NCBI RefSeq assembly: GCF_000799165.1
Contig: NZ_JUGF01000002.1
Coordinates: forward strand, 620,001-684,000
Direction: 5' to 3'
Source: Methylotenera versatilis 7
Lineage (GTDB): Bacteria > Pseudomonadota > Gammaproteobacteria > Burkholderiales > Methylophilaceae
Length of the DNA: 64,000 nt
The notes under the pieces are model-generated. The model made no database searches and was not told where the DNA came from. It saw only the letters and a list, made by a program, of their open reading frames with translations. Position 1 is the first letter of the stretch; every line of letters begins with the position of its first letter. The translations under genes and the position numbers were made by a program. Below are positions 1-64,000 of this stretch, one piece after another.

Positions 1-735
1 AATAAATACTGGCGCGGCTGCAACATACAAAAACAAACCAGCAAAATTAAATGCGATTGCCCCGGCTTTTAACTGAAATAATGGTGAACGAAATACTTGC
101 TTGTAACTAGACGCCAAAAACTGTGGATTAAACGGCGTGCGCTTTTCTACCGGCAACGTTTCTGGCAGTTTTTTATAGCAATACCAGAGCAACAAAGCCG
201 TATATACAAACAACGTTAAAAAAATCGTGCGCCAATCATACAACTTCACAATCCAACCGCCAAAAATGGGGGCGATAGCAGGTGCAATGGCAAAGATCAT
301 GGTCACTAGCGATAACAGTCGTGCTGCGGGCACGTCTGAATAAGTGTCGCGAATAATCGCCCGGCCAACGACCACACCAGCGCCTGCGGATAGACCTTGC
401 AGCATACGGAATGCCCATAAATATTCTACCGTATGCGATGCCGCACAACCTAAAGTCGCCACCGCAAACACTGCCAATGACATCAAAACGATGTTGCGCC
501 GACCAAATGCATCGGATAGCGAGCCATGCCACAAAATCATAATGGCAAACGAAAACATATACGCCGTCAGCGTTTGCTGCACATGGATTAAGCTTGTGCC
601 CAATGAAGCTTCAATTGCAGGGAAAGCGGGCAAATAAGTATCTACTGAAAATGGGCCAAGCATGGCTAAACCCGCCAGCATGATGGCCAGCATGTTACTA
701 GTAGGAAACGGAATGGCTTTAGGATTTGTTTGCAT
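1..735 (-). CDS. Bcr/CflA-family multidrug efflux MFS transporter, 3' end outside window
   Basis: Inner-membrane proton-driven drug exporter of the Bcr/CflA branch of the major facilitator superfamily. The frame stays open from the ATG at 735 to base 1, giving 245 residues of a usual 390-400, so the C-terminal third is missing. It starts MQTNPKAIPFPTSNMLAIML; transmembrane helix 1 carries GPFSVDTYLPAFP, typical of Bcr/CflA, and the loop between helices 2 and 3 carries the MFS signature GSLSDAFGRR. Seven hydrophobic segments can be followed. An in-frame stop at 796-798 without another good start supports this ATG. It is divergent from the molybdenum hydroxylase genes. The substrate cannot be told. 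Confidence 0.88.
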   Translation of the reverse strand, partial: MQTNPKAIPFPTSNMLAIMLAGLAMLGPFSVDTYLPAFPAIEASLGTSLIHVQQTLTAYMFSFAIMILWHGSLSDAFGRRNIVLMSLAVFAVATLGCAASHTVEYLWAFRMLQGLSAGAGVVVGRAIIRDTYSDVPAARLLSLVTMIFAIAPAIAPIFGGWIVKLYDWRTIFLTLFVYTALLLWYCYKKLPETLPVEKRTPFNPQFLASSYKQVFRSPLFQLKAGAIAFNFAGLFLYVAAAPVFI

Positions 736-868
736 GCGTTCTATGGTGTCGGCAGATTGAGTAATTGAGCTAAATACATGGGTAAATATCTTAACTTAAA
801 ATACACGCCATCAAAGAACTAATCTCACCTAGCTTCTAATATAACTTTGCATATCACCATTAATCCAT

Positions 869-893
869 AATATGGAATCTACAATTCCATATT
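869..893. promoter_or_regulatory. 10-bp perfect inverted repeat between bcr-like gene and iorA
   Basis: Arms AATATGGAAT (869-878) and ATTCCATATT (884-893) with a five-base spacer, in the 307-base divergent intergenic region 736-1042. It could be an operator for one or both flanking transcripts or a hairpin. The rest of the gap is AT-rich without a recognisable gene; no terminator-type T run follows the repeat. Confidence 0.4.
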
Positions 894-1042
894 ACTCCAC
901 ACTATGACTATTAACACTATGCGATTATGTTGCTTGAATTTAAAATAGTTTATGGTCTAAGTAATTGTTAAATTAAATTATTTTAGAGATAAAACATCTA
1001 ATAAAAAAACTAAAAGTAACAAAAATCAAGGAGCAGTTCATC

Positions 1043-1501
1043 ATGATCACTTTGAATATTAATGGCAAGGAACAACAGCTTGATGTGCCGGATGACATGC
1101 CGATTTTATGGGCATTAAGAGATGTAGCGCATCTGACTGGTACCAAGTTTGGCTGTGGCATGGCGCAATGTGGGGCTTGCACTGTGCATCTGGATGGGCA
1201 AGCGATACGTTCGTGCATCACGCCAATTAGCGCGGCAGCTGGTAAAAATATCACCACGATTGAAGATATGCAAAACGACAAAGTTGGCCAAGCTGTGCAA
1301 GCCGCGTGGGGTGAAATTGATGTCGTGCAATGTGGCTACTGCCAATCTGGTCAAATCATGTCGGCCACAGCTTTGCTGACTACCAATAAAAAACCGACTG
1401 ACGCCGATATTGATGCAGCGATGAGCGGCAATATCTGCCGTTGCGGTACTTATCCGCGCATTCGCGCCGCCATACACAATGCTGCAAGCAAGTTAGCTTA
1501 A
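1043..1501 (+). CDS. iorA: (2Fe-2S)-binding small subunit of isoquinoline 1-oxidoreductase-type molybdenum hydroxylase
   Basis: Electron-transfer subunit of a xanthine-oxidase-family molybdenum hydroxylase, 152 residues, normal length. The plant-type ferredoxin domain supplies C38, C43, C46 and C58 for the first [2Fe-2S] cluster; the helical domain supplies C97, C100, C132 and C134 (QCGYC and CRCG motifs) for the second. It has no signal peptide of its own, so it would be carried out of the cell with the Tat-exported large subunit. An AAGGAG ribosome-binding site precedes the ATG. Ten bases separate it from the large-subunit gene, so the two are co-transcribed. The real substrate (aldehyde or N-heterocycle) is not readable. 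Confidence 0.9.
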
Positions 1502-1511
1502 GGAGCCGGCC

Positions 1512-3701
1512 ATGAATGCACCCTTAAAAAATACACCGTTAAATATTTCAAGACGTACTTTTATTAAAGCTGGCGCGCTGGTAGTTGGCGGATTAGTAAT
1601 TGCGTTCACCATTCCGCACGCCAAGCGCTTTTTAATGCCCGGTTCTGTGGCAGAGACAGCTCCAGACGCGGCAAAATTACCCGCACCAAATGCATTTTTG
1701 CGTATTGGTACGGATAACACGATTACCGTTATGCTGGCGCATAGCGAGATGGGGCAGAGCATTTGGACAACATTACCCATGCTGATTGCCGAAGAGCTGG
1801 ATGCGGACTGGAGCAAAATCAAAGTGGAACATGCTTCTGCTGCACCGGAATATGTTCATACCGCTTATGGTCTGCAAATTACTGGCGGCTCTTCTACCAC
1901 TTGGTCTGAATTCGACCGTTATCGTCAAGCTGGTGCTTTAACGCGCGCACTCTTAATCAGCGCAGCGGCCGAGAAATTAGGTGCTTCTGCTGATAGCCTT
2001 AAAACTGAAAATGGCTATGTTATCAGCGGTGATAACAAAATCAGTTATGGCGATTTAGCAGAAGCTGCTGCCAAACTGGAAACGCCAAAAACAATCACTT
2101 TAAAAGAACCTAAAGATTGGAAGATTATTGGCAAAGCCACCAAACGTCTGGATGGGCCTGAAAAGATAAATGGCACAGCCATCTTTGGCCAAGACATTCA
2201 GTTTGATGGCCTGATGACGGCGATGGTTGCACGTTCTCCAGTGATTGGCGGAACAGTTAAAACATTCGATGCAACTGCTGCCAAACAAATAAAAGGCGTA
2301 CGCCAAGTTGTACAAGTGTCCACGGGCGTAGCGGTAATTGCAGATAATTATTGGGCGGCGAAAACAGGCCGTGAAGCGCTGAAAGTGGATTGGAACTTAG
2401 GCGAAAACGCCAGTCTTGATTCAAAAGCATTGTTGGCAGAATACAAAAAACTGGCCGCAACAACTGGGTTAATCGCAGCAAAAGCTGGCGATAATAAAAG
2501 CGCTATGGCTAAAACAAATCAATTTGTTGAGGCGGAATACGCATTGCCTTATTTGGCACACGCGCCAATGGAGCCGCTGAACTGCTCAGTCAAAATTGAA
2601 AAGGATATTTGTGAGATTTGGACCGGCACGCAAATGCAAGGTACAGACCAATTGGCAGCAGCAAAAATACTGGGCTTAAAACCTGAGCAGGTCAAAATTC
2701 ATACGGTATTTCTCGGCGGCGGTTTTGGTCGTCGCGCTAACCCTCAGGCTGATTTTGTATCTGAAGCCGTGCAGGTAGCTAAGGCTGCAGGCGTGCCAGT
2801 CAAAACGGTATGGAGCCGTGAAGATGATGTGAAAGGCGGCTACTATCGCCCCATGTTTGTACACAAAGCCAAAATAGCTTTGGATACAAATGGCATGCCA
2901 TCTGCATGGGAGCATGTGGCTGTCGGTCAATCCATTATGTTAGGCACACCGTTTGAAGCATTTCAAATCAAAGATGGCGTTGATGCGACTTCTGTAGAAG
3001 GCACTGCGGATTCACCTTATTTAAAAAACATTCCGAACTATCAAATAAGTTTGCACACTGCCAAAACTAAGATACCTGTACTCTGGTGGCGTTCGGTTGG
3101 CCATAGCCACACTGCGTTTGTGATGGAAAGCCTGATTGATGAGCTTGCCCATACCGCGAAAAAAGATCCGCTGGAATATCGCCGTGCGTTGTTAAAAGAT
3201 CATCCACGACATTTGGCGGCACTGAATTTAGCCGCTGAAAAAGCGGATTGGAATAAACCACTGGCTAAAGGTGTATTCCGCGGTATCGCAGTGCACGAAT
3301 CGTTCGGCAGTTTTGTGGCACAGATTGCAGAAGTTTCTGTAAATGAAGGTGAAGTCAAAGTGCATCGCATGGTTTCTGCCATCGATTGCGGCCTCGCGGT
3401 GAACCCGGACTCGCTGAAAGCGCAAATGGAATCATCCGTTTCGTTTGGCTTGGGCGCAGCCATGCAAAGCGAAATCACTTTTAAAGATGGCATGGTCGAG
3501 CAATCTAACTTCCACGATTACCAAGTGATGCGTATGGGCAATATGCCTAAAGTTGAAGTGTATATTGTGCAAAGCACTGAAAAAATGGGCGGTGTGGGCG
3601 AACCAGGCTTACCTCCAGTGGCACCTGCGGTGACCAATGCGATTTTTGCGGCAACGGGCAAACGTATTCGCACCTTGCCGATTGGGAACCAATTAGCTTA
3701 G
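1512..3701 (+). CDS. iorB: Molybdopterin-binding large subunit of isoquinoline 1-oxidoreductase-type hydroxylase, Tat-exported
   Basis: Catalytic molybdopterin subunit, 729 residues. Residues 13-19 (SRRTFIK) followed by a hydrophobic stretch form a twin-arginine signal, so the folded enzyme probably works in the periplasm. The glycine-rich GGGFGRRANPQADF motif of this family and the C-terminal GGVGEPGLPPVAPA, which holds the family's catalytic glutamate, are intact. These proteins take aldehydes or N-heterocycles as substrates and pass electrons through the two [2Fe-2S] clusters of the small subunit. AGGAG lies just before the ATG. The next gene encodes the XdhC-type maturation factor, 14 bases downstream. 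The IorB name is by family; the substrate is unproven. Confidence 0.9.
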   Translation: MNAPLKNTPLNISRRTFIKAGALVVGGLVIAFTIPHAKRFLMPGSVAETAPDAAKLPAPNAFLRIGTDNTITVMLAHSEMGQSIWTTLPMLIAEELDADWSKIKVEHASAAPEYVHTAYGLQITGGSSTTWSEFDRYRQAGALTRALLISAAAEKLGASADSLKTENGYVISGDNKISYGDLAEAAAKLETPKTITLKEPKDWKIIGKATKRLDGPEKINGTAIFGQDIQFDGLMTAMVARSPVIGGTVKTFDATAAKQIKGVRQVVQVSTGVAVIADNYWAAKTGREALKVDWNLGENASLDSKALLAEYKKLAATTGLIAAKAGDNKSAMAKTNQFVEAEYALPYLAHAPMEPLNCSVKIEKDICEIWTGTQMQGTDQLAAAKILGLKPEQVKIHTVFLGGGFGRRANPQADFVSEAVQVAKAAGVPVKTVWSREDDVKGGYYRPMFVHKAKIALDTNGMPSAWEHVAVGQSIMLGTPFEAFQIKDGVDATSVEGTADSPYLKNIPNYQISLHTAKTKIPVLWWRSVGHSHTAFVMESLIDELAHTAKKDPLEYRRALLKDHPRHLAALNLAAEKADWNKPLAKGVFRGIAVHESFGSFVAQIAEVSVNEGEVKVHRMVSAIDCGLAVNPDSLKAQMESSVSFGLGAAMQSEITFKDGMVEQSNFHDYQVMRMGNMPKVEVYIVQSTEKMGGVGEPGLPPVAPAVTNAIFAATGKRIRTLPIGNQLA

Positions 3702-3715
3702 ATTTTTAGAATATT

Positions 3716-4708
3716 ATGAAATCTGCTGATTTAGAAGTGTTAACCCGTGCGCTGGAATGGCTGGAAAGCGGCTATAAAGCGCATCTGTTCACTGTTGTGC
3801 AAACATGGGGCTCAGCCCCGCGTTTGCCCGGCGCGATTTTGGTCGTGCGCGAAGATGGGCATTTAATCGGCTCAGTTTCTGGTGGCTGCATAGAAGATGA
3901 CTTAGCCGATAAAGCACGTGATAAAACATTGCCCAAAACGCCAACTATTATGGAATACGGCATCAGTCGAGACGACGCGCAACGCTTTCGTATTCCCTGC
4001 GGCGGTCGCTTGCAGATATTTGTTGAACCGCTGAATGCTGCAGAACAACTACAACCGCTACTTAATAGTTTGCAGGATAGAAAACTGATCAAACGCTCTG
4101 TGAATTTGAATACGGGGCACATCAAGTTAATGCAGGTTTTGCCTGAAGGTTTGCCAAAAATCGATGGCGATTGGTTTCATACTTACTTTGGGCCGCAATG
4201 GCGTTTGCTGATTATTGGTGCAAATCAATTGGGTTCCATGCTGGCGAGCATGGCACAAGTACTGGATTTTGATGTGCTGATTTGCGAACCACGCCAGGAG
4301 ATTCGTGATGAATGGCATGTGGAAGGCGTGACATGGATTGAAGGCATGCCCGATGATGTGGTGCTAGAAATCAATGCGGATGCACATACAGCGATTGTTG
4401 CGGTGACACATGACCCTAAACTGGATGATATGGCTTTGCTTGAAGCACTCAAGTCGGATGCGTTTTATGTCGGAGCACTTGGCTCACATAAAAATCAGGA
4501 AAAGCGGCGTGAGCGTTTGCGCATGTTTGACCTGAATGAGTTAGAGATTTCTACCATGCGCGGACCTGTGGGCTTGCAGATTGGTAGCCGCACGCCAGCT
4601 GAAATCGCTATTGCTATCCTTGCCGAGCTTATTCAGGTAAGGGCACAACAACTGAAAATGGGCACGGGTTTTATCAGTGATATGAGCGAGATTCGCTGTC
4701 AGGCCTAA
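3716..4708 (+). CDS. XdhC/CoxI family molybdenum-hydroxylase maturation protein
   Basis: Accessory protein of 330 residues that in characterised systems binds molybdenum cofactor, protects its sulfurated form and hands it to the hydroxylase. The N-terminal XdhC/CoxI domain has WGSAPRLPGA and GSVSGGCIEDDL (about residues 30-65); the C-terminal Rossmann-like domain begins at LLIIGANQLG (about residue 163) and contains VGALGSHKNQEKRRERL. Position directly behind iorAB supports a dedicated maturation role. The gene ends four bases from the convergent nucleotidyltransferase gene and no terminator is visible between them, so the transcripts may overlap. Confidence 0.9.
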   Translation: MKSADLEVLTRALEWLESGYKAHLFTVVQTWGSAPRLPGAILVVREDGHLIGSVSGGCIEDDLADKARDKTLPKTPTIMEYGISRDDAQRFRIPCGGRLQIFVEPLNAAEQLQPLLNSLQDRKLIKRSVNLNTGHIKLMQVLPEGLPKIDGDWFHTYFGPQWRLLIIGANQLGSMLASMAQVLDFDVLICEPRQEIRDEWHVEGVTWIEGMPDDVVLEINADAHTAIVAVTHDPKLDDMALLEALKSDAFYVGALGSHKNQEKRRERLRMFDLNELEISTMRGPVGLQIGSRTPAEIAIAILAELIQVRAQQLKMGTGFISDMSEIRCQA

Positions 4709-4711
4709 CTT

Positions 4712-5293
4712 TTACTTTATGTGAGATAAATCTGCAGGTGTATCAATATCCGCTAGAATCCCAGCGTCATCTATTGCCAATAATTCCACCTCATTGGAAT
4801 AGCGTTTAATAATGGAACGCGCGCCTTCATCACCTTGCAGGCTTTCTAACTCATTGCGGAATTTTGCAGAAAAACCAACAGGATGCCCACGCTGGTTTTG
4901 ATAGGTTGGCATCACGATTGAAGCGCCTTCAGCCACTTTATTCGCCACCGCACGGATAGTTTCAGGTTTAATGTAAGGCATATCCGCCAACGTAATCACA
5001 AAACCATCTTTTGCCGCCTCAAAGCTGGATGAGTAGCGAATAGTGGCAGTCAAACTATCGGCCATTTCCTGCTCATGTTCATTACAAAAAATCACCTTTA
5101 AACCCGTATTAATCAGTAACGTCGCCAGCGCCTTGTTTTCTATCCTAAGCACTGCAATACTGTCTGGAATCGCTTGAATCAAATGCTCGGCAGACGCCAA
5201 TGCGATTGGTCGGCCATCTGGCAATAGCTGTAAAAGCTTATCTACCGAACCGAATCGGCGCGAAAAACCTGCTGCTAATAAAATGCCGACCAC
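4712..5293 (-). CDS. MobA/MocA-like molybdenum cofactor nucleotidyltransferase
   Basis: NTP-transferase-fold protein of 193 residues resembling MocA, which adds CMP to molybdopterin to make the dinucleotide cofactor used by xanthine-oxidase-family enzymes. The N-terminal nucleotide-binding signature is LLAAGFSRRFGSVDKLL; VITLADMPYI matches the metal-binding LADMP motif, and RGHPVGF is the conserved substrate loop. The start is GTG at 5293. It lies seven bases downstream of the PPOX gene on the same strand and converges on xdhC, so it probably supplies cofactor to the neighbouring hydroxylase. CMP rather than GMP transfer is inferred from context. Confidence 0.85.
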   Translation of the reverse strand: MVGILLAAGFSRRFGSVDKLLQLLPDGRPIALASAEHLIQAIPDSIAVLRIENKALATLLINTGLKVIFCNEHEQEMADSLTATIRYSSSFEAAKDGFVITLADMPYIKPETIRAVANKVAEGASIVMPTYQNQRGHPVGFSAKFRNELESLQGDEGARSIIKRYSNEVELLAIDDAGILADIDTPADLSHIK

Positions 5294-5300
5294 TTATTTA

Positions 5301-5954
5301 TTAACCTTCACCGCGCTTCACTTTTGCTTCGTACTCTTCAATTTCTATCAGTCCCTGCGATTCCGCGATGGCTTTTTCTTCTGGCGTAATCGCATCCTGC
5401 ACGATATCCAGTCGTTTCCAGGTGGGAATCGGCGTCACTTTGCACGGTTCAGGCACATATTTTGATTGATCGATTTTCTGGTATTTATGGATATAGCGTG
5501 GGCAATTCACCCATATTTTTGTCACCGTCACCATAATCAAATATTTAGCTTCGGTATATTCAGCCATTAACGCATGCTCACGCACCAACTTTGCCGTGCC
5601 TTGTACACGCACTCTGTGCGGCGTTTCAAAGTCGATAAAAAGCAGACCGACCTTGCCCTGTGCATCGATATTGCCAACGGAATAGAACATGCCGTTACCA
5701 TCAAAACCCGGGAACACCAGCGTGCTGTCATCCAGCACTCTGATAAAGCCAATACCGCCGCCTTTGTATGAAACCGTGGGCATGCCGTCCGGATCAACAG
5801 TAGAAAGAAAAAACATATCTCGCGTGCTGATAAATTTCTTTTCTTCTTCCGAAATCGTTTCATGAATCCAGCCGTTATCCAACAACTCCGCCAGCTTGGT
5901 TGTATTGAATTCTTCCTGAAGTGCGCGGTGTTCTGCCGAGTATAAAGATGCCAT
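5301..5954 (-). CDS. PPOX-class flavin-nucleotide-binding protein (pyridoxamine-phosphate-oxidase-like)
   Basis: Split-barrel FMN-binding family protein of 217 residues. Conserved stretches are STRDMFFLSTVDPDG, VSYKGG (about residue 62) and VGLLFIDFETPHRVRVQG. A GGAGG Shine-Dalgarno lies before the ATG. It heads a two-gene unit with the MocA-like gene. A clear paralogue of exactly the same length lies at 28379-29032, sharing nearly all these blocks including WVNCPRYIHKY-type residues. Members reduce small molecules or bind flavins; this one's substrate is unknown. It is not PdxH itself, because that enzyme's usual sequence blocks are absent. Confidence 0.8.
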   Translation of the reverse strand: MASLYSAEHRALQEEFNTTKLAELLDNGWIHETISEEEKKFISTRDMFFLSTVDPDGMPTVSYKGGGIGFIRVLDDSTLVFPGFDGNGMFYSVGNIDAQGKVGLLFIDFETPHRVRVQGTAKLVREHALMAEYTEAKYLIMVTVTKIWVNCPRYIHKYQKIDQSKYVPEPCKVTPIPTWKRLDIVQDAITPEEKAIAESQGLIEIEEYEAKVKRGEG

Positions 5955-6271
5955 ATTTTTGCCTCCGAAATTGGATTAACTAAACCTAGTTATGTAAATG
6001 AAATATTGTTCATGACTTTCCACTGCCTATCCACTTTTAATACATTCAAAAAATCCGTGAAACGGTGTCCAGTCCAGTTATCTGATTCTAGCCGAACCCT
6101 GGCAACCGTGCCCACAAAACCAAATTACTTGCTGTAATATATACAGGAACACCATTCTATTCCAGCGTTTGAATACTTAAGTTAAATATAGATTAAGTAT
6201 GAATTAAACGCAGAATGCCAGATGTATAATCAATTACGCGGAAAACTGCAATTTCAGAATCGAGGGCATAC

Positions 6272-6505
6272 ATGGAATCTTCAACTCACACGCTTAACAA
6301 CCTCTTTGCCCAGCTTGGCTTGCCATCAGAAGATTCGGCAATACAAAGCTTCATCCAAACGCACAACCATTTGGCAGGCAACTTGGCACTTTCAGAAGCG
6401 CCATTTTGGACACCAGCGCAAGCCGCATTTTTACGTGAAGAAATCTTGAAGGATGCAGATTGGGCAGAAGTGATCGACCAGTTAAATGCGAGATTGCATG
6501 CATAG
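6272..6505 (+). CDS. DUF2789 family protein
   Basis: Small soluble protein of 77 residues matching the uncharacterised DUF2789 family over its whole length. Recognisable blocks are LFAQLGLPSED near the N-terminus, EAPFWTPAQAAFLREEI in the middle and DADWAEVIDQLNARL at the C-terminus. No signal peptide, membrane segment or cysteine cluster is visible. It stands alone between the PPOX unit and the LysR gene. The preceding 317 bases (5955-6271) hold no gene; a weak TAACTA/TAGTTA repeat at about 5976-5991 lies behind the PPOX start. No function is known for the family. Confidence 0.85.
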   Translation: MESSTHTLNNLFAQLGLPSEDSAIQSFIQTHNHLAGNLALSEAPFWTPAQAAFLREEILKDADWAEVIDQLNARLHA

Positions 6506-6667
6506 ATTTACAATGTATATAACAAGCACTGGCAAGCCATCCAGCTTATGTTTAAGTCATAGCAGACTCCGAACAAACTGCTTCCGTTGTGATTTCACAT
6601 CATGTAACTAGTACATAAATGGTTATTTAGTTAATCAGTTACCCAATTGAGTGAATACTTACACTTT

Positions 6668-7585
6668 TTACTTATTAACCGCAGCCCACAATCTTTCTAA
6701 TAAATCTGGGCTTTTCATCTTCTCTATCCACCACTTCAATCCCGCCCCATTATCTTCGGTGCGCCATGCAAGATAAAAAGGCTCTGGCTGTCTAGGCTCT
6801 TCGACCCGTTTTTCAAGTAACAGCCCGCTTAAAATTGCTTGGCGCGCCAATGGCTCTGGTAGAAATCCAAATCCGACGCCTGCCAATTGAAACTCATATT
6901 TACTATGCATAGTGGGTAAAGCCAAAGTATTTTGCCCGAATAACAAGCCCACAGTCCTTGGCGGCATTTTTCGCACGGAATCGCTGACACTAATGGCGAG
7001 ATAATGGTTGAAATCCGATTTACCTAGCGGATGCTCAACGTTGGCTAACGGATGTTCTGGCGACACCGCGAATACAAACTCAACTGTTCCGATCTCATAA
7101 GAATTATAGCCTCCGCCAGAAGGACCTTCACCAGCTGCGCCAATCAGCAAATCTACGCGCCTATCCATGAGTGCTTCCCAAGTTCCGGATAGTGTTTCTT
7201 GAGAAAATCTGAGCCGTGTGAGGTCTGCAACCTTGCAGAATTCGGTAATATCTTGAACCAGTGCAGAAGGTGAAAACAATGAATCCATACCAATGGTTAA
7301 CTCAGTTTCCCAGCCCAAAGCAACGCGCCTGACGCGATGCTCCAGATCTTCCGCAGCCTTAAGTAAATGACGCCCTTCATTTAATAGCTCGCTGCCGGCT
7401 TTAGTAATGGTTACTTTAGGGCCTAAACGCACAAACACCTGCACGCCTAAATCTTGCTCTAACTTACTGACTGTATATGAAATAGTAGAAGGCACTTTAT
7501 GCAGCGCAGTGCCTGCCGCTGCAAATGATCCCAGTCGATCAATCGCATCCAATATCAGCAATGCATCTAATGTGATTCTAAACAT
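6668..7585 (-). CDS. LysR-family transcriptional regulator
   Basis: DNA-binding regulator of 305 residues. Residues 1-60 form the winged helix-turn-helix (LDALLILDAIDRLGSFAAAG, then KVPSTISYTVSKLEQDLGV), followed by a LysR substrate-binding domain to the C-terminus. It is divergent from the pirin gene across a 184-base gap, the classic LysR layout, so it probably controls pirin and the hydrolase behind it and perhaps itself. In many proteobacteria a regulator of this kind sits beside pirin and YcaC-like genes. I see no clean T-N11-A dyad I would defend in the gap. The effector is unknown. Confidence 0.9.
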   Translation of the reverse strand: MFRITLDALLILDAIDRLGSFAAAGTALHKVPSTISYTVSKLEQDLGVQVFVRLGPKVTITKAGSELLNEGRHLLKAAEDLEHRVRRVALGWETELTIGMDSLFSPSALVQDITEFCKVADLTRLRFSQETLSGTWEALMDRRVDLLIGAAGEGPSGGGYNSYEIGTVEFVFAVSPEHPLANVEHPLGKSDFNHYLAISVSDSVRKMPPRTVGLLFGQNTLALPTMHSKYEFQLAGVGFGFLPEPLARQAILSGLLLEKRVEEPRQPEPFYLAWRTEDNGAGLKWWIEKMKSPDLLERLWAAVNK

Positions 7586-7769
7586 TCTATTTTTTCGATG
7601 ATAGGTTGATAATTTTTCCGTTTTTCATTCAGTTAATCTCGGTTCATACTGCACTCACGTTATAAGAATCATGCTTAAGAGACAAGATTGATGTGATGTA
7701 AATGATGTGCAAAATTATCGCATATAAATATCACCAATCGTTTACAAATAAATTGAATAGGAGTTAACC

Positions 7770-8471
7770 ATGTTAAAAGTACATAAAAATAGTAGTCGCG
7801 GTGCTGCAGACCATGGCTGGTTGCAATCCAATCATTCATTTTCATTTGGTCAATTTTACAACCCAGAAGAAATGGGCTTTGGTCCACTTTTAGTGATTAA
7901 TGAAGATCGCGTACAGCCAGCCAAAGGTTTTGGCACACACGGTCACAACGATATGGAAATCATTTCATACGTATTAAGTGGTGCGCTGGAGCATAAAGAC
8001 AGTATTGGTACTGGCTCAGTGATTCGCTACGGCGATGTGCAAAGAATGAGTGCCGGCACTGGCGTGCGTCATAGTGAATTTAATCACTCGAGTACTGAGC
8101 GTGTACATTTTTTACAGATATGGATTGAGCCAAATGTAAAAGGTATCGCGCCTAGCTATGAAGAAAAACACTTTGATACTGCTTCTAAAGTCGGCAATCT
8201 ACGCTTAATCGCCTCATCTGACGGTAAAGATGGCAGTGTACTCATTCACCAAGATGCCAGAATTTATGCGGCTATTCTGGGCGAGTCAGATCAGGTAGAA
8301 CATACTTTGGCGACAGGTCGTACTGGCTATGTGCACGTGATTCGCGGACAAGTGGATGTAAACGGTGTCGCTTTGAAAACTGGGGATGCTTTGAAAATCA
8401 CTGACGAATCTCTAGTTGAATTTACCAATGCACACGCAGTTGAATTACTTTTATTCGATTTACCTTACTAA
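7770..8471 (+). CDS. Pirin family bicupin protein
   Basis: Cupin protein of 233 residues of the pirin/YhaK group. The N-terminal cupin has GFGTHGHNDMEIISYV, which contains the histidines and glutamate that bind iron in pirins, and later MSAGTGVRHSEFNHS. Family members bind Fe(II); some have quercetinase activity. GGAG lies seven bases before the ATG. It is followed after 37 bases by the isochorismatase-type hydrolase in the same direction and is divergent from LysR, so a LysR-controlled two-gene operon is likely. The physiological substrate is unknown. Confidence 0.88.
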   Translation: MLKVHKNSSRGAADHGWLQSNHSFSFGQFYNPEEMGFGPLLVINEDRVQPAKGFGTHGHNDMEIISYVLSGALEHKDSIGTGSVIRYGDVQRMSAGTGVRHSEFNHSSTERVHFLQIWIEPNVKGIAPSYEEKHFDTASKVGNLRLIASSDGKDGSVLIHQDARIYAAILGESDQVEHTLATGRTGYVHVIRGQVDVNGVALKTGDALKITDESLVEFTNAHAVELLLFDLPY

Positions 8472-8508
8472 TATTTTTTGAATACTCATTTTATTAGGAG
8501 AAATTACC

Positions 8509-9135
8509 ATGACTAAACCTTACGTTCGTCTAGACAAAAACAATGCAGCCGTATTATTGGTTGATCATCAAGCAGGCTTGTTATCGCTTGTTCGTGATAT
8601 TGAACCCGATAAACTCATGAACAATGTGCTGGCGTTAGGCGACATGGCGGAATATTTTAAACTGCCGACTATCCTAACCACTAGTTTTGAAACCGGCCCG
8701 AATGGCCCGTTGATTCCAGAATTTAAAGCGCAATTTCCTGATGCGCCTTACATCGCTCGCCCTGGCAATATTAACGCTTGGGATAACGAAGATTTTGTAA
8801 AAGCTATTAAAGCGACGGGTAAAAAGCAATTGATTATTGCTGGTGTGGTGACTGAAGTGTGTGTAGCGTTTCCAACACTTTCCGCTCTGGAAGAAGGCTT
8901 TGAGGTTTTTGTCATCACCGATGCATCAGGCACCTTTAATGAGTTAACCCGCCAAGCGGCTTGGGATCGTATGTCATCCGCAGGTGCTCAATTAATGACA
9001 TGGTTTGGCGCGGCGTGTGAATTACACAGAGATTGGCGCAATGATATAGAAGGTTTAGGTGAATTGTTCTCTAAACATATTCCTGACTATAAAAACCTGT
9101 TTACCAGCTATAACCACTTAACTGCTGACAAGTAA
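8509..9135 (+). CDS. Isochorismatase-family hydrolase, YcaC-like
   Basis: Cysteine hydrolase of 208 residues of the isochorismatase superfamily. The expected catalytic triad is present: Asp in AVLLVDHQAGL near the N-terminus, Lys in the KAIKATGKKQLI region, and Cys in VVTEVCVAFPTLSALEEGF. The sequence resembles YcaC and related hydrolases of unknown natural substrate. It has its own AGGAG ribosome-binding site and lies directly behind pirin. A strong terminator follows at 9141-9178. A second, less similar member of this superfamily is at 35153-35704. Confidence 0.87.
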   Translation: MTKPYVRLDKNNAAVLLVDHQAGLLSLVRDIEPDKLMNNVLALGDMAEYFKLPTILTTSFETGPNGPLIPEFKAQFPDAPYIARPGNINAWDNEDFVKAIKATGKKQLIIAGVVTEVCVAFPTLSALEEGFEVFVITDASGTFNELTRQAAWDRMSSAGAQLMTWFGAACELHRDWRNDIEGLGELFSKHIPDYKNLFTSYNHLTADK

Positions 9136-9140
9136 TCCAA

Positions 9141-9178
9141 AAAGTCGCCAAGACAATATATATTATCTTGGCGACTTT
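9141..9178 (+). terminator. Rho-independent terminator after YcaC-like gene
   Basis: Thirteen-base perfect inverted repeat, AAAGTCGCCAAGA (9141-9153) and TCTTGGCGACTTT (9166-9178), with a 12-base AT loop. It ends the pirin-hydrolase operon and may also stop the convergent exoD-like gene at 9240. Confidence 0.85.
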
Positions 9179-9239
9179 CATCTTTTAAATTATTGAGCTA
9201 TAAATTTGGTTAAATATTGGCTTGAGACGGCTCAGAAAA

Positions 9240-9869
9240 TTAGAGCGTAAAGTAATTGATCGCCTGCTGACCAAAAAACCAGATAGATACAAAATAGGCC
9301 GTGAAATACAGCACGGTTATCACTAACCAAAATAAAGAGAAAAACACCATCAGCCCATCATCTTCAAGCTCGCCAATACAGTAAAACAAAATAGCCAAAC
9401 CTGGGAGTGTGTTATTAAACGGCAGCGGAATGGGGAATGGAATGGCCATTAACAAGCCGCTTGCGAGCAAAATCCACCCACTCACGCGCCGCCCTGTTTT
9501 GCCACTCACCAAATGCTGCATTCTTGGCTTAGTAATTTTGCGACACAGGCCAATGATTTTCAGACCTACCTTAATCATCAGTCGCAATATTTTTTCCTGT
9601 AGCGCTAATTCGCGCACACGTTTTGGCAGCACGGGCGATTCATGCCCCCTCAGCAATTGCAATCCCAGCACGGCAAACGTCAAGCCACCCGCTACCGACA
9701 CTGGGCCAAGTGGAAGTGGCTGCATAAAAGGTAATACCAGAATGATGGCGATAAATGCGTAAGCCGCTTCATCAAGACTATCGATTAATTCGCCCAGCGT
9801 TACTGGGCCTTGTTTTGCCTGCGCTTCAAAAGCGTGTAGCGTATTGACTAAAGTTTGGTAATTGCACAT
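9240..9869 (-). CDS. exoD: ExoD-like exopolysaccharide synthesis membrane protein
   Basis: Inner-membrane protein of 209 residues of the ExoD family. The N-terminal half has GPVTLGELIDSLDEAAYAFI and the conserved LPFMQPLPLGPVSVAGG; the C-terminal half has two or three hydrophobic helices including PFPIPLPFNNTLPGLAILF. ExoD of rhizobia affects exopolysaccharide and alkaline tolerance, but its biochemical action is unknown. It is monocistronic, convergent with the YcaC-like gene. No other polysaccharide genes are nearby. Confidence 0.82.
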   Translation of the reverse strand: MCNYQTLVNTLHAFEAQAKQGPVTLGELIDSLDEAAYAFIAIILVLPFMQPLPLGPVSVAGGLTFAVLGLQLLRGHESPVLPKRVRELALQEKILRLMIKVGLKIIGLCRKITKPRMQHLVSGKTGRRVSGWILLASGLLMAIPFPIPLPFNNTLPGLAILFYCIGELEDDGLMVFFSLFWLVITVLYFTAYFVSIWFFGQQAINYFTL

Positions 9870-10116
9870 TGGTATCAGCCTATTGATAGGAAGTACTTTA
9901 TTGATATTAAAATTAGCTGGCGTTTATAAAAAATGCTTGTAAGACTATCTGGTATTAACGTTATTTCATAGTGAATCTTGGCAGAAGATAAATAATTTTG
10001 ATAGCAATCTTTATCTATACAATTGTGACAAACAGCTAGATTCCACTAGAACCAGAACCGAACTGTCCAATTCATTTGCGCCTTAAAATAACTTATTAAT
10101 GAATAATTCATACCAG

Positions 10117-10152
10117 CTGGTGTCTTAACTTTTACTGGTATCTTAACTTTAT
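10117..10152. repeat. Tandem pair of imperfect 18-bp repeats
   Basis: CTGGTGTCTTAACTTTTA (10117-10134) is followed directly by CTGGTATCTTAACTTTAT (10135-10152). It lies in the 329-base gap 9870-10198 before the membrane-protein gene at 10199. The rest of that gap is AT-rich with no gene that I can support. The pair could be a regulator site or slippage. Confidence 0.5.
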
Positions 10153-10198
10153 ATTAACGTCTAAACTCTTAGATTATTCTTTATCTAGAAAGGTCGTT

Positions 10199-10600
10199 AT
10201 GGCTATTGGTTGGCTGACAATACTAAAAACCGTCCCTTGGACAGATGTGGTTCGCAATGCACCTCAAATTGCGGAAGGCGCAAGGAAATTATGGGTTGCT
10301 ATCGGCACAAAACCTACAGCGCCGAAAATTGAAGTAGAAGCTAATCAAGTCACTCTATCTTCTGAAACGCATACAATAGACGCATTGCAAGAAAGACTGA
10401 CTGCGGTTGAATCTGCTTGGTCTGATTTGCACGGGCAAATGCTTGCGTCATCAGAACTCATTAAAGAGCTCGCCGAGCAAAACGCCCAGTTAATCAAGAA
10501 AATCGAGCTAAATCGCGTACGTACACTCTGGTTAGCAGGCGCGACCATTTGTATTGCTGCCATTGCAACTTTTAATTTAATCCTCACCTTTTTACACTAA
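10199..10600 (+). CDS. Unknown protein with coiled coil and C-terminal membrane anchor
   Basis: I do not recognise a family for this 133-residue protein. It begins MAIGWLTILKTVPWTDVVR. Residues about 65-105 are heptad-like and charged (ALQERLTAVESAWSDLHG, then ELIKELAEQNAQLIKKIE), a likely coiled coil. Residues about 109-131 form one transmembrane helix, so the bulk should face the cytoplasm as a tail-anchored or single-pass protein. AAAGG precedes the ATG. The next gene, a flavin monooxygenase, follows after 54 bases. Confidence 0.65.
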   Translation: MAIGWLTILKTVPWTDVVRNAPQIAEGARKLWVAIGTKPTAPKIEVEANQVTLSSETHTIDALQERLTAVESAWSDLHGQMLASSELIKELAEQNAQLIKKIELNRVRTLWLAGATICIAAIATFNLILTFLH

Positions 10601-10654
10601 GTATTCATGTGATGGGTTGTGTAACAAACAAGAAAACCGTGCCGATTACAGTCC

Positions 10655-11665
10655 ATGACACCCACTAAAGACAATACGATGCCTCTATTCTCCGTTCTTG
10701 ACCTATCCCCAATTGCAGAAGGCAGTAACGCCGCTCAGTCATTCAGAAACACATTGGATCTTGCTCAGCATGCTGAGCAATGGGGGTTTAATCGCTATTG
10801 GCTGGCCGAGCATCACGGTATGCCGGGCATTGCCAGCGCCGCTACGTCAGTGCTAATTGGCCATGTTGCGGCGGGTACAACTACTATCCGCGTTGGTGCG
10901 GGTGGCATTATGCTGCCTAATCACTCCCCTTTAGTGATTGCAGAACAATTTGGCACGCTAGAGTCGCTATTTCCTGGGCGCATTGATTTAGGTTTAGGCC
11001 GCGCGCCTGGTTCAGACCAGGTGACAGCACATGCTTTACGCCGCAATTTGGCATCGGATGCGGATGCATTTCCGCAAGATGTTATGGAGTTGATGGACTA
11101 CTTTTCAAATGATCCCAAAGGATTAGTGAAGGCAGTACCTGGCACAGGCCTTAATGTGCCTATCTGGATTCTGGGTTCAAGTCTCTATGGTGCACAGCTC
11201 GCGGCCGCAATGGGATTGCCCTACGCATTTGCCTCGCATTTCGCACCCGCCCAGATGATGCAGGCAATAGAAATATACCGTGAAACATTTCGCCCATCAC
11301 AATATTTAACAAAGCCTTATGTCATGCTAGGGTTCAATGTGTTTGCAGCTGACACCGATGAAGAAGCACATCTACTTGCATCTTCAATGCAACAGGCATT
11401 TATCAACTTACGAAGCGGTCATCCTTCAACGCTACCTCCACCTATAGCTGATTATTGGAATCAAATTGGCGGAGCGGAACGTGCATTACTTAATCAGATA
11501 CTTTCATGCTCAGCTATAGGTGCTGAAGAAAAGATATTGGATGAAATAAAGACTTTTATTGCTAAGACAGAGGCAGATGAGTTAATGATTACTTCGCAGA
11601 TTTACGCACACGCTGCACGCCTTAGATCGTATGAAATTACTGCGAAAATCTATGACAGGTTGTAG
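10655..11665 (+). CDS. LLM-class flavin-dependent oxidoreductase (luciferase-like monooxygenase)
   Basis: Bacterial-luciferase-like TIM-barrel enzyme of 336 residues that would use reduced FMN and oxygen. Family blocks visible are [39 protein letters not shown] and [14 protein letters not shown]. It resembles the MsnO8-like subgroup of unknown substrate. A second possible start, ATG at 10679 ([15 protein letters not shown]), matches family N-termini better and may be the true one. The 288 bases that follow the gene (11666-11953) show no gene or clear terminator. Confidence 0.85.
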
Positions 11666-11953
11666 ATTGTCATCAAATACGAATGATTACTAACATTTGC
11701 AATAGATAAATTCAGAATCAATCCTGAGTATTTGACGTTTTAATTTTGTCTCATGGATAGAATCTGTTTTCAGCAAGTGATTCCTTAGGGAGCGTCTACT
11801 AGCACCCCAGAAAATTTCCTGGCAATTAATCCTTATTCGTTAAGGTTTATGCAAAGTATCAATGTATTACACGGCATCAGCGTTGTGAGGGATAATAGTG
11901 CCCACAGCATTTTTTGCAGCATGCTATTTTTCAGTACTCTTGGAATTATCCCC

Positions 11954-14158
11954 ATGGAAATTAAGGTCAACTTTCTCGATAAGCTACGTCTTGAAGCCAA
12001 GTTCGATGACTTCACAGTGATTGCCGACCAGCCTATCCGCTATAAAGGCGATGGTTCGGCACCTGGTCCTTTCGATTACTTTTTGGCTTCATCGGCCTTG
12101 TGTGCAGCTTATTTTGTAAAGTTGTACTGCAGTACTCGCAATATTCCTACCGACAATATCCGCCTGTCGCACAACAATGTGGTTGATCCGGAAAATCGCT
12201 ATAAGCAGATTTTCAAGATTCAGGTCGAGTTGCCGGCGGATATCTCCGACAAAGATCGCCAGGGGATTTTGCGCTCGATTGACCGCTGTACTGTGAAGAA
12301 AGTAGTGCAAGCCGGGCCAGATTTCATCATCGAAGAAGTAGCGAATCTGGACGAAGATGCGCAGGCCTTGCTGATGGTGAATCCATCTGCCGAGTCGTGC
12401 ACTTACATCACTGGCAAAGATTTGCCGCTGGAACAAACCATCGCCAATATGACCGGCCTGCTGGCGAGCTTGGGTATTAAGATTGAAATCGCGTCGTGGC
12501 GCAATATTGTGCCCAATGTGTGGTCGCTGCATATCCGCGATGCACATTCGCCAATGTGCTTTACTAACGGAAAAGGATCAACCAAGGAAAGCGCGCTGGC
12601 GTCGGCTCTGGGCGAATATATCGAGCGACTGAGTAACAACCATTTTTATGCTGGATCGTACTGGGGCGAAGACATCGCCAATGCCGAGTTCGTGCATTAC
12701 CCGAACGAGCGCTGGTTTAAGCCGGGCCGTAAAGATGCGTTGCCAAAAGAGATTCTGGATGAGTACACGTTGGGAATCTACAACCCTGATGGCGAGCTGC
12801 GCGCTTCGCACCTGATTGATACCAATTCCGGCAATGCGGCGCGCGGTATCTGCTCGCTGCCATATGTGCGCCAGTCGGACGGCGAAATCGTTTATTTTCC
12901 ATCCAACCTGATCGAAAATCTTTACGTCAGCAATGGCATGAGTGCGGGCAATACGCTGGTAGAAGCGCAGGTACAGTGCCTGTCTGAAATTTTTGAACGG
13001 GCGGTCAAACGCGAAATTATCGAAGGTGAAATCGCCTTGCCGGATGTGCCGCAGGAGGTATTGGCGAAATATCCTGGCGTGGTGGCTGGTATTAAAGGAC
13101 TGGAAGAACAGGGTTTTCCGGTACTGGTAAAAGATGCGTCGCTGGGTGGGATGTATCCGGTGATGTGCATCACCTTGATGAACCCGCGCACCGGCGGTGT
13201 GTTTGCCTCCTTCGGTGCACACCCGAAACTGGAAGTCGCGCTGGAGCGCAGTCTGACCGAATTGCTGCAAGGTCGCAGTTTTGAAGGTCTCAACGATTTG
13301 CCGCAACCGACCTTTGCCAGCGAAGCGGTGACCGAGCCGAATAATTTTGTCGAACACTTTATTGATTCCAGTGGCATTGTGTCATGGCGCTTTTTCAGTG
13401 CCAAATCGGATTACGAATTTGTCGAATGGGATTTCTCCGGCCAGGGCGAAAACGCTAATGCCGAAGAAGCCGCAACTATGTTTGGCATGCTAGCTGACAT
13501 AGGCAAAGAGGCTTATGTGGCCGTATATGACCAGCTGGGTGCAACCGCTTGCCGCATCCTGGTGCCGGGTTACTCGGAAATTTATCCGGTGGAAGATCTG
13601 GTTTGGGATAACACCAACAAGGCGCTTTTGTTCCGCGCGGATGTTTTGAACCTGCACACACTGGACGATACCAGCCTGGAAGCGCTGTTGGATCGCCTGG
13701 AAAATAACGAGTTGGATGATTACGGCGATATTGCCAACTTAATCGGTATCCAATTTGATGAAAATACGGACTGGGGTCAGCTTACCGTATTGGAGTTGAA
13801 ATTGCTGATTCATCTCGCCTTGCAGCAATTTGATGAGACTCATGAGCTGGTAGGGACTTTCCTGCAATATAACGACAACACACTTGAGCGTGGATTATTT
13901 TACCAGGCCTTGAATGTGGTGCTGGAAGTGCTGCTGAATGACGAGTTGGAACTTGAAGACTATGAGGTCAACTTCCGCCGCATGTTTGGCGATGCAAGAA
14001 TGGATGCAGTAATCGGCTCAGTGGACGGAAGCGTGCGCTTCTTCGGCTTGACGCCAACCAGTCTCAAATTAGAAGGGCTAGACAGGCACCACCGCCTGAT
14101 CGACAGCTACAGAAAGTTGCATGCGGCGCGAGCCAACACGGTGACTAAGACCAGTTAG
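11954..14158 (+). CDS. OsmC domain-YcaO domain fusion protein
   Basis: Two-domain protein of 734 residues. Residues 1-130 form an OsmC-like domain (MEIKVNFLDKLRLEAKF, then GPFDYFLASSALCAAYFVKL); the rest matches the YcaO domain of the E. coli YcaO type, an ATP-using fold, with ESALASALGEYIERLSNNHF in its first half. E. coli YcaO assists RimO in modifying ribosomal protein S12, a possible role here too. The frame is also open from ATG 11849, but the 35 extra residues look like non-coding sequence, so 11954 is preferred. The central part is clearly richer in G+C than both neighbours. No peptide-precursor or cyclodehydratase partner gene is near. Confidence 0.88.
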   Translation: MEIKVNFLDKLRLEAKFDDFTVIADQPIRYKGDGSAPGPFDYFLASSALCAAYFVKLYCSTRNIPTDNIRLSHNNVVDPENRYKQIFKIQVELPADISDKDRQGILRSIDRCTVKKVVQAGPDFIIEEVANLDEDAQALLMVNPSAESCTYITGKDLPLEQTIANMTGLLASLGIKIEIASWRNIVPNVWSLHIRDAHSPMCFTNGKGSTKESALASALGEYIERLSNNHFYAGSYWGEDIANAEFVHYPNERWFKPGRKDALPKEILDEYTLGIYNPDGELRASHLIDTNSGNAARGICSLPYVRQSDGEIVYFPSNLIENLYVSNGMSAGNTLVEAQVQCLSEIFERAVKREIIEGEIALPDVPQEVLAKYPGVVAGIKGLEEQGFPVLVKDASLGGMYPVMCITLMNPRTGGVFASFGAHPKLEVALERSLTELLQGRSFEGLNDLPQPTFASEAVTEPNNFVEHFIDSSGIVSWRFFSAKSDYEFVEWDFSGQGENANAEEAATMFGMLADIGKEAYVAVYDQLGATACRILVPGYSEIYPVEDLVWDNTNKALLFRADVLNLHTLDDTSLEALLDRLENNELDDYGDIANLIGIQFDENTDWGQLTVLELKLLIHLALQQFDETHELVGTFLQYNDNTLERGLFYQALNVVLEVLLNDELELEDYEVNFRRMFGDARMDAVIGSVDGSVRFFGLTPTSLKLEGLDRHHRLIDSYRKLHAARANTVTKTS

Positions 14159-14394
14159 AATTTTCGCGTGAGATGGTTCAATAGCGGTTGCTTGTATAAA
14201 CATTCCTGTAACCTATAATTTGATCATAATTCACAAGCAACATACTGGGCCGTACACCCATGCATTATTACCTTGATACAAATATGAGTAAATTTTAATT
14301 GATTATGTAGTGCGGATAGGAAATAACTTAAACTTACATGACAACTGATATGATTTTTTAAAACAGTCAGCCAAATATTCCTGCGAGTTTTATT

Positions 14395-15072
14395 ATGCAT
14401 ATTTTAATTGTTGAAGATAATAAAGACATTTTAACGAATGTGATGGATTTTCTCATCTCTGAAAACCACACTGTGGATTGCGCACAAGATGGCTTATCTG
14501 GCTTGCATTTGGCGGCCACTCAACCTTTTGACATTATAGTGCTGGACGTTATGTTGCCAGGCATAGATGGTTTTCAGCTTTGCCAAAGGTTGCGCGAGGC
14601 GTACATTCTAACGCCGATTATCATACTGACGGCTAAAGATGCATTGGACGATAAGTTGAAGGGTCTGAAACTAGGCGCGGATGATTACCTGTTAAAACCA
14701 TTTGCATTATCTGAATTATTAGCAAGAATGGAATCCATTGTTCGCAGATCAAATGGGAATGCCAAAAAAGTATTAGCTATTGATACGCTCAGATTTGATT
14801 TGGATACTCTGCATGTCTATCGTGAAAATGTCCCTTTGAAAATAAACCCTATTGGCAAAAAGTTACTAGAAATACTGATGCAACGTAGCCCTGCGATTGT
14901 AAAAAGAGAGTTTCTAGAAAAAGCACTATGGGGTGATTCTCTACCAGATAGTGATAGCTTAAGAAGTCATATTCACCAACTCAGACTTATTGTTGATAAG
15001 CCTTTTGGAAAGCCATTAATACATACAGTCAGAGGTACCGGATATTCAGTGGCTGAGTCTAATGATTTTTAA
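14395..15072 (+). CDS. OmpR/PhoB-family response regulator
   Basis: Two-component response regulator of 225 residues. The receiver domain has acidic E7/D8, phosphoryl-accepting D51, T79 and K101. The C-terminal winged helix ends with LRSHIHQLRLIVDK and TVRGTGYSV, typical of the OmpR class. Its last 11 bases overlap the histidine kinase gene, so the pair is translationally coupled. It lies upstream of a TonB-dependent receptor gene, which is a plausible target. The preceding gap, 14159-14394, holds no visible gene. Confidence 0.93.
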   Translation: MHILIVEDNKDILTNVMDFLISENHTVDCAQDGLSGLHLAATQPFDIIVLDVMLPGIDGFQLCQRLREAYILTPIIILTAKDALDDKLKGLKLGADDYLLKPFALSELLARMESIVRRSNGNAKKVLAIDTLRFDLDTLHVYRENVPLKINPIGKKLLEILMQRSPAIVKREFLEKALWGDSLPDSDSLRSHIHQLRLIVDKPFGKPLIHTVRGTGYSVAESNDF

Positions 15073-16327
15073 AAGCCCGCTAAAAACTAGAATAATATTT
15101 TCTTTTGTCATTCTTACCCTAATTATTGGGAGTATTTTTGCAATCGCAGTAGTAGAGATTTTTCGTGTCACTGAAGCACATACTATTACAAGAGAGCTAA
15201 ATGAGAGGCTAACCAATTACTCTAGGATTAAGCCTCCTGCTACAGACCCTTTCTTGAATAGTGCTACTACGCATTACTATTCAGATGCAACGTCAATCCC
15301 GATTCCAGTTGAGTACCAAAACGTTAAGTTTGGCTTGTCTGAGACTGTGAGTAATCATGAGGCATTATTTGTATACAGAAAAATAATCGATGGGCATGAT
15401 TATATGGTTGTAATGAATAAAACTGTTTATGAAGCCTACGAAATGAATGTATTTAAATGGACGTTCGTCGGTTTTATATTGAGTGTTTTTTTAGCTGGCT
15501 TTGTCGGATGGCTTTTATCAAATCAACTCATATCTCCAATTGTTCAGTTAGCAAGAGAGGTTTTAGCTAGAAATCCTACAGCAGAATTAACTACTTTTGA
15601 GCCATTAGTCGGAAGATATGCAAACGATGAAGTTGGCCAACTTGCTGAGGCTTTCGACAAAACGTTACTTCAACTTAATGAGGCACTACTTAGAGAAAGA
15701 TTATTCACTAGTGATGTGAGCCATGAGTTCCGTACAGCACTAATGGTGTCATCTTCATCCAGTGAGATTTTACTTAAGCAACTTACGCCAAATTCAAAAC
15801 AGTATGAGCTTGCCTTTAAGATTCAGCGTTCAAGTCAAGCAATGCAGCGGTTGGTACAAACATTTTTAACCTTGGCTCGAGCCAAAGAAAAAGAGACTGA
15901 CGTTCTCGAAAAAGTAAGTTTGCTGGATGCCTCTAAAAAATTGCTAAATCAATGGGAACCAGAGTTCAAGCTTAAAAAGCTTGAGCTTGGCATAGTGCAG
16001 CGAGCCGAAATCTTCGGCTCGAATTTCAATGCGGTTTTCGTAGAGATAGTAATGAGCAATTTAATAAAAAATGCTTTGCTGTACACCCACCAAGGCAAAG
16101 TGTTAATCATATTAGAAGATAATCAATTTTCAATTGAAGATACAGGGATTGGAATTCCTTTAGAAGACCATAAAAGAATATTTGAACCGTTTGTTCGGGG
16201 AAGTTCTGATGGTGATGGCCTTGGCCTGGGGCTTTCTTTGGTTCAACGTATCTGCACACATCAGGGTTGGAAAGTGACCGTCGAGTCTCTTCAACCTACC
16301 GGTACACGTTTTACAGTTCATTTGTAA
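15062..16327 (+). CDS. Membrane sensor histidine kinase
   Basis: Sensor kinase of 421 residues, partner of the overlapping response regulator. Transmembrane helices lie at about residues 11-32 and 135-156, framing a periplasmic sensor of roughly 100 residues without a recognised fold. A HAMP-like linker follows, then the H box SHEFRTAL with H221 (phenylalanine and alanine replace the more usual leucine and proline), N box NLIKNALLYT, G1 box DTGIGIP and G2 box GLGLGLSLV. The signal is unknown; the downstream iron-uptake genes make a metal or siderophore signal possible. A perfect 9-bp hairpin lies inside the coding region at 16001-16021. Confidence 0.92.
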   Translation: MIFKSPLKTRIIFSFVILTLIIGSIFAIAVVEIFRVTEAHTITRELNERLTNYSRIKPPATDPFLNSATTHYYSDATSIPIPVEYQNVKFGLSETVSNHEALFVYRKIIDGHDYMVVMNKTVYEAYEMNVFKWTFVGFILSVFLAGFVGWLLSNQLISPIVQLAREVLARNPTAELTTFEPLVGRYANDEVGQLAEAFDKTLLQLNEALLRERLFTSDVSHEFRTALMVSSSSSEILLKQLTPNSKQYELAFKIQRSSQAMQRLVQTFLTLARAKEKETDVLEKVSLLDASKKLLNQWEPEFKLKKLELGIVQRAEIFGSNFNAVFVEIVMSNLIKNALLYTHQGKVLIILEDNQFSIEDTGIGIPLEDHKRIFEPFVRGSSDGDGLGLGLSLVQRICTHQGWKVTVESLQPTGTRFTVHL

Positions 16328-16390
16328 ATTTCACATTAATTTCACACAAAACTAACAATCCCTACACAGGGACTCAAGCATTATCACGCC

Positions 16391-16410
16391 TGATAATTAT
16401 TCTCATTTGT
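16391..16410. promoter_or_regulatory. Fur-box-like site upstream of TonB receptor
   Basis: TGATAATTATTCTCATTTGT resembles the Fur consensus; GATAAT and CATT blocks are intact, and 13 of 19 positions match GATAATGATAATCATTATC. It is about 300 bases before the receptor start, in the 381-base gap 16328-16708, so it would control a transcript with a long leader. That leader contains an AAGAAATT/AATTTCTT inverted repeat at 16623-16648 but no gene I can support. Confidence 0.5.
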
Positions 16411-16708
16411 ATTTACAAAACATGTACACATAGATACAGATTAAGTATCTAGCATGATCTCTAATTTCATTGAGCGAGTGCAAGTTTAAATTATCAATGA
16501 AAAGATATTCGGTCATGTAACTACATTTTAAGCTTTCGGTGAGCCCAGCCAGCAAGAAAGCTCAGTACATATATTGAGTTATTTGTTTTAAGCAAGCCAG
16601 TGGTTCACCACATTGATACCTGAAGAAATTTGCATATGGCAATTTCTTAGGAAATTTTGGCCAGATATTCGAAAAATATATTTTTTAACTTAGTAATAAA
16701 GGTAAAGC

Positions 16709-18868
16709 ATGAAAAAAACAAATCGTTCTAAAGGAGGTTTTTTAATTAAGCCTCTGGTATCAGCATTAACAATGGCTTTTGGTGGTATGGCGTTTGCTGA
16801 AGAGCCAACACCATCTCTACCTGAAGTTAAAGTGGAAGCAAAAAAAGACAATGCTTATAAGGTAGATAAATCTGCAAATCAAAAATTTACTGCACCTTTA
16901 ATTGATACACCTAAATCCATCACTGTTATCACTGAAAAAGTCATTAAAGACAGTGGGGCAAACTCGTTCCAAGATGCATTACGTACTGCTCCTGGCATCA
17001 CTTTTGGCACTGGTGAAGGTGGCGGTCCTATTGGCGATCGTCCATTTATTCGTGGTTTTGACGCGCAAAGTGCAATATTTGTTGATGGTATGCGCGATTT
17101 GGGTTCTCAGCAACGTGAGGTCTTTGCAATTGAACAGCTAGAGGTTCTAAAAGGCCCAAGTGGTGCATTTGATGGTCGTGGATCGGCAGGCGGCAGTATT
17201 AATGTTGTGACAAAAAAAGCCAAGGCAGATAACTTTACGACAGGCTCAATTGGTTTAGGCACGGATAGTTATCGTCGTGCCACGGTAGATGCCAACTATA
17301 TGCTTGGTGACAATGCTGCAATTCGTTTAGTGGCTATGACACATGATGCCGACATTCCTGGACGAGATTCTGTTGATACCCAAAGATGGGGATTTGCGCC
17401 TTCAATCACATTAGGTTTAAATTCGCCAACGTCAGCTACCTTAAGCTGGTATCACCTAGAAACAGATGATATGCCTGATCGTGGCCTGCCATATCGTGAT
17501 AACAGCGGCAATGTAAAAAGCCAGCCTGTGAGTGTGAGCAAAGATAATTTCTATGGCTTGAAAGGACGAGATTACCAAGAAACAGGTGCAGATATTGGTA
17601 CTTTTGAGCTTAAGCATGCATTTGACGATAATGTGGTATTGCGGAATACAACACGTTATGGCGAAACCAGTAATGAATATATCGTTACCCGCACATTGCC
17701 AAGCATTGCCAATCAGGCAGCGAATATTGCTCCCCGTACTGGTCAAGGTCGTAAGGCAGAAACAACCTCAATTGCCAACTTAACGGATATTTCCATCTCG
17801 TTTTCTACAGGGGGGATCAAGCATCAAGTAAATACTGGGGTAGAGTTTAGTAAGGAAGAAACTGATCAGTTTACAGCATCAATTGTAGGTGTAAATCCAA
17901 ACGCTAATTTCCAGAACCCTAATCCAAATGACCCATGGAATGGGACTACTTCTTTCAGCAGTCGCCCAACAAGCACCACAACTAGTAAAAATACCTCTGT
18001 TTATGTTTTTGATAGTATTGAACTAAACAAGGAGTGGTTAGTGAATGGCGGTGTGCGCTACGACAAATTTAGAGTAGAAAATAATTCAGCGAGTGCAGAT
18101 CATGGCTTTTTCAATTATCAGGCAGGTGTTGTTTACAAAGTACAACCAAATGCAAGCATCTATGCATCTTATGGTACTTCGTCCACGCCAGTCGGATTAT
18201 CCAATGGTGATGGTAATCAGGAAAATGGTAACAACCTTTCTGCGGCATTGGAAGACTTAAAGCCAGAGCGTACTAAGAATTTTGAGGTTGGTACAAAATG
18301 GGATGTTCTTGAAGGACTTTCATTGACTGCAGCAGCGTTTTATACGAACAAATCAGATGCCAGAGTGCTGCTTGCCGATGGTAGTTACGGAAATGCAGGT
18401 GAATTTGACGTAAAAGGTGTTGAGTTTGGTGCTGCTGGCAAAATTACAGATAAGTGGGACATTTTTGCAGGCTATACGCATTTAAATAGTGAGCAAGCTA
18501 AAGCTGGTAGCGCATTAGGAAGTCACCGTGATTTAGGTGCTGCACTAAACAAAGGTAATGATATGCCTGGCGTTGCTAAAAATAGTGCAAGTATTTGGAC
18601 AACATATAAATTATTACCTAAACTGGCGGTTGGTGGTGGAGCATTCTATGTAGATAAAGTCTTCGCTGATCCAGGTAACAAATTATTCGTGCCTTCATAT
18701 GTACGTTGGGATGCAATGGCTACGTATGAAATTGATCCGAGATTCAGTTTGCAACTTAACTTACAAAACCTGACAGATAAACGTTATTTTAACCAAACGT
18801 ATACACGTCATTTTGCAACAGTTGCACCGGGTCGTTTGTCCTTCCTTACACTAAACATGAAATTCTAA
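16709..18868 (+). CDS. TonB-dependent siderophore receptor, Fiu-like
   Basis: Outer-membrane receptor of 719 residues. An N-terminal signal peptide (hydrophobic LVSALTMAFGGMAFAEE) is followed by the plug domain (FTAPLIDTPKSITVITE as TonB-box-proximal region, then QLEVLKGPSGAFDGRGSAGG) and a beta barrel ending in FLTLNMKF with a terminal aromatic residue. Of the known receptors it most resembles Fiu, which takes up catecholate iron complexes. The pairing with a PiuC-type hydroxylase downstream is the standard Fiu-YbiX arrangement and supports iron uptake. AAAGG precedes the ATG. A lanthanide-complex substrate cannot be excluded but nothing in the sequence shows it. Confidence 0.9.
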   Translation: MKKTNRSKGGFLIKPLVSALTMAFGGMAFAEEPTPSLPEVKVEAKKDNAYKVDKSANQKFTAPLIDTPKSITVITEKVIKDSGANSFQDALRTAPGITFGTGEGGGPIGDRPFIRGFDAQSAIFVDGMRDLGSQQREVFAIEQLEVLKGPSGAFDGRGSAGGSINVVTKKAKADNFTTGSIGLGTDSYRRATVDANYMLGDNAAIRLVAMTHDADIPGRDSVDTQRWGFAPSITLGLNSPTSATLSWYHLETDDMPDRGLPYRDNSGNVKSQPVSVSKDNFYGLKGRDYQETGADIGTFELKHAFDDNVVLRNTTRYGETSNEYIVTRTLPSIANQAANIAPRTGQGRKAETTSIANLTDISISFSTGGIKHQVNTGVEFSKEETDQFTASIVGVNPNANFQNPNPNDPWNGTTSFSSRPTSTTTSKNTSVYVFDSIELNKEWLVNGGVRYDKFRVENNSASADHGFFNYQAGVVYKVQPNASIYASYGTSSTPVGLSNGDGNQENGNNLSAALEDLKPERTKNFEVGTKWDVLEGLSLTAAAFYTNKSDARVLLADGSYGNAGEFDVKGVEFGAAGKITDKWDIFAGYTHLNSEQAKAGSALGSHRDLGAALNKGNDMPGVAKNSASIWTTYKLLPKLAVGGGAFYVDKVFADPGNKLFVPSYVRWDAMATYEIDPRFSLQLNLQNLTDKRYFNQTYTRHFATVAPGRLSFLTLNMKF

Positions 18869-18909
18869 TGTTTGCATGAATTAGTATCGTTTTAAATGCT
18901 TTGTACAAT

Positions 18910-18950
18910 AAAACCCTCATAGATAAAATGCTATGGGGGTTTTGTTATTT
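18910..18950 (+). terminator. Terminator after TonB receptor
   Basis: Stem AAAACCCTCATAG (18910-18922) and CTATGGGGGTTTT (18931-18943), one G-T wobble, eight-base loop, followed by a T-rich tract. Because the PiuC-like gene starts 20 bases later, it may only partly stop transcription. Confidence 0.75.
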
Positions 18951-18970
18951 CTTAAGAACGTGGAGTTTAT

Positions 18971-19654
18971 ATGCTAATTGAAATACCTAATGTATTAACC
19001 AAACAACAAATACAGCAATGCAGGCAGTTGATGTGTGAAGCAGAATGGGTGGATGGAAATGTAACTTCCGGCACGCTGTCTGCACTGGCCAAAAATAACA
19101 TGCAGTTACCGGAAGGTTCGCCTGCGGCTAGGCAGATTGGCGATGTTATTCAAGATGCTTTGGGTTTAAATGCACTATTTATTTCAGCTGCTTTGCCGCT
19201 TAAAGTGTTTCCACCTTTATTTAACCGCTATGAGACTGGGCAAGCATTTGATACACATGTAGATAATGCAATACGCCAACTACGTGGAACGAACTTCCGC
19301 ATCCGTAGTGACTTATCGGCCACATTGTTTTTCTCTGAACCGGATGAATATGAAGGTGGGGTGTTAACAATTGAAGACGTCTTTGGATCACAAGAGGTGA
19401 AGTTGGCAGCCGGCTCTATGGTGCTTTATCCATCTAGTAGTTTGCACCATGTTACGCCAGTTGTTAGCGGCACACGGATATCTTCTTTTTTCTGGATGCA
19501 AAGCATGGTGCGGGATGATGCGCATCGCACGTTATTATTTCAATTAGATAAATCTATACAAAAACTTACCATTGACAGGGGAGGCAAAGATTTTGAGGTT
19601 GTCAGCCTTACGGGGATCTATCATAACTTGCTCAGAATGTGGGCAGATAGCTAA
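18971..19654 (+). CDS. piuC: Fe(II)/2-oxoglutarate-dependent PKHD-type hydroxylase, PiuC/YbiX-like
   Basis: Cytoplasmic 2-oxoglutarate dioxygenase-fold protein of 227 residues, the usual length for PiuC. The iron ligands are H96 and D98 ([10 protein letters not shown]) and H159 (SSLHHVTPV); R169 ([10 protein letters not shown]) would bind 2-oxoglutarate. Genes of this family regularly sit next to TonB-dependent siderophore receptors, as here, and are needed for iron or siderophore-drug uptake by a mechanism that is not settled. ATG lies after a terminator-like hairpin, with GGAG a few bases before it. It is probably iron-regulated with the receptor. Confidence 0.9.
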
Positions 19655-19848
19655 GACTCAAAGTCGATTGATGTAATGGGTTAGCGAGCGCGAAATACAT
19701 TAAGTTTCGAATTTATTTTAGAGGCCTGGCGGTCAGTGTTCAGTAAAATAGTTAGTGCTAATGCCGCACATCACTTTGGACTGGAACTTGCGATTCATCG
19801 ATTTTCCGCAAGAAATCTGATGTTAAGATTAAAGTTGTAACTACAATT

Positions 19849-20230
19849 TTAGGATTGTATGTTTGTAAATTCACCCTGATTGGTATAAGCAAGCAGTTTA
19901 AGTAAATCAGCTCCTTTGAGTGATAGCGCAAATTCCAAAACACCACTACCAATCACCACCGTTTCATAGTCCTTTACACGATTATCCACCAGAATTTTAA
20001 TGTCTTCTGGCAATGCGATTGGTGGGTCAGCTCCTACAACATATCCGGAACGTTCGCGCGCTAATTAGCCCCTTTGCTTCCAACAAGCAATATGCCTGCA
20101 AAACTGTAGAAGAACTCATGTCACGATTGGTACTCGTTTGCCTAACCGACGGAAGCTTATCACCGGGGCAAAGTACGCCCTCTTGAATTGACTGCGCTAT
20201 TGAATTTTCAGGGTGTTCGTAAAGTTTCAT
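19849..20230 (-). pseudogene. Remnant of MocR-type (GntR-HTH) regulator, N-terminal part with frameshift
   Basis: The reading frame from ATG 20230 gives a GntR helix-turn-helix (GVLCPGDKLPSVRQTSTNRD, then SSSTVLQAYCLLEAKGLISA). Near 20055 the frame breaks: the continuation expected in MocR/PdxR proteins, RERSGYVVGADPPIALPED, is found in another frame and runs on to a stop at 19849. The aminotransferase domain that should follow is missing. One single-base frameshift plus a 3' deletion explains it. The 190 bases between piuC and this remnant hold nothing I can support. Confidence 0.75.
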
Positions 20231-20318
20231 ACAAGTTTCTAATTTTGGATCTATAGATAGTTACAGGATAAGCATGTGCAAGTCATACATCGATTAAAGG
20301 AATGCGATTTATAAATAC

Positions 20319-20498
20319 ATGCAGAGCCAGCTGGCTGGTATGTTTATCTGGGCACAACTCCCAGCAGGACAGAATGCTGCTGAAATTGCCACATTAGCCT
20401 CATAAGAAAACATCATGCTGACACCAGATAACTTATTTAGACCCTATCAAGAGCCATCGCCTTGGTTGCGCTTCAATGCAGCACTCTACGATGATTAG
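20319..20498 (+). pseudogene. Remnant of MocR-type regulator, aminotransferase-domain C-terminus with internal stop
   Basis: On the plus strand the frame reads MQSQLAGMFIWAQLPAGQNA, matching the GGMFLWARLPAG block near the end of MocR-family regulators. After an in-frame TAA at 20403 it continues as ENIMLTPDNLFRPYQEPSPW and LRFNAALYDD to a TAG at 20496, again family-like. It is the opposite end of the same kind of gene as the minus-strand remnant 90 bases away, so one gene may have been split by a local inversion, or two related genes decayed. The bases 20499-20668 show no gene. Confidence 0.7.
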
Positions 20499-20668
20499 AG
20501 AGTTTTTGATTTCCTCAAAACAGCGATTATCTCTAAATAAATCTGGCCGCACCCTTGTCTCGTTTAAGTTAAATTGTATTTTGAATATAGCCGCCTATTT
20601 ATACATATTGACCATAAGAATGTTGTTAACTTGCACTATATGCGGGAATAGGTATATATTAAAAAGAT

Positions 20669-20689
20669 ACAGACCTGTCTGCTTATAAT
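20669..20689 (+). promoter_or_regulatory. TetR-type operator A and -10 box before ferredoxin-like gene
   Basis: ACAGACCTGTCTGC at 20669-20682 is a near palindrome with arms CAGAC and GTCTG around CT. A perfect -10 hexamer TATAAT follows at 20684-20689; the -35 (TTAAAA, 20659-20664) is weak. The operator therefore fills the promoter spacer, the position expected for a repressor. The same 13-base core recurs at 21018. Confidence 0.7.
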
Positions 20690-20716
20690 TGTTTGCCATT
20701 TAAAGGACGATTGCCA

Positions 20717-21001
20717 ATGGATCTTTCTAATAAAAAATTGCCCCCAACACTGCTTGTCTGTATGCAAAAACGATATGCGCCTAATCCTGAATGTTGTGCA
20801 AATAACGGCAGTTTAGAAATCCTGATGGAATTACAACAAAAATCAAAACTAATGAACGTGGATATACATGTAATGAAATCTAGCTGCATGATGATGTGTG
20901 AAATTGGTCCCAACATCAGGCTTACGACGAACGGAAAGGTTTGGAATAAAGTAACCAGCCAGATGATTGAAGTTATTTTGGAGGAGTGCAAGCAAAGATA
21001 A
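20717..21001 (+). CDS. Thioredoxin-like [2Fe-2S] ferredoxin-domain protein
   Basis: Small soluble protein of 94 residues of the (2Fe-2S) ferredoxin-domain family with thioredoxin fold (COG3411-like). LLVCMQKRYAPNPECCANNG and the later SSCMMMCEIGP give the C-x(10-11)-C and C-x3-C pattern of cluster ligands. The ATG at 20717 has AAAGGA ten bases upstream; a longer frame from TTG 20693 is ruled out because the predicted transcript starts about 20696. Operator A controls it. It may carry electrons for, or sense redox with, the neighbouring genes; no partner is proven. Confidence 0.8.
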   Translation: MDLSNKKLPPTLLVCMQKRYAPNPECCANNGSLEILMELQQKSKLMNVDIHVMKSSCMMMCEIGPNIRLTTNGKVWNKVTSQMIEVILEECKQR

Positions 21002-21007
21002 AACTTA

Positions 21008-21036
21008 TTGCAAATGAACAGACCTGTCTGTACAAT
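21008..21036 (+). promoter_or_regulatory. Promoter with TetR-type operator B before 4-TM protein gene
   Basis: -35 TTGCAA (21008-21013), 17-base spacer, -10 TACAAT (21031-21036). ACAGACCTGTCTGT (21018-21031) fills the spacer and is identical over 13 bases to operator A. Binding there would block RNA polymerase. Confidence 0.75.
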
Positions 21037-21079
21037 TAATTTGTAACAAATTATTTCAATTACAAATAGGGAGAAAGAC

Positions 21080-21472
21080 ATGGAAGTATTATTGTTCGGT
21101 GCTGTTGCCTGTGTTGTTGCATTGATTTCCTCAGCTTGGCTGATGACATTCGCAAAGTGGTTTCCAATCAACGGTGTTGATGCGTTCGTCATTGACTATA
21201 AAACTTTAATCAGAGCACACGTAGACTACGCATTAATGGCGTTATTTGGGCTTGGATTTTATGGAACGGGAATTGAATTGCCGACAATCGCTTGTTGGTG
21301 TTTAGCTATTGGCGGCTTCACTAACCCCACAATATTTACTATCGCGGCATTTGACACAGAGTTTTGGTCTAAAATGAAATGGAAAGTATTTACTGCAGTT
21401 AGTTTTATGCTTACCACCATCGGTTTTCTTTGGATTGCTTACGCATTATTTGTGCATGCCATGTCACATTAA
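21080..21472 (+). CDS. Unknown four-helix inner-membrane protein
   Basis: Membrane protein of 130 residues with four predicted transmembrane helices at about residues 2-23, 47-66, 68-90 and 99-124, and a short polar loop FPINGVDAFVIDYKTLIRAH after helix 1. GGGAGA lies before the ATG. I do not recognise the family with confidence; the layout is faintly like small four-helix mutase or quinone-site proteins, but no motif settles it. It has its own promoter with operator B, so it is probably co-regulated with the ferredoxin-like gene upstream and by the TetR protein downstream. Confidence 0.75.
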   Translation: MEVLLFGAVACVVALISSAWLMTFAKWFPINGVDAFVIDYKTLIRAHVDYALMALFGLGFYGTGIELPTIACWCLAIGGFTNPTIFTIAAFDTEFWSKMKWKVFTAVSFMLTTIGFLWIAYALFVHAMSH

Positions 21473-21503
21473 GTACAACTTTAAATCATGAATTGAGGTT
21501 GAT

Positions 21504-21629
21504 ATGTTCATCTATTCGAAATTAAAGTTCGGTCAAAATTCTATGCAACACAATATTCATGCACTACAAGATAAGATTTCAGAAATAAAAGACGTGCTCT
21601 TTGATGTTTACTTATCTTTGTTTGAGTAA
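21504..21629 (+). CDS. Possible 41-residue small protein
   Basis: ATG 21504 is preceded at good spacing by GAGG (21495-21498) and opens a 41-codon frame (MFIYSKLKFGQNSMQHNIHA, then a helical LQDKISEIKDVLFDVY). It lies 31 bases after the 4-TM gene and could be the last gene of that transcript. No family is recognised. A second short frame at 21659-21814 lacks a ribosome-binding site and is not called. Confidence 0.35.
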   Translation: MFIYSKLKFGQNSMQHNIHALQDKISEIKDVLFDVYLSLFE

Positions 21630-21929
21630 AACTTAATATGTAAATGCGGCAAAAATTGATGGCATTGAAATTAACGCTAGAAGATCTTTGCCGCAAGCAT
21701 GCGCGAGATGAGATTGGTTATCGCAAGTCCCAGCTTATGTATAAGCCGCACTCTTCCGCCTCAGTAAAAAGCATAGGCGCCCCAAAGTGGGCGCTGATAT
21801 TCGCTGCATTTTAAAAACTGATATATGCTATAAAGTTAAAGCGAAAAGAATTAATTATGCAGTACGCAGTTTTAGTAGCTCCTCATTCCGAATGGCCTTT
21901 ACCCTGATTACGTTGATTTTAAACATTTG

Positions 21930-22679
21930 ATGACAAGTAAATTACTACAATCTATTGAACTAAAAAGCGCTATTGCTGCGAGCGGTAATAATCCTATCGA
22001 TCGTATTTCGAGCTTTGCGGACATTTTGTCCAAACTAAGTGGCAATCCCGATAGGTATGAAGCATTGCGCAAATTAGCTGAGAATCTTGACTCTGAAGAT
22101 GTTAACTCTTTAAGAGGTTTGATTTTTGAAGAGGTTAGAAAATTAAAATATCTCAACGCAATAGAGGTCACTGAGCAAATATTATTTTTAATCATCGGCG
22201 CACTAAAGCTGGATGCTAAACATGGATCTTTTACGGATCCTTGGTATTTAGCCAATTTAAGTATCAAGTCTTTAATTAAGAAAAACAATAAATTTAATAG
22301 TTTTAAATACACTTTTCTCAGTTTGGTTTTTTTATCAATTGGAGCATTACTTTGGTTTGCAGGTACAAAATATAACACTGACCATCGTTCAAGTAATTCA
22401 CCAGCTCTACATTTCAACGAGTTAATTCCTTTGCCAGAGCCCGTTCTGAATCCCTATATTCCCAGTCATTTTTATTCATTAAAAGCGCATATGGACAAGA
22501 CTACCTGTCAATTTCCGCAAGCAGCGATGCTACCTGCTGACCAAAGAGCTGCCTTTCTAAATTTTATAAATACGGGGAAGATTGCTTTAGAAGAACTGTC
22601 AAATTTACAAAAAGCACTTACGCGCGTAAACTGCGACTACACGCCATTGACATCCCGATTGATACCGGTGAATAAATAG
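21930..22679 (+). CDS. Unknown single-pass membrane protein upstream of tetR
   Basis: Protein of 249 residues with no family I recognise. The N-terminal 120 residues are helical and charged (KLSGNPDRYEALRKLAENLD), probably cytoplasmic. One transmembrane helix lies at about residues 126-146 (LSLVFLSIGALLWFAG). The remaining 100 residues should be periplasmic and contain two cysteines (TTCQFPQAAM and RVNCDYTPL) that could form a disulfide. ATG 21930 follows an in-frame TTG; neither has a strong ribosome-binding site. Only eight bases separate its stop from the TetR gene, so both are probably one operon. Confidence 0.65.
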   Translation: MTSKLLQSIELKSAIAASGNNPIDRISSFADILSKLSGNPDRYEALRKLAENLDSEDVNSLRGLIFEEVRKLKYLNAIEVTEQILFLIIGALKLDAKHGSFTDPWYLANLSIKSLIKKNNKFNSFKYTFLSLVFLSIGALLWFAGTKYNTDHRSSNSPALHFNELIPLPEPVLNPYIPSHFYSLKAHMDKTTCQFPQAAMLPADQRAAFLNFINTGKIALEELSNLQKALTRVNCDYTPLTSRLIPVNK

Positions 22680-22687
22680 AGAAGCAA

Positions 22688-23257
22688 GTGGTCACTGTAG
22701 ATATGAAGTCTAAAATTCTTGGAACTGCTGCGATGTTATTCGAGTCGCGAGGAATTAATGCGTCCGGTATTGATACAATCATTGCGGAAACTGGTGTTGC
22801 AAAATCTACTTTGTATAGACATTTCCCAAGTAAAGATCTTTTGATCATTGCATTTTTAAGAAACAAGGCAGATACATTTTTTGATTGGCTAAAATCTGGA
22901 CTCGTCAGTCAGGAAGCCAAGAAAAATGACAAGTTAACTCAGCTATGTGACTTGCTAGAAGAATGGATATCAACACCTGAATACAGAAGTTTACCTTTTC
23001 ATATAGCGACTATCGAATTTCCCGATCCAAATCACCCTGTAAATCAATTTTCCACTGTTCTAGCCAAAGAATTACAAAGCTTCCTCTGTGTTATCGCTGA
23101 AGAAGCAAAGGTTAAGGATCCTATGTCTTTGGGGCTTCAGCTTACGATGCTCTTTGAAGGCGCCTCATTAGTAGAAAAAATGTCACCAGGCTCAGGCGCT
23201 GCATCTCGAGCTAAAAGTGCTGCATTAATTATTATCAAGGCTTCACGTCAAAAATAA
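22688..23257 (+). CDS. TetR-family transcriptional regulator next to xoxF
   Basis: Regulator of 189 residues. The N-terminal TetR helix-turn-helix reads LGTAAMLFESRGINASGID, then ETGVAKSTLYRHFPSKDLL. The C-terminal ligand domain shows no known ligand signature. The start is GTG 22688 with GAGAAG upstream; ATG 22703 is the alternative. It sits between the unknown membrane protein and xoxF, all on the plus strand. The repeated palindrome at 20669, 21018, 23363 and 23400 is a plausible binding site, which would make it a repressor of the ferredoxin-like and 4-TM genes and a regulator of xoxF. Confidence 0.88.
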   Translation: MVTVDMKSKILGTAAMLFESRGINASGIDTIIAETGVAKSTLYRHFPSKDLLIIAFLRNKADTFFDWLKSGLVSQEAKKNDKLTQLCDLLEEWISTPEYRSLPFHIATIEFPDPNHPVNQFSTVLAKELQSFLCVIAEEAKVKDPMSLGLQLTMLFEGASLVEKMSPGSGAASRAKSAALIIIKASRQK

Positions 23258-23350
23258 TTTTTTGATTAATTTTATATATTTTTAAATATATTATTAATCA
23301 ATAAGTTATATCTAAATGCAACTCCTTTGTAACAAATTGTAAATAAACGC

Positions 23351-23413
23351 TTGCCAAACGATACAGATCTGTCCTAAACTACGTTTACTATTAATAGAGA
23401 CAGACATGTCCGT
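23351..23413 (+). promoter_or_regulatory. xoxF promoter region with two TetR-type operators (C and D)
   Basis: Operator C, ACAGATCTGTCCTA (23363-23376), and operator D, ACAGACATGTCCGT (23400-23413), match the A/B sites at 11-12 of 14 positions and are 37 bases apart. A possible promoter is TTGCCA (23351-23356) and TAAACT (23375-23380), which places C in the spacer as at the other two genes, and D just downstream of the start. The leader to the xoxF ATG would be about 140 bases. Confidence 0.55.
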
Positions 23414-23528
23414 CCTGTTTATGATGGCAAGGAATTTCATTTAATAGGCAAGTAATTGAAGTTCTTTGATTCAAGCTTTAAGCATCTAGCGAATTTAAAG
23501 AATTCTTTTGAACTAAATGGAGATAATC

Positions 23529-25406
23529 ATGAAAATTAAAAAAGTTAACTTAGCTTTAGGATTGGTTGCAAGCGTAGCATTGGCCATGCCGATGGTAGCT
23601 CTTGCAGCAGCAGATCAAGAAGCGGCAATGAAAGATCCGAATAACTGGGCGCATCCACGTGGTCAGCACGACAACCAAGGCTATAGTAAACTAGCTCAGA
23701 TTAATAAAGCTAACGTAAAAAATCTTAAAGCTGCCTGGACATTCTCAACCGGTGTAAACCGTGGCCATGAAGGCTCACCAGTGGTTATTGGCAACATGCT
23801 GTATGTCCACACAGCATTCCCAAACAACGTATACGCATTAGATTTAAACGATAACCAAAAAATCGTTTGGTCCTATTTCCCAAAACAAGACCCGTCAGTA
23901 CAAGCAATTATGTGCTGCGATGTAGTAAACCGTGGTCTTGGTTATGGCGATGGTAAAATATTCTTACAACAAGCAGATGGCACCCTAGTTGCTCTTAATG
24001 CTAAAAGTGGTGAAAAAGTTTGGGATGTTAAAGTTTTAGATCCTAAAATTGGCGCATCAAATACAAACGCTCCACACATTGTGAAAGATAAAGTTTTAAC
24101 CGGTTGTTCAGGTGCAGAGTTTGGTGTACGTTGTTATTTCAGCGCATATAACATTAAAGATGGTTCATTGGCTTGGCGTGCATACCATACAGGCCCAGAT
24201 AGTGACATCTTACTAGGTGCGGATTTTAATAAAGAAAATCCTGCATATAGTGCTTTATCAGTTTATCAAGACGTAAACGGCGGTAACAAAATTGGCGGCT
24301 CGTTCAAAGCAATTCCAGCCGACCAACTAAAAGTTGGCGAAAAAGAACTAGGCGTACGCACATGGTTGAAACCACAGGCAGTTAAAGATGGCTGGCAACA
24401 TGGTGGTGCTTCAATCTGGGGCTGGTGGCCATATGATGCTAAAACTAATTTAATTTATTACGGTACTGCCAACCCTTCAGTTTGGAACCCAGATGTCCGT
24501 CCAGGCGACAACAAATGGTCTATGACTATTTTTGCCCGGGACTTAGATACCGGTATGGCTAGATGGGGTTATCAAATGACGCCACATGACGAGTGGGATT
24601 ACGATGGTATTAACGAAGTAATCTTGTTTGACAAAGGTGGCAAAACATACGCATGGCACCATGACCGTAACGGTTTTGCGTATACATTCGTTGCCGGTAC
24701 AGGTACGTTGGTTGCTGCAGAAAAAGTACATCCATTCGTTAACTGGGCTACGCATGTGGACTTGAAAACAGGCATACCACATAAAGACGCTAAATACTCA
24801 ACTCACCAAGACTACAATGCTAAAGGCATCTGCCCGGCTGCATTGGGTACTAAAGACCAACAACCAGCGGCTTACTCACCAAAAACTGGTTTGATGTATT
24901 CTCCATTGAACCACGTATGTATGACATACGAACCGGTAGAGTCTAAATACGTTGCTGGTCAACCATGGGTTGGTGCGACATTAACCATGTTTGCTGGTCC
25001 TGACGGCGTGATGGGTGGTTTTGCTGCATATGATCCAATGACCAACAAAAAAGTTTGGTACAACAAAGAGAAATTCTCTGCTTGGGGCGGCGCTTTAACG
25101 ACGGCTTCAAACCTAGTGTTCTACGGCACACTAGACCGTTGGTTCAAAGCAGTTGACGCACAATCAGGTAAAGAACTTTGGAAATTCCAAGTAGGTTCTG
25201 GCGTGATTGGTAATGCATTCACATACGGCAACAAAGGCAAGCAATACGTAGGCGTGCTATCAGGTATCGGTGGCTGGGCTGGTGTGGCGATGAACCTTGG
25301 TTTGACTAATGACACAGATGCACTGGGTGCTGCTGGTGGTTATAAAGAACTAACTCAACACAACGCTGCTCCTGGAGCTGGTAATTTGAACGTATTCAGC
25401 TTGTAA
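23529..25406 (+). CDS. xoxF: XoxF-type PQQ- and lanthanide-dependent methanol dehydrogenase
   Basis: Periplasmic quinoprotein oxidising methanol to formaldehyde or formate, 625 residues with a signal peptide cleaved near VALA/AADQ. PQQ-propeller features include HEGSPVVIG, adjacent cysteines C129-C130, CSGAEFG, a GTANPSVWNPD block, and PHDEWDYDGINE at about residues 353-362; the second aspartate of DYD marks lanthanide-type XoxF, where calcium MxaF has alanine. A longer segment around GADFNKENPAYSALSVYQD fits the XoxF4-like type of Methylophilaceae, by inference. GGAG six bases before ATG 23529 fixes the start. No cytochrome xoxG or xoxJ follows; a terminator does. Regulation by the adjacent TetR is likely. 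Confidence 0.95.
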   Translation: MKIKKVNLALGLVASVALAMPMVALAAADQEAAMKDPNNWAHPRGQHDNQGYSKLAQINKANVKNLKAAWTFSTGVNRGHEGSPVVIGNMLYVHTAFPNNVYALDLNDNQKIVWSYFPKQDPSVQAIMCCDVVNRGLGYGDGKIFLQQADGTLVALNAKSGEKVWDVKVLDPKIGASNTNAPHIVKDKVLTGCSGAEFGVRCYFSAYNIKDGSLAWRAYHTGPDSDILLGADFNKENPAYSALSVYQDVNGGNKIGGSFKAIPADQLKVGEKELGVRTWLKPQAVKDGWQHGGASIWGWWPYDAKTNLIYYGTANPSVWNPDVRPGDNKWSMTIFARDLDTGMARWGYQMTPHDEWDYDGINEVILFDKGGKTYAWHHDRNGFAYTFVAGTGTLVAAEKVHPFVNWATHVDLKTGIPHKDAKYSTHQDYNAKGICPAALGTKDQQPAAYSPKTGLMYSPLNHVCMTYEPVESKYVAGQPWVGATLTMFAGPDGVMGGFAAYDPMTNKKVWYNKEKFSAWGGALTTASNLVFYGTLDRWFKAVDAQSGKELWKFQVGSGVIGNAFTYGNKGKQYVGVLSGIGGWAGVAMNLGLTNDTDALGAAGGYKELTQHNAAPGAGNLNVFSL

Positions 25407-25493
25407 ATTTAAAAGCAGGATTAACAGTAATAGTTAACCTGTACACAGTTTCTTATATCAAATTTTTCTCCAAAGGGGTTTGATACTAAGGGT

Positions 25494-25525
25494 TCCCTCT
25501 CTTAATCGAGAGGGATTTTTTTATT
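25494..25525 (+). terminator. xoxF terminator
   Basis: Perfect eight-base stem TCCCTCTC (25494-25501) and GAGAGGGA (25508-25515), six-base loop, then seven T. Shows that xoxF is transcribed without downstream genes. Confidence 0.9.
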
Positions 25526-25611
25526 TAAAATTTACAAGTTACAGTGTTTGTTTTGCTAAGGTTTGCATAAAACATTTTACTGAAGAGCGAGTGGCTGCTT
25601 TGGGCCGATAA

Positions 25612-25713
25612 CTGATACTTCATTTAGATAATCATTGGGTAGAGCAGATAGGTCTCGATCCTGGTAACTATGGAACTCACACAATGAGAGAACTAAAGCA
25701 TCACTCATTAATT
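25612..25713 (+). pseudogene. Remnant of tyrosine recombinase (integrase) C-terminal region
   Basis: A short plus-strand frame reads HLDNHWVEQIGLDPGNYGTH followed by TMRELKHHSLI, close to the YGTHTMRRTKASLIY block that holds the catalytic histidine and arginine of phage-type integrases. It has no start, and the downstream catalytic tyrosine region is absent; the end runs into the 3' end of iclR. It marks an old mobile-element event between xoxF and iclR. The rest of 25407-25712 holds only the xoxF terminator. Confidence 0.55.
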
Positions 25714-26504
25714 CAAACCTTAAACAATAAATCTTCGATTATTTTGGCTGATTTTTTTAACTCTAAAATGCAATGTTGCCTTTGTTGTTCGGATAACCAT
25801 CCTGTTAAAAATGTCGTGCCGATTGCGGCTATTGGATAATCTGATGCATCTACAATTGCGACGCCAATGCCACTCGTTGTCCTATCAAGGATGATGTTGT
25901 CATAAGTTCCAAAACCATTTTTCAACGCAGCTTTAACGCTTTCCCTAAAGCCGGTTTCATCAAATCCCTCTATACGATGGTATCTGGGTAAATTGGCTTC
26001 GATGATTTCATAGACTTCTGTTGCGGGCATGCGAGCCATAATACCTAAACAGCTTTGTGACATACCAAATGGCCCGCGTAAACCTACACCTCCCGTGCCA
26101 ATTTGAATTTGAGATTTACTTTCATATTTGCCTATACATACCATGTCCAAGCCAATTCTTACAGTTAAATAAACCACTTGATTCAATTTCTCGGCCAGTA
26201 AACCTAGCTCCGTTTCCGCGGTACGCTCTAATGGGTTGCGTGCAATGGCAGAATAGCCTAGTGCCGCAAGGCCTGGCCCTAGGTTAAATCGGTTACTTTG
26301 CTGATCTTTCACCACCCAACCAAGCTCAATCAGCGCATCTAATGATCTAACAACGGTAGTGCGAGGTAAGGATTCCCGCGTGATCAGTTCCGTCAATAAA
26401 CTTCCTTTTCTAGAGCCTCTAGCTATTGCGCTCAGGATAATAGCGGCACGAGGCAGGCTGCCAGCTTTATCGCTCGAAAGTACTTTAAGTTTAGACTTGG
26501 TCAC
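25713..26504 (-). CDS. IclR-family transcriptional regulator
   Basis: Regulator of 263 residues. The N-terminal winged helix has RESLPRTTVVRSLDALIELG; the C-terminal effector domain has GVGLRGPFGMSQSCLGIMAR and SDYPIAAIGTTFLTGWLS. It is divergent from the sodium:solute symporter operon, which is its probable target, with a perfect palindrome ACCGATTATCGGT 25 bases before its start. Effector unknown; it may be the transported compound. Confidence 0.9.
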   Translation of the reverse strand: MTKSKLKVLSSDKAGSLPRAAIILSAIARGSRKGSLLTELITRESLPRTTVVRSLDALIELGWVVKDQQSNRFNLGPGLAALGYSAIARNPLERTAETELGLLAEKLNQVVYLTVRIGLDMVCIGKYESKSQIQIGTGGVGLRGPFGMSQSCLGIMARMPATEVYEIIEANLPRYHRIEGFDETGFRESVKAALKNGFGTYDNIILDRTTSGIGVAIVDASDYPIAAIGTTFLTGWLSEQQRQHCILELKKSAKIIEDLLFKV

Positions 26505-26528
26505 AATAGTTTCCCGCTAAGAATATTA

Positions 26529-26541
26529 ACCGATTATCGGT
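26529..26541. promoter_or_regulatory. Perfect 13-base palindrome, probable IclR operator
   Basis: ACCGAT-T-ATCGGT lies in the 161-base gap between iclR and the symporter genes, 25 bases before the iclR start codon. Size and position fit an autoregulatory IclR-family site. Confidence 0.55.
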
Positions 26542-26665
26542 CATTTATTTTCCCCCTTAAATTGACTATATTTATTCATTTTAATAACATATTTAAGCAT
26601 TGTCTAAATGATTATTAAAAGTAAATGACTGAATAGTAGATATAGAAATTATAAAAGGAAATGTA

Positions 26666-26884
26666 ATGCCGAATATCTCTCATCATCACATTGTCAGAGC
26701 CTGGTTTCTGATTAACTTGTTTGTTTGCCTTTATCCGCCTTTGTACTGGACTGTAGGTAAGAGTCAGGCTTTTGTACTGGGATTGCCAGCGTCATTTATA
26801 TATTTCATGTCTATCAGTATCTCCGTTACATTAAGTATTCTGTATGCCTATTGGGAAGAGTCAAACAGTGAGGAGTTGCAATAA
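26666..26884 (+). CDS. Small membrane subunit of sodium:solute symporter pair
   Basis: Protein of 72 residues with two transmembrane helices (about residues 10-29 and 37-62: AWFLINLFVCLYPPLYW and ASFIYFMSISISVTLSILYA). Small two-helix proteins of this sort often precede SSS transporters, as DUF997 proteins do with PanF. Its stop overlaps the ATG of the symporter by one base (TAATG), so the two are translationally coupled. AAAGGA lies before the start. Confidence 0.75.
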   Translation: MPNISHHHIVRAWFLINLFVCLYPPLYWTVGKSQAFVLGLPASFIYFMSISISVTLSILYAYWEESNSEELQ

Positions 26885-28389
26885 TGCTCATCACATTCGC
26901 AATCATGCTGGTATTTTTTGCGGGCTTAATCGTTATCCTGCAGCGCATTAAGGTTGACGATAAGTCTTTCACCAATTACGCGGTGGGAGATAGATCCTTC
27001 GGGGCTCGCTATCAGGCAATGTCGTTTCTTAATACCTGGTATCCAGGCGCTATGTTTACCGCATTTGGTGGCATGGCAGCGGCAAGTGGCATCATCTCTT
27101 TTTATGTACTGACGTATAGCTTACTGACAGTGATACTGATGTATTTAATGGCAAAACCAGTATGGACGTGGGGCAAAGTATTTGACCTGAAAACGCAGCC
27201 GGACCTTTTTGCTTTAAGGTACAACTCCACACACATCAGAACGATTACCGCGATTATTGGCATCATTTCCGGCATCCCTTGGCTGGTCTTAGGTATGCAA
27301 GCGCTTGGGGAAATGTTTCGTTACATCTCACTGGGAAATATGACCTTTACACAAGCGGTGGTTTTCGGTGTGATTGTGATTGCAATCAGACAGATATGGA
27401 CAGTGCGCATTGGGATGAAAGGCGTTGTGATATCCGATTTTTATCAAGGTATCGTGGCTTATATATTAGGCACGGCAATGCTGATAGGTCTAATAGTTTG
27501 GCTTGTCGTGGTCAAAGATATTTCATTTGCCACTCTTGAACCTGCCAAGCTTTCGATACCTGGTCCGGATTCTAAAGAAGGCTCTCTATACTTATTTAGC
27601 TTGGTATTAACTGGTGCCTTAGGCGGTTGGTGCTGGCCTTATATTTTTGTAAGACTTTTCACTTCCAATGGCGTTAAAAGTCTCAAAAAATCTGCTGCTT
27701 TGGCTGTGCCTTTATCTCTTATCTTCTGTGCATCACTGCTGATTTTTGGCATGCTTTCAGGCGCATTGGCATCCGTAAATCAAAACCCAAACGATGTCTG
27801 GTTCATTGTTTCGCAAGAAGCTGGTGGGTTGGTTTTACTAGGTCTTGCAGGTGTTGTACTTTTGGCCGCTACAATGGGGCATATCGATGGCAACATTCAG
27901 GCGACTGGTTCGCAAATTGCAAATGACCTGATTGGCAATTATTTCAAATTAAATACGAAGCAACTCATCATTTTCTCTAAATTTGGCATGTTATTGCTGA
28001 CAATACTGGCATCTTGGTTGTCGTGTCTGGAGCTTCCGTCTTTATTTACACTAGGCGTGCTTGCCTATCAGGGCATCATTCAATTAGCGATACCGCAGTT
28101 TCTGGGTATATTTTGGAAGCGCGGTAATAAATATGGTGCTATTGCTAGCATGTCGATTGGTTTTATCGTTGCTGTTATTTTAGAGCTTGTTTATCACGGA
28201 AACTTGCCTTGGGCTTATGGGCTAACGTCAGGCGCAGTAGCATTGGTTGTTAATGTGTTTGTTTATGTTGCACTTGCGTTTCTGATCCCACAGAGTAATA
28301 AAGAGAAGCAGCGGGTCAATGAATTGTTTGCAATGGTTGCAGAAAAAAAGCCAAGCCAATATGCAGATGGACTTCTTTATGAAAAATAG
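26884..28389 (+). CDS. Sodium:solute symporter family transporter
   Basis: Inner-membrane SSS-family cotransporter of 501 residues with about 12-13 hydrophobic helices. The family-typical SFLNTWYPGAMFTAFGG, near residue 50, is followed by GIPWLVLGMQALGEMF and AATMGHIDGNIQATGSQI. The substrate cannot be read; family members carry sugars, amino acids, pantothenate, carboxylates or urea. It is coupled to the small subunit before it, and its last 11 bases overlap the PPOX gene after it, so all three probably serve one pathway under IclR. Confidence 0.88.
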   Translation: MLITFAIMLVFFAGLIVILQRIKVDDKSFTNYAVGDRSFGARYQAMSFLNTWYPGAMFTAFGGMAAASGIISFYVLTYSLLTVILMYLMAKPVWTWGKVFDLKTQPDLFALRYNSTHIRTITAIIGIISGIPWLVLGMQALGEMFRYISLGNMTFTQAVVFGVIVIAIRQIWTVRIGMKGVVISDFYQGIVAYILGTAMLIGLIVWLVVVKDISFATLEPAKLSIPGPDSKEGSLYLFSLVLTGALGGWCWPYIFVRLFTSNGVKSLKKSAALAVPLSLIFCASLLIFGMLSGALASVNQNPNDVWFIVSQEAGGLVLLGLAGVVLLAATMGHIDGNIQATGSQIANDLIGNYFKLNTKQLIIFSKFGMLLLTILASWLSCLELPSLFTLGVLAYQGIIQLAIPQFLGIFWKRGNKYGAIASMSIGFIVAVILELVYHGNLPWAYGLTSGAVALVVNVFVYVALAFLIPQSNKEKQRVNELFAMVAEKKPSQYADGLLYEK

Positions 28390-29032
28390 CAAATTTTACT
28401 TACCTGAGCATCGCGCCATACAGGATAAATTCGGGACTGGGGCGCTTGCGGATAAGCAAGAAGAACTGATTGTTCATGATGTTTTTACCAATGCAGAAAT
28501 TGAGTTTATTTCAACTCGGGATATGTTCTTTTTATCTACTTTGAACTCAAGAGGAGAGCCCACGGTTTCGTATAAAGGCGGCCCTGTAGGTTTTATAAAA
28601 GTAATAGATAATGAGCTTATTTTTTCTAACTATGACGGAAATGGAATGTTTCTTTCCGTCGGTAACTTAGTAAAAAATGGGAAGGTTGGATTGTTATTTA
28701 TCGACTTTGAAACACCCCGCAGATTGCGCGTTCAAGGGGTCGCCCTGATTGATGAGCAGCCAGATTTGCAAATATTCCCAGAAGCAGAATTTCTAATTAG
28801 AATAAAACCAACAGACATTTGGGTTAACTGCCCTAGATATATACATACTTATAAGAAAGTATCGCAATCCCCTTATACACCGGGCAGAAATAGCACTCCA
28901 CGATTAGCTCAGTGGAAAAGATTAGATTCGGTTTACGAATGCCTGCTTCCAATTGATAAAAAAGCCGTTGAAAATAGTGGTCAGATTACCTTAGATCAAT
29001 ACAATTTAATGATTAGTAAGAATGAGGGGTAA
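28379..29032 (+). CDS. PPOX-class flavin-binding protein, second copy
   Basis: FMN-binding split-barrel protein, paralogue of the gene at 5301-5954 and also 217 residues from ATG 28379. Shared blocks include ISTRDMFFLSTLNSRGEPT, VSYKGGPVGFIKV, GLLFIDFETPRRLRVQG and WVNCPRYIHTYKKVSQSPY. The start is chosen because MKNSKFYLPEHRAIQ aligns with MASLYSAEHRALQ of the paralogue; earlier in-frame ATGs lie deeper in the symporter gene. Overlap with the symporter suggests it acts on, or is needed for use of, the imported compound. Confidence 0.82.
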   Translation: MKNSKFYLPEHRAIQDKFGTGALADKQEELIVHDVFTNAEIEFISTRDMFFLSTLNSRGEPTVSYKGGPVGFIKVIDNELIFSNYDGNGMFLSVGNLVKNGKVGLLFIDFETPRRLRVQGVALIDEQPDLQIFPEAEFLIRIKPTDIWVNCPRYIHTYKKVSQSPYTPGRNSTPRLAQWKRLDSVYECLLPIDKKAVENSGQITLDQYNLMISKNEG

Positions 29033-29196
29033 TTAACACGTTTAGTGCCAGCTTTGGGCCGTTTATTGTCTATTTACTGAATTGGTATAGCTCGGCCCAT
29101 AGCTGACGCTCATCACCGCATATTCCCATTAAGATCCGCTTCGACTAAAATCCAATTAGCTGTTGTTTTGTCTCTATATTGACTCTCACATCGACG

Positions 29197-29225
29197 AGCA
29201 TTGCAGGTGTGTAATATGCAATGCT
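29197..29225. repeat. 9-bp perfect inverted repeat
   Basis: AGCATTGCA (29197-29205) and TGCAATGCT (29217-29225), 11-base spacer, in the 248-base gap between the PPOX gene and hupB-like gene. No T run follows, so it may be an operator or a weak hairpin. The rest of the gap shows no gene. Confidence 0.4.
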
Positions 29226-29238
29226 GAATATCTGGAAT

Positions 29239-29262
29239 AAAAGCCCTGCTATGAGGGCTTTT
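29239..29262 (-). terminator. Bidirectional terminator after HU gene
   Basis: AAAAGCCCT (29239-29247) and AGGGCTTTT (29254-29262), perfect nine-base stem with six-base loop, 18 bases beyond the HU stop codon; on the minus strand it ends in TTTTATT. Confidence 0.85.
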
Positions 29263-29280
29263 CAACCTGTATAATACTGC

Positions 29281-29580
29281 CTATTTATTGACTGCAGATT
29301 TAAGTGATGCACCAACTGAAAAGCTAACGCGGTTACTTGCAGCAATTTTCAATGTTTCACCATTTGCAGGATTACGGCCATCGTAAGCGGGTTTATGCGT
29401 TACTTTGAATTTACCGAAGCCTATGATGTTCAAATCATTGCCTTTTGCTAATGTATCAGTGATAGCAGCCAACACATCATTCAAAGCTTCTTGCGCTTCT
29501 TTCTTGCTTCGGCCATTAGTAGCCAATAATTCAACTAATTCTGTTTTGCCGACAATTACTTTCTTTTCTGCTGCAGCCAT
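29281..29580 (-). CDS. HU-family nucleoid DNA-binding protein
   Basis: Histone-like protein of 99 residues. KTELVELLATNGRSKKEAQE forms the helical dimer part, GFGKFKVTHKPAYDGRNPAN the DNA-binding arm with the RNPxNG-type tip, then ETLKIAASNRVSFSVGASLK. The start at 29580 has GAGGAAA upstream on the minus strand; 24 further in-frame codons upstream are not typical. It compacts and bends DNA. The short N-terminal MAAAEKK extension is slightly longer than E. coli HU. Monocistronic with its own terminator. Confidence 0.92.
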   Translation of the reverse strand: MAAAEKKVIVGKTELVELLATNGRSKKEAQEALNDVLAAITDTLAKGNDLNIIGFGKFKVTHKPAYDGRNPANGETLKIAASNRVSFSVGASLKSAVNK

Positions 29581-29738
29581 CTGTATTTCCTCTACTTGGT
29601 AGTTGGTTTTATGAAACCCTATTAAAGGGAGTGGTACGACAATAAAGCACAAGTTTATTCAGGTCAAACAGAAAACTGCAAAAGATGGCGTATTTACTGA
29701 CTTTGCGTGTTTATTTACATATTTAAGGAGCAATACCC

Positions 29739-30275
29739 GTGACCAACGCACAACGCAGAGCGCTTGCCCGCATGGCTGAAATGAATTCAGCAAGTAACGG
29801 CAACACGCATGCACCAACCCTCAGTAGCGCGTTCAGTCCACATGCGTCAGGTGCATATTACCTTATAGCAGTAGAGACTGTCGGCAAGATCATCAATCTA
29901 TTAGCCAATGAAATCGAACCGCCCGTTTTTACCTATGCCATTACAACCATTCATTTTGAACAAGATCTTGATACCGGAAAATGGTTCTGGTTTGATGGTA
30001 AGGAAAAGCTATCCCCTCGCAAAAACCAGAATAACTGGCGCCTGGGTAGCAAGATACTATATGACACACGCGAAGCCGCAGAAGCTGAACTTCAGCGTGT
30101 AATGGCAAAAAACGGTGATCGCGTTACCAAGGTACATGACTTGCCAGACGATGTGACTCAATTGAAGAAGATTCGTAGTGCCCACCATCCAGACCGCAAT
30201 AACCCCGACTCTGACCATGATCTCTATCAGGCGGTTATTGAGAAAATTGACCGAATGCGTTTGACCAGTGTTTAA
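29739..30275 (+). CDS. Unknown protein with C-terminal partial J domain
   Basis: Protein of 178 residues starting at GTG 29739 with AAGGAG upstream. The N-terminal 135 residues match nothing I recognise (contains YYLIAVETVGKIINLLANEI). The last 45 residues, VTQLKKIRSAHHPDRNNPDS followed by HDLYQAVIEKIDRMR, look like helices II-III of a J domain with the HPD motif that stimulates Hsp70; the first J helix is short or absent. A cochaperone role is a guess. It is flanked by HU and nrdJb and shares a terminator with the latter. Confidence 0.7.
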   Translation: MTNAQRRALARMAEMNSASNGNTHAPTLSSAFSPHASGAYYLIAVETVGKIINLLANEIEPPVFTYAITTIHFEQDLDTGKWFWFDGKEKLSPRKNQNNWRLGSKILYDTREAAEAELQRVMAKNGDRVTKVHDLPDDVTQLKKIRSAHHPDRNNPDSDHDLYQAVIEKIDRMRLTSV

Positions 30276-30361
30276 GGCAAACTATGAATGTCTAATATGG
30301 GCCTAGACATTCCTACTCTTTAATTAAAAGATATCCGTAATTAAACAGCCTAATGAAAACA

Positions 30362-30386
30362 AAAAAGGAGCGTGAAGCTCCTTTTT
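30362..30386 (+). terminator. Bidirectional terminator between J-domain gene and nrdJb
   Basis: AAAAAGGAGC (30362-30371) and GCTCCTTTTT (30377-30386), perfect ten-base stem with loop GTGAA; poly-A and poly-T flanks let it serve both convergent genes. Confidence 0.9.
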
Positions 30387-30387
30387 A

Positions 30388-31080
30388 TTAACCGCACTTA
30401 CTCTCCCCGCAATTCAAGCAAGTCAAACAACCATCCATAATGATGCTGGCTTTAGTCTGGCACTTATTGCAAAGTTGCGCACCTTTTGGAAAGCCTTCGG
30501 TGTTCATTTCTTCGCCAGATTTCGCATGCTTTTCTAAGTATTCTGCTTTTTTCTCATTGACCAATTTTTGTTGATGTTGATCTAAACCTGGCTTTTTAAG
30601 CATGCCGATTTCTTGCAGATGTTGCTCTACTACTTCGCCAATCTCTGCCACCAAGCTTGGTACAAATTTGCCACCTTTTTTAAAGTAGCCGCCACTTGGT
30701 TCAAATACGCTTTTCAGTTCTTCTACCAAGAAAGTGATATCGCCCCCTTTGCGGAACACGGCAGACATCACGCGAGTAAGGGCGACAATCCATTGAAAGT
30801 GATCCATGTTTTTAGAGTTGATGAAAATCTCGAACGGGCGGCGGTGCTCTTGTGACGTGCCTTCGTTCATCACCACATCGTTAATAGTGATATAAAGAGC
30901 ATGCTCCGTAACTGGCGTTTTTACTTTATAAGTGCTGCCGGTGATTTTTTCTGGGCGGTCTAGCGGCTCGCCCAGTTGTACGATTTTCGCATTCGCTTCT
31001 TTAAGCTCTGCGGTTTTTGTTTTGTCTTCTTCACTCACTAGCGCATAGCCAGTGATTTTTTTCTCGATTTTAACTGCCAA
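30388..31080 (-). CDS. nrdJb: Class II ribonucleotide reductase, C-terminal split part NrdJb
   Basis: Second polypeptide of adenosylcobalamin-dependent ribonucleotide reductase, 230 residues, as in Pseudomonas, where nrdJ is split. It begins AVKIEKKITGYALVSEEDK; the middle holds the TSCPD-like domain (ITINDVVMNEGTSQEHRRPF, SAVFRKGGD), and the C-terminus a cysteine tail CNKCQTKASIIMDGCLTCLN, probably a zinc ribbon or the redox-relay cysteines. The TTG at 31080 has AAGGAG at ideal distance; a GTG at 31110 has none, so TTG is preferred. It follows nrdJa after a 188-base gap with a large folded element. Confidence 0.87.
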   Translation of the reverse strand: MAVKIEKKITGYALVSEEDKTKTAELKEANAKIVQLGEPLDRPEKITGSTYKVKTPVTEHALYITINDVVMNEGTSQEHRRPFEIFINSKNMDHFQWIVALTRVMSAVFRKGGDITFLVEELKSVFEPSGGYFKKGGKFVPSLVAEIGEVVEQHLQEIGMLKKPGLDQHQQKLVNEKKAEYLEKHAKSGEEMNTEGFPKGAQLCNKCQTKASIIMDGCLTCLNCGESKCG

Positions 31081-31155
31081 TTTGTTCTCCTTGCGGGCTA
31101 ATGCCCTCACAATTTTTTCATTTTAATTTAGATGATTTAAAACTTCGCGCGTGCA

Positions 31156-31241
31156 GTGAAGACTAGGCGCGTTTGAATTTTTAACCGGAATGTACAAGCA
31201 GTACATGAGGATTGAAAATTCAAACGCAACAACGTATTCAC
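31156..31241 (-). ncRNA. Structured element between nrdJa and nrdJb
   Basis: Nested perfect pairings: outer GTGAA/TTCAC (31156-31160, 31237-31241), 13-base stem GCGTTTGAATTTT/AAAATTCAAACGC (31169-31181, 31215-31227), symmetric nine-base internal loop on each side, apical TGTAC/GTACA (31191-31195, 31201-31205) with five-base loop. It is transcribed with the nrdJ genes on the minus strand, so it may be an RNA element controlling nrdJb. It may correspond to the published nrdJ-associated RNA motif, which I cannot check here. Confidence 0.6.
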
Positions 31242-31268
31242 AAACTAAGCAGTTTTAAATATCTAAAT

Positions 31269-33446
31269 TTAGAATTTACCGTAATAGCCTTCTTTTAATG
31301 CATCATATAAATTCGCGGCACTATGAATCTCGCCATCGTATTCAATCTCTTCATTACCTTTTACTTCTAACTCAGTGCCGTCTTCCAGCGTGAATTTGTA
31401 AGTGGTATTTTCCAGATCTTTTTCAGTAACCAGCACACCTTGGAATGCTTCTGGGTTAAATCTGAAAGTGGTACAACCTTTTAAGCCTTTATCGTAAGCG
31501 TAAAGATAGATGCTTTTGAAATCTTCAAAATCATAGTCAGTTGGCACGTTGATGGTTTTTGAGATAGAGCTATCAATCCATTTTTGTGACGCGGCTTGAA
31601 TATCCACATGCGCTTTCGCCATGATGGTAGAAGAGTCCAGGAAATAATCTGGTAACTTTTCATCTTCTTTATCGCTGAATGGCATCGCTTTCGGGTTGAT
31701 TAACTCGCGATAGGCCAATAATTCATAAGAGAATACATCGACTTTCTCTTTAGATTTTTTACCTTCACGAATCACGTTGCGTGCATAGTGATGCGCAAAA
31801 GATGGCTCGATACCGTTACTGGCGTTATTGGCCAGTGAAAGCGAAATCGTACCAGTTGGCGCGATTGAGCTATGGTGCGTGAAACGCACACCTTTAGTAG
31901 CGATTTGGTTACGCAAGCCTTCTGGGAACTGCTGCATGTAGCGGCTGTATTTGCCCAATAACACTTTTCCAGCCACTTTACTGCCCACTTTTATGCCGTC
32001 TGCCGCCATTTCCGGGCGCTTCGCTAGCATATCTGCAGTGACTTCGAATTTTTCTTCCATAATAGGCGCAGCGCCTTTTTCATCCGCTAATTGCACGCCA
32101 ATTTCCCAGCCTACTTCTGCCATTACGCGGGTGACTTCTTCAGTGAACTTGATTGACTCTTCCTCACCGTATTTCATTTTCATCATGGTGAGTGATGAAC
32201 CCAACCCCAAATAACCCATGCCGTGACGGCGTTTACGTGCAATCTCGTCGCGTTGTTGTTGCAATGGTAAGCCATTGATTTCAACCACGTTATCCAGCAT
32301 ACGTGTGAAAATCGCTACCACATCGCGGTATTCTGCCCAGTCAAAATAAGCTTCATCCGTAAATGGTTTTTTCACGAATTTAGTCAGGTTAACTGAACCT
32401 AATAAACACGCGCCATAAGGTGGTAATGGTTGCTCACCGCATGGATTGGTCGCACGGATGTTTTCGCAGAACCAGTTGTTGTTCATTTCGTTCACACGGT
32501 CAATCAGGATAAAACCTGGCTCAGCAAAATCATAGGTGCTGGACATGATTACATCCCACAAGCGGCGTGCCTTGATAGTTTTGTATACGCGGCAAGCGAC
32601 TTTACCTGCGTCTAAACCATGGTCTTGCGTTAAGTATTTACCTTTAACGGGCCACTCGCGCCACACCACATGCGTTTCATCGTTTACATTCAAGCCGTCA
32701 ATAATCGCTTCTTTTTCCGTCACCGGGAAAGCAAGCTTCCACTCAGCATCCGCTTTTACCGCTTCCATGAACTCTTTTGTAATTAAGCAGCTCAAGTTAA
32801 ATTGGCGTAAACGACCATTTTCGCGTTTCGCTTTAATGAAATCAGTCACATCAGGGTGTGAAATATCAAACGTTGCCATTTGCGCACCACGGCGCCCACC
32901 AGCGCTAGATACGGTGAAACACATCTTGTCGTAGATATCCATGAAAGATAATGGGCCGCTGGTGTAAGCGCCTGCGCCCGCTACGAATGCGCCTTTTGGA
33001 CGCAGTGTTGAGAACTCGTAACCGATACCGCAACCCGCTTTCAGCGTTAAACCCGCTTCATGCACTTTGCCTAGAATATTGTCCATACTGTCTTCTACCA
33101 CGCCAGACACCGTACAATTGATGGTTGAAGTAGCTGGTTTATGCTCTAGTGCGCCAGCGTTAGAAGTAATTCGTCCAGCGGGAATCGCACCACGGCGCAA
33201 TGCCCATAGAAATTTTTCATGCCATTCATGACGTTTATCATCCGTTGTTTCTACATCGGCCAACGCGCGCGCAACGCGTGAGTATGAATCATCCATGTTT
33301 TGATCAACATGGTCGCCATTTTTGGCTTTTAATCGATATTTTTTATCCCAAATATCTAACGAAACCGATTGAATAGGGATTTCCTTTGCGGTCTCGATTT
33401 GCATATTTTCGTCTATTTTTTTTGCTGCTTCTACTGCCTTTAACAT
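31269..33446 (-). CDS. nrdJa: Class II (B12-dependent) ribonucleotide reductase, main part NrdJa
   Basis: Catalytic part of adenosylcobalamin-dependent ribonucleotide reductase, 725 residues, converting ribonucleotides to deoxyribonucleotides without oxygen requirement. Barrel motifs include AGCGIGYEFSTLRPKGAF, NPCGEQPLPPYGACLLGSVN with active-site cysteine and glutamate, RHGMGYLGLGSSL and APTGTISLSLANNASNGIEP. GGAG lies before ATG 33446. The C-terminal TSCPD and cysteine-tail region is on the separate nrdJb gene downstream. An NrdR box precedes the gene; no cobalamin riboswitch is visible. Confidence 0.93.
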   Translation of the reverse strand: MLKAVEAAKKIDENMQIETAKEIPIQSVSLDIWDKKYRLKAKNGDHVDQNMDDSYSRVARALADVETTDDKRHEWHEKFLWALRRGAIPAGRITSNAGALEHKPATSTINCTVSGVVEDSMDNILGKVHEAGLTLKAGCGIGYEFSTLRPKGAFVAGAGAYTSGPLSFMDIYDKMCFTVSSAGGRRGAQMATFDISHPDVTDFIKAKRENGRLRQFNLSCLITKEFMEAVKADAEWKLAFPVTEKEAIIDGLNVNDETHVVWREWPVKGKYLTQDHGLDAGKVACRVYKTIKARRLWDVIMSSTYDFAEPGFILIDRVNEMNNNWFCENIRATNPCGEQPLPPYGACLLGSVNLTKFVKKPFTDEAYFDWAEYRDVVAIFTRMLDNVVEINGLPLQQQRDEIARKRRHGMGYLGLGSSLTMMKMKYGEEESIKFTEEVTRVMAEVGWEIGVQLADEKGAAPIMEEKFEVTADMLAKRPEMAADGIKVGSKVAGKVLLGKYSRYMQQFPEGLRNQIATKGVRFTHHSSIAPTGTISLSLANNASNGIEPSFAHHYARNVIREGKKSKEKVDVFSYELLAYRELINPKAMPFSDKEDEKLPDYFLDSSTIMAKAHVDIQAASQKWIDSSISKTINVPTDYDFEDFKSIYLYAYDKGLKGCTTFRFNPEAFQGVLVTEKDLENTTYKFTLEDGTELEVKGNEEIEYDGEIHSAANLYDALKEGYYGKF

Positions 33447-33513
33447 GGCGTACTCCCCAAATTTATCTCTAACCCAGTGTCTAACTTATAGCGCTTTAAC
33501 CTGAATGAATGCT

Positions 33514-33546
33514 AACTATGTGATTTTTATTAAGAATCACATAGTT
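33514..33546. repeat. 12-bp perfect inverted repeat in nrdJa leader
   Basis: AACTATGTGATT (33514-33525) and AATCACATAGTT (33535-33546) with nine-base spacer. It overlaps the second, degenerate NrdR half-site and a possible -35/-10 pair (TTACAC, 17 bases, TAATAA on the minus strand), so it could be an operator or a leader hairpin. Confidence 0.5.
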
Positions 33547-33568
33547 TTTGTGTAAAAAATGTGCCTTA

Positions 33569-33584
33569 ACACAACATATTGTGT
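33569..33584. promoter_or_regulatory. NrdR box upstream of nrdJa
   Basis: ACACAACATATTGTGT matches the NrdR repressor consensus (ACACAATATATTGTGT-like). NrdR boxes come in pairs about 31 bases apart; at exactly that distance, 33538-33553, CACATAGTTTTTGTGT keeps the TTGTGT half. It implies ATP/dATP-dependent repression of nrdJ. Confidence 0.75.
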
Positions 33585-33702
33585 CTTGAGTAGAAATTTA
33601 GGCCTTTATTTTGTGTACGTCAATACTAATTTTACTGTTAATTTCGCACCGTTTTGGTGTGCATTTATACAGATACAAGGCCAGTATTTGCATTGAGTTA
33701 AG

Positions 33703-33718
33703 GTGAGTAATTACTCAC
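33703..33718. promoter_or_regulatory. 16-base perfect palindrome between nrdJa and waaA
   Basis: GTGAGTAATTACTCAC is self-complementary over all 16 bases and lies in the 404-base divergent gap 33447-33850. It looks like the operator of an unidentified dimeric regulator of one of the flanking genes. The gap holds no extra gene. Confidence 0.5.
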
Positions 33719-33850
33719 ACCACATTAAATTTAAAAAAATAAATTTCTCGCTTAAATAAACGGTTTGTGTATTGCGCGCTTGCGTATTAAACAATGGTCG
33801 TTAAAGTAACAGCGCTAGTTTTTCAACAGTGCTTTATGCGAAAATGCGCC

Positions 33851-35110
33851 ATGAGCCGTTTTTTATATTCCACATTACTTTACTTAGTGCTGCCATTTGT
33901 ACCGCTTAAATTATGGTGGCGCGGCATTAAGCAGCCGGCTTATCGCCAGCATTGGCAAGAACGTTTTGGCTTCTACCAATTTAAGAGCATTAAACCTGTT
34001 ATTTGGTTGCATTGTGTTTCAGTGGGCGAAACACGCGCCGCGGAACCATTAATAAAAGCGTTGTTGCTTACATATCCTAATCACCAGATTTTACTTTCAC
34101 ACACAACACCTACAGGGCGTGACACCAGCGAGCAATTATTTGCTGACAGCGTTCAGCGCGTTTATCTGCCTTACGATTTGCCGTTTGCAGTGAGCCGTTT
34201 TTTGAAGCATTTCCAGCCCAAAATCGGTTTATTAATGGAAACCGAGCTTTGGTTTAATTTAATCGCCGCGTGCAAAAAACGTGATATTCCATTGCTGTTA
34301 TTAAACGCACGTCTTTCAGAGAAATCCGCTAAAGGTTATGCAAAATTAGGCCGCTTAGTAACGAATGGCCTGCAAAGCTTAAACGCAGTCGCTGCGCAAA
34401 CTACGGATGATGCAACACGCCTACAAATGTTAGGCGCGTTAAATGTGACGGTTTCTGGCAACTTAAAGTTTGATGTCAAACCGCCAGCCGATGCTGTAGA
34501 AAAAGGGTTAAAACTGCGCCATTTATTTATTGCTAATAATGAGCGCATCATTTTTTTAGCTGCCAGCACGCGCGAAGGTGAGGAAGCCTTAATACTAGAA
34601 GCGGCCAAAGATTTAAATCTGCTCACCATCATCGTGCCGCGCCATCCACAACGTTTTGATGAAGTGGAAACATTAATCAAACACGCTGGCTTTAGCTACC
34701 AGCGGCGCAGTGAGTTAACAGCGCCAATCAATGAAAATGTACAAGTCATTTTAGGCGACAGCATGGGCGAGCTTTTTAGTTACTACGCCGCCTGCGACTT
34801 CACTTTTGTTGGCGGTAGCCTACTTAAATTTGGTGGGCAGAATTTGATTGAGGCGGCTAGCATGGGCAAGCCTATCTTAATCGGAAAATATACCCATAAT
34901 TTTGCTGAAGCCAGCAGAAATGCGGTGCGGGCAGGGGCTGCGATACAAGTAAAAAATGTAGAGTATTTGCGGGACAGGCTTCAATACTTGCAAAACCATG
35001 CGGAAAAACGCGAAAAAATGCAACAAGCGAGTTTACGTTTTAGCCAAGCGTCAACTGGCACAACGGCCAGAGTAATGCAGCTGATTGCAACGTATTTAAA
35101 GGCTTCATAG
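33851..35110 (+). CDS. waaA: 3-deoxy-D-manno-octulosonic acid (Kdo) transferase
   Basis: Inner-membrane-bound glycosyltransferase adding Kdo from CMP-Kdo to lipid A precursor, 419 residues from ATG 33851. The N-terminal anchor is FLYSTLLYLVLPFVPLKLWW; the acceptor half has WLHCVSVGETRAAEPLI and HTTPTGRDT; the sugar-nucleotide half has VPRHPQRFDEVETL and GGSLLKFGGQNLIEAASMGK. The frame also extends up to ATG 33794, but the family start aligns with MSRFLYST. It marks an LPS-bearing Gram-negative. Transcribed away from nrdJa and convergent with the hydrolase gene. Confidence 0.93.
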   Translation: MSRFLYSTLLYLVLPFVPLKLWWRGIKQPAYRQHWQERFGFYQFKSIKPVIWLHCVSVGETRAAEPLIKALLLTYPNHQILLSHTTPTGRDTSEQLFADSVQRVYLPYDLPFAVSRFLKHFQPKIGLLMETELWFNLIAACKKRDIPLLLLNARLSEKSAKGYAKLGRLVTNGLQSLNAVAAQTTDDATRLQMLGALNVTVSGNLKFDVKPPADAVEKGLKLRHLFIANNERIIFLAASTREGEEALILEAAKDLNLLTIIVPRHPQRFDEVETLIKHAGFSYQRRSELTAPINENVQVILGDSMGELFSYYAACDFTFVGGSLLKFGGQNLIEAASMGKPILIGKYTHNFAEASRNAVRAGAAIQVKNVEYLRDRLQYLQNHAEKREKMQQASLRFSQASTGTTARVMQLIATYLKAS

Positions 35111-35152
35111 AAATAAATCTACTGTTGTGATTAATCAATAATCTTAAAGTAG

Positions 35153-35704
35153 TTAGCGAATCAGTTTAGAAACTTCTTTAAACGCAGGGTGATTCGCGTT
35201 ACCCAACCACTCAAACAAGACAGATTCCGTATTAGTAATAACGCAGCCGGCCTCACGCAGGCGCTTAATTGCATTAGCCTTATTTGCTGAGCTACGCGAA
35301 ATAATCGCGTCTTCTACCACAAACACCTGCTTACCCATTTGTTGAAGCGACAACGCTGTTTGTAAAACACAAATATGCGCTTCCATACCCGCCAAAACTA
35401 TTTGCGATTGATCGCGGTGCAATTGCTGCTTAAATCTGGGTTCACCGCTTGCCGAAAAAGTAGTCTTTACGACTGGTTTTATATGGGTTGAATGTTGCTG
35501 GATTTCAGGCAATGTTGATCCTAAACCCTGTGGATACTGCTCTGTAACGATGAGTGGCACAGACAGCAAATGCGCAGCTTGTGCCAATATGCTGCAATTT
35601 TTAATCGTTAATTGCATTGACTCAAGCGCCATCACACTCGCCAATTTGACTTGCATATCCACAATAACCAGCTGACTTAATGCCTGTTGTGCGAGTTGGC
35701 TCAT
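35153..35704 (-). CDS. Isochorismatase-family hydrolase
   Basis: Cysteine hydrolase of 183 residues. Catalytic candidates are Asp in LVIVDMQVKLA, Lys in IKPVVKTTFSA and Cys in AGMEAHICVLQTAL, matching the YcaC/nicotinamidase-like triad. VTEQYPQGLGSTLPEI is typical of a hydrolase subgroup of unknown substrate. It is the last gene of the leftward block after tolC, one base from the tolC stop, so it is co-transcribed with envelope-transport genes for reasons that are not obvious. Confidence 0.85.
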   Translation of the reverse strand: MSQLAQQALSQLVIVDMQVKLASVMALESMQLTIKNCSILAQAAHLLSVPLIVTEQYPQGLGSTLPEIQQHSTHIKPVVKTTFSASGEPRFKQQLHRDQSQIVLAGMEAHICVLQTALSLQQMGKQVFVVEDAIISRSSANKANAIKRLREAGCVITNTESVLFEWLGNANHPAFKEVSKLIR

Positions 35705-35705
35705 G

Positions 35706-37061
35706 CTAATTACCTATTAACTGTTGATTAATATCTTGCAAATCAGATTCAGCCACAAGACCTGTAGCCGATTTCAAACGAATGATATTCACCAAATAAT
35801 TGTAACGCGCTTGCAGTAAATCTCGCTTGGCAGAGAATAATTGTTGTTGTGCATTTAACACATCAACACTGATTCGCACGCCGACTTCGTAGCCCAGCGT
35901 AGTCGAATCGAGTTGGCTTTGGCTACTGATCAATGCCTGCTCTAATGCTTTAGTTTGCGCGATACTGCTATTTAAGTTTAAAAATGCGCGCTGGGTCTCT
36001 AAATCGGTTTGACGACGTGCAATGGCAACATCATCTAATGCCTTTTGTTTATTGAGCACCGCTTGCCGTGTACGTGAACTGATCGCGCCGCCTTGATACA
36101 AAGGAATTTGTAATTGCAGGCCAATCACCGCATTCGTTAACTCACTGCCATAGCCATTCAAACCACCATTATTGTAATTATCGGTATATGCCGCTACCGC
36201 ATCCAATGTAGGTAAATGCGCCGCATTGTTGCGCTCAACTTCCTGCTCTGCAAATTTAAGCGTGTCTTGTTGAATAGCGATATTCAAATTATTTTCCATG
36301 GCGACTTGTTGCCAATTCTTCACATTCTGATCAATCTGGTTCACTTGAATATCACTTTTTACCGTGGCAAGCGTGGTGGGTAAAACACCGGTAATCGCTT
36401 CAATTTCATGTTGCGCTATTTGCAGTTCATTAATCGCCGCGATTTCTTGCGCCACGATTAAATCGAAGCGCGCTTGCGCCTCGTTCACATCCGTAATAGT
36501 CGCGCTTCCCACTTCAAACGTCATTTTGGCTTGCTCTAATTGGCCTAAAGTCGCTGTTTTTTGCGCCTTAATCAGCTCAATCTTATCTTGTGCGATCAGC
36601 ACATTAAAATAAGCCTGCGTGGTGCGTAAAATAAGGTCTTGTTGACTTAAATGATATTGTTTATCGGCAATGCTTACTTGCGTGTAGCTTTGCTCCATTT
36701 GTACCAGATTTTGTTTACGATAAATGGGCTGGTTCGCTTGAATGCCGTAGTTATATCCTTCAAAAGTAGTTTTCCCCGGAACGCGCGGAAAGGTTGAAGT
36801 GACATTATTAAACTCAATATTACTGCGCGTACTGGTAACACCCGCATTAAAATTGACAGTGGGGCGATACAAAGCTTTGCCTTGCTCAATGATTTCCTGT
36901 GCGGCTTTATTGGCACTTAATGCAGATGCCAGCACTGGATCATTAGCTAAAGCCTGATGATAAACATCCATTAAGTTAAGCACGCTGTCCTGTGCCTGCA
37001 AGCCCATTGGCAGCAACGAAGCCAGCGCCGACAAAGCTAAAACAAGGTTCTTAAAGCGCAT
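35706..37061 (-). CDS. tolC: TolC-family outer-membrane efflux protein
   Basis: Outer-membrane channel of type I secretion or RND efflux, about 451 residues. A signal peptide (FKNLVLALSALASLLPMGLQ-AQ) is followed by two OEP repeats: ALANDPVLASALSANKAAQE in the first and YEVGVRISVDVLNAQQQLFS in the second, both typical of TolC. The preferred ATG lies at about 37061; the frame stays open upstream into the Pcm gene. Clustering with the RND pump and adaptor genes, with the Pcm-like gene between as is common in betaproteobacteria, suggests one tripartite system. Confidence 0.9.
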   Translation of the reverse strand: MRFKNLVLALSALASLLPMGLQAQDSVLNLMDVYHQALANDPVLASALSANKAAQEIIEQGKALYRPTVNFNAGVTSTRSNIEFNNVTSTFPRVPGKTTFEGYNYGIQANQPIYRKQNLVQMEQSYTQVSIADKQYHLSQQDLILRTTQAYFNVLIAQDKIELIKAQKTATLGQLEQAKMTFEVGSATITDVNEAQARFDLIVAQEIAAINELQIAQHEIEAITGVLPTTLATVKSDIQVNQIDQNVKNWQQVAMENNLNIAIQQDTLKFAEQEVERNNAAHLPTLDAVAAYTDNYNNGGLNGYGSELTNAVIGLQLQIPLYQGGAISSRTRQAVLNKQKALDDVAIARRQTDLETQRAFLNLNSSIAQTKALEQALISSQSQLDSTTLGYEVGVRISVDVLNAQQQLFSAKRDLLQARYNYLVNIIRLKSATGLVAESDLQDINQQLIGN

Positions 37062-37062
37062 G

Positions 37063-37794
37063 TTAAAACTCAAAAGTTTTTGCTTGCGGGGCATTAACCA
37101 ACTCAGAAATACAGGTTTCAAACAATACATCCTGTCTAAAACTGGTTTCTGATAAACGCTGAATCAATGTAGCCTGCATGGCGGGCGCCGTGCCTAATAC
37201 AATAAACATCACACCGCCAATCGCCAATTGATTACGAACACCAACGGGCTCAACTGGCGACGAAGCTGTGTAGACAATCAAATCAAACGGAGCTTTATCG
37301 GGTAAACCAAACGCCGCATCCGCCACTAGCAAAGTCACATTTTGAATATTATTCTGTGTTAAGTTTTTGGCCGCTTTAGCACTCAATTCAGCATGAATAT
37401 CCACAGAAACAACGTGTTTGGCTAAACTCGCCAATAGCGCAGTCATATAACCGCTGCCCGTGCCAATATGCAGAACCTGATGTGTGTTTTGTACATTCAG
37501 CGCCTGTAAGATTCGGCCTTCCAGCTTGGGGCTGAGCATCAGTTGATTCGCACCGATAGGAATTTCAATATCGGCAAAGGCTAAACCCTGATATTCAGCC
37601 GCAACAAAATTTTCGCGCGGGATATCATTTAACAGCGCCAGCACAACTGGATCCAGCACCTCCCATGTGCGAACCTGCTGTTCTATCATGTTAAACCTCG
37701 CGACTTCGCGAGCCATATTAAAACTCGCGGCGTCGTGAGGCAGATTGGAATTCGCGGTTTCAGTTAACGTTGTTTCTTGCATCATTTTAGGCAC
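37063..37794 (-). CDS. pcm: Protein-L-isoaspartate O-methyltransferase-like protein
   Basis: SAM-dependent methyltransferase, 243 residues from ATG 37794. After RFNMIEQQVRTWEVLDP comes PIGANQLMLSPKLEGRIL and the SAM-binding VLHIGTGSGYMTALLA, all Pcm-like. Pcm repairs isoaspartyl sites; members located before tolC genes are common but unproven in function. The N-terminus contains an imperfect duplication (HDAASFNM and REVARFNM, codons 20-27 and 29-36), so translation might instead start at the internal ATG 37716. Directly followed by tolC. Confidence 0.85.
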   Translation of the reverse strand: MPKMMQETTLTETANSNLPHDAASFNMAREVARFNMIEQQVRTWEVLDPVVLALLNDIPRENFVAAEYQGLAFADIEIPIGANQLMLSPKLEGRILQALNVQNTHQVLHIGTGSGYMTALLASLAKHVVSVDIHAELSAKAAKNLTQNNIQNVTLLVADAAFGLPDKAPFDLIVYTASSPVEPVGVRNQLAIGGVMFIVLGTAPAMQATLIQRLSETSFRQDVLFETCISELVNAPQAKTFEF

Positions 37795-37862
37795 TCATAT
37801 TTATTTAATTGCATTATAACTTAACTACTTAAGCCATTTTAGTTATGTTTATTAAACGGATT

Positions 37863-40800
37863 TCAACTTAATTTTGGTGCTTTCACTCTAAACCATGCCG
37901 CATATAATGCGGGCAAAAAAAGCACCGTCAGCAGCGTAGCCACCGCCAAACCACCCATAATCGCAACTGCCATTGGGCCAAAGAATACACTTCTGGTTAA
38001 CGGTATCATCGCTAATATTGCCGCCGCAGCGGTTAATATAATCGGCCTAAAGCGACGGATGGTTGATTCGATAATCGCATTCCACGCATCCATTCCATTG
38101 GCCTTATCCTGCTCTATTTGGTCAACCAGTATCACCGAGTTGCGCATGATCATGCCGGATAAGGCGATTGTGCCCAGCATTGCCACAAAACCGAATGGCT
38201 TATCAAATATTAACAATGCTATTGTGACTCCAATCAAGCCCAAAGGTGCGGTAAGCAACACTAAAAATACGCGTGAGAAACTTTGCAGTTGCAACATCAG
38301 CAAAGTTAATACAGCCACTAAGAATAAGGGAGCACCTTTAGCGACTGACGCGCCACCTTTTGCCGATTCTTCTACCGCTCCCCCCGTGTCAATCGTCACG
38401 CCCAACGGCAAATCGGCTTTTATTGCAGTGAGCTTCTCTTCAATTTGAGCAGAAACCACTGGCGCTTGTAAATTGCCACGCAAATGCGCACGTACGATAA
38501 TGGATGGCACACGATTACGTCGCCAAATCACACCCTCTTCAAATTCCGATGAAATCGTGGCCACTTGCGAAAGTGGCACCGCCAATTGATTTCTTTGCGT
38601 ATTAATCATTAAATTAGGCAGTCGCGATAATTGCTTATGTTCAAGTTCCGCCCCACGTGCGACTAAATCAATACGTTCATTGCCTTCTCTGAATTCAGTG
38701 ATATAAAGCTCACTAATGGCGGCATTTAACACATTGGCAATATCCGTCGAGCTAATCCCCAACAAACGCGCTTTCGCTTGGTCTACCGTCACTTTAATCA
38801 CCTTGCTTGGCTCTTCCCAATTCAGTTGTACATTGGTTAAGTGATTATTTGCGCGCATTAAATCGGCAATTTGATGCGAAACTGTACGAATTTTTTCAAT
38901 ATCATTTCCGGCAACTCTAAATTGCACAGGGAATCCAACCGGCGGGCCATTTTCCAAACGCAGTACAGAGGCTCTTAAGGCAGGAAAACCATTCTCAAAC
39001 AAACTTAATAAGTCTTTGCGTAGCGCCTCACGAGTTTGCAAATCTTTACTCAAAATCACAAACTGCGCAAAACCCCGATGTGCCAATTGAATATCCAACG
39101 GCAAATAATAACGTGGGCTGCCCGTACCAATATAAGCCACAAAATTATCGATGCCTTTATTTTTGTTATTCCAGTCGCGCAACCAGGTTTCTAATTTTTT
39201 AACCTCGCTGTTAGTTGCCTGATACGATGCACCTTCGGTCATGCGTAAATCCACCATCAGCTCCAAGCGAGTGGAGTCTGGGAAAAACTGCTGCTGCACT
39301 TTGCCAAAACCCGCAATGGAAAGCACAAATAACAGCAAAGTGATGGCAATAACCGTTTTACGGTAACGCACACACGCCGTCACCAACTGGCGAAATGCAG
39401 TGTAAAACGTCGTGTTGTAAATATCGTGATGATGATTATCTGTAGTTTTATCAGCCAAATTAAATCGCGTTTTAAACCATGTTGCCAGTTTCGACGGCTT
39501 TGGCTTTTGTGCATAATCCGGCAATAAGTGGTAGCCCAAGTACGGTACAAAAATCACCGCCGCTACCCAAGAAATAATCAGCGCAATGGCAGAAACCTGA
39601 AAGATTGATCGCGTATATTCGCCCGTGCTTGAAGCCGCCGTTGCTATGGGCAGGAAGCCCGCGACAGTCACCAATGTGCCGGTCAGCATTGGCATGGCAG
39701 TAGAGGTATAAGCAAATGCGGCGGCTTTTGCTCTTTCCATGCCCTGTTCCATTTTAGATGACATCATCTCTACTGCAATAATTGCGTCATCTACCAATAG
39801 TCCAAGTGCCAGAATTAATGCACCGAGTGAGATTTTATGCAAGCCAATATCAAACAAATTCATTACTAAAAATGTGGCAGCCAACACCACAGGAATGGTA
39901 ATCGCCACCACAATGCCCGTGCGCAACCCAAGCGATATAAGACTAACACCCAGCACAATCACCAGCGCCTCAACCAATGACATCACAAAATCATTGACAG
40001 AACGCGCTACTATTTTGGGTTGCGAACTCACCGTTTCAAAACTTAAACCTACGGGTAAATTTTGCTGAATATGTGCAATTTTTTTATCCAGCGCATGACC
40101 CAGTGCAATCACATCGCCGCCTTCACGCATGCTCACGCCCAGTAACAGGGTTTCTTGACCGTTGTAGCGCGCAGAATCTTTGGGAGGGTCTTCATAACCA
40201 CGATAAACGCGCGCTACGTCACTCAATTTAAAATCTTGGTTATTGGCACGCAGCCTTAACTCACGTAAATCTTCTAATGTGCTGAAACGACCTGACACTT
40301 CGATACGAATGCGTTCGTCAGGCGAATCAAAGGTACCACTTTTAACGACTGCATTCTGGGTGCGCAGAAGATTAATGAGCGTAGGCGAGCTAATGCCTAA
40401 TGTAGAAAGCTTGGCGTTTGAAAGCTCAATATAAATGCGCTGTTTTTGCTCACCAAAGAAATCTACTTTGGCCACATCTTTTGTTCTGAGTAACTCAGCG
40501 CGAATGTTTTCTGCTTGTTTTTTTAAGCCAAAATTATCAAAACCATCGCCTGTTAACGCGTACATGCTGCCGTACACATCGCTAAACTCATCATTAAACG
40601 TCAAACTTTCAATATTTTGCGGTAAGGTGGAACGGATATCGCCCACCTTCTTGCGCACTTGATACCAGATATTGGGAATCTCTTTTGAAAGTGTATCGTC
40701 TTTTATCACGACAAAGATCATGGACTCACCAGGACGTGAATAGCTATTGGTGTAATCCAGATGCGGAACTTCCTGCAATTTCTTTTCCAGCTTGTCGGTG

Positions 40801-41036
40801 ATTTGCTGCTCAACTTCAATGGCACTTGAACCTGGCCAGGTAGTGTGGATTAGCATGACCTTGAACGTAAATGGCGGATCTTCAGATTGGCCTAATTTGC
40901 TGTAAGCCAGCAATCCGGAAAACGTCAACATCAACATGAGATACAACACCAGCGTTTGGTGATTCAGCGCCCATCTGGATAAGTTAAAACCTGCTGTTTG
41001 TTCTTGGTGCTGCTCTTTCGCTTCACTCATGACCAA
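37863..41036 (-). CDS. RND-family multidrug efflux pump, inner-membrane subunit
   Basis: Proton-driven RND permease of 1057 residues with 12 transmembrane helices. The N-terminal helix (LVLYLMLMLTFSGLLAYSKL) leads into the porter domain with TTWPGSSAIEVEQQITDKLE; the transmembrane centre has LGALILALGLLVDDAIIAVE with the charged pair used for proton relay; the second half has MLGTIALSGMIMRNSVILVD. ATG 41036 or 41030 starts it, overlapping the adaptor gene by 14 bases. Sequence is of the drug-exporter rather than metal-exporter type. Substrates unknown; expression is likely governed by the TetR gene upstream. Confidence 0.92.
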   Translation of the reverse strand: MVMSEAKEQHQEQTAGFNLSRWALNHQTLVLYLMLMLTFSGLLAYSKLGQSEDPPFTFKVMLIHTTWPGSSAIEVEQQITDKLEKKLQEVPHLDYTNSYSRPGESMIFVVIKDDTLSKEIPNIWYQVRKKVGDIRSTLPQNIESLTFNDEFSDVYGSMYALTGDGFDNFGLKKQAENIRAELLRTKDVAKVDFFGEQKQRIYIELSNAKLSTLGISSPTLINLLRTQNAVVKSGTFDSPDERIRIEVSGRFSTLEDLRELRLRANNQDFKLSDVARVYRGYEDPPKDSARYNGQETLLLGVSMREGGDVIALGHALDKKIAHIQQNLPVGLSFETVSSQPKIVARSVNDFVMSLVEALVIVLGVSLISLGLRTGIVVAITIPVVLAATFLVMNLFDIGLHKISLGALILALGLLVDDAIIAVEMMSSKMEQGMERAKAAAFAYTSTAMPMLTGTLVTVAGFLPIATAASSTGEYTRSIFQVSAIALIISWVAAVIFVPYLGYHLLPDYAQKPKPSKLATWFKTRFNLADKTTDNHHHDIYNTTFYTAFRQLVTACVRYRKTVIAITLLLFVLSIAGFGKVQQQFFPDSTRLELMVDLRMTEGASYQATNSEVKKLETWLRDWNNKNKGIDNFVAYIGTGSPRYYLPLDIQLAHRGFAQFVILSKDLQTREALRKDLLSLFENGFPALRASVLRLENGPPVGFPVQFRVAGNDIEKIRTVSHQIADLMRANNHLTNVQLNWEEPSKVIKVTVDQAKARLLGISSTDIANVLNAAISELYITEFREGNERIDLVARGAELEHKQLSRLPNLMINTQRNQLAVPLSQVATISSEFEEGVIWRRNRVPSIIVRAHLRGNLQAPVVSAQIEEKLTAIKADLPLGVTIDTGGAVEESAKGGASVAKGAPLFLVAVLTLLMLQLQSFSRVFLVLLTAPLGLIGVTIALLIFDKPFGFVAMLGTIALSGMIMRNSVILVDQIEQDKANGMDAWNAIIESTIRRFRPIILTAAAAILAMIPLTRSVFFGPMAVAIMGGLAVATLLTVLFLPALYAAWFRVKAPKLS

Positions 41037-42180
41037 ATCCCTTAAAACGGGATTCTTGTACAGGCTTTACTTTCTGGCCGTTGATTAATGTATGCACACC
41101 AGCAATCGCCACTAACTCACCCGCGCGCAAGCCGCTGAGAATTTTCACACCATCTTCTGTATATTGCCCTGCTGTTACCGCACGCGAATGTGCAATACCA
41201 ATCTGGTTATTGAGGCGATCAATCACCCAAACACTACTTTTACCATTCAATTTTGTTAATGCAGTGGATGGAATCACAATGCTTTCTGACACATCTTTTT
41301 CTGCAAAACTGACACCAGCTGTCATACCAAACTTAATCGCATCATCCGCATCAATTACTGTTACACGCACATCAAAAGCGCGCGTGGCTGAGTTGGCGGC
41401 AGGTGCAATTTCGCGTACTTTTCCTGAATAGATTTTCTGACTGTTTTTGTCTTGAGTATTTTCTTGGCTATTAATTTCTTGAGTATTATTTTCTTGGTTT
41501 ACCCAAAGCTTAATCGTCACCGCATCGCCCAACTTCAAATTCGCCATGCGCGATTCAGGTACTGCAACCAACACCTCAACTTTCCGAGTATCCACAATTT
41601 GCGCAATGGCTTCACCGGCAATTACAAACTGGCCGGGTTCCGCACGAATTTGCGTTACGACACCGTCCCTATCTGCGATTAAGGCGGTATAGTGCGATTG
41701 ATTGTTGGAAAGGGCGGCCTGTGCTTTCACTTGTTGCAAGCGTGCTGCAGAGGTTTTCAATTCTGCTTCACGCAGATCTAAAGCAGAAGCCGAAATAAAT
41801 TTTTTATTAAACAAACTACGCTGGCGCTCTACTTCTGCTTGCGCCAATGAGTGATTCGCCTCAGCGACACGCACATCGGCCAAGGCAGCGGCAGCAGTTA
41901 ACTTGGTATCAGCCGCATCTAAACGTGCAATTACTTGGCCCGTTTTTACCTGTTGCCCAACATCTACTTTACGCTCAATTATCTTACCGTTAATCCTAAA
42001 GGCAAGGCTTGACTCATAACGCGATTTAACTTCGCCAACCAGCACCATAGCCTCATTTAAAGCCATTTCCCCAGCCACAACAACCAAAGCCGGCCGCGGC
42101 GGCGCGAGTGGTTCAGCAGGTTTCTCACAACCGACAAGCAACAGACTTAACATCATTAAACTGACTATTTTTGACTGCAT
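41023..42180 (-). CDS. RND efflux periplasmic adaptor, lipoprotein
   Basis: Membrane-fusion protein of 385 residues. Lipobox LLLVGC near residue 18 anchors it to the membrane. It has the usual hairpin and barrel-sandwich parts: RKVDVGQQVKTGQVIARLDA, YTALIADRDGVVTQIRAEPG and ESRMANLKLGDAV. Between the beta-barrel strands it carries a short Asn/Gln repeat (NQENNTQEINSQ, NTQDKNSQ) absent from typical adaptors and probably from repeat slippage. It is between tetR and the pump gene, all in one direction. Confidence 0.9.
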   Translation of the reverse strand: MQSKIVSLMMLSLLLVGCEKPAEPLAPPRPALVVVAGEMALNEAMVLVGEVKSRYESSLAFRINGKIIERKVDVGQQVKTGQVIARLDAADTKLTAAAALADVRVAEANHSLAQAEVERQRSLFNKKFISASALDLREAELKTSAARLQQVKAQAALSNNQSHYTALIADRDGVVTQIRAEPGQFVIAGEAIAQIVDTRKVEVLVAVPESRMANLKLGDAVTIKLWVNQENNTQEINSQENTQDKNSQKIYSGKVREIAPAANSATRAFDVRVTVIDADDAIKFGMTAGVSFAEKDVSESIVIPSTALTKLNGKSSVWVIDRLNNQIGIAHSRAVTAGQYTEDGVKILSGLRAGELVAIAGVHTLINGQKVKPVQESRFKGFGHE

Positions 42181-42271
42181 ACTTAGCTTTCTTTTATTAT
42201 TTGTTTTGTTATTTATCGTCTTAATTATTGAGTATTTTTTCGTCGAACTATGTACTATTTATTATGGCTAT

Positions 42272-42907
42272 CTACTCCAATGGTTCCTTTAGCATACCGC
42301 GCACTAATGCTAACTGCATCATCTGCAAACGCGCTTCAATATCACGCCAATTCACCCACACATCATTTGCCATGCTAATTTGCAGGGCACATACCCCATG
42401 CATACCCGCCCAGATAGTTTGTGCTATCAGTTCAGGATCCGTTAAATCCGGCTTAAATTTACCCGCCAAAAAAACGTCGTTCACAATGGTTTTTAACTGA
42501 AAATATGCATCTTGTTCAGCGTTATTTTGTTGCAGCGCAGATAATTTAGGATCGCTGAGTGGATGTTCTGTCATGAACATCATACGATAGTGGTTCGGAT
42601 AGTTTAAGCCAAATTGCGCATACGCCCACCCAAAGGCCAACATGCGCTCAACAGGGTCACTAATGCTTAAATTACTTTTTAAGGCATGGGCAAGCGCTAA
42701 AAAATCCGTATCGCAAATGGCTCGAATTAAGGCTTCCTTATCGGCAAAATGCAAATAAATACTGGTGGCAGAATATCCGATACGTTTAGCAATCTCACGC
42801 ATCGTCACCGCTTCTGCTCCGCGCGAGACAAATAGCTCGCGCGCCGCATCTATAATTAAGCTGCGTAATTGCTGTCGTTCAAGCTGTGTTTTGGGCTTTG
42901 GTGGCAT
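42272..42907 (-). CDS. TetR-family regulator of the RND operon
   Basis: Regulator of 211 residues. The helix-turn-helix reads ELFVSRGAEAVTMREIAKRI, then GYSATSIYLHFADKEALIRA; the C-terminal domain (about residues 80-200) is of the WHG-type found in AcrR-like repressors. It lies 91 bases before the adaptor gene on the same strand. Two tandem operator copies lie 18-45 bases upstream of its start codon, so it most likely represses itself and the pump genes and is released by a pump substrate. Confidence 0.9.
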   Translation of the reverse strand: MPPKPKTQLERQQLRSLIIDAARELFVSRGAEAVTMREIAKRIGYSATSIYLHFADKEALIRAICDTDFLALAHALKSNLSISDPVERMLAFGWAYAQFGLNYPNHYRMMFMTEHPLSDPKLSALQQNNAEQDAYFQLKTIVNDVFLAGKFKPDLTDPELIAQTIWAGMHGVCALQISMANDVWVNWRDIEARLQMMQLALVRGMLKEPLE

Positions 42908-42925
42908 AATTTAGAACAATTTACT

Positions 42926-42952
42926 TAACAACGTTAATTTAACAATGTTAAG
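42926..42952. promoter_or_regulatory. Tandem TetR operators upstream of RND operon
   Basis: TTAACAACGTTAA (42926-42938) and TTAACAATGTTAA (42940-42952): two 13-base palindromes one base apart, embedded in a longer dyad with outer ACTTAACA and TGTTAAGT arms. Fits binding by two TetR dimers. Confidence 0.75.
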
Positions 42953-43123
42953 TATTTTATGTCAATGATATAGATGAAATTTATTTGAAACTTCAGTAAC
43001 GTGTTAAGTTTTTGGCGGAAAGTAACGCCAGATTGAGCTGGCGCAAGTGACAAATGAGAAAACCAAGCAATTAGAAAAATCTAAGCGGCTGACTAAGCTT
43101 TAAGTTAATTAAAATTTGGGCGC

Positions 43124-43264
43124 TTACAAATAAAGCACTGCTGGGAAAACAGTCACTGCAAACACAAACACCAGCCACTCCATATTCCAGCGCTCTAAGT
43201 GGCCAGTAAAATGTAGTGTCAATACAGCAATAGCTAGCGCGTAATAAAGGGCGATGAGTATCAT
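43124..43264 (-). CDS. Small two-helix membrane protein, 46 residues
   Basis: ATG 43264 with AGG upstream opens a 46-codon frame: MILIALYYALAIAVLTLHFT, a short polar turn (GHLERWNMEW), then LVFVFAVTVFPAVLYL. Two hydrophobic helices separated by a charged loop look like a real small inner-membrane protein. No family is recognised. It sits alone in the 672-base stretch 42953-43624, which otherwise contains the tetR operators and the thiC leader. Confidence 0.5.
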   Translation of the reverse strand: MILIALYYALAIAVLTLHFTGHLERWNMEWLVFVFAVTVFPAVLYL

Positions 43265-43423
43265 AATTACCTACATAATATTTTGTGTGAACGACTGTGG
43301 CATTTATAACATTTTTTATTAAAAAAACCTATATTTTTTGTTGTGATGACAGACCTGTTGCTCATTGCCAAATTAAAGGCATTTCTTGCCTTTTTAACTG
43401 TTTTCGCGTACATTGCGAGCATT

Positions 43424-43512
43424 GCTAGGGGTCTGTTTTATTTAAGAAAATAAGCCAGTGAGAATTACCCTTTGAACCTGATGCGGGTAATGCCGCCGTA
43501 GGAAAGCGTGGT
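43424..43512 (+). promoter_or_regulatory. TPP riboswitch (THI element) of thiC
   Basis: Contains the conserved THI-box parts: CTAGGGG at the 5' side, GTGAGAATTACCCTTTGAAC, then CTGATGCGGGTAATGCC and GCCGTAGGAAAGCG at the 3' side. It lies 113 bases before thiC on the same strand. Binding of thiamine pyrophosphate would shut off thiC. Confidence 0.93.
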
Positions 43513-43570
43513 TGTTGCTTTTCTGCAAAATTAAAGTAGAAAAGCATCTTGATGCTTTCCTGCCAATCTG

Positions 43571-43598
43571 CATCAGGAAGCGCTTTTGCTTCCTGATG
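43571..43598 (+). promoter_or_regulatory. Riboswitch expression-platform hairpin
   Basis: CATCAGGAAGC (43571-43581) and GCTTCCTGATG (43588-43598), perfect 11-base stem, loop GCTTTT, 26 bases before the thiC ATG. Only TTT follows, so it may act as a weak terminator or by hiding the ribosome-binding site (AGGAA, about 43613). AAGCATC/GATGCTT and GCTTTTCT/AGAAAAGC repeats just upstream give alternative pairings. Confidence 0.6.
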
Positions 43599-43615
43599 TT
43601 TGAACAAACACATAG

Positions 43616-45520
<1,905 letters not shown>

Positions 45521-45566
45521 TCATTTTTTGTGTTAAGTAGCACAATTAGGAAGTCATTTCCCAAAC

Positions 45567-45594
45567 AAAGAAGCCAGCTTTTGCTGGCTTCTTT
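45567..45594 (+). terminator. thiC terminator
   Basis: AAAGAAGCCAGC (45567-45578) and GCTGGCTTCTTT (45583-45594): perfect 12-base stem, TTTT loop, T-rich tail. Possibly also used by the convergent gene at 45650. Confidence 0.9.
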
Positions 45595-45649
45595 ATTATT
45601 CAAGTCTTAAACATCTCACTAAATCGGACACTGGGATAGTGTTTTAATG

Positions 45650-45889
45650 CTAGAGAAGTCCTTTTAGCGAAAGATTGGGAAATTTACCATCTATTATTTG
45701 CTTACCGAATTCAATTGAATTTAATTCAGCTTCCTCTTTAGAATCGAATAGTTTTTTACCTAAATAAACATTCGTTCGAACATTATCATCGTGATGTAAA
45801 GTAATAAAAACGCGTTCAGACCATTTGCCGCTTTCCTGATAAAAATCAGGTGCAGGGCTAATATCGAAAAATTTGTAGAGAATGTCCAT
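45650..45889 (-). CDS. Unknown 79-residue protein
   Basis: Small soluble protein without a family I recognise; begins MDILYKFFDISPAPDFYQES and contains TNVYLGKKLFDSKEEAELNS. No signal peptide. It lies 24 bases after the lipoprotein gene on the same strand, so the two are likely co-transcribed. Both are noticeably AT-rich compared with thiC and the pseudouridine synthase gene, which hints at acquired DNA. GGAG precedes the start on the minus strand. Confidence 0.6.
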   Translation of the reverse strand: MDILYKFFDISPAPDFYQESGKWSERVFITLHHDDNVRTNVYLGKKLFDSKEEAELNSIEFGKQIIDGKFPNLSLKGLL

Positions 45890-45913
45890 GTTAACTCCAA
45901 TAAACTGAAAAAC

Positions 45914-46402
45914 TTATATATCAATTTCCTTACAAAAAAATTCACCAAAAGATGATTCATTCAAACCATCTAAGGATTCTCGTTTAGTAATCACTGTCAG
46001 TTTTTTAATAACCTTGTCATAGTCACCAAAAGTTCGGTGACCATTCACGGTGTAGTACTTTGCCTGCTCATCTGTATAGTTCTTTTTAATCAACTTATTA
46101 TATTCATCCCAAATGTTTCCGCAATTATATGAGTTAAATTTAATTAACTCATTGTTAGAGCAAACTGTTAGTGTATTAGGAACGAAACTACTAGTATTAT
46201 TAATTTTTACATTGTTTCTGTCTAAAACTACCGATATGATTGCCTGTTCAGTCCATTCGTCTTGGTATGAATAAACGTTGTGTGACTCGGATGATTTAAT
46301 GCTTCCTTCACAGCTTAAATAAATTTTGCCAGTTATTAATGATTCAATTTTCTGACAGCCCGATAGAGTTAATAATATTGAAATAATTAAAATAATTTTC
46401 AT
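45914..46402 (-). CDS. Unknown lipoprotein, 162 residues
   Basis: Starts MKIILIISILLTLSGCQKIE: short signal peptide with lipobox LSGC, so it is a lipoprotein. Mature part has cysteines in LSCEGS, TVCSNN, NCGNIW and EFFCKE that may pair as two disulfides. No family recognised. AT-rich, in a two-gene unit with the 79-residue gene. The gap 46403-46581 upstream holds no gene. Confidence 0.65.
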   Translation of the reverse strand: MKIILIISILLTLSGCQKIESLITGKIYLSCEGSIKSSESHNVYSYQDEWTEQAIISVVLDRNNVKINNTSSFVPNTLTVCSNNELIKFNSYNCGNIWDEYNKLIKKNYTDEQAKYYTVNGHRTFGDYDKVIKKLTVITKRESLDGLNESSFGEFFCKEIDI

Positions 46403-46581
46403 TTTTTATCCCTAGCTAAAAACTGAGCATTCCCGTTTAGGTAACGTGAGACTGTAATACATTACAAATTCAGACTATAAATTGAAAACTAAATAACTCA
46501 AAATTCTTGCAGTTAATAAATAAAAACTTGCCGCATTAATTTGTTAAAATAGCCTTATAAATTAAACAACTGCAGACTATT

Positions 46582-47898
46582 TTGGCCACTATTAAAATCA
46601 CAAAAAAACCTAGCGAAACGTCATCGGCGAGTAAAACGCCTGTGCGTCGCGTCGACCCTGCTAAGCGCGATAGAACTCAGACGCCGCCTAAGCCTGTGAT
46701 TAAAGATAATATTGATGTCGCTAAGCCAGTTAATTCTCCAAAAACTGATAGCGCGCGTCAACGTAATCATCGCTTTGATGGTAAAGCGCATGGTGAGCCT
46801 TTTGCAGATCAGGCTGGTTCAAGCCATTCTAATGACAATAAAGCTAATTACAGCAAGCCTACTGAAAATAGGCCTGCTTACAATAAGCCGAATGAAAATA
46901 GACCGTTAAGAAGTGAGTTAAGGGCTGAAACATCTGACGATTTTAACTCTAGAGAATTTAATCAAGCGCCACCAAAACAACATAAGCCAGCCGGTGTTGA
47001 TACGCGCATTACGCCGCGCCCTGATAAAAATGAGCCGCAATATCGCCAAGCACCGCGCCGTGGTGGCAAGGTGCGCGATGGTTATGATGCAGTTGCCACA
47101 CCACAATATGGCGCTGCGGCTAAAGCGGCTTATAAGTCATCACCTGTCAATGTAGAAATGCCGCGCCTTTCTAAAGTGATGGCAGAGCGTGGTATTTGTT
47201 CACGCCGCGAAGCAGATGAATGGATTGTGAATGGCTGGGTGAAAGTAGACGGCGAAATTATGGAAACGCTAGGCACACGCATTAAGCCCGATGCTGAAAT
47301 TGTGATTAGCGGTTATGCTTATGAACAACAAGCTGAACAGGTGACGATATTGCTGCACAAGCCGGTTGGTTATGTGAGTGGGCAGGCGGAAGATGGTTAT
47401 CAGCCTGCAATTGTGCTGGTTCACCCAGATAACGAATGGATGGATGACCCAGATTTAAATAGTTATAATGCCAAAGAATTCCAACGTGGATTTTTACATG
47501 GACTTGCACCAGCAGGCCGCTTAGATATTGACTCTACAGGTTTGTTAGTGCTCACTCAGGATGGCAGAGTCGCGCGTCATTTGATTGGTGAAGACTCCAC
47601 TGTAGAGAAAGAATATCTGGTACGTGTGGAAGGCGAATTGAGCGATGCCGATTTGCAACGCTTAAACCATGGCTTAAGTCTGGATGGTGAAAAACTCCAG
47701 CCAGCCAAAGTAAGTTGGCAGAATGAAGACCAATTAAGATTCGTTTTACGCGAAGGTAAAAAACGTCAGATTCGCCGTATGTGTGAAATGGTCGGCTTGT
47801 TTGTCGTCGGCCTAAAACGCGTACGAATCGGCAGTGTAAATTTAGGTAAATTGCCGCCCGGCCAATGGCGTTATCTACGCAGTGACGAACGTTTTTAA
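46582..47898 (+). CDS. 23S rRNA pseudouridine synthase of the RsuA/RluB/RluF group, with long disordered N-terminus
   Basis: RNA-modifying enzyme of 438 residues. Residues about 190-240 form an S4 RNA-binding domain ([20 protein letters not shown]); the catalytic domain has [17 protein letters not shown] with the active aspartate and ends [31 protein letters not shown] is nearest RluF or RluB; which uridine is the target is not clear. The first 185 residues are low-complexity, rich in Asn, Pro, Arg and Lys with repeated NKPNENRP-like units, probably disordered and RNA-binding. The start is TTG 46582; no ATG fits well. Confidence 0.88.
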
Positions 47899-47956
47899 GT
47901 TATGCTATTTAAGTATTAAAGTGCGTTTTTATTATTTTAATTTTGGAGGGTAAATA

Positions 47957-48346
47957 ATGGGGTTACTTGATAGCATTGCTGGCAGTGTGCTGGGAAAATT
48001 AGGTGGTGAGCAAGGCAATATGGCGCAAGTGGCTATGGATTTATTTAACCAAAACGGTGGTTTAAACGGTATTCTGGAAAAATTCAGAGAAAATGGCTTG
48101 GGTGAAACGGCCGCTTCATGGGTAGGAAATGGGGGAAATATATCCATCACTGCCGAACAGATTTCTAGCGTTTTGGGTAATGGCGCCATTGCAGATATGG
48201 CGGCAAAATTTGGTATTAATGCAGAAACACTTAGTGCACAAATTGCAGAACATTTACCGACTTTGGTCGATAAATTAACACCAAATGGCGAAGCGCCTGC
48301 GGAATCCGGTAATTTATTATCAACAGTTTTAGGTATGTTGAGATAA
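47957..48346 (+). CDS. YidB-family protein (DUF937)
   Basis: Protein of 129 residues of the YidB/DUF937 family of unknown function. MGLLDSIAGSVLGKLG and NQNGGLNGILEKFRENGLGE near the N-terminus, then SSVLGNGAIADMAAKFGI and EHLPTLVDKLTPNG are typical. No signal peptide or membrane helix. GGAGG lies before the ATG. It is 58 bases after the pseudouridine synthase gene and has its own terminator. Confidence 0.88.
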   Translation: MGLLDSIAGSVLGKLGGEQGNMAQVAMDLFNQNGGLNGILEKFRENGLGETAASWVGNGGNISITAEQISSVLGNGAIADMAAKFGINAETLSAQIAEHLPTLVDKLTPNGEAPAESGNLLSTVLGMLR

Positions 48347-48380
48347 CGGCAAGTACTACTCCGTCACAAATGATCAACTT

Positions 48381-48406
48381 AAAGGGTGCGAGCGCACCCT
48401 TTATAA
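48381..48406 (+). terminator. Terminator after YidB-like gene
   Basis: AAAGGGTGCG (48381-48390) and CGCACCCTTT (48393-48402), tight hairpin, followed by ATAATTTT. Confidence 0.8.
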
Positions 48407-48456
48407 TTTTGCAAACCTGATAAAATGAAATTCAACTAATCGAAAAACATCAAATT

Positions 48457-49257
48457 ATGGATTTAATACTACTTTTAAAAACCGTCATCATGGGTTTGGT
48501 TGAAGGCGCAACCGAATTCTTACCCGTCAGTAGCACAGGTCATTTGATTATCGTAGGTGATATTTTAGGATTTTTAAGCAAAGAAAAGCGCGATGTTTTT
48601 GAAATCATCATTCAACTAGGCGCTATTTTAGCGGTGTGCTGGGCGTTTAAACAACGCTTAATAAACACCGTTACAACACTCACCAAAGAGGCCAATGCGC
48701 AGCACTTTGTACGTAACTTATTAATCGCCTTTTTACCCGCCGCTTTGCTGGGCTTGGCTTTTCATGGCGTTATTAAAGAATATTTATTTTCACCATTTAC
48801 GGTAGCTATTGCTTTAATAGTCGGCGGTTTTGCTATTTTGCTGATTGAAAAATTACCACTTAAAACGTCCGCACAAAGCATAGATGACATATCTAGCAAG
48901 CAAGCACTGCAAATTGGCTTTGCCCAAGCCTTAGCATTAGTGCCTGGCGTTTCGCGCGCTGGTGCGACTATTTTAGGTGGCATGATTTTTGGACTAAACC
49001 GCACCGTAGCAACGGAATTCTCATTCTTTCTAGCGATTCCCATTATGTTTGCCGCCACTGGCTATGATTTGCTTAAAAGCTGGCATTTGTTAAATGCGGA
49101 CGATTTAATCATTTTTGCTGTTGGTTTTGTAACGGCATTTTTATCGGCTTTAGTTGCTGTTAAGTTTTTAATTCGCTTTGTGCAAACGCATAATTTTGTG
49201 CCATTTGCATGGTATCGCATTGTTTTTGGTGTAGCTGTATTATGGTATTTTTGGTGA
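48457..49257 (+). CDS. uppP: Undecaprenyl-diphosphatase
   Basis: Inner-membrane phosphatase (BacA) recycling undecaprenyl pyrophosphate, the lipid carrier for peptidoglycan; loss or excess changes bacitracin tolerance. 266 residues with about eight helices. Both active-site motifs are present: GATEFLPVSSTGHLI (about residues 17-31) and LVPGVSRAGATILGGMIFG in the second half. No ribosome-binding site of note before ATG 48457. Followed after 87 bases by the AsmA gene. Confidence 0.95.
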   Translation: MDLILLLKTVIMGLVEGATEFLPVSSTGHLIIVGDILGFLSKEKRDVFEIIIQLGAILAVCWAFKQRLINTVTTLTKEANAQHFVRNLLIAFLPAALLGLAFHGVIKEYLFSPFTVAIALIVGGFAILLIEKLPLKTSAQSIDDISSKQALQIGFAQALALVPGVSRAGATILGGMIFGLNRTVATEFSFFLAIPIMFAATGYDLLKSWHLLNADDLIIFAVGFVTAFLSALVAVKFLIRFVQTHNFVPFAWYRIVFGVAVLWYFW

Positions 49258-49344
49258 TTTAACCAATTAACCGAAAAACCAAACGGTTTTAACGTAAACC
49301 ATGCATTTAAATCTGGTGATTTTATCTAGCTTGAAACGAGAAAT

Positions 49345-52300
49345 ATGATGAACAAATTCATTAAATATGCGCTTTACGGTTTTGCTGGCATCGTTTCATT
49401 GGCTTTGCTAATTGTTGCCTATTTTGCCGCGACTTTTAATCCTAACGATTACAAAGACGACATTATCAAGCTGGTGAAAGAAAAAAAAGAGCGCACGCTA
49501 CATATTGACGGTGATATTAAGCTGAGCTTTTGGCCAAAAATCGGTGCGAATTTGGGCAAGCTATCTATTTCTGAACATAAATCCGAAACAGAGTTTGCTT
49601 CTGTAAATAGCGTTAAGGTGGCATTGTCTGTGCTGCCACTACTTAGAAAGCAATTGGTGGTTGATACGGTTTATGTCGATGGCGCAAAAGCTAATATCAT
49701 CAAATATAAAGATGGCACCACCAACTTTGATGATTTACTGAGCAAAGACGATACCGAATCTGAAACCATTAAATTTGATATCGATGGCGTGAATGTCACT
49801 AATTCTGAAGTGAAATACAGTGATGAAGCTTCTGGTGCAAAATACAGCGTTTCAAAATTTAATATGCAATCTGGCCATATTGCTTTGGCTGAACCAATTG
49901 ACTTAAAAACTGATTTTGTCTTAACCGCCAATCAACCTGCAATTGCGGCTAATGTGAACTTAAAAGGTAATTTTTTGGTAGATCCAGAAACCAAGCATTT
50001 TCAGGTAAAGGATTTGGATAGCCGTATTAAAGGCGACATGCTGGGCGGCACAGATATGGATATTAAGGCGACTGGCAACGTAGATGCAAAAACCGAGCAA
50101 TTGGAATTTTTGGTAGATGGATTGCAGTTGGTTGCGTCTGGCAAATTTGATGGCAGTACACAAAGTGTGAATTTAAGCGCGCCAGCGATTAGCATTTTAA
50201 AAGATGAGGTGAATAGCAAAAAAGTCGCTATTAGCTTCAGCCAAGAAAAAGCCGATGGAAACTTGAAAGCCAACATGGTGCTTGCCGATATGAAAGGCTC
50301 ACCTAATGCTTTGCAAAGTAGCGGTATCACTGGTGATTTATCTATGGTGCAAGACAAGCGCACGGTAACTGGCACATTTGCATCGCCTTTTAGCGGCAAT
50401 ATTGAAAATTTAATATTTGATATTCCAAAATTGGTGGGTAAATTAGATGTAAAAGACCCTAGTTTGCCTAATGGCAGCATGAGCGGAGCTTTCAATTTGA
50501 GCGCACACGCAGACATTAAAAAAGAGCTAATTAACAGTCAATTTAATTTGAATATTGCTGAAACCAAACTGGTTGGCGATGTGGATGTAGCGAGCTTCAA
50601 AACACCCAATATCAAATTTAACTTGAATGCCGATAAATTGGATTTAAATAAACTGTTGCCAAAATTCAGCGAAAACAAGGCTAGCACTACGGCAAAAGCC
50701 AATAGCAAACCAACTGATTTATCCGCGCTTAAAAACCTATTGCTAGACGGTAAATTAAATGTCGACAGCATTATTTATGATAAATACCGTGTTTCTGGCT
50801 TAAATGTCGGCATCAAAGCTGACGGTCAAAAACTCAGCTTAAACGGTCTGAATGTCAAAGTGGATAATAGCCAGATCAAAGGCAGCTTGGGCATCAGTCA
50901 GTTTGACAGGCCTTTATATACATTCAATTTAGATGTGGACCAAGTGGACGTCGATAAATATGTGACGGCTGATGCTGGTAGCAAAAACACATCTAGCGCC
51001 AGTAAAGCAGCCAGCGACAAACCGTTGGATTTAAGCGCGCTAAAAGCTTTGAATGCAAACGGTTCGATACGCGTTGGTAGCCTTAAATATGGCAAAACCA
51101 AAGCCAGTAATATCAATATTAATCTAAAAGCCGATGGCGAAAAGTTAAGTCTAAATCCATTGAGTGCCAAGGTTGACGATAGCCAGATTAACGCGAATTT
51201 GGGTATTAGCCAGTTTAGCAATCCAGCCTTTAATTTTGCGATCAATATCGACCAGCTAGACGCCGATAGATATATCACCAAAGATGAAACTTCTGCTAAA
51301 ACTGAAACCGCAAGCAAAAACGTAGCAGATACGCCGATTGACCTGAGTGCATTAAAAAAGCTTAATGCCTCGGGCGAGGCCAAAATTGGTAAATTAAAAC
51401 TGGCCAATGTAAAAACTCAAAATGTAAATATAGGGCTTAAAGCTAATGGTGGCGTGGCAACTTTGTCACCTTTTTCTGCCAACTTATATCAAGGTAGTAT
51501 GAGCGGCCTACTGAAAGTGGATGCACGCGCGACACCAGTGATTACGTTTCAACAGAACATGAAAAATATTGCGATTGGCCCCTTAATGGTGGACGCTATT
51601 AATAACGATATGTTGAGCGGCACGGGTAGTGTAAATGTAGATGTAACTACGCAAGGCGCCAGTGTGAATGCATTGAAAAAAGGCTTGGGCGGCAATGCTG
51701 CGCTTAATTTAGCAGATGGCGCGGTAAAAGGTGTGGATATTGCAGGCAACATTCGCGATATCAAAAGCAAAGTAAACTTTTTAAAAACCAAAGAAGCGAA
51801 TGCCGACAAATCCAAAAAAACCGATTTCAGTGAATTAACCGCGACTTTTACCATTAAAAATGGTGTTGCACACAATGAAGATTTAGCCATGAAAGCACCG
51901 GTGTTACGCCTGGCAAAAGGTGACAGCCGTGGTGACATTGATATTGGTAACGAAACCATTAACTACCTTGCCAAACCCACTATCGTGAAATCACTTAAAG
52001 GCCAGGGTGGGGCAGACCTAGATGAGTTAAGCGGCATTTCCATCCCTGTGAAAATCTCTGGCTCATTTGCCAGCCCCAAATATGGCATGGATTTCGCGGC
52101 AATCGGCACAGCTTTAGCGCAATCTAAATTGCTGGATAAAGTGGGTGGCGAAAAAGGTGCTGCGGTAAAAGAGCTCATAAATGGCGGCGATAAAGCAGAA
52201 GCACTTAAGGGTTTGCTGAATAAGAAAAAACCAGCTGATGCAGCGGCTACAGGCACTGAAGCAACACCAGCTAAACCAGCTGAAGAACCTAAATCTTTAA

Positions 52301-52347
52301 AAGAAGAAGCGAAAGAAAAAGCGTTGAAAAAACTGCTCAATTTTTAG
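49345..52347 (+). CDS. AsmA-family protein
   Basis: Large periplasmic-facing AsmA-type protein of 1000 residues with an N-terminal transmembrane helix (YALYGFAGIVSLALLIVAYF), then FNPNDYKDDIIKLVKEKKER and DGDIKLSFWPKIGANLGKLS, the family opening. Residues about 450-720 hold three repeats starting KPTDLSALKNL, KPLDLSALKAL and TPIDLSALKKL, each near 100 residues. AsmA proteins help phospholipid transport and outer-membrane assembly. The C-terminus is Lys/Ala/Glu-rich. Internal repeats exceed those in the 600-residue E. coli AsmA. Confidence 0.9.
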   Translation: MMNKFIKYALYGFAGIVSLALLIVAYFAATFNPNDYKDDIIKLVKEKKERTLHIDGDIKLSFWPKIGANLGKLSISEHKSETEFASVNSVKVALSVLPLLRKQLVVDTVYVDGAKANIIKYKDGTTNFDDLLSKDDTESETIKFDIDGVNVTNSEVKYSDEASGAKYSVSKFNMQSGHIALAEPIDLKTDFVLTANQPAIAANVNLKGNFLVDPETKHFQVKDLDSRIKGDMLGGTDMDIKATGNVDAKTEQLEFLVDGLQLVASGKFDGSTQSVNLSAPAISILKDEVNSKKVAISFSQEKADGNLKANMVLADMKGSPNALQSSGITGDLSMVQDKRTVTGTFASPFSGNIENLIFDIPKLVGKLDVKDPSLPNGSMSGAFNLSAHADIKKELINSQFNLNIAETKLVGDVDVASFKTPNIKFNLNADKLDLNKLLPKFSENKASTTAKANSKPTDLSALKNLLLDGKLNVDSIIYDKYRVSGLNVGIKADGQKLSLNGLNVKVDNSQIKGSLGISQFDRPLYTFNLDVDQVDVDKYVTADAGSKNTSSASKAASDKPLDLSALKALNANGSIRVGSLKYGKTKASNININLKADGEKLSLNPLSAKVDDSQINANLGISQFSNPAFNFAINIDQLDADRYITKDETSAKTETASKNVADTPIDLSALKKLNASGEAKIGKLKLANVKTQNVNIGLKANGGVATLSPFSANLYQGSMSGLLKVDARATPVITFQQNMKNIAIGPLMVDAINNDMLSGTGSVNVDVTTQGASVNALKKGLGGNAALNLADGAVKGVDIAGNIRDIKSKVNFLKTKEANADKSKKTDFSELTATFTIKNGVAHNEDLAMKAPVLRLAKGDSRGDIDIGNETINYLAKPTIVKSLKGQGGADLDELSGISIPVKISGSFASPKYGMDFAAIGTALAQSKLLDKVGGEKGAAVKELINGGDKAEALKGLLNKKKPADAAATGTEATPAKPAEEPKSLKEEAKEKALKKLLNF

Positions 52348-52423
52348 ATATTGTACTATTCAAAAGTTGAATAATGGCTATCGCTTTAAACCATATTCAA
52401 ACGTATTTAAAAAGTATGTCGTT

Positions 52424-52600
52424 TTAGTATTTTTTGTTTTGCCCGGGCGCATTTTCACTGTTACCAGGGCCGTCGCCATGTTTATTATGGCCTGGTGCGT
52501 TCTCGCTATTACCGGGTCCACGTGGATCGTGTCCTGGCGGTATCGACCTGCATGCCCCAACTAAACATACACAAAATAGCATCATTAACACTTGTTTCAT
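52424..52600 (-). CDS. Tiny repeat lipoprotein, 58 residues
   Basis: ATG 52600 with AAGGA upstream begins MKQVLMMLFCVCLVGACRSI, a signal peptide with lipobox VGAC. The mature part of about 41 residues has two copies of GPGNSENAPG, each followed by H/Q-N-K, separated by HGDG. Gly, Pro, Asn and His dominate; it must be unfolded on the membrane and could bind metal through histidines, which is a guess. No family recognised. It stands between asmA and mutY in a 338-base gap, on the opposite strand. Confidence 0.7.
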   Translation of the reverse strand: MKQVLMMLFCVCLVGACRSIPPGHDPRGPGNSENAPGHNKHGDGPGNSENAPGQNKKY

Positions 52601-52685
52601 TTTTTAATCCTTATTTGGCTAGCTGTCATATACGATATTGCTAGAAAACAACAAAAAAAGCAAAACAATCACTTTTTAAATTCAC

Positions 52686-53735
52686 ATGACTCAATTTTCG
52701 CAACGTATCATTGACTGGCAAAAATTGCACGGTCGTCACGATCTGCCTTGGCAGAACACGATTGACCCTTATGCGATATGGGTATCGGAAATCATGTTGC
52801 AGCAAACTCAAGTGACTGCAGTTATTGGCTATTACGCTAAATTTATGCAACGCTTTCCTAGTATTAAAATCTTGGCAGCGGCAACGCAAGAAGAGGTTTT
52901 GCAATATTGGAGTGGTCTTGGTTATTACTCACGTGCGCGTAATTTACATGCCGCTGCACAAAAAATAATGGATGATTTTAATGGTGTTTTTCCAAGCCAT
53001 TTCGATGATATTCAAAGCCTGTCTGGCATCGGTCGCTCCACTGCTGCAGCGATTTCTACTTTTGCACTCAATTTGCCGCAACCTATATTAGATGGCAATG
53101 TTAAGCGCGTTTTTGCAAGGCATTTCAATGTGTCTGGCTACACAGGTGCGCCAAAAGTAGCGCAACAATTATGGCAGATTGCAGAACGCGAGAATCCAAA
53201 TGACGCCAATAAAGAGTCAGATGCTATCGCCTATACACAAGGCCTAATGGATTTAGGCGCCACACTTTGTACACGCACAAAACCAAGATGTACCATTTGC
53301 CCGGTGAACCATAGTTGTGAAGCGTTAGCGTTGAATCTTGTTAAAAGCTTACCAACGCCAAAACCGCGTAAAACCATCCCTGAAAAAAGTGTGACCATGC
53401 TGGTACTGATTCACCAAAATACCGTGATGCTTGAAAAACGTCCGCCCAGCGGCATCTGGGGTGGTTTATGGAGTTTGCCGGAAGTGACAGAAGGTGCAAA
53501 CATTGATGGAGTCACTTTACAAAACTCTAGCGCGCTAAAACCGTTAACACATGTATTTACACATTTTAAGCTGCATATTACACCGCAGCTTATCTATATT
53601 GACCAGTTGATTCCACAAGTAAATCAAGCGGTAAAAATCTGGCTACCGCTTGAAGAAGCCATTGCAGCGGCGATTCCCACACCTATTCGTACTATTTTAA
53701 TGTCAATTAATGCGTTAACTAATAAGAATGCCTAA
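52686..53735 (+). CDS. mutY: A/G-specific adenine glycosylase
   Basis: Base-excision repair enzyme removing adenine opposite 8-oxoguanine, 349 residues. LPWQNTIDPYAIWVSEIMLQ and QQTQVTAVIGYY are the family opening; LSGIGRSTAAAI is the helix-hairpin-helix; PILDGNVKRVFARHF carries the catalytic aspartate; the [4Fe-4S] ligands are C-x6-C-x2-C-x5-C in CTRTKPRCTICPVNHSC. The C-terminal NUDIX-like domain reads 8-oxoG. Strong terminator follows. Confidence 0.95.
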   Translation: MTQFSQRIIDWQKLHGRHDLPWQNTIDPYAIWVSEIMLQQTQVTAVIGYYAKFMQRFPSIKILAAATQEEVLQYWSGLGYYSRARNLHAAAQKIMDDFNGVFPSHFDDIQSLSGIGRSTAAAISTFALNLPQPILDGNVKRVFARHFNVSGYTGAPKVAQQLWQIAERENPNDANKESDAIAYTQGLMDLGATLCTRTKPRCTICPVNHSCEALALNLVKSLPTPKPRKTIPEKSVTMLVLIHQNTVMLEKRPPSGIWGGLWSLPEVTEGANIDGVTLQNSSALKPLTHVFTHFKLHITPQLIYIDQLIPQVNQAVKIWLPLEEAIAAAIPTPIRTILMSINALTNKNA

Positions 53736-53762
53736 TAACTATAATCAATAACAACGACCAAT

Positions 53763-53789
53763 AAAAAAGCCGAATTAATCGGCTTTTTT
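53763..53789 (+). terminator. mutY terminator, bidirectional
   Basis: AAAAAAGCCGA (53763-53773) and TCGGCTTTTTT (53779-53789), perfect 11-base stem and five-base loop; also serves the convergent gene at 53803. Confidence 0.9.
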
Positions 53790-53802
53790 ATTTAACTCAA
53801 TA

Positions 53803-54033
53803 TTAATGTGGGCGAGATCCTAGGATTCTATCTGCCAGCATTTGAAATCGCGGCGAAACAAATTGTCTAGCTTGCGAACCCGCATCGGCAATCGATAATA
53901 ACTCTTCAATTGCCGAACGGAATCCCAATTCAAATAACCAATAATCCGATTGATCGATTGCGGATTTTTTGTCTGTATTGACATCGGCACAAAGTCGCTC
54001 GAAAGCTTCCATACATACGTTGCGTTCAGTCAT
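53803..54033 (-). CDS. Unknown 76-residue protein
   Basis: Small acidic helical protein starting MTERNVCMEAFERLCADVNT; later DYWLFELGFRSAIEELL and QMLADRILGSRP. No family recognised and no signal peptide. GGGAG precedes the start. It lies 63 bases after the Fae homologue on the same strand and may share its transcript. Confidence 0.6.
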   Translation of the reverse strand: MTERNVCMEAFERLCADVNTDKKSAIDQSDYWLFELGFRSAIEELLSIADAGSQARQFVSPRFQMLADRILGSRPH

Positions 54034-54096
54034 AATAGTGCTCCCGAATATCGTTTTTACACATTAATAATTAAATACGCATTTTGACAATCGCGC

Positions 54097-54648
54097 TTAT
54101 TTTTGATCCCAAGAATCTTCCCACATACAGTGTTTGATTTTGTGACGATTAGCAATCAACTCATCAATGCTTGGCTCATCATTTAATGCACGTTTAATAG
54201 CTAATTTTGTCGCGTCATAGTTGTTTTTGTACATATCCGCTTTGTCTAATTTGCCTTCTTTTTCCAAGGCGATACAACCTGGATCAATCCATACCAAGCT
54301 GATAATACATAATTCATTCACTTGATCTTTCGGAATAACGCCTTCAATCACGCTATCTAAAATCGCATCTGCTGTTGCCGCTTGCACCACACCACCAAAC
54401 AAGCCAACATCGGTGCTGCCTTTTAACGTTACTTTTGGCACAGTCATACAAACTGGACGGACCAATTGGTTAATATCACGCACTGCAAACATGGCAGTAT
54501 GACCTTTGCTTTGCGCCATTAGATTGGCGAATGCTTGGCCTACAGGGCCATCAACAGCGCCGATTAAAATTTCTGGCATTGCCGCGGTTACGTCTTTACC
54601 TTCGGTAAATACAGTGGCTTCGCCTGCTTTAAAAATAATTTTTGACAT
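54097..54648 (-). CDS. Formaldehyde-activating enzyme (Fae) homologue
   Basis: Fae-fold protein of 183 residues. Canonical Fae condenses formaldehyde with tetrahydromethanopterin; canonical features retained are GEA near residue 9, IGAVDGPVGQAFANLMAQS, DAILDSVIEGVIPKDQ, and NNYDATKLAIKRAL near the C-terminus. The catalytic histidine of Fae (His17 of the M. extorquens enzyme, in its A-H-I-D-L-I-I-G context) is replaced: here the same place reads AMPEILIG. It therefore resembles the Fae2/Fae3 paralogues of methylotrophs and may have another role. The C-terminal tail HKIKHCMWEDSWDQK is unlike standard Fae. Confidence 0.85.
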   Translation of the reverse strand: MSKIIFKAGEATVFTEGKDVTAAMPEILIGAVDGPVGQAFANLMAQSKGHTAMFAVRDINQLVRPVCMTVPKVTLKGSTDVGLFGGVVQAATADAILDSVIEGVIPKDQVNELCIISLVWIDPGCIALEKEGKLDKADMYKNNYDATKLAIKRALNDEPSIDELIANRHKIKHCMWEDSWDQK

Positions 54649-54737
54649 AAAATTCTCTCTGATGATTTAGTGATAAAACGTTAAAAGTGTATTTTAGCAA
54701 ATGCTTGGCATTACCATCAATTAATCTTCATATGCGG

Positions 54738-55166
54738 CTAATCTAAGCTTAACCGCATATCAACATGTGGAATCTGCACATCGGTGTATTCGTCACTAAT
54801 CACCTGAAAACCAGCTTGCTGATAAAAATGGATTGCGTGCGTTTGTGCCGATAAATCGATCTGTTTGCTACCATATAAAGCGCAGATTATAATCGCTTCG
54901 CTCAAGAGCATTTTACCTACACCCAAGCCGCGCCAGGGTTTTAACACCGCCATACGGCCGATTTTTGCATAATGAATAATCCGCAGACAACCAATCGCTT
55001 GATTTTCATGCATCGCCAATAAGTGTACGGCGCTAGAATCAATCTCGTCCCACTCAAATTCTGGTACTACAAACTGCTCTTCAATAAATACGCTCGTTCT
55101 TACTTCGCGCAAGTAAGCTTCTGCTTGCTGCCAAGTGACTTGTTGGATAATCACTTGTTTAAGCAT
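54738..55166 (-). CDS. GNAT-family N-acetyltransferase
   Basis: Acetyl-CoA-dependent acyltransferase of 142 residues. VRTSVFIEEQFVVPEFEWDE at the start and KIGRMAVLKPWRGLGVGKML, containing the R/Q-x-x-G-x-G/A pyrophosphate-binding loop, identify GNAT; HFYQQAGF is the usual later motif. It resembles YjcF-like proteins. Substrate unknown. Divergent from the DoxX gene. Confidence 0.85.
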   Translation of the reverse strand: MLKQVIIQQVTWQQAEAYLREVRTSVFIEEQFVVPEFEWDEIDSSAVHLLAMHENQAIGCLRIIHYAKIGRMAVLKPWRGLGVGKMLLSEAIIICALYGSKQIDLSAQTHAIHFYQQAGFQVISDEYTDVQIPHVDMRLSLD

Positions 55167-55297
55167 TTTTAGAGGTGATATTTTCTGATGGTAACTGCAA
55201 GATTTTGTCCTTAGATAATCGCTACGACTTGCACGTTCAGCGTGTTCCGTGCATGATTCAGGTTAAATTTTTATCATCCAATTCGTTAAAGGTCTAT

Positions 55298-55669
55298 ATG
55301 CAACGTTATTTATCTACTCTTGCGCGCATTTTACTCGCTCAGGTTTTCTTATTACAAATTGTAATGCTGATTATTGGTTTTTTCAGTAACCCTGATGGCT
55401 ATCAACAATATCAGGCAGGTTTGGGCAGTTTAGGCTTACCCGGGATTTTCGCACCATTGATTATATTGGTACAGTTGGTCGGTGGCTTAGCTTTATTCTT
55501 AGGTTTTAAAACCAAATTTTTTGCAATATTGATGGCGATTTATGCAATCATCATCTCACTATTGTTACATTTACCTGTACTACATTATTGGGCAATTGCA
55601 GGCGGTTTGTTATTACTTGCTTTGAATCCAGTAACAGCTTTCAGCTTAGATAACCTGAAAAAATCTTAA
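55298..55669 (+). CDS. DoxX-family membrane protein
   Basis: Four-helix inner-membrane protein of 123 residues of the DoxX/DoxD family. It starts MQRYLSTLARILLAQVFLLQ; later GSLGLPGIFAPLIILVQLVG and LALFLGFKTKFFAILMAIYA. ATG 55298 with AAAGG upstream is preferred; the frame is open 41 codons further but that part is hydrophilic and atypical. Some members act in redox or sulfur metabolism; here the function is unknown. Confidence 0.85.
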   Translation: MQRYLSTLARILLAQVFLLQIVMLIIGFFSNPDGYQQYQAGLGSLGLPGIFAPLIILVQLVGGLALFLGFKTKFFAILMAIYAIIISLLLHLPVLHYWAIAGGLLLLALNPVTAFSLDNLKKS

Positions 55670-55700
55670 TCTACTGTTAATATTTTAGATAATGCAATAT

Positions 55701-55728
55701 AAAAAAGCGGCTCTACAGCCGCTTTTTT
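55701..55728 (+). terminator. Bidirectional terminator between DoxX gene and metallohydrolase gene
   Basis: AAAAAAGCGGCT (55701-55712) and AGCCGCTTTTTT (55717-55728): perfect 12-base stem, CTAC loop. It touches the stop codon of the convergent gene. Confidence 0.92.
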
Positions 55729-56677
55729 ATTCCCATTCTAAAGCTGGATACAGCGTATTTACATTTCGTCGATTCGCTATTTCAAATAACAGCCATTTGT
55801 CTTTTTCGCTTGCAGCAGCAGTATCCATCGCCTTGCCCATATCACCACCATTTTTGATATTTGCGCGTATATCCGTTAACAAGGTATTTAAATAGCGTTG
55901 TTCATTATTTAAAGCGGCTATCCAATCTTTTGCAACTGGCCCATGACCCGGAACCACTTGTTTAACTGGGTAAGTTTTAAGCACATCAATCGCCGCAATC
56001 AGTCCCTTAATATCGCCCTCAATCACGGGAGTACGCTCTATAAATAACAAATCGCCGGTAAATAAGGTGCCCGTTTTTGAATCAAGTACTGAAATGTCTG
56101 TATCGGTATGCGCATTGGGATAGGGCGTCACTTTTAATGTTCGTCCGCCTAAATCCAAATCCATTGGCGCTTTAACCAACAAAGTTGGCTTAACAACTTC
56201 GCTGCCTTCAGCATCTGCACCTAAGTATCTAATATTTAATTTATCGTACGCTTCCTGGCGTAATTGCATGGCAGCACCTAACTTGGCATGCCCGACAAAT
56301 TGCGGTTTATCTTGTACAAAAGCCGCGTTGCCAAAAATATGGTCTGGATGTACATGTGTATTTATCACGTACAAAATGGGCTTGTCAGTTACTTGCTTAA
56401 TCGCCCCGCGCAATTGCTTGCCCACTTTCAAACTACCACCCGTATCAATTACCGCCACACCACGCTCACCCACCATAAAGCTAATATTGCAAATATCGCC
56501 CTGATAGCCTTCATCGATATCTAAATGTTGCCCGTGATGTACATAAATACCATTGCCAACATCTTCAATCGCAAAGTTATTCGGTTTAACATCCGCTTGA
56601 ACGCAGCTTATTAAAGCCAGAAAACTACACATTAACAGCAAAAATTGATTCAATATTAACGGCTTATTTGCACGCAT
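55727..56677 (-). CDS. Exported MBL-fold metallo-hydrolase, quinoprotein-relay type
   Basis: Zinc metallo-beta-lactamase-fold protein of 316 residues with signal peptide ending near CVQA/DVKP. THVHPDHIFGNAAF is the zinc-binding HxHxDH motif; PYPNAHTDTDISVLD, TGTLFTGDLLFIERTPVIEG and VPGHGP supply the other ligands. The sequence is closest to the quinoprotein relay system zinc metallohydrolases found near PQQ enzymes in methylotrophs, by family memory. It may act with PQQ enzymes such as XoxF, but no pqq or cytochrome gene is adjacent except the cytochrome b561 gene divergent from it. Confidence 0.82.
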   Translation of the reverse strand: MRANKPLILNQFLLLMCSFLALISCVQADVKPNNFAIEDVGNGIYVHHGQHLDIDEGYQGDICNISFMVGERGVAVIDTGGSLKVGKQLRGAIKQVTDKPILYVINTHVHPDHIFGNAAFVQDKPQFVGHAKLGAAMQLRQEAYDKLNIRYLGADAEGSEVVKPTLLVKAPMDLDLGGRTLKVTPYPNAHTDTDISVLDSKTGTLFTGDLLFIERTPVIEGDIKGLIAAIDVLKTYPVKQVVPGHGPVAKDWIAALNNEQRYLNTLLTDIRANIKNGGDMGKAMDTAAASEKDKWLLFEIANRRNVNTLYPALEWE

Positions 56678-56795
56678 TTTTAGCTACTTTCTGAAAGTGT
56701 TGCAGTAAGGATTTTTTCCCATGATAATAGCTCATACAACGTTTGGGTGTGATAGTTGTCACACAGACGCTTAATTAAATAAATGGAAGATCTGT

Positions 56796-57392
56796 ATGAC
56801 GAATAATGCATCACGCTATACCAAAACCGCTGTAATACTGCATTGGCTAATCGCTATCGCCATTCTAGGCATGTTTGCTTTGGGCTGGTATATGACTGAT
56901 TTACCAAAAGAAGGCCCTAAACAAATGGCGTATGACTTATTCGACTGGGGCATTTACACTTGGCAGCTTAATGAAGAAGCCAGCCCGCGTACGTTTTACT
57001 TTAATCTGCATAAATCCATTGGTATTACGCTATTCGGTTTAATCATTATTCGCATTTTATGGCGCATCACCCACAAACCACCTGCGCTACTCGCTACTTA
57101 CAAAGCTTGGGAGCGTAAACTAGCAACAGGTACGCATCACCTGCTTTATTTATTAATGATTGCCATGCCATTAAGCGGATTAATTACCGCCGTTTCCAGC
57201 AAATATGGCGTGAAATGGTTTGGATTACCTTTTATTAAAGGTCTGGATGATGCAGGTTTGCGCGATATTTTCAAAGAAGCACACGAAATCATTGCCATCA
57301 TTATTTTAGTCGCACTGTTTCTGCACATCGCCGGCGCACTTAAACATAAGTTGATTGATAAAGATGACACGCTTAAACGTATGTCACTCTAA
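56796..57392 (+). CDS. Cytochrome b561 family protein
   Basis: Inner-membrane di-haem b cytochrome of 198 residues with four helices. Histidine ligands are likely in TAVILHWLIA (helix 1), NLHKSIGITLFG (helix 2), GTHHLLYLLMIAMPLSG (helix 3) and LFLHIAGALKHKLID (helix 4). It is of the bacterial CybB type that oxidises quinol or superoxide at the membrane. Divergent from the metallohydrolase gene across 118 bases. A terminator follows. Confidence 0.88.
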   Translation: MTNNASRYTKTAVILHWLIAIAILGMFALGWYMTDLPKEGPKQMAYDLFDWGIYTWQLNEEASPRTFYFNLHKSIGITLFGLIIIRILWRITHKPPALLATYKAWERKLATGTHHLLYLLMIAMPLSGLITAVSSKYGVKWFGLPFIKGLDDAGLRDIFKEAHEIIAIIILVALFLHIAGALKHKLIDKDDTLKRMSL

Positions 57393-57416
57393 ATACTTAA
57401 CAATAAATTAACTACA

Positions 57417-57442
57417 AAAAAGCCCGCAAGTGCGGGCTTTTT
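57417..57442 (+). terminator. Terminator after cytochrome b561 gene
   Basis: AAAAAGCCCGCA (57417-57428) and TGCGGGCTTTTT (57431-57442), 12-base complementary arms, T run. Also placed to stop hemE transcription on the other strand. Confidence 0.88.
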
Positions 57443-57444
57443 GT

Positions 57445-58509
57445 TTATTGATGATATTGCCTACTATGTTCACGTACAGAGGCTAACATCGCTGCGGCGT
57501 TTTCAGGTGGTGTCCATTGCGTGATGCCGTGACCTAGATTGAATACATGGCCACTACCATGTCCATAACTAGCTAAGATATTAGCCACTTCCTTTTCAAT
57601 CGCTTCTGGTGTTGATAGCAAAATCGCTGGATCCAGATTACCTTGTAAGGCAACTTTGTCGCCAACTCTTTTTCTAGCTTGGCCAATGTCCACAGTCCAA
57701 TCTAAACCTAAAGCATCTGCGCCGATCTCAGCTTGCGCCTCAAGCCATAAGGCGCCACCTTTAGTGAATACAACGCTGGGAACTTTACGGCCTTCATTAT
57801 TTTTAGTTAAACCTGTCACGATCTTGTGCATATAATTCAGCGAGAATTCTTTATATGCATTGTGTGAGAGCGCGCCACCCCATGAATCAAATATCATCAC
57901 GGCTTGTGCGCCTGCGGCAATTTGTGCGTTGAGGTATTGAATAACCGTTTGTGCAGTGGTTTCCAAAATATGGTGCAATAAATCAGGTCTGGCGTAGGCC
58001 ATTTTTTTGATAGTTAAGAAATCCGTGCCGCCTCTTCCTTCAACCATATAAGTCGCTAGCGTCCATGGGCTGCCTGAAAAACCGATTAAAGGTACACGAC
58101 CATTCAATGCTTGTCGAATTTGGCTGACGGCATCAAACACGTATTGCAGGCTCGCCATATCAGGCACGCTTAATTTTTTAATATCAGCCTCTTCACGCAA
58201 AGTGCGCTCGAATTTTGGGCCTTCGCCCTCCTCAAAATACAGGCCCAAACCCATTGCATCTGGCACGGTGAGAATGTCTGAAAATAGAATGGAAGCATCT
58301 AATAAGGGATAACGGTTTAGCGGTTGCAAAGTCACTTCAGTCGCAAAATCTGGGCTTTTACATAACTGTAAAAAGCTACCAGCGGTTTTACGACTTTGCT
58401 TATATTCTGGCAAGTATCGACCAGCCTGGCGCATCATCCACACAGGCGTGTAGTCTGTGGGTTGGCGCATCAGCGCTTTTAAGAACGTATCGTTTTGCAA
58501 TTGACTCAT
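57445..58509 (-). CDS. hemE: Uroporphyrinogen decarboxylase
   Basis: Fifth enzyme of haem synthesis, decarboxylating uroporphyrinogen III to coproporphyrinogen III, 354 residues, cytoplasmic. Signature [17 protein letters not shown] (about residues 20-36) has the substrate-binding arginines; [18 protein letters not shown] and [17 protein letters not shown] are further family motifs. A terminator separates it from gltD upstream, so it likely has its own promoter. Confidence 0.96.
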
Positions 58510-58536
58510 GATTTGCTACCTAATTGACAGTCTAAT

Positions 58537-58580
58537 AAAAAAGGACACAAAGCAGTTTTACTTTGCATCCTTTGTTTTTT
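58537..58580 (-). terminator. gltD terminator
   Basis: On the minus strand AAAGGATGCAAAG pairs with CTTTGTGTCCTTT across an eight-base loop (two mismatches), followed by TTTTTTA. It ends the gltBD operon before hemE. Confidence 0.75.
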
Positions 58581-58615
58581 AATTCACTTAACTAAATTCG
58601 AATTTAGTATGGCAC

Positions 58616-60043
58616 TTAGCGGGGTAGTGTAGAAGAACCCATTAAGAACTCATCCACTGCTTTGGCAGCTTGACGACCCTCACGAATCGCCCAAACTACC
58701 AATGATTGTCCACGGCGCACATCGCCTGCAGCAAACACTTTTGCTTTGCTAGTCTTGTAGCTGTCCAAGCCTTCCGTTGTCGCTTTGGCATTTCCGCGGT
58801 TATCTTTTTCTACACCAAACACATCCAATAGCTTTTGTACTGGTGACACAAAGCCCATGGCTAACAATACTAAGTCTGCTTTAATCGTAAACTCAGTGCC
58901 AGCAACCTCAGACATTTTGCCGTCTTTCCACTCGACTTTACAGCCTTTTAAGTGAGTCACTTTACCGTTTTCGCCAATTAATTCTTTAGTCGTAATAGAC
59001 CAATCACGGTTTGCGCCTTCCTCATGTGAGCTTGAAGTGCGCATTTTGAGTGGCCAATTTGGCCAAACTAACTCTTTGTTTTCTTTTTCTGGCGGCTGTG
59101 GCATTAATTCGAATTGCGTAATACTTAATGCACCGTGACGGTTGGATGTACCCACACAATCAGAACCTGTATCGCCACCACCGATGACCACCACGTTTTT
59201 ATTAGTCGCCATCACTTGGTTAGGCACAGTATCACCAGCCACCACTTTATTTTGCGGCGTTAAAAAATCCATCGCGTACATCACACCGTCTAATTTACGG
59301 CCTGGCACCGGCAAATCACGTGGTTGTTCAGCACCGCCAGCTAAAATCACCGCATCGAACTCTGCTAATAAAGCATCAGCCTGAACGTTTGCGCCCACAT
59401 GTTGATTTACGCGAAACTCCACGCCTTCCGCTTCCATCTGCGTCATGCGGCGGTCAATGTGGAATTTTTCCATTTTGAAATCAGGAATACCGTAACGTAA
59501 CAAACCACCGATACGACTATTTTTTTCTAATACAACAACGTCATGACCAACACGTGCCAATTGTTGTGCAGCAGCCAAACCGGCAGGGCCTGAGCCAACG
59601 ATAGCGATTTTTTTACCTGTTTTATGATTTGGAACTTGTGGGGTAACCCAATCGTTTTCCCACGCCTTATCGATAATCGCGTGTTCAATGGATTTAATGC
59701 CAACTGGATCAGCATTAATGTTTAAGGTACAAGCCGCTTCGCAAGGTGCCGGGCAAATACGGCCAGTAAACTCTGGAAAATTATTGGTGGAATGCAACAC
59801 ATCAATCGCGCCACGCCAATCTTGGCTATAAACCAAGTCATTCCAGTCCGGAATAATATTATTGACTGGACAACCGGTCGTACAGAACGGAATACCGCAA
59901 TCCATACAGCGTGCACCTTGTTGCTTGGCTTGATCATCCGTTAAATGCAGTACAAATTCTTTGTAATTTTTAACACGATCGACGACTGGCAGATTTGCTT
60001 CTGCCAGTCTTTCGTATTCCATAAATCCAGTAACTTTACCCAT
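58616..60043 (-). CDS. gltD: Glutamate synthase [NADPH], small subunit
   Basis: FAD- and NADPH-binding beta subunit of glutamate synthase, 475 residues, cytoplasmic. [22 protein letters not shown] and [10 protein letters not shown] give the cysteines for [4Fe-4S] clusters; [20 protein letters not shown] is the FAD-binding loop; [20 protein letters not shown] binds NADPH. It supplies electrons to GltB. Seventeen bases separate it from gltB. With ammonia assimilation by glutamine synthetase it makes glutamate. Confidence 0.96.
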
Positions 60044-60060
60044 ATTAAAAGTCTTTTCCC

Positions 60061-63000
60061 TTAAGCCGCAACTAATGCTTTATCTTCTGCGAGTTCAATC
60101 AACGCACGCTTATATTCATTCGGCATCACTTTTACAAACTTCGCTCTATAGTTTGTCCAGTCTGCCAATATGCTGGTAGCACGCACGCTGCCTGTGTATT
60201 TTGCGTGATTTTCAATCAATGTTTTCAGTGTGATTTCATCTGGCTGATCTAGGTGATGTATCTTACCCACACTAGATTCTGCGCTTTCTACTTTTTCTAA
60301 CGAAACCATGCTCATATTGCAACGTTTGGCAAACAAACCATCTTCGTCATATACATAAGCCACGCCGCCGCTCATCCCTGCAGCAAAGTTTTGGCCGGTT
60401 ACGCCTAAAACAACCACTGTGCCGCCTGTCATGTATTCGCAGCCATGGTTGCCTACGCCTTCAACAACGGCAGAAGCGCCTGAGTTACGCACACAGAAAC
60501 GCTCACCTGCAATGCCCCTGAAGTAGCTTTCACCTGTAGTCGCGCCATACATCACAGTATTGCCGATGATAATATTTTCATGCGCAATACCACGGAATGC
60601 AACTGGTGGCTTAATAACGATGCGTCCGCCACACAAACCTTTGCCGACGTAATCGTTGCCTTCACCTGTCAATTCAAATGTAATACCTTTGGCCAGAAAT
60701 GCCGCAAAACTTTGGCCGGATGTGCCGGTAAAATTGACATGAATCGTGTCATTAGGCAAGCCAGCATTACCATAGCGCGTAGCGACCTGATTCGACAGCA
60801 TGGTTCCAACCGTACGATTCGTATTCGTGATTGGAATATCTAACACCACTTTTTTGCCTGAATCTAGCGCATCATTGGCAAGCGTAATTAACTTGTTATC
60901 AAGTGCATTAATCAAACCGTGATCTTGTACATCATTATTTTTGCGTGAAACGCTAGCTGGCATTTCTGGTAGATGGAATATTTTACTAAAGTCTAAACCG
61001 TTGATTTTCCAGTGATCAATACCTGCCTGCATATCAAGCAAGTCTGCACGACCAATCAAATCATCAAGCTTGGCAATACCGATCGAAGCCATCAACTCAC
61101 GCACTTCTTCAGCCACAAAGAAGAAGTAATTCACCACATGCTCAGGTTGCCCAGTAAAGCGTTTACGCAATTCCGGGTCTTGCGTAGCCACGCCGACAGG
61201 GCAGGTATTCAGATGACATTTACGCATCATGATACAGCCTTCAACCACTAACGGCGCAGTTGCGAAGCCAAACTCATCAGCACCCAATAAGGCACCAATC
61301 AGCACATCGCGGCCTGTTTTCATTTGGCCATCAACTTGCACAATTACACGGCCACGCAGTTGATTTAGCACTAAAGTCTGCTGTGTTTCAGCCAGGCCTA
61401 ATTCCCACGGCGTACCCGCATGCTTCACGGATGAGATTGGCGATGCGCCCGTACCACCATCATGACCAGCGACCACAATATGGTCTGATTTAGCTTTTGC
61501 CACACCTGCCGCGACGGTACCGATACCGGTTTCAGAAACCAGTTTTACCGAAATAGAGGCTTTAGGGTTGGCATTTTTAAGGTCATGAATCAATTGGGCT
61601 AAATCTTCAATTGAATAAATATCATGATGTGGTGGCGGTGAAATCAAACCGACGCCTGGTACAGAAAAACGCAGTTTCGCGATATATTCTGAAACCTTAT
61701 GACCAGGCAATTGACCGCCTTCGCCCGGCTTAGCTCCTTGTGCCATTTTGATTTGAATCTGGTCGGCAGAAGCTAGGTACTCAGCAGTTACGCCAAAACG
61801 ACCAGACGCCACCTGTTTAATACGTGAGCGCATTGAATCGCCGGTTTTGAGTGGAATATCGCGTTCAATATTTTTGGCGCCTATCACATTCGCCATTGTG
61901 GTATCGCTGGCTACTGGAATGAAACGTTTCGCGTCTTCGCCGCCTTCACCCGTATTCGATTTACCGCCAATTCGGTTCATTGCGATTGCCAATGTAGCGT
62001 GTGCTTCGGTTGAGATCGAACCTAAAGACATCGCACCGGTGGCAAAGCGTTTAACGATTTCTTTGGCCGGCTCAACGGAATCTAGTGGGATTGCTTTGCC
62101 AGCTGATTTAATTTCAAACAAACCACGCAAAGTCATATGACGGCGCGTTTGGTCGTTAATTAACGCGGCATATTCTTTATAAGTCGTTGCAGAGTTAGTA
62201 CGTGTTGCATGTTGTAATTTCGCAATGGAGTCTGGCGTCCACATATGTTCTTCGCCACGCACACGGAATGCGTACTCACCACCTGCATCAAGGCTATTAG
62301 CCAGTACAGGATCATCGCCAAAAGCACTGACATGCAAACGCTCTGCCTCTTCCGCTACTTGATCTAAGCCTATACCTTCAATATTAGTCGCTGTGCCAGT
62401 AAAATACTTATCTACAAACGCCGTGTTTAAGCCAATTGCTTCAAAAATTTGTGCGCCACAGTAAGATTGATAAGTAGAAATGCCCATTTTCGACATGACT
62501 TTGTACAAGCCCTTACCAATGGCTTTTACGAATTTTTTGGCGCCTTCGGCACTGGCTTTGCTATTTGATTGATTATTCGCCATATGATTAATGGTTTCAA
62601 ATGCTAGCCACGGACAAACCGCTTCGGCACCGTAACCGGCAAGCAATGCAAAATGATGTACTTCGCGCGCAGAACCTGTATCTATTACCAAACCAGTACT
62701 GGTTCTTAGTCCGTGCTTCACTAAATGCTCATGTGTTGCAGAACAAGCCAGCAATGCAGGAATCGCCAAACGGTCTGCGCTAATATTTCTGTCTGACAGA
62801 ATTAGGATATTAAATCCGTCACGCACTGCGTTTTCTGCTGCGCTTGCGATATTCGCTACCGCGGCAGCCATGCCATCTTTGCCTAATACTGCAGGGTACG
62901 TAATGTCTAGCACTAAGGATTTATATTGGCTGTGCGTAAGTGTTGCAATGGCTTTCAATTGCTCTAACTCGTCTAACATTAAGACTGGTTGTGCAGCTTC

Positions 63001-64000
63001 CAAACGCATTGGTGGAGTCGTTTCATCCACGCCTAACAAGTTTGGCTTAGGGCCAATAAATGTCACCAACGACATGACCAACTCTTCGCGAATTGGATCG
63101 ATTGGTGGGTTCGTCACCTGTGCAAATAACTGTTTGAAATAGTTGTACAGTAGTTTTGGTTTGGCTGATAGTACTGGTAATGCAGCGTCATTACCCATTG
63201 ATCCTGCACCTTCTTCACCATTTGCCACCATTGGCGCCATGACAAATTTGATGTCTTCTTGCGTGTAACCAAATGCTTGCTGTGTATCCAATAAGCTGGC
63301 AGCCATTTCTAGCTTGCCCTCTACTTTTGACATATCACTCAAAAAGTAGCGTGTTTTTTCAATCCATTGCTTATAAGGTTTAGCGGTAGCTAGCGCATTT
63401 TTCACTTCAGCATCGCCAATGATACGGCCTTGCTCGGTATCAATCAGCAACATTTTGCCTGGTTCTAAACGCCATTTCTTGACAATTTTTTCTTGTGGGA
63501 ATGTCAGCACACCCATTTCAGACGCCATCATCACAATATCGTCGTCTGTCACTAGATAGCGTGCAGGACGTAGACCGTTGCGATCCAATGTTGCACCAAT
63601 CATACGGCCATCGGTAAATGCTACTGCTGCTGGACCATCCCATGGCTCCATCAATGCCGCATGATACTCATAGAAAGCACGACGCTCTTCATCCATCAGG
63701 TATTGGCCTGCGCCGTCTTTAGCACCCCAAGCTTCAGGAATCAACATCATCATTGCGTGTGGTAATGAATATCCACCAGCGACTAACAACTCTAGACAGT
63801 TATCAAAACAGGCTGAATCTGATTGACCTTCTGCGATTAACGGCCAAAGTTTCTCCAAATCCTCACCAATCACGCTCGACTTCATGGTTTCGTGACGTGC
63901 TGCCATCCAATTCACGTTACCTTGCACGGTATTGATTTCACCATTGTGCGCAATCATGCGGAATGGATGCGCTAAATCCCAAGCAGGGAAGGTATTAGTT
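60061..64000 (-). CDS. gltB: Glutamate synthase [NADPH], large subunit, 5' end outside window
   Basis: Alpha subunit, converting glutamine and 2-oxoglutarate to two glutamates. The frame runs on through base 64000 ([20 protein letters not shown]), so the N-terminal catalytic cysteine and first part of the glutaminase domain lie outside; about 1312 of some 1500 residues are present. Seen are the amidotransferase remainder ([20 protein letters not shown]), the FMN domain ([50 protein letters not shown] with the 3Fe-4S cysteines) and the C-terminal GXGXG beta helix ([20 protein letters not shown]). Confidence 0.96.

Follow-up and report, generated by a model that had tools for sequence, protein, structure and literature searches.

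A TetR-type repressor that appears to control methanol-oxidation genes in Methylotenera versatilis, and its membrane-anchored relative

Background

The mxa and xox genes of methanol-oxidising bacteria are controlled by MxaY/MxaB, MxbDM and MxcQE, and the switches described outside the Methylophilaceae in these sources are two-component systems (PMC5018670, PMC11845868). For the Methylophilaceae, which have several clusters of methanol dehydrogenase and maturation genes, no description of their control was found in the literature searched.

Here we describe a locus of Methylotenera versatilis 7 in which, judging by sequence comparison, a TetR repressor appears to control methanol-oxidation genes. 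The repressor gene stands beside a gene for a membrane-anchored half-repressor, which suggests a new signal path from the outside to a gene switch in methanol-eating bacteria. The window, that is, the whole stretch of DNA analysed, is 64,000 nucleotides long and contains the following features.

20669..20682, + strand: candidate operator 1, ACAGACCTGTCTGC, directly 5' of the -10 box TATAAT of the ferredoxin-like gene
20717..21001, + strand: gene of a thioredoxin-like [2Fe-2S] ferredoxin-like protein (fdx), 94 aa, with Cys 15, 27, 57 and 61
21018..21031, + strand: candidate operator 2, a perfect palindrome (ACAGAC-CT-GTCTGT) that fills the 17-bp spacer between TTGCAA and TACAAT, 5' of the 4-TM gene
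21080..21472, + strand: gene of a membrane protein of 130 aa with four TM segments (4-TM); its model, of pLDDT 92, shows four helices
21927..22679, + strand: gene of TMp, predicted by profile and model to have a TetR C-terminal-like domain lacking the helix-turn-helix (HTH), one TM helix and a tail
22688..23257, + strand: gene of the TetR-family regulator, GTG start, alternative ATG at 22703 (TetR_N, E 2.7e-13)
23363..23376, + strand: candidate operator 3, ACAGATCTGTCCTA, between TTGCCA and TAAACT (spacer of 18 bp), 5' of xoxF
23400..23413, + strand: candidate operator 4, ACAGACATGTCCGT, some 20 bases past the -10 box of xoxF
23529..25406, + strand: xoxF, PQQ-dependent methanol dehydrogenase (TIGR03075, 621.6 bits, cut-off 480)

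Candidate operators and neighbouring genes

The tetR gene lies between the small genes and xoxF, as the initial annotation had it, and its GTG start is 8 bases past the end of the TMp gene. Its product contains a TetR_N domain (Pfam, 49.9 bits, cut-off 24). The C-terminal part matches no Pfam TetR_C model above the cut-off; the profile matches with solved TetR proteins in the PDB reach profile residue 158 (3g7r). The matches of the ferredoxin-like protein are below the cut-offs both for Pfam 2Fe-2S_thioredx (E 0.0087) and for NCBIfam fdxn_Azotob (E 6.7e-5), and its copy in genome G037 has cysteines at the same four positions. The 4-TM protein has no Pfam match above the cut-off. A resemblance to membrane enzymes of the styrene oxide isomerase type was considered and rejected, as there is no PDB sequence match at E <= 1 and no fold match at E <= 0.001.

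The exact 13-mer ACAGACCTGTCTG occurs at 20669-20681 and 21018-21030. Both copies had been assigned to promoter spacers before -10 boxes. This holds for site 2, which extends to a perfect 14-base palindrome of the 6-2-6 type (21018-21031); site 1 does adjoin TATAAT (20684-20689), but a good -35 box was not seen there. The two looser copies reported before xoxF, at 23363 and 23400, are present. On reading the sequence, site 3 is within the xoxF promoter spacer and touches the -10 box TAAACT, and site 4 is outside any spacer.

With at most two mismatches allowed, the window contains five strand matches at three distinct places; the mean in shuffled sequences is 0.58, and five or more matches occurred in none of 100 shuffles. 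The exact 13-mer has three copies genome-wide, the third of which adjoins a paralogous pair of membrane protein and tetR genes. The 11-base core of the four sites, ACAGAYMTGTC, written after these sites had been seen, has five matches in the 2.5 Mb genome (two for the reversed-pattern control), namely the four window sites and one beside the second copy of the regulator. The 14-mer with two mismatches was rejected as evidence, as it is not enriched in the genome (43 matches versus 58 in the control). No operator was found upstream of the TMp-tetR pair of the window, where the best candidate has five mismatches, and thus autoregulation is not seen here. The operator motif was not found in the literature searched.

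The regulon in Methylophilaceae

Among the matches listed, relatives with 55-64% identity to the regulator occur in a further 23 of the 100 genomes, and the window's own genome has a second one. This second TetR (C2:586810) is 64% identical and has an identical operator at its own locus. When 100 Methylophilaceae genomes were classified by close TetR (among the matches listed) and exact 13-mer, 23 had both, one the TetR only, two the motif only and 74 neither (Fisher 2.8e-19, kinship ignored); the reversed motif has five matches in these genomes. The exact sites are at moxR/TMp-tetR, xoxF, 4-TM or fdx genes in 29 of 32 cases.

In 19 divergent moxR/TMp regions the operator stands right behind the consensus TTGc...TAatAT. 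In the genomes with a TetR of this clade, ACAGAYCTGTCT is found at most 100 bases upstream of all 12 close 4-TM genes, between the -35 and -10 boxes. These promoters were read by eye from the consensus, since the promoter scorer gave mixed best picks, above all for moxR. In the tetR/4-TM spacers of gamma-methanotrophs (n=10), a site with 0-1 mismatch occurs in three, with 2 mismatches in one, and with 3-4 in six. A one-mismatch scan of 26 genomes was dropped from the counts (93 matches versus 119 in the control).

Phylogenetic footprinting thus strongly supports the predicted TetR regulon with these operators that the initial annotation had put forward. That annotation also suggested a motif scan of relatives, in which the 4-TM part stood and the xoxF part mostly did not (see below). 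The usual predicted targets are the maturation cluster mxaRSACKL, divergent from the operon of membrane protein and tetR, and the 4-TM gene. At C2 this cluster is a row of six genes with MoxR AAA, DUF58 and two VWA genes above the cut-off; at the MxaK position all matches are to TPR models and fall below the cut-off, and at the MxaA position there is none. The ferredoxin-like, 4-TM, membrane protein and tetR genes are neighbours in G005, G018, G026 and G037 as well, and two of these genomes have moxR in the same cluster; this neighbourhood is therefore old. The regulon gives a first handle on the unnamed 4-TM and ferredoxin-like genes, which travel with methanol oxidation.

A few TetR regulators activate transcription, and the regulator might do so at these promoters. 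We consider this very improbable: the operators, in promoters read by eye, are in the spacer between -35 and -10 or right behind -10, and a dimer bound at such positions hinders RNA polymerase.

xoxF as a target

The window xoxF is one of at least four matches in its genome at E <= 1e-100. Its translation contains DEWDYDG and thus DYD, which we take to provide the extra aspartate for the lanthanide. Candidate operators were found in three of the 61 xoxF promoters examined, which were taken among the matches listed with three listed G001 copies left out: those of the window, G010 and G030. The xoxF genes of the two latter genomes carry ACAGACCTGTCTGA; the site is about 180 bases upstream with one mismatch, and these genes adjoin TMp and tetR of the same branch. 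The TetRs of this xoxF-linked branch group as a single clade in 86% of the bootstrap trees, with support 85/40; in the TetR tree, L324 and L328 are not methanotroph loci.

The regulator had been proposed to couple the small genes to xoxF. By sequence this link is real here and in G010 and G030, and rare elsewhere, as 58 of the 61 promoters lack the site; xoxF as the main target, as a general rule, is rejected. In the xoxF tree, the site-bearing copies were not shown to be a single clade: those of G010 and G030 are sisters, and the window copy falls into a set without resolved branching, separate from the two further xoxF copies of the same genome that the tree included. Row L095 of this tree is the same gene as L057, unlabelled, and the label counts of the tree were not used.

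The low frequency of the site would agree with fortuitous near matches upstream of xoxF, the latter being controlled otherwise and the regulon comprising only fdx and the 4-TM gene. Site 3, which has three mismatches to the palindrome, would not stand out alone. However, two of the five core matches of the genome are 37 bp apart in the window xoxF promoter, and the one-mismatch sites of G010 and G030 are likewise beside TMp and tetR. Coincidence is thus a rather unlikely explanation.

Another question is which protein acts at these sites. Both TetR clades appear to recognise one sequence, since the common operator is present at xoxF in G010 and G030, whose TetRs of at least 55% identity are all of the xoxF-linked type. 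The window sites might then be worked by the other TetR (C2:586810), the window TetR being redundant or diverging. On the other hand, the window tetR is an open frame beside three of its presumed promoters, and cross-talk is compatible with local control. We regard this possibility as distinctly unlikely; it would change the acting protein and leave the regulon as it is.

A membrane-anchored relative of the TetR C-terminal domain

The proteins of the TMp family consist of a TetR C-terminal-like part, cytoplasmic in the orientation that we infer, one TM helix (in the window protein at about residues 128-146, with the ATG at 21930 as residue 1) and a two-cysteine tail. Leu33, Gln83 and the tail residues Cys193 and Cys235 are invariant in all 18 aligned proteins. 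The family comprises at least three divergent, paralogous classes, A (the window type), B and C. Domain searches found no TetR_N in the window TMp, in 20 other proteins of type A, or in four each of types B and C; nor did they find histidine kinase or receiver domains in TMp or TetR.

Profile comparison by hhalign of 55 TetRs with TMp-B (8 proteins) gave a probability of 98.9 (P 3.4e-17), and with TMp-A (21 rows) 91.3 (P 9.6e-7); the score of the latter is 50.3, whereas none of 200 column shuffles exceeded 24.8. TMp-A and TMp-B match each other at 99.8. In another alignment mode, the scores for TetR-A and TetR-B are 23.7 to 39.8, those of six neighbouring families at most 5.3 and those of reversed profiles at most 3.8. 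In blastp, TetR residues of about 62-187 align to residues of about 5-122 of TMp-B and TMp-C (best E 1.4e-19; 29-36% identity in the best 15 rows), and the TetR matches covering the TMp domain begin at TetR position 63-67. The window TetR matches TMp-B and TMp-C directly (best 1.8e-10).

For the window TMp itself, blastp against 60 TetRs gave no match at E <= 1e-3, and their HMM did not match it at E <= 10. TMp-B or TMp-C account for 482 of the 483 TMp-TetR pair matches; TMp-A rows match the TetR HMM weakly, mostly across its last third, and against the 16 closest TetRs, TMp-A scores weakly (probability 37, P 3.5e-4). Since direct matches fail, the case for the window TMp draws on its relationship to types B and C. 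In a Foldseek search with the TMp model (mean pLDDT 76, pTM 0.50), 41 of the 50 matches listed are regulators of the TetR type (EthR2, KstR, FadR), and all E-values are above 0.1.

These computations support homology of the TMp family with the TetR C-terminal domain: TMp is related to one half of a TetR and is no TetR itself. The initial annotation called it an unknown membrane protein and missed this kinship.

Among the family genomes, TMp is at most 2 kb from a tetR in 92 of 94 places. This count uses 102 tetR places from among the matches listed, namely the rows with E of about 1e-37 or better together with a single partial row, and leaves out seven TMp rows: four second gene pieces, two inside tetR genes and one weak place in G026. 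The last is 453 bases from a tetR, and including it gives 93 of 95. In 300 genomes of the order, all full-length TMp copies found belong to Methylophilaceae.

Most TetR regulators are one-component switches with small ligands, and the regulator might be an ordinary one, a cytoplasmic ligand freeing the operators and TMp being a degenerate duplicate or a non-signalling product of the operon. The C-terminal domain of the TetRs has invariant residues including H101, E106, H112, E124, Q126 and E153, and these His and Glu residues leave room for such a ligand. Moreover, the methanotroph relatives adjoin the 4-TM gene, and tblastn at 1e-4 found no TMp beside the gammaproteobacterial TetRs, which therefore can work without it. 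However, a decaying copy is unlikely because TMp is linked to tetR, occurs in three divergent classes and keeps its invariant residues. Overall, we consider the ordinary switch unlikely, though to be taken seriously.

Proposed mechanism

The candidate sites, their targets, the two-gene neighbourhood, the homology of TMp and TetR, the absence of the HTH, the single TM helix and the two cysteines are supported by computation. The reading that we prefer, with a probability of about 0.53, is that a TetR homodimer represses fdx, the 4-TM gene and xoxF, and that TMp pairs with TetR so that a periplasmic signal releases the methanol-oxidation genes. The homodimer would bind the palindrome ACAGAC-NN-GTCTGT in the core or at the start of these three promoters and shut them off, and the paralogous TetR would act likewise at the divergent promoters of moxR (mxaRSACKL) and TMp-tetR. 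TMp, combining the effector and dimerisation domain lacking a DNA-binding head with a membrane anchor and a periplasmic two-cysteine tail, would most likely pair with the repressor via the common dimerisation domain. A periplasmic signal, which could come from the redox state of thiols or from the condition of the methanol dehydrogenase system, may alter this pairing; the repressor would then be drawn to the membrane and the genes released. Binding, repression, heterodimerisation, orientation, direction of the switch and signal are all putative.

More tentatively, TMp may have arisen as a duplicate of the repressor that lost the DNA-binding head and acquired an anchor as well as a sensor with two cysteines in the periplasm; it would now form heterodimers with TetR and signal to it kinase-free. 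If the proposal is true, methanol dehydrogenase maturation, one xoxF and a ferredoxin/membrane module are coupled, and periplasmic signals can reach a TetR operator without any kinase, a design that is easily tested and might serve as a modular sensor. A search of the literature covered found no report of a membrane-bound TetR.

Comparison with known systems

Like MxaY/MxaB, MxbDM and MxcQE, the predicted system serves the same pathway, and a membrane protein would feed a DNA-binding protein. Those systems, however, are histidine kinases with response regulators, whereas neither kinase nor receiver domains were found in TMp and TetR.

CadC and ToxR are membrane-bound one-component regulators. 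In them, as in TMp given its presumed orientation, one TM helix connects a cytoplasmic part to a periplasmic one that has a pair of cysteines; their DNA-binding domain is on the membrane protein, whereas TMp has none. The Mlc repressor is captured at the membrane by EIICB-Glc, and promoters are released by holding the repressor there, as we propose for TMp. However, the membrane partner of Mlc is a transporter unrelated to the repressor, whereas TMp appears homologous to TetR. TrlR, the partner of TraR, and the eukaryotic Id proteins are dominant-negative partners without a DNA-binding domain. TMp is similarly regulator-like, with the dimerisation domain kept and the DNA-binding part absent, but it is membrane-anchored with a second domain beyond the membrane, and titration by it is putative.

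Finally, the regulator resembles TetR-family repressors with palindromic operators, the nearest solved ones by profile being 3g7r, 3jsj, 8z6d and YxaF (1sgm), in its TetR_N domain, adjacent targets and palindromic candidate operator in promoters. Unlike the usual repressors of this family, it is encoded next to a membrane-anchored protein that is related to its own C-terminal domain and lacks the HTH, and it is predicted to act on accessory genes of methanol dehydrogenase and, in this locus, on xoxF.

Operators and their targets

The initial annotation had proposed a TetR regulon joining a ferredoxin-like gene, a gene for a protein with four transmembrane segments (4-TM) and xoxF. In the window, positions 620001-684000 of contig C1 in a 2.5 Mb Methylophilaceae genome, the plus-strand order is operator 1, ferredoxin-like gene, operator 2, 4-TM gene, TMp (a membrane protein encoded just before tetR), tetR, operators 3 and 4, xoxF; all four reported motif copies are present. 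Their common 11-base core, ACAGAYMTGTC, composed after four of its five genome matches were known, occurs only once more, on contig C2, and the reversed pattern gives two matches in the same genome. The fifth site lies between moxR, which by domain search heads an mxaRSACKL-like cluster, and another TMp-tetR pair; the TetR encoded there shares 64% identity with the window TetR.

Features of the source genome (window positions unless a contig is named)
16709-19654, TonB-dependent receptor gene, then PiuC-like Fe/2-oxoglutarate hydroxylase gene (both named by eye)
20669, plus strand, operator 1
21018, plus strand, operator 2
21640-21814, between the 4-TM gene and TMp, stretch broken by stops, frame reading ...SIGAPKWAL...; by eye it resembles the tail of an H-NS family protein and is perhaps a gene remnant
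23363, plus strand, operator 3
23400, plus strand, operator 4
C2:585860, fifth core site

Among 100 family genomes, 24 encode a TetR of the window clade (at least 55% identity) and 25 contain the exact 13-mer (reversed pattern: 5 matches). Both occur together in 23 genomes (Fisher 2.8e-19, ignoring the relatedness of genomes). The TetR is found without the exact 13-mer only in genome G037, whose sites are 1-2 bases off; the 13-mer occurs without this TetR in G021 and G043. Related genes account for 29 of the 32 exact sites. Among named relatives (Methylotenera, Methylophilus, Methylovorus, Methylobacillus and Methylophilaceae bacterium 11), 20 of 22 loci contain a site with one mismatch or none; with looser matching, the motif cannot be told from background.

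Exact 13-mer sites by place (n=32)
moxR/TMp-tetR interval: 19
moxR alone: 1
xoxF: 2
4-TM gene: 4
distant 4-TM paralogue: 2
ferredoxin: 1
strays: 3 (L060, L064, L067)

The motif scan of relatives supports the proposed 4-TM target and narrows the claim for xoxF. A close 4-TM gene (at least 71% identity) is present in 12 genomes having the window-type TetR, and ACAGAYCTGTCT lies within 100 bases upstream of it in all 12. Where this TetR is missing, the operator is ATATACAGAYCTGTATAT in all five readable genomes (loci L234, L236, L238, L241, L242); in the sixth, G004, a contig end cuts the upstream region. The sister motif may be the operator of the related TetR-B, and the switch between the two operators could map the recognition residues of TetR-A and TetR-B. 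The more distant 4-TM gene of G010 and G030 has no ACAGAYCTGTCT motif upstream. Of 61 xoxF promoters in 21 TetR-bearing genomes (the window promoter and 60 others), only 3 have a site within one mismatch: those of the window, G010 and G030. Each of these xoxF genes adjoins TMp and tetR. The TetRs of these three branch apart from the mox-linked TetRs, forming a single clade in 86% of bootstrap trees (85/40 support). Judged from promoter sequences, xoxF is a rare target of the predicted regulon.

The genes for TetR-B, ferredoxin, 4-TM and TMp are clustered in G005, G018 and G026, with moxR too in the latter two; the window-type genes are clustered likewise in G037. Between tetR-B and the ferredoxin-like gene, G018 and G026 have two operator cores, ACAGGTCTGT / ACAGATCTGT, 17-19 bp apart (L375:4013-4041 and L376:4433-4459, respectively). 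In G066 and G093 an exact operator (L085, L086) also lies upstream of a distant paralogue of the 4-TM gene, which shares 39% identity with the tetR-adjacent copy of G001 and is on a different contig from the window-type tetR.

In gammaproteobacterial methanotrophs (L313, L319, L325) a tetR relative (38-39%) is divergent from a 4-TM gene, with a ACAGACCNGTCTGT-like operator between them. No TMp was found at these loci, and this arrangement is perhaps ancestral. In Richelia and Tepidiphilus, the genes of TetR relatives (33-34%) are closely preceded by the perfect 14-base palindrome itself (L328:2601, L361:1207). This operator could be a general feature of a wide TetR subfamily.

The membrane protein TMp

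The profile of TMp-A, the window type, matches in 72 of 100 family genomes. Of 94 TMp places used in the count, 92 have a tetR no more than 2 kb away (93 of 95 with one weak extra place), in 90 cases on the same strand; conversely, 92 of the 102 tetR places used have a TMp nearby. A third type, C, forms tight tmp-tetR pairs in G010, G030, G035, G047 and G062. One such pair lies directly upstream of a PQQ-dehydrogenase-like gene, identified by eye and appearing as two open frames (L419:6543-9660). Among 300 genomes of the order, with at most eight candidates scored per genome, full-length TMp was found in five, all Methylophilaceae. In six genomes from other families the matches were all partial, spanning about 94-120 positions. 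The listing shows none for four family members of 1.3-1.4 Mb, and it leaves out 269 genomes that had no match.

No Pfam model matches TMp above its cut-off. Its AlphaFold model has pLDDT 76 (about 90 in the N-terminal domain), and TetR-type regulators fill 41 of the 50 Foldseek rows listed, with E > 0.1 and probabilities up to 1.0. The TMp-A profile (21 rows) matches that of 55 TetRs (91.3%, P 9.6e-7, score 50.3; maximum of 200 column shuffles, 24.8), weakly (37%) that of the 16 closest TetRs. As controls, profiles of six protein families from neighbouring genes, and the reversed profiles, scored at most 5.3 in another alignment mode. TMp-B (eight proteins) matches TetRs at 98.9% (P 3.4e-17), and TMp-A matches TMp-B at 99.8%. 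In blastp, TetR residues about 62-187 align to residues about 5-122 of TMp-B and TMp-C; the 15 best rows show 29-36% identity, and the lowest E in this small set is 1.4e-19. The window TetR also matches these two types (best E 1.8e-10). HMM matches covering the domain start at TetR position 63-67, directly after the helix-turn-helix. Types B and C account for 482 of the 483 blastp matches, and the window TMp itself has neither a blastp nor an HMM match to the TetRs.

C-terminal of the domain is a single hydrophobic helix. In 16 of 17 proteins compared, K and R are more numerous on its N-terminal side than on its C-terminal side (in TMpC_G010 a different helix was picked), suggesting a cytoplasmic N-terminus. 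The tail after the helix contains two invariant cysteines, present in all 18 proteins aligned.

Proposed mechanism

The operators are placed in the promoter spacer or just behind the -10 box, and thus repression is expected. TetR proteins dimerise via the C-terminal domain; since TMp shares this part, it is a good candidate for pairing with the repressor. Such pairing would hold or alter the repressor at the membrane and could respond to the periplasmic state, the signal being, at a guess, the redox state of the TMp cysteine pair or the methanol dehydrogenase system. A repressor with a membrane-anchored partner is the best explanation as a whole, at slightly better than even odds (about 0.53). 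More tentative, and somewhat short of even odds, is a transmembrane signalling design in which a repressor duplicate without helix-turn-helix, bearing a periplasmic two-cysteine sensor, heterodimerises with the intact repressor. Our confidence in both readings is lowered by the missing direct TetR match of the window TMp.

Among the titles and abstract openings examined in the open-licence literature, we found no mention of TetR control of xox- or mxa-type genes; a search for a membrane-bound TetR gave no paper, and the titles examined from a wider search showed nothing similar; since only open-licence papers were covered, novelty is not proven. In the parts available, Beck et al. report two to four mxaRSACKL copies in Methylophilaceae and name no regulator for them (PMC4109929). 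The known control of xox and mxa genes, as far as described in the accessible part of a 2024 review (PMC11845868), involves the two-component systems MxbDM, MxcQE, MxaY together with the orphan regulator MxaB, and PedS2/PedR2, and the available text of the MxaY paper agrees with two-component control (PMC5018670).
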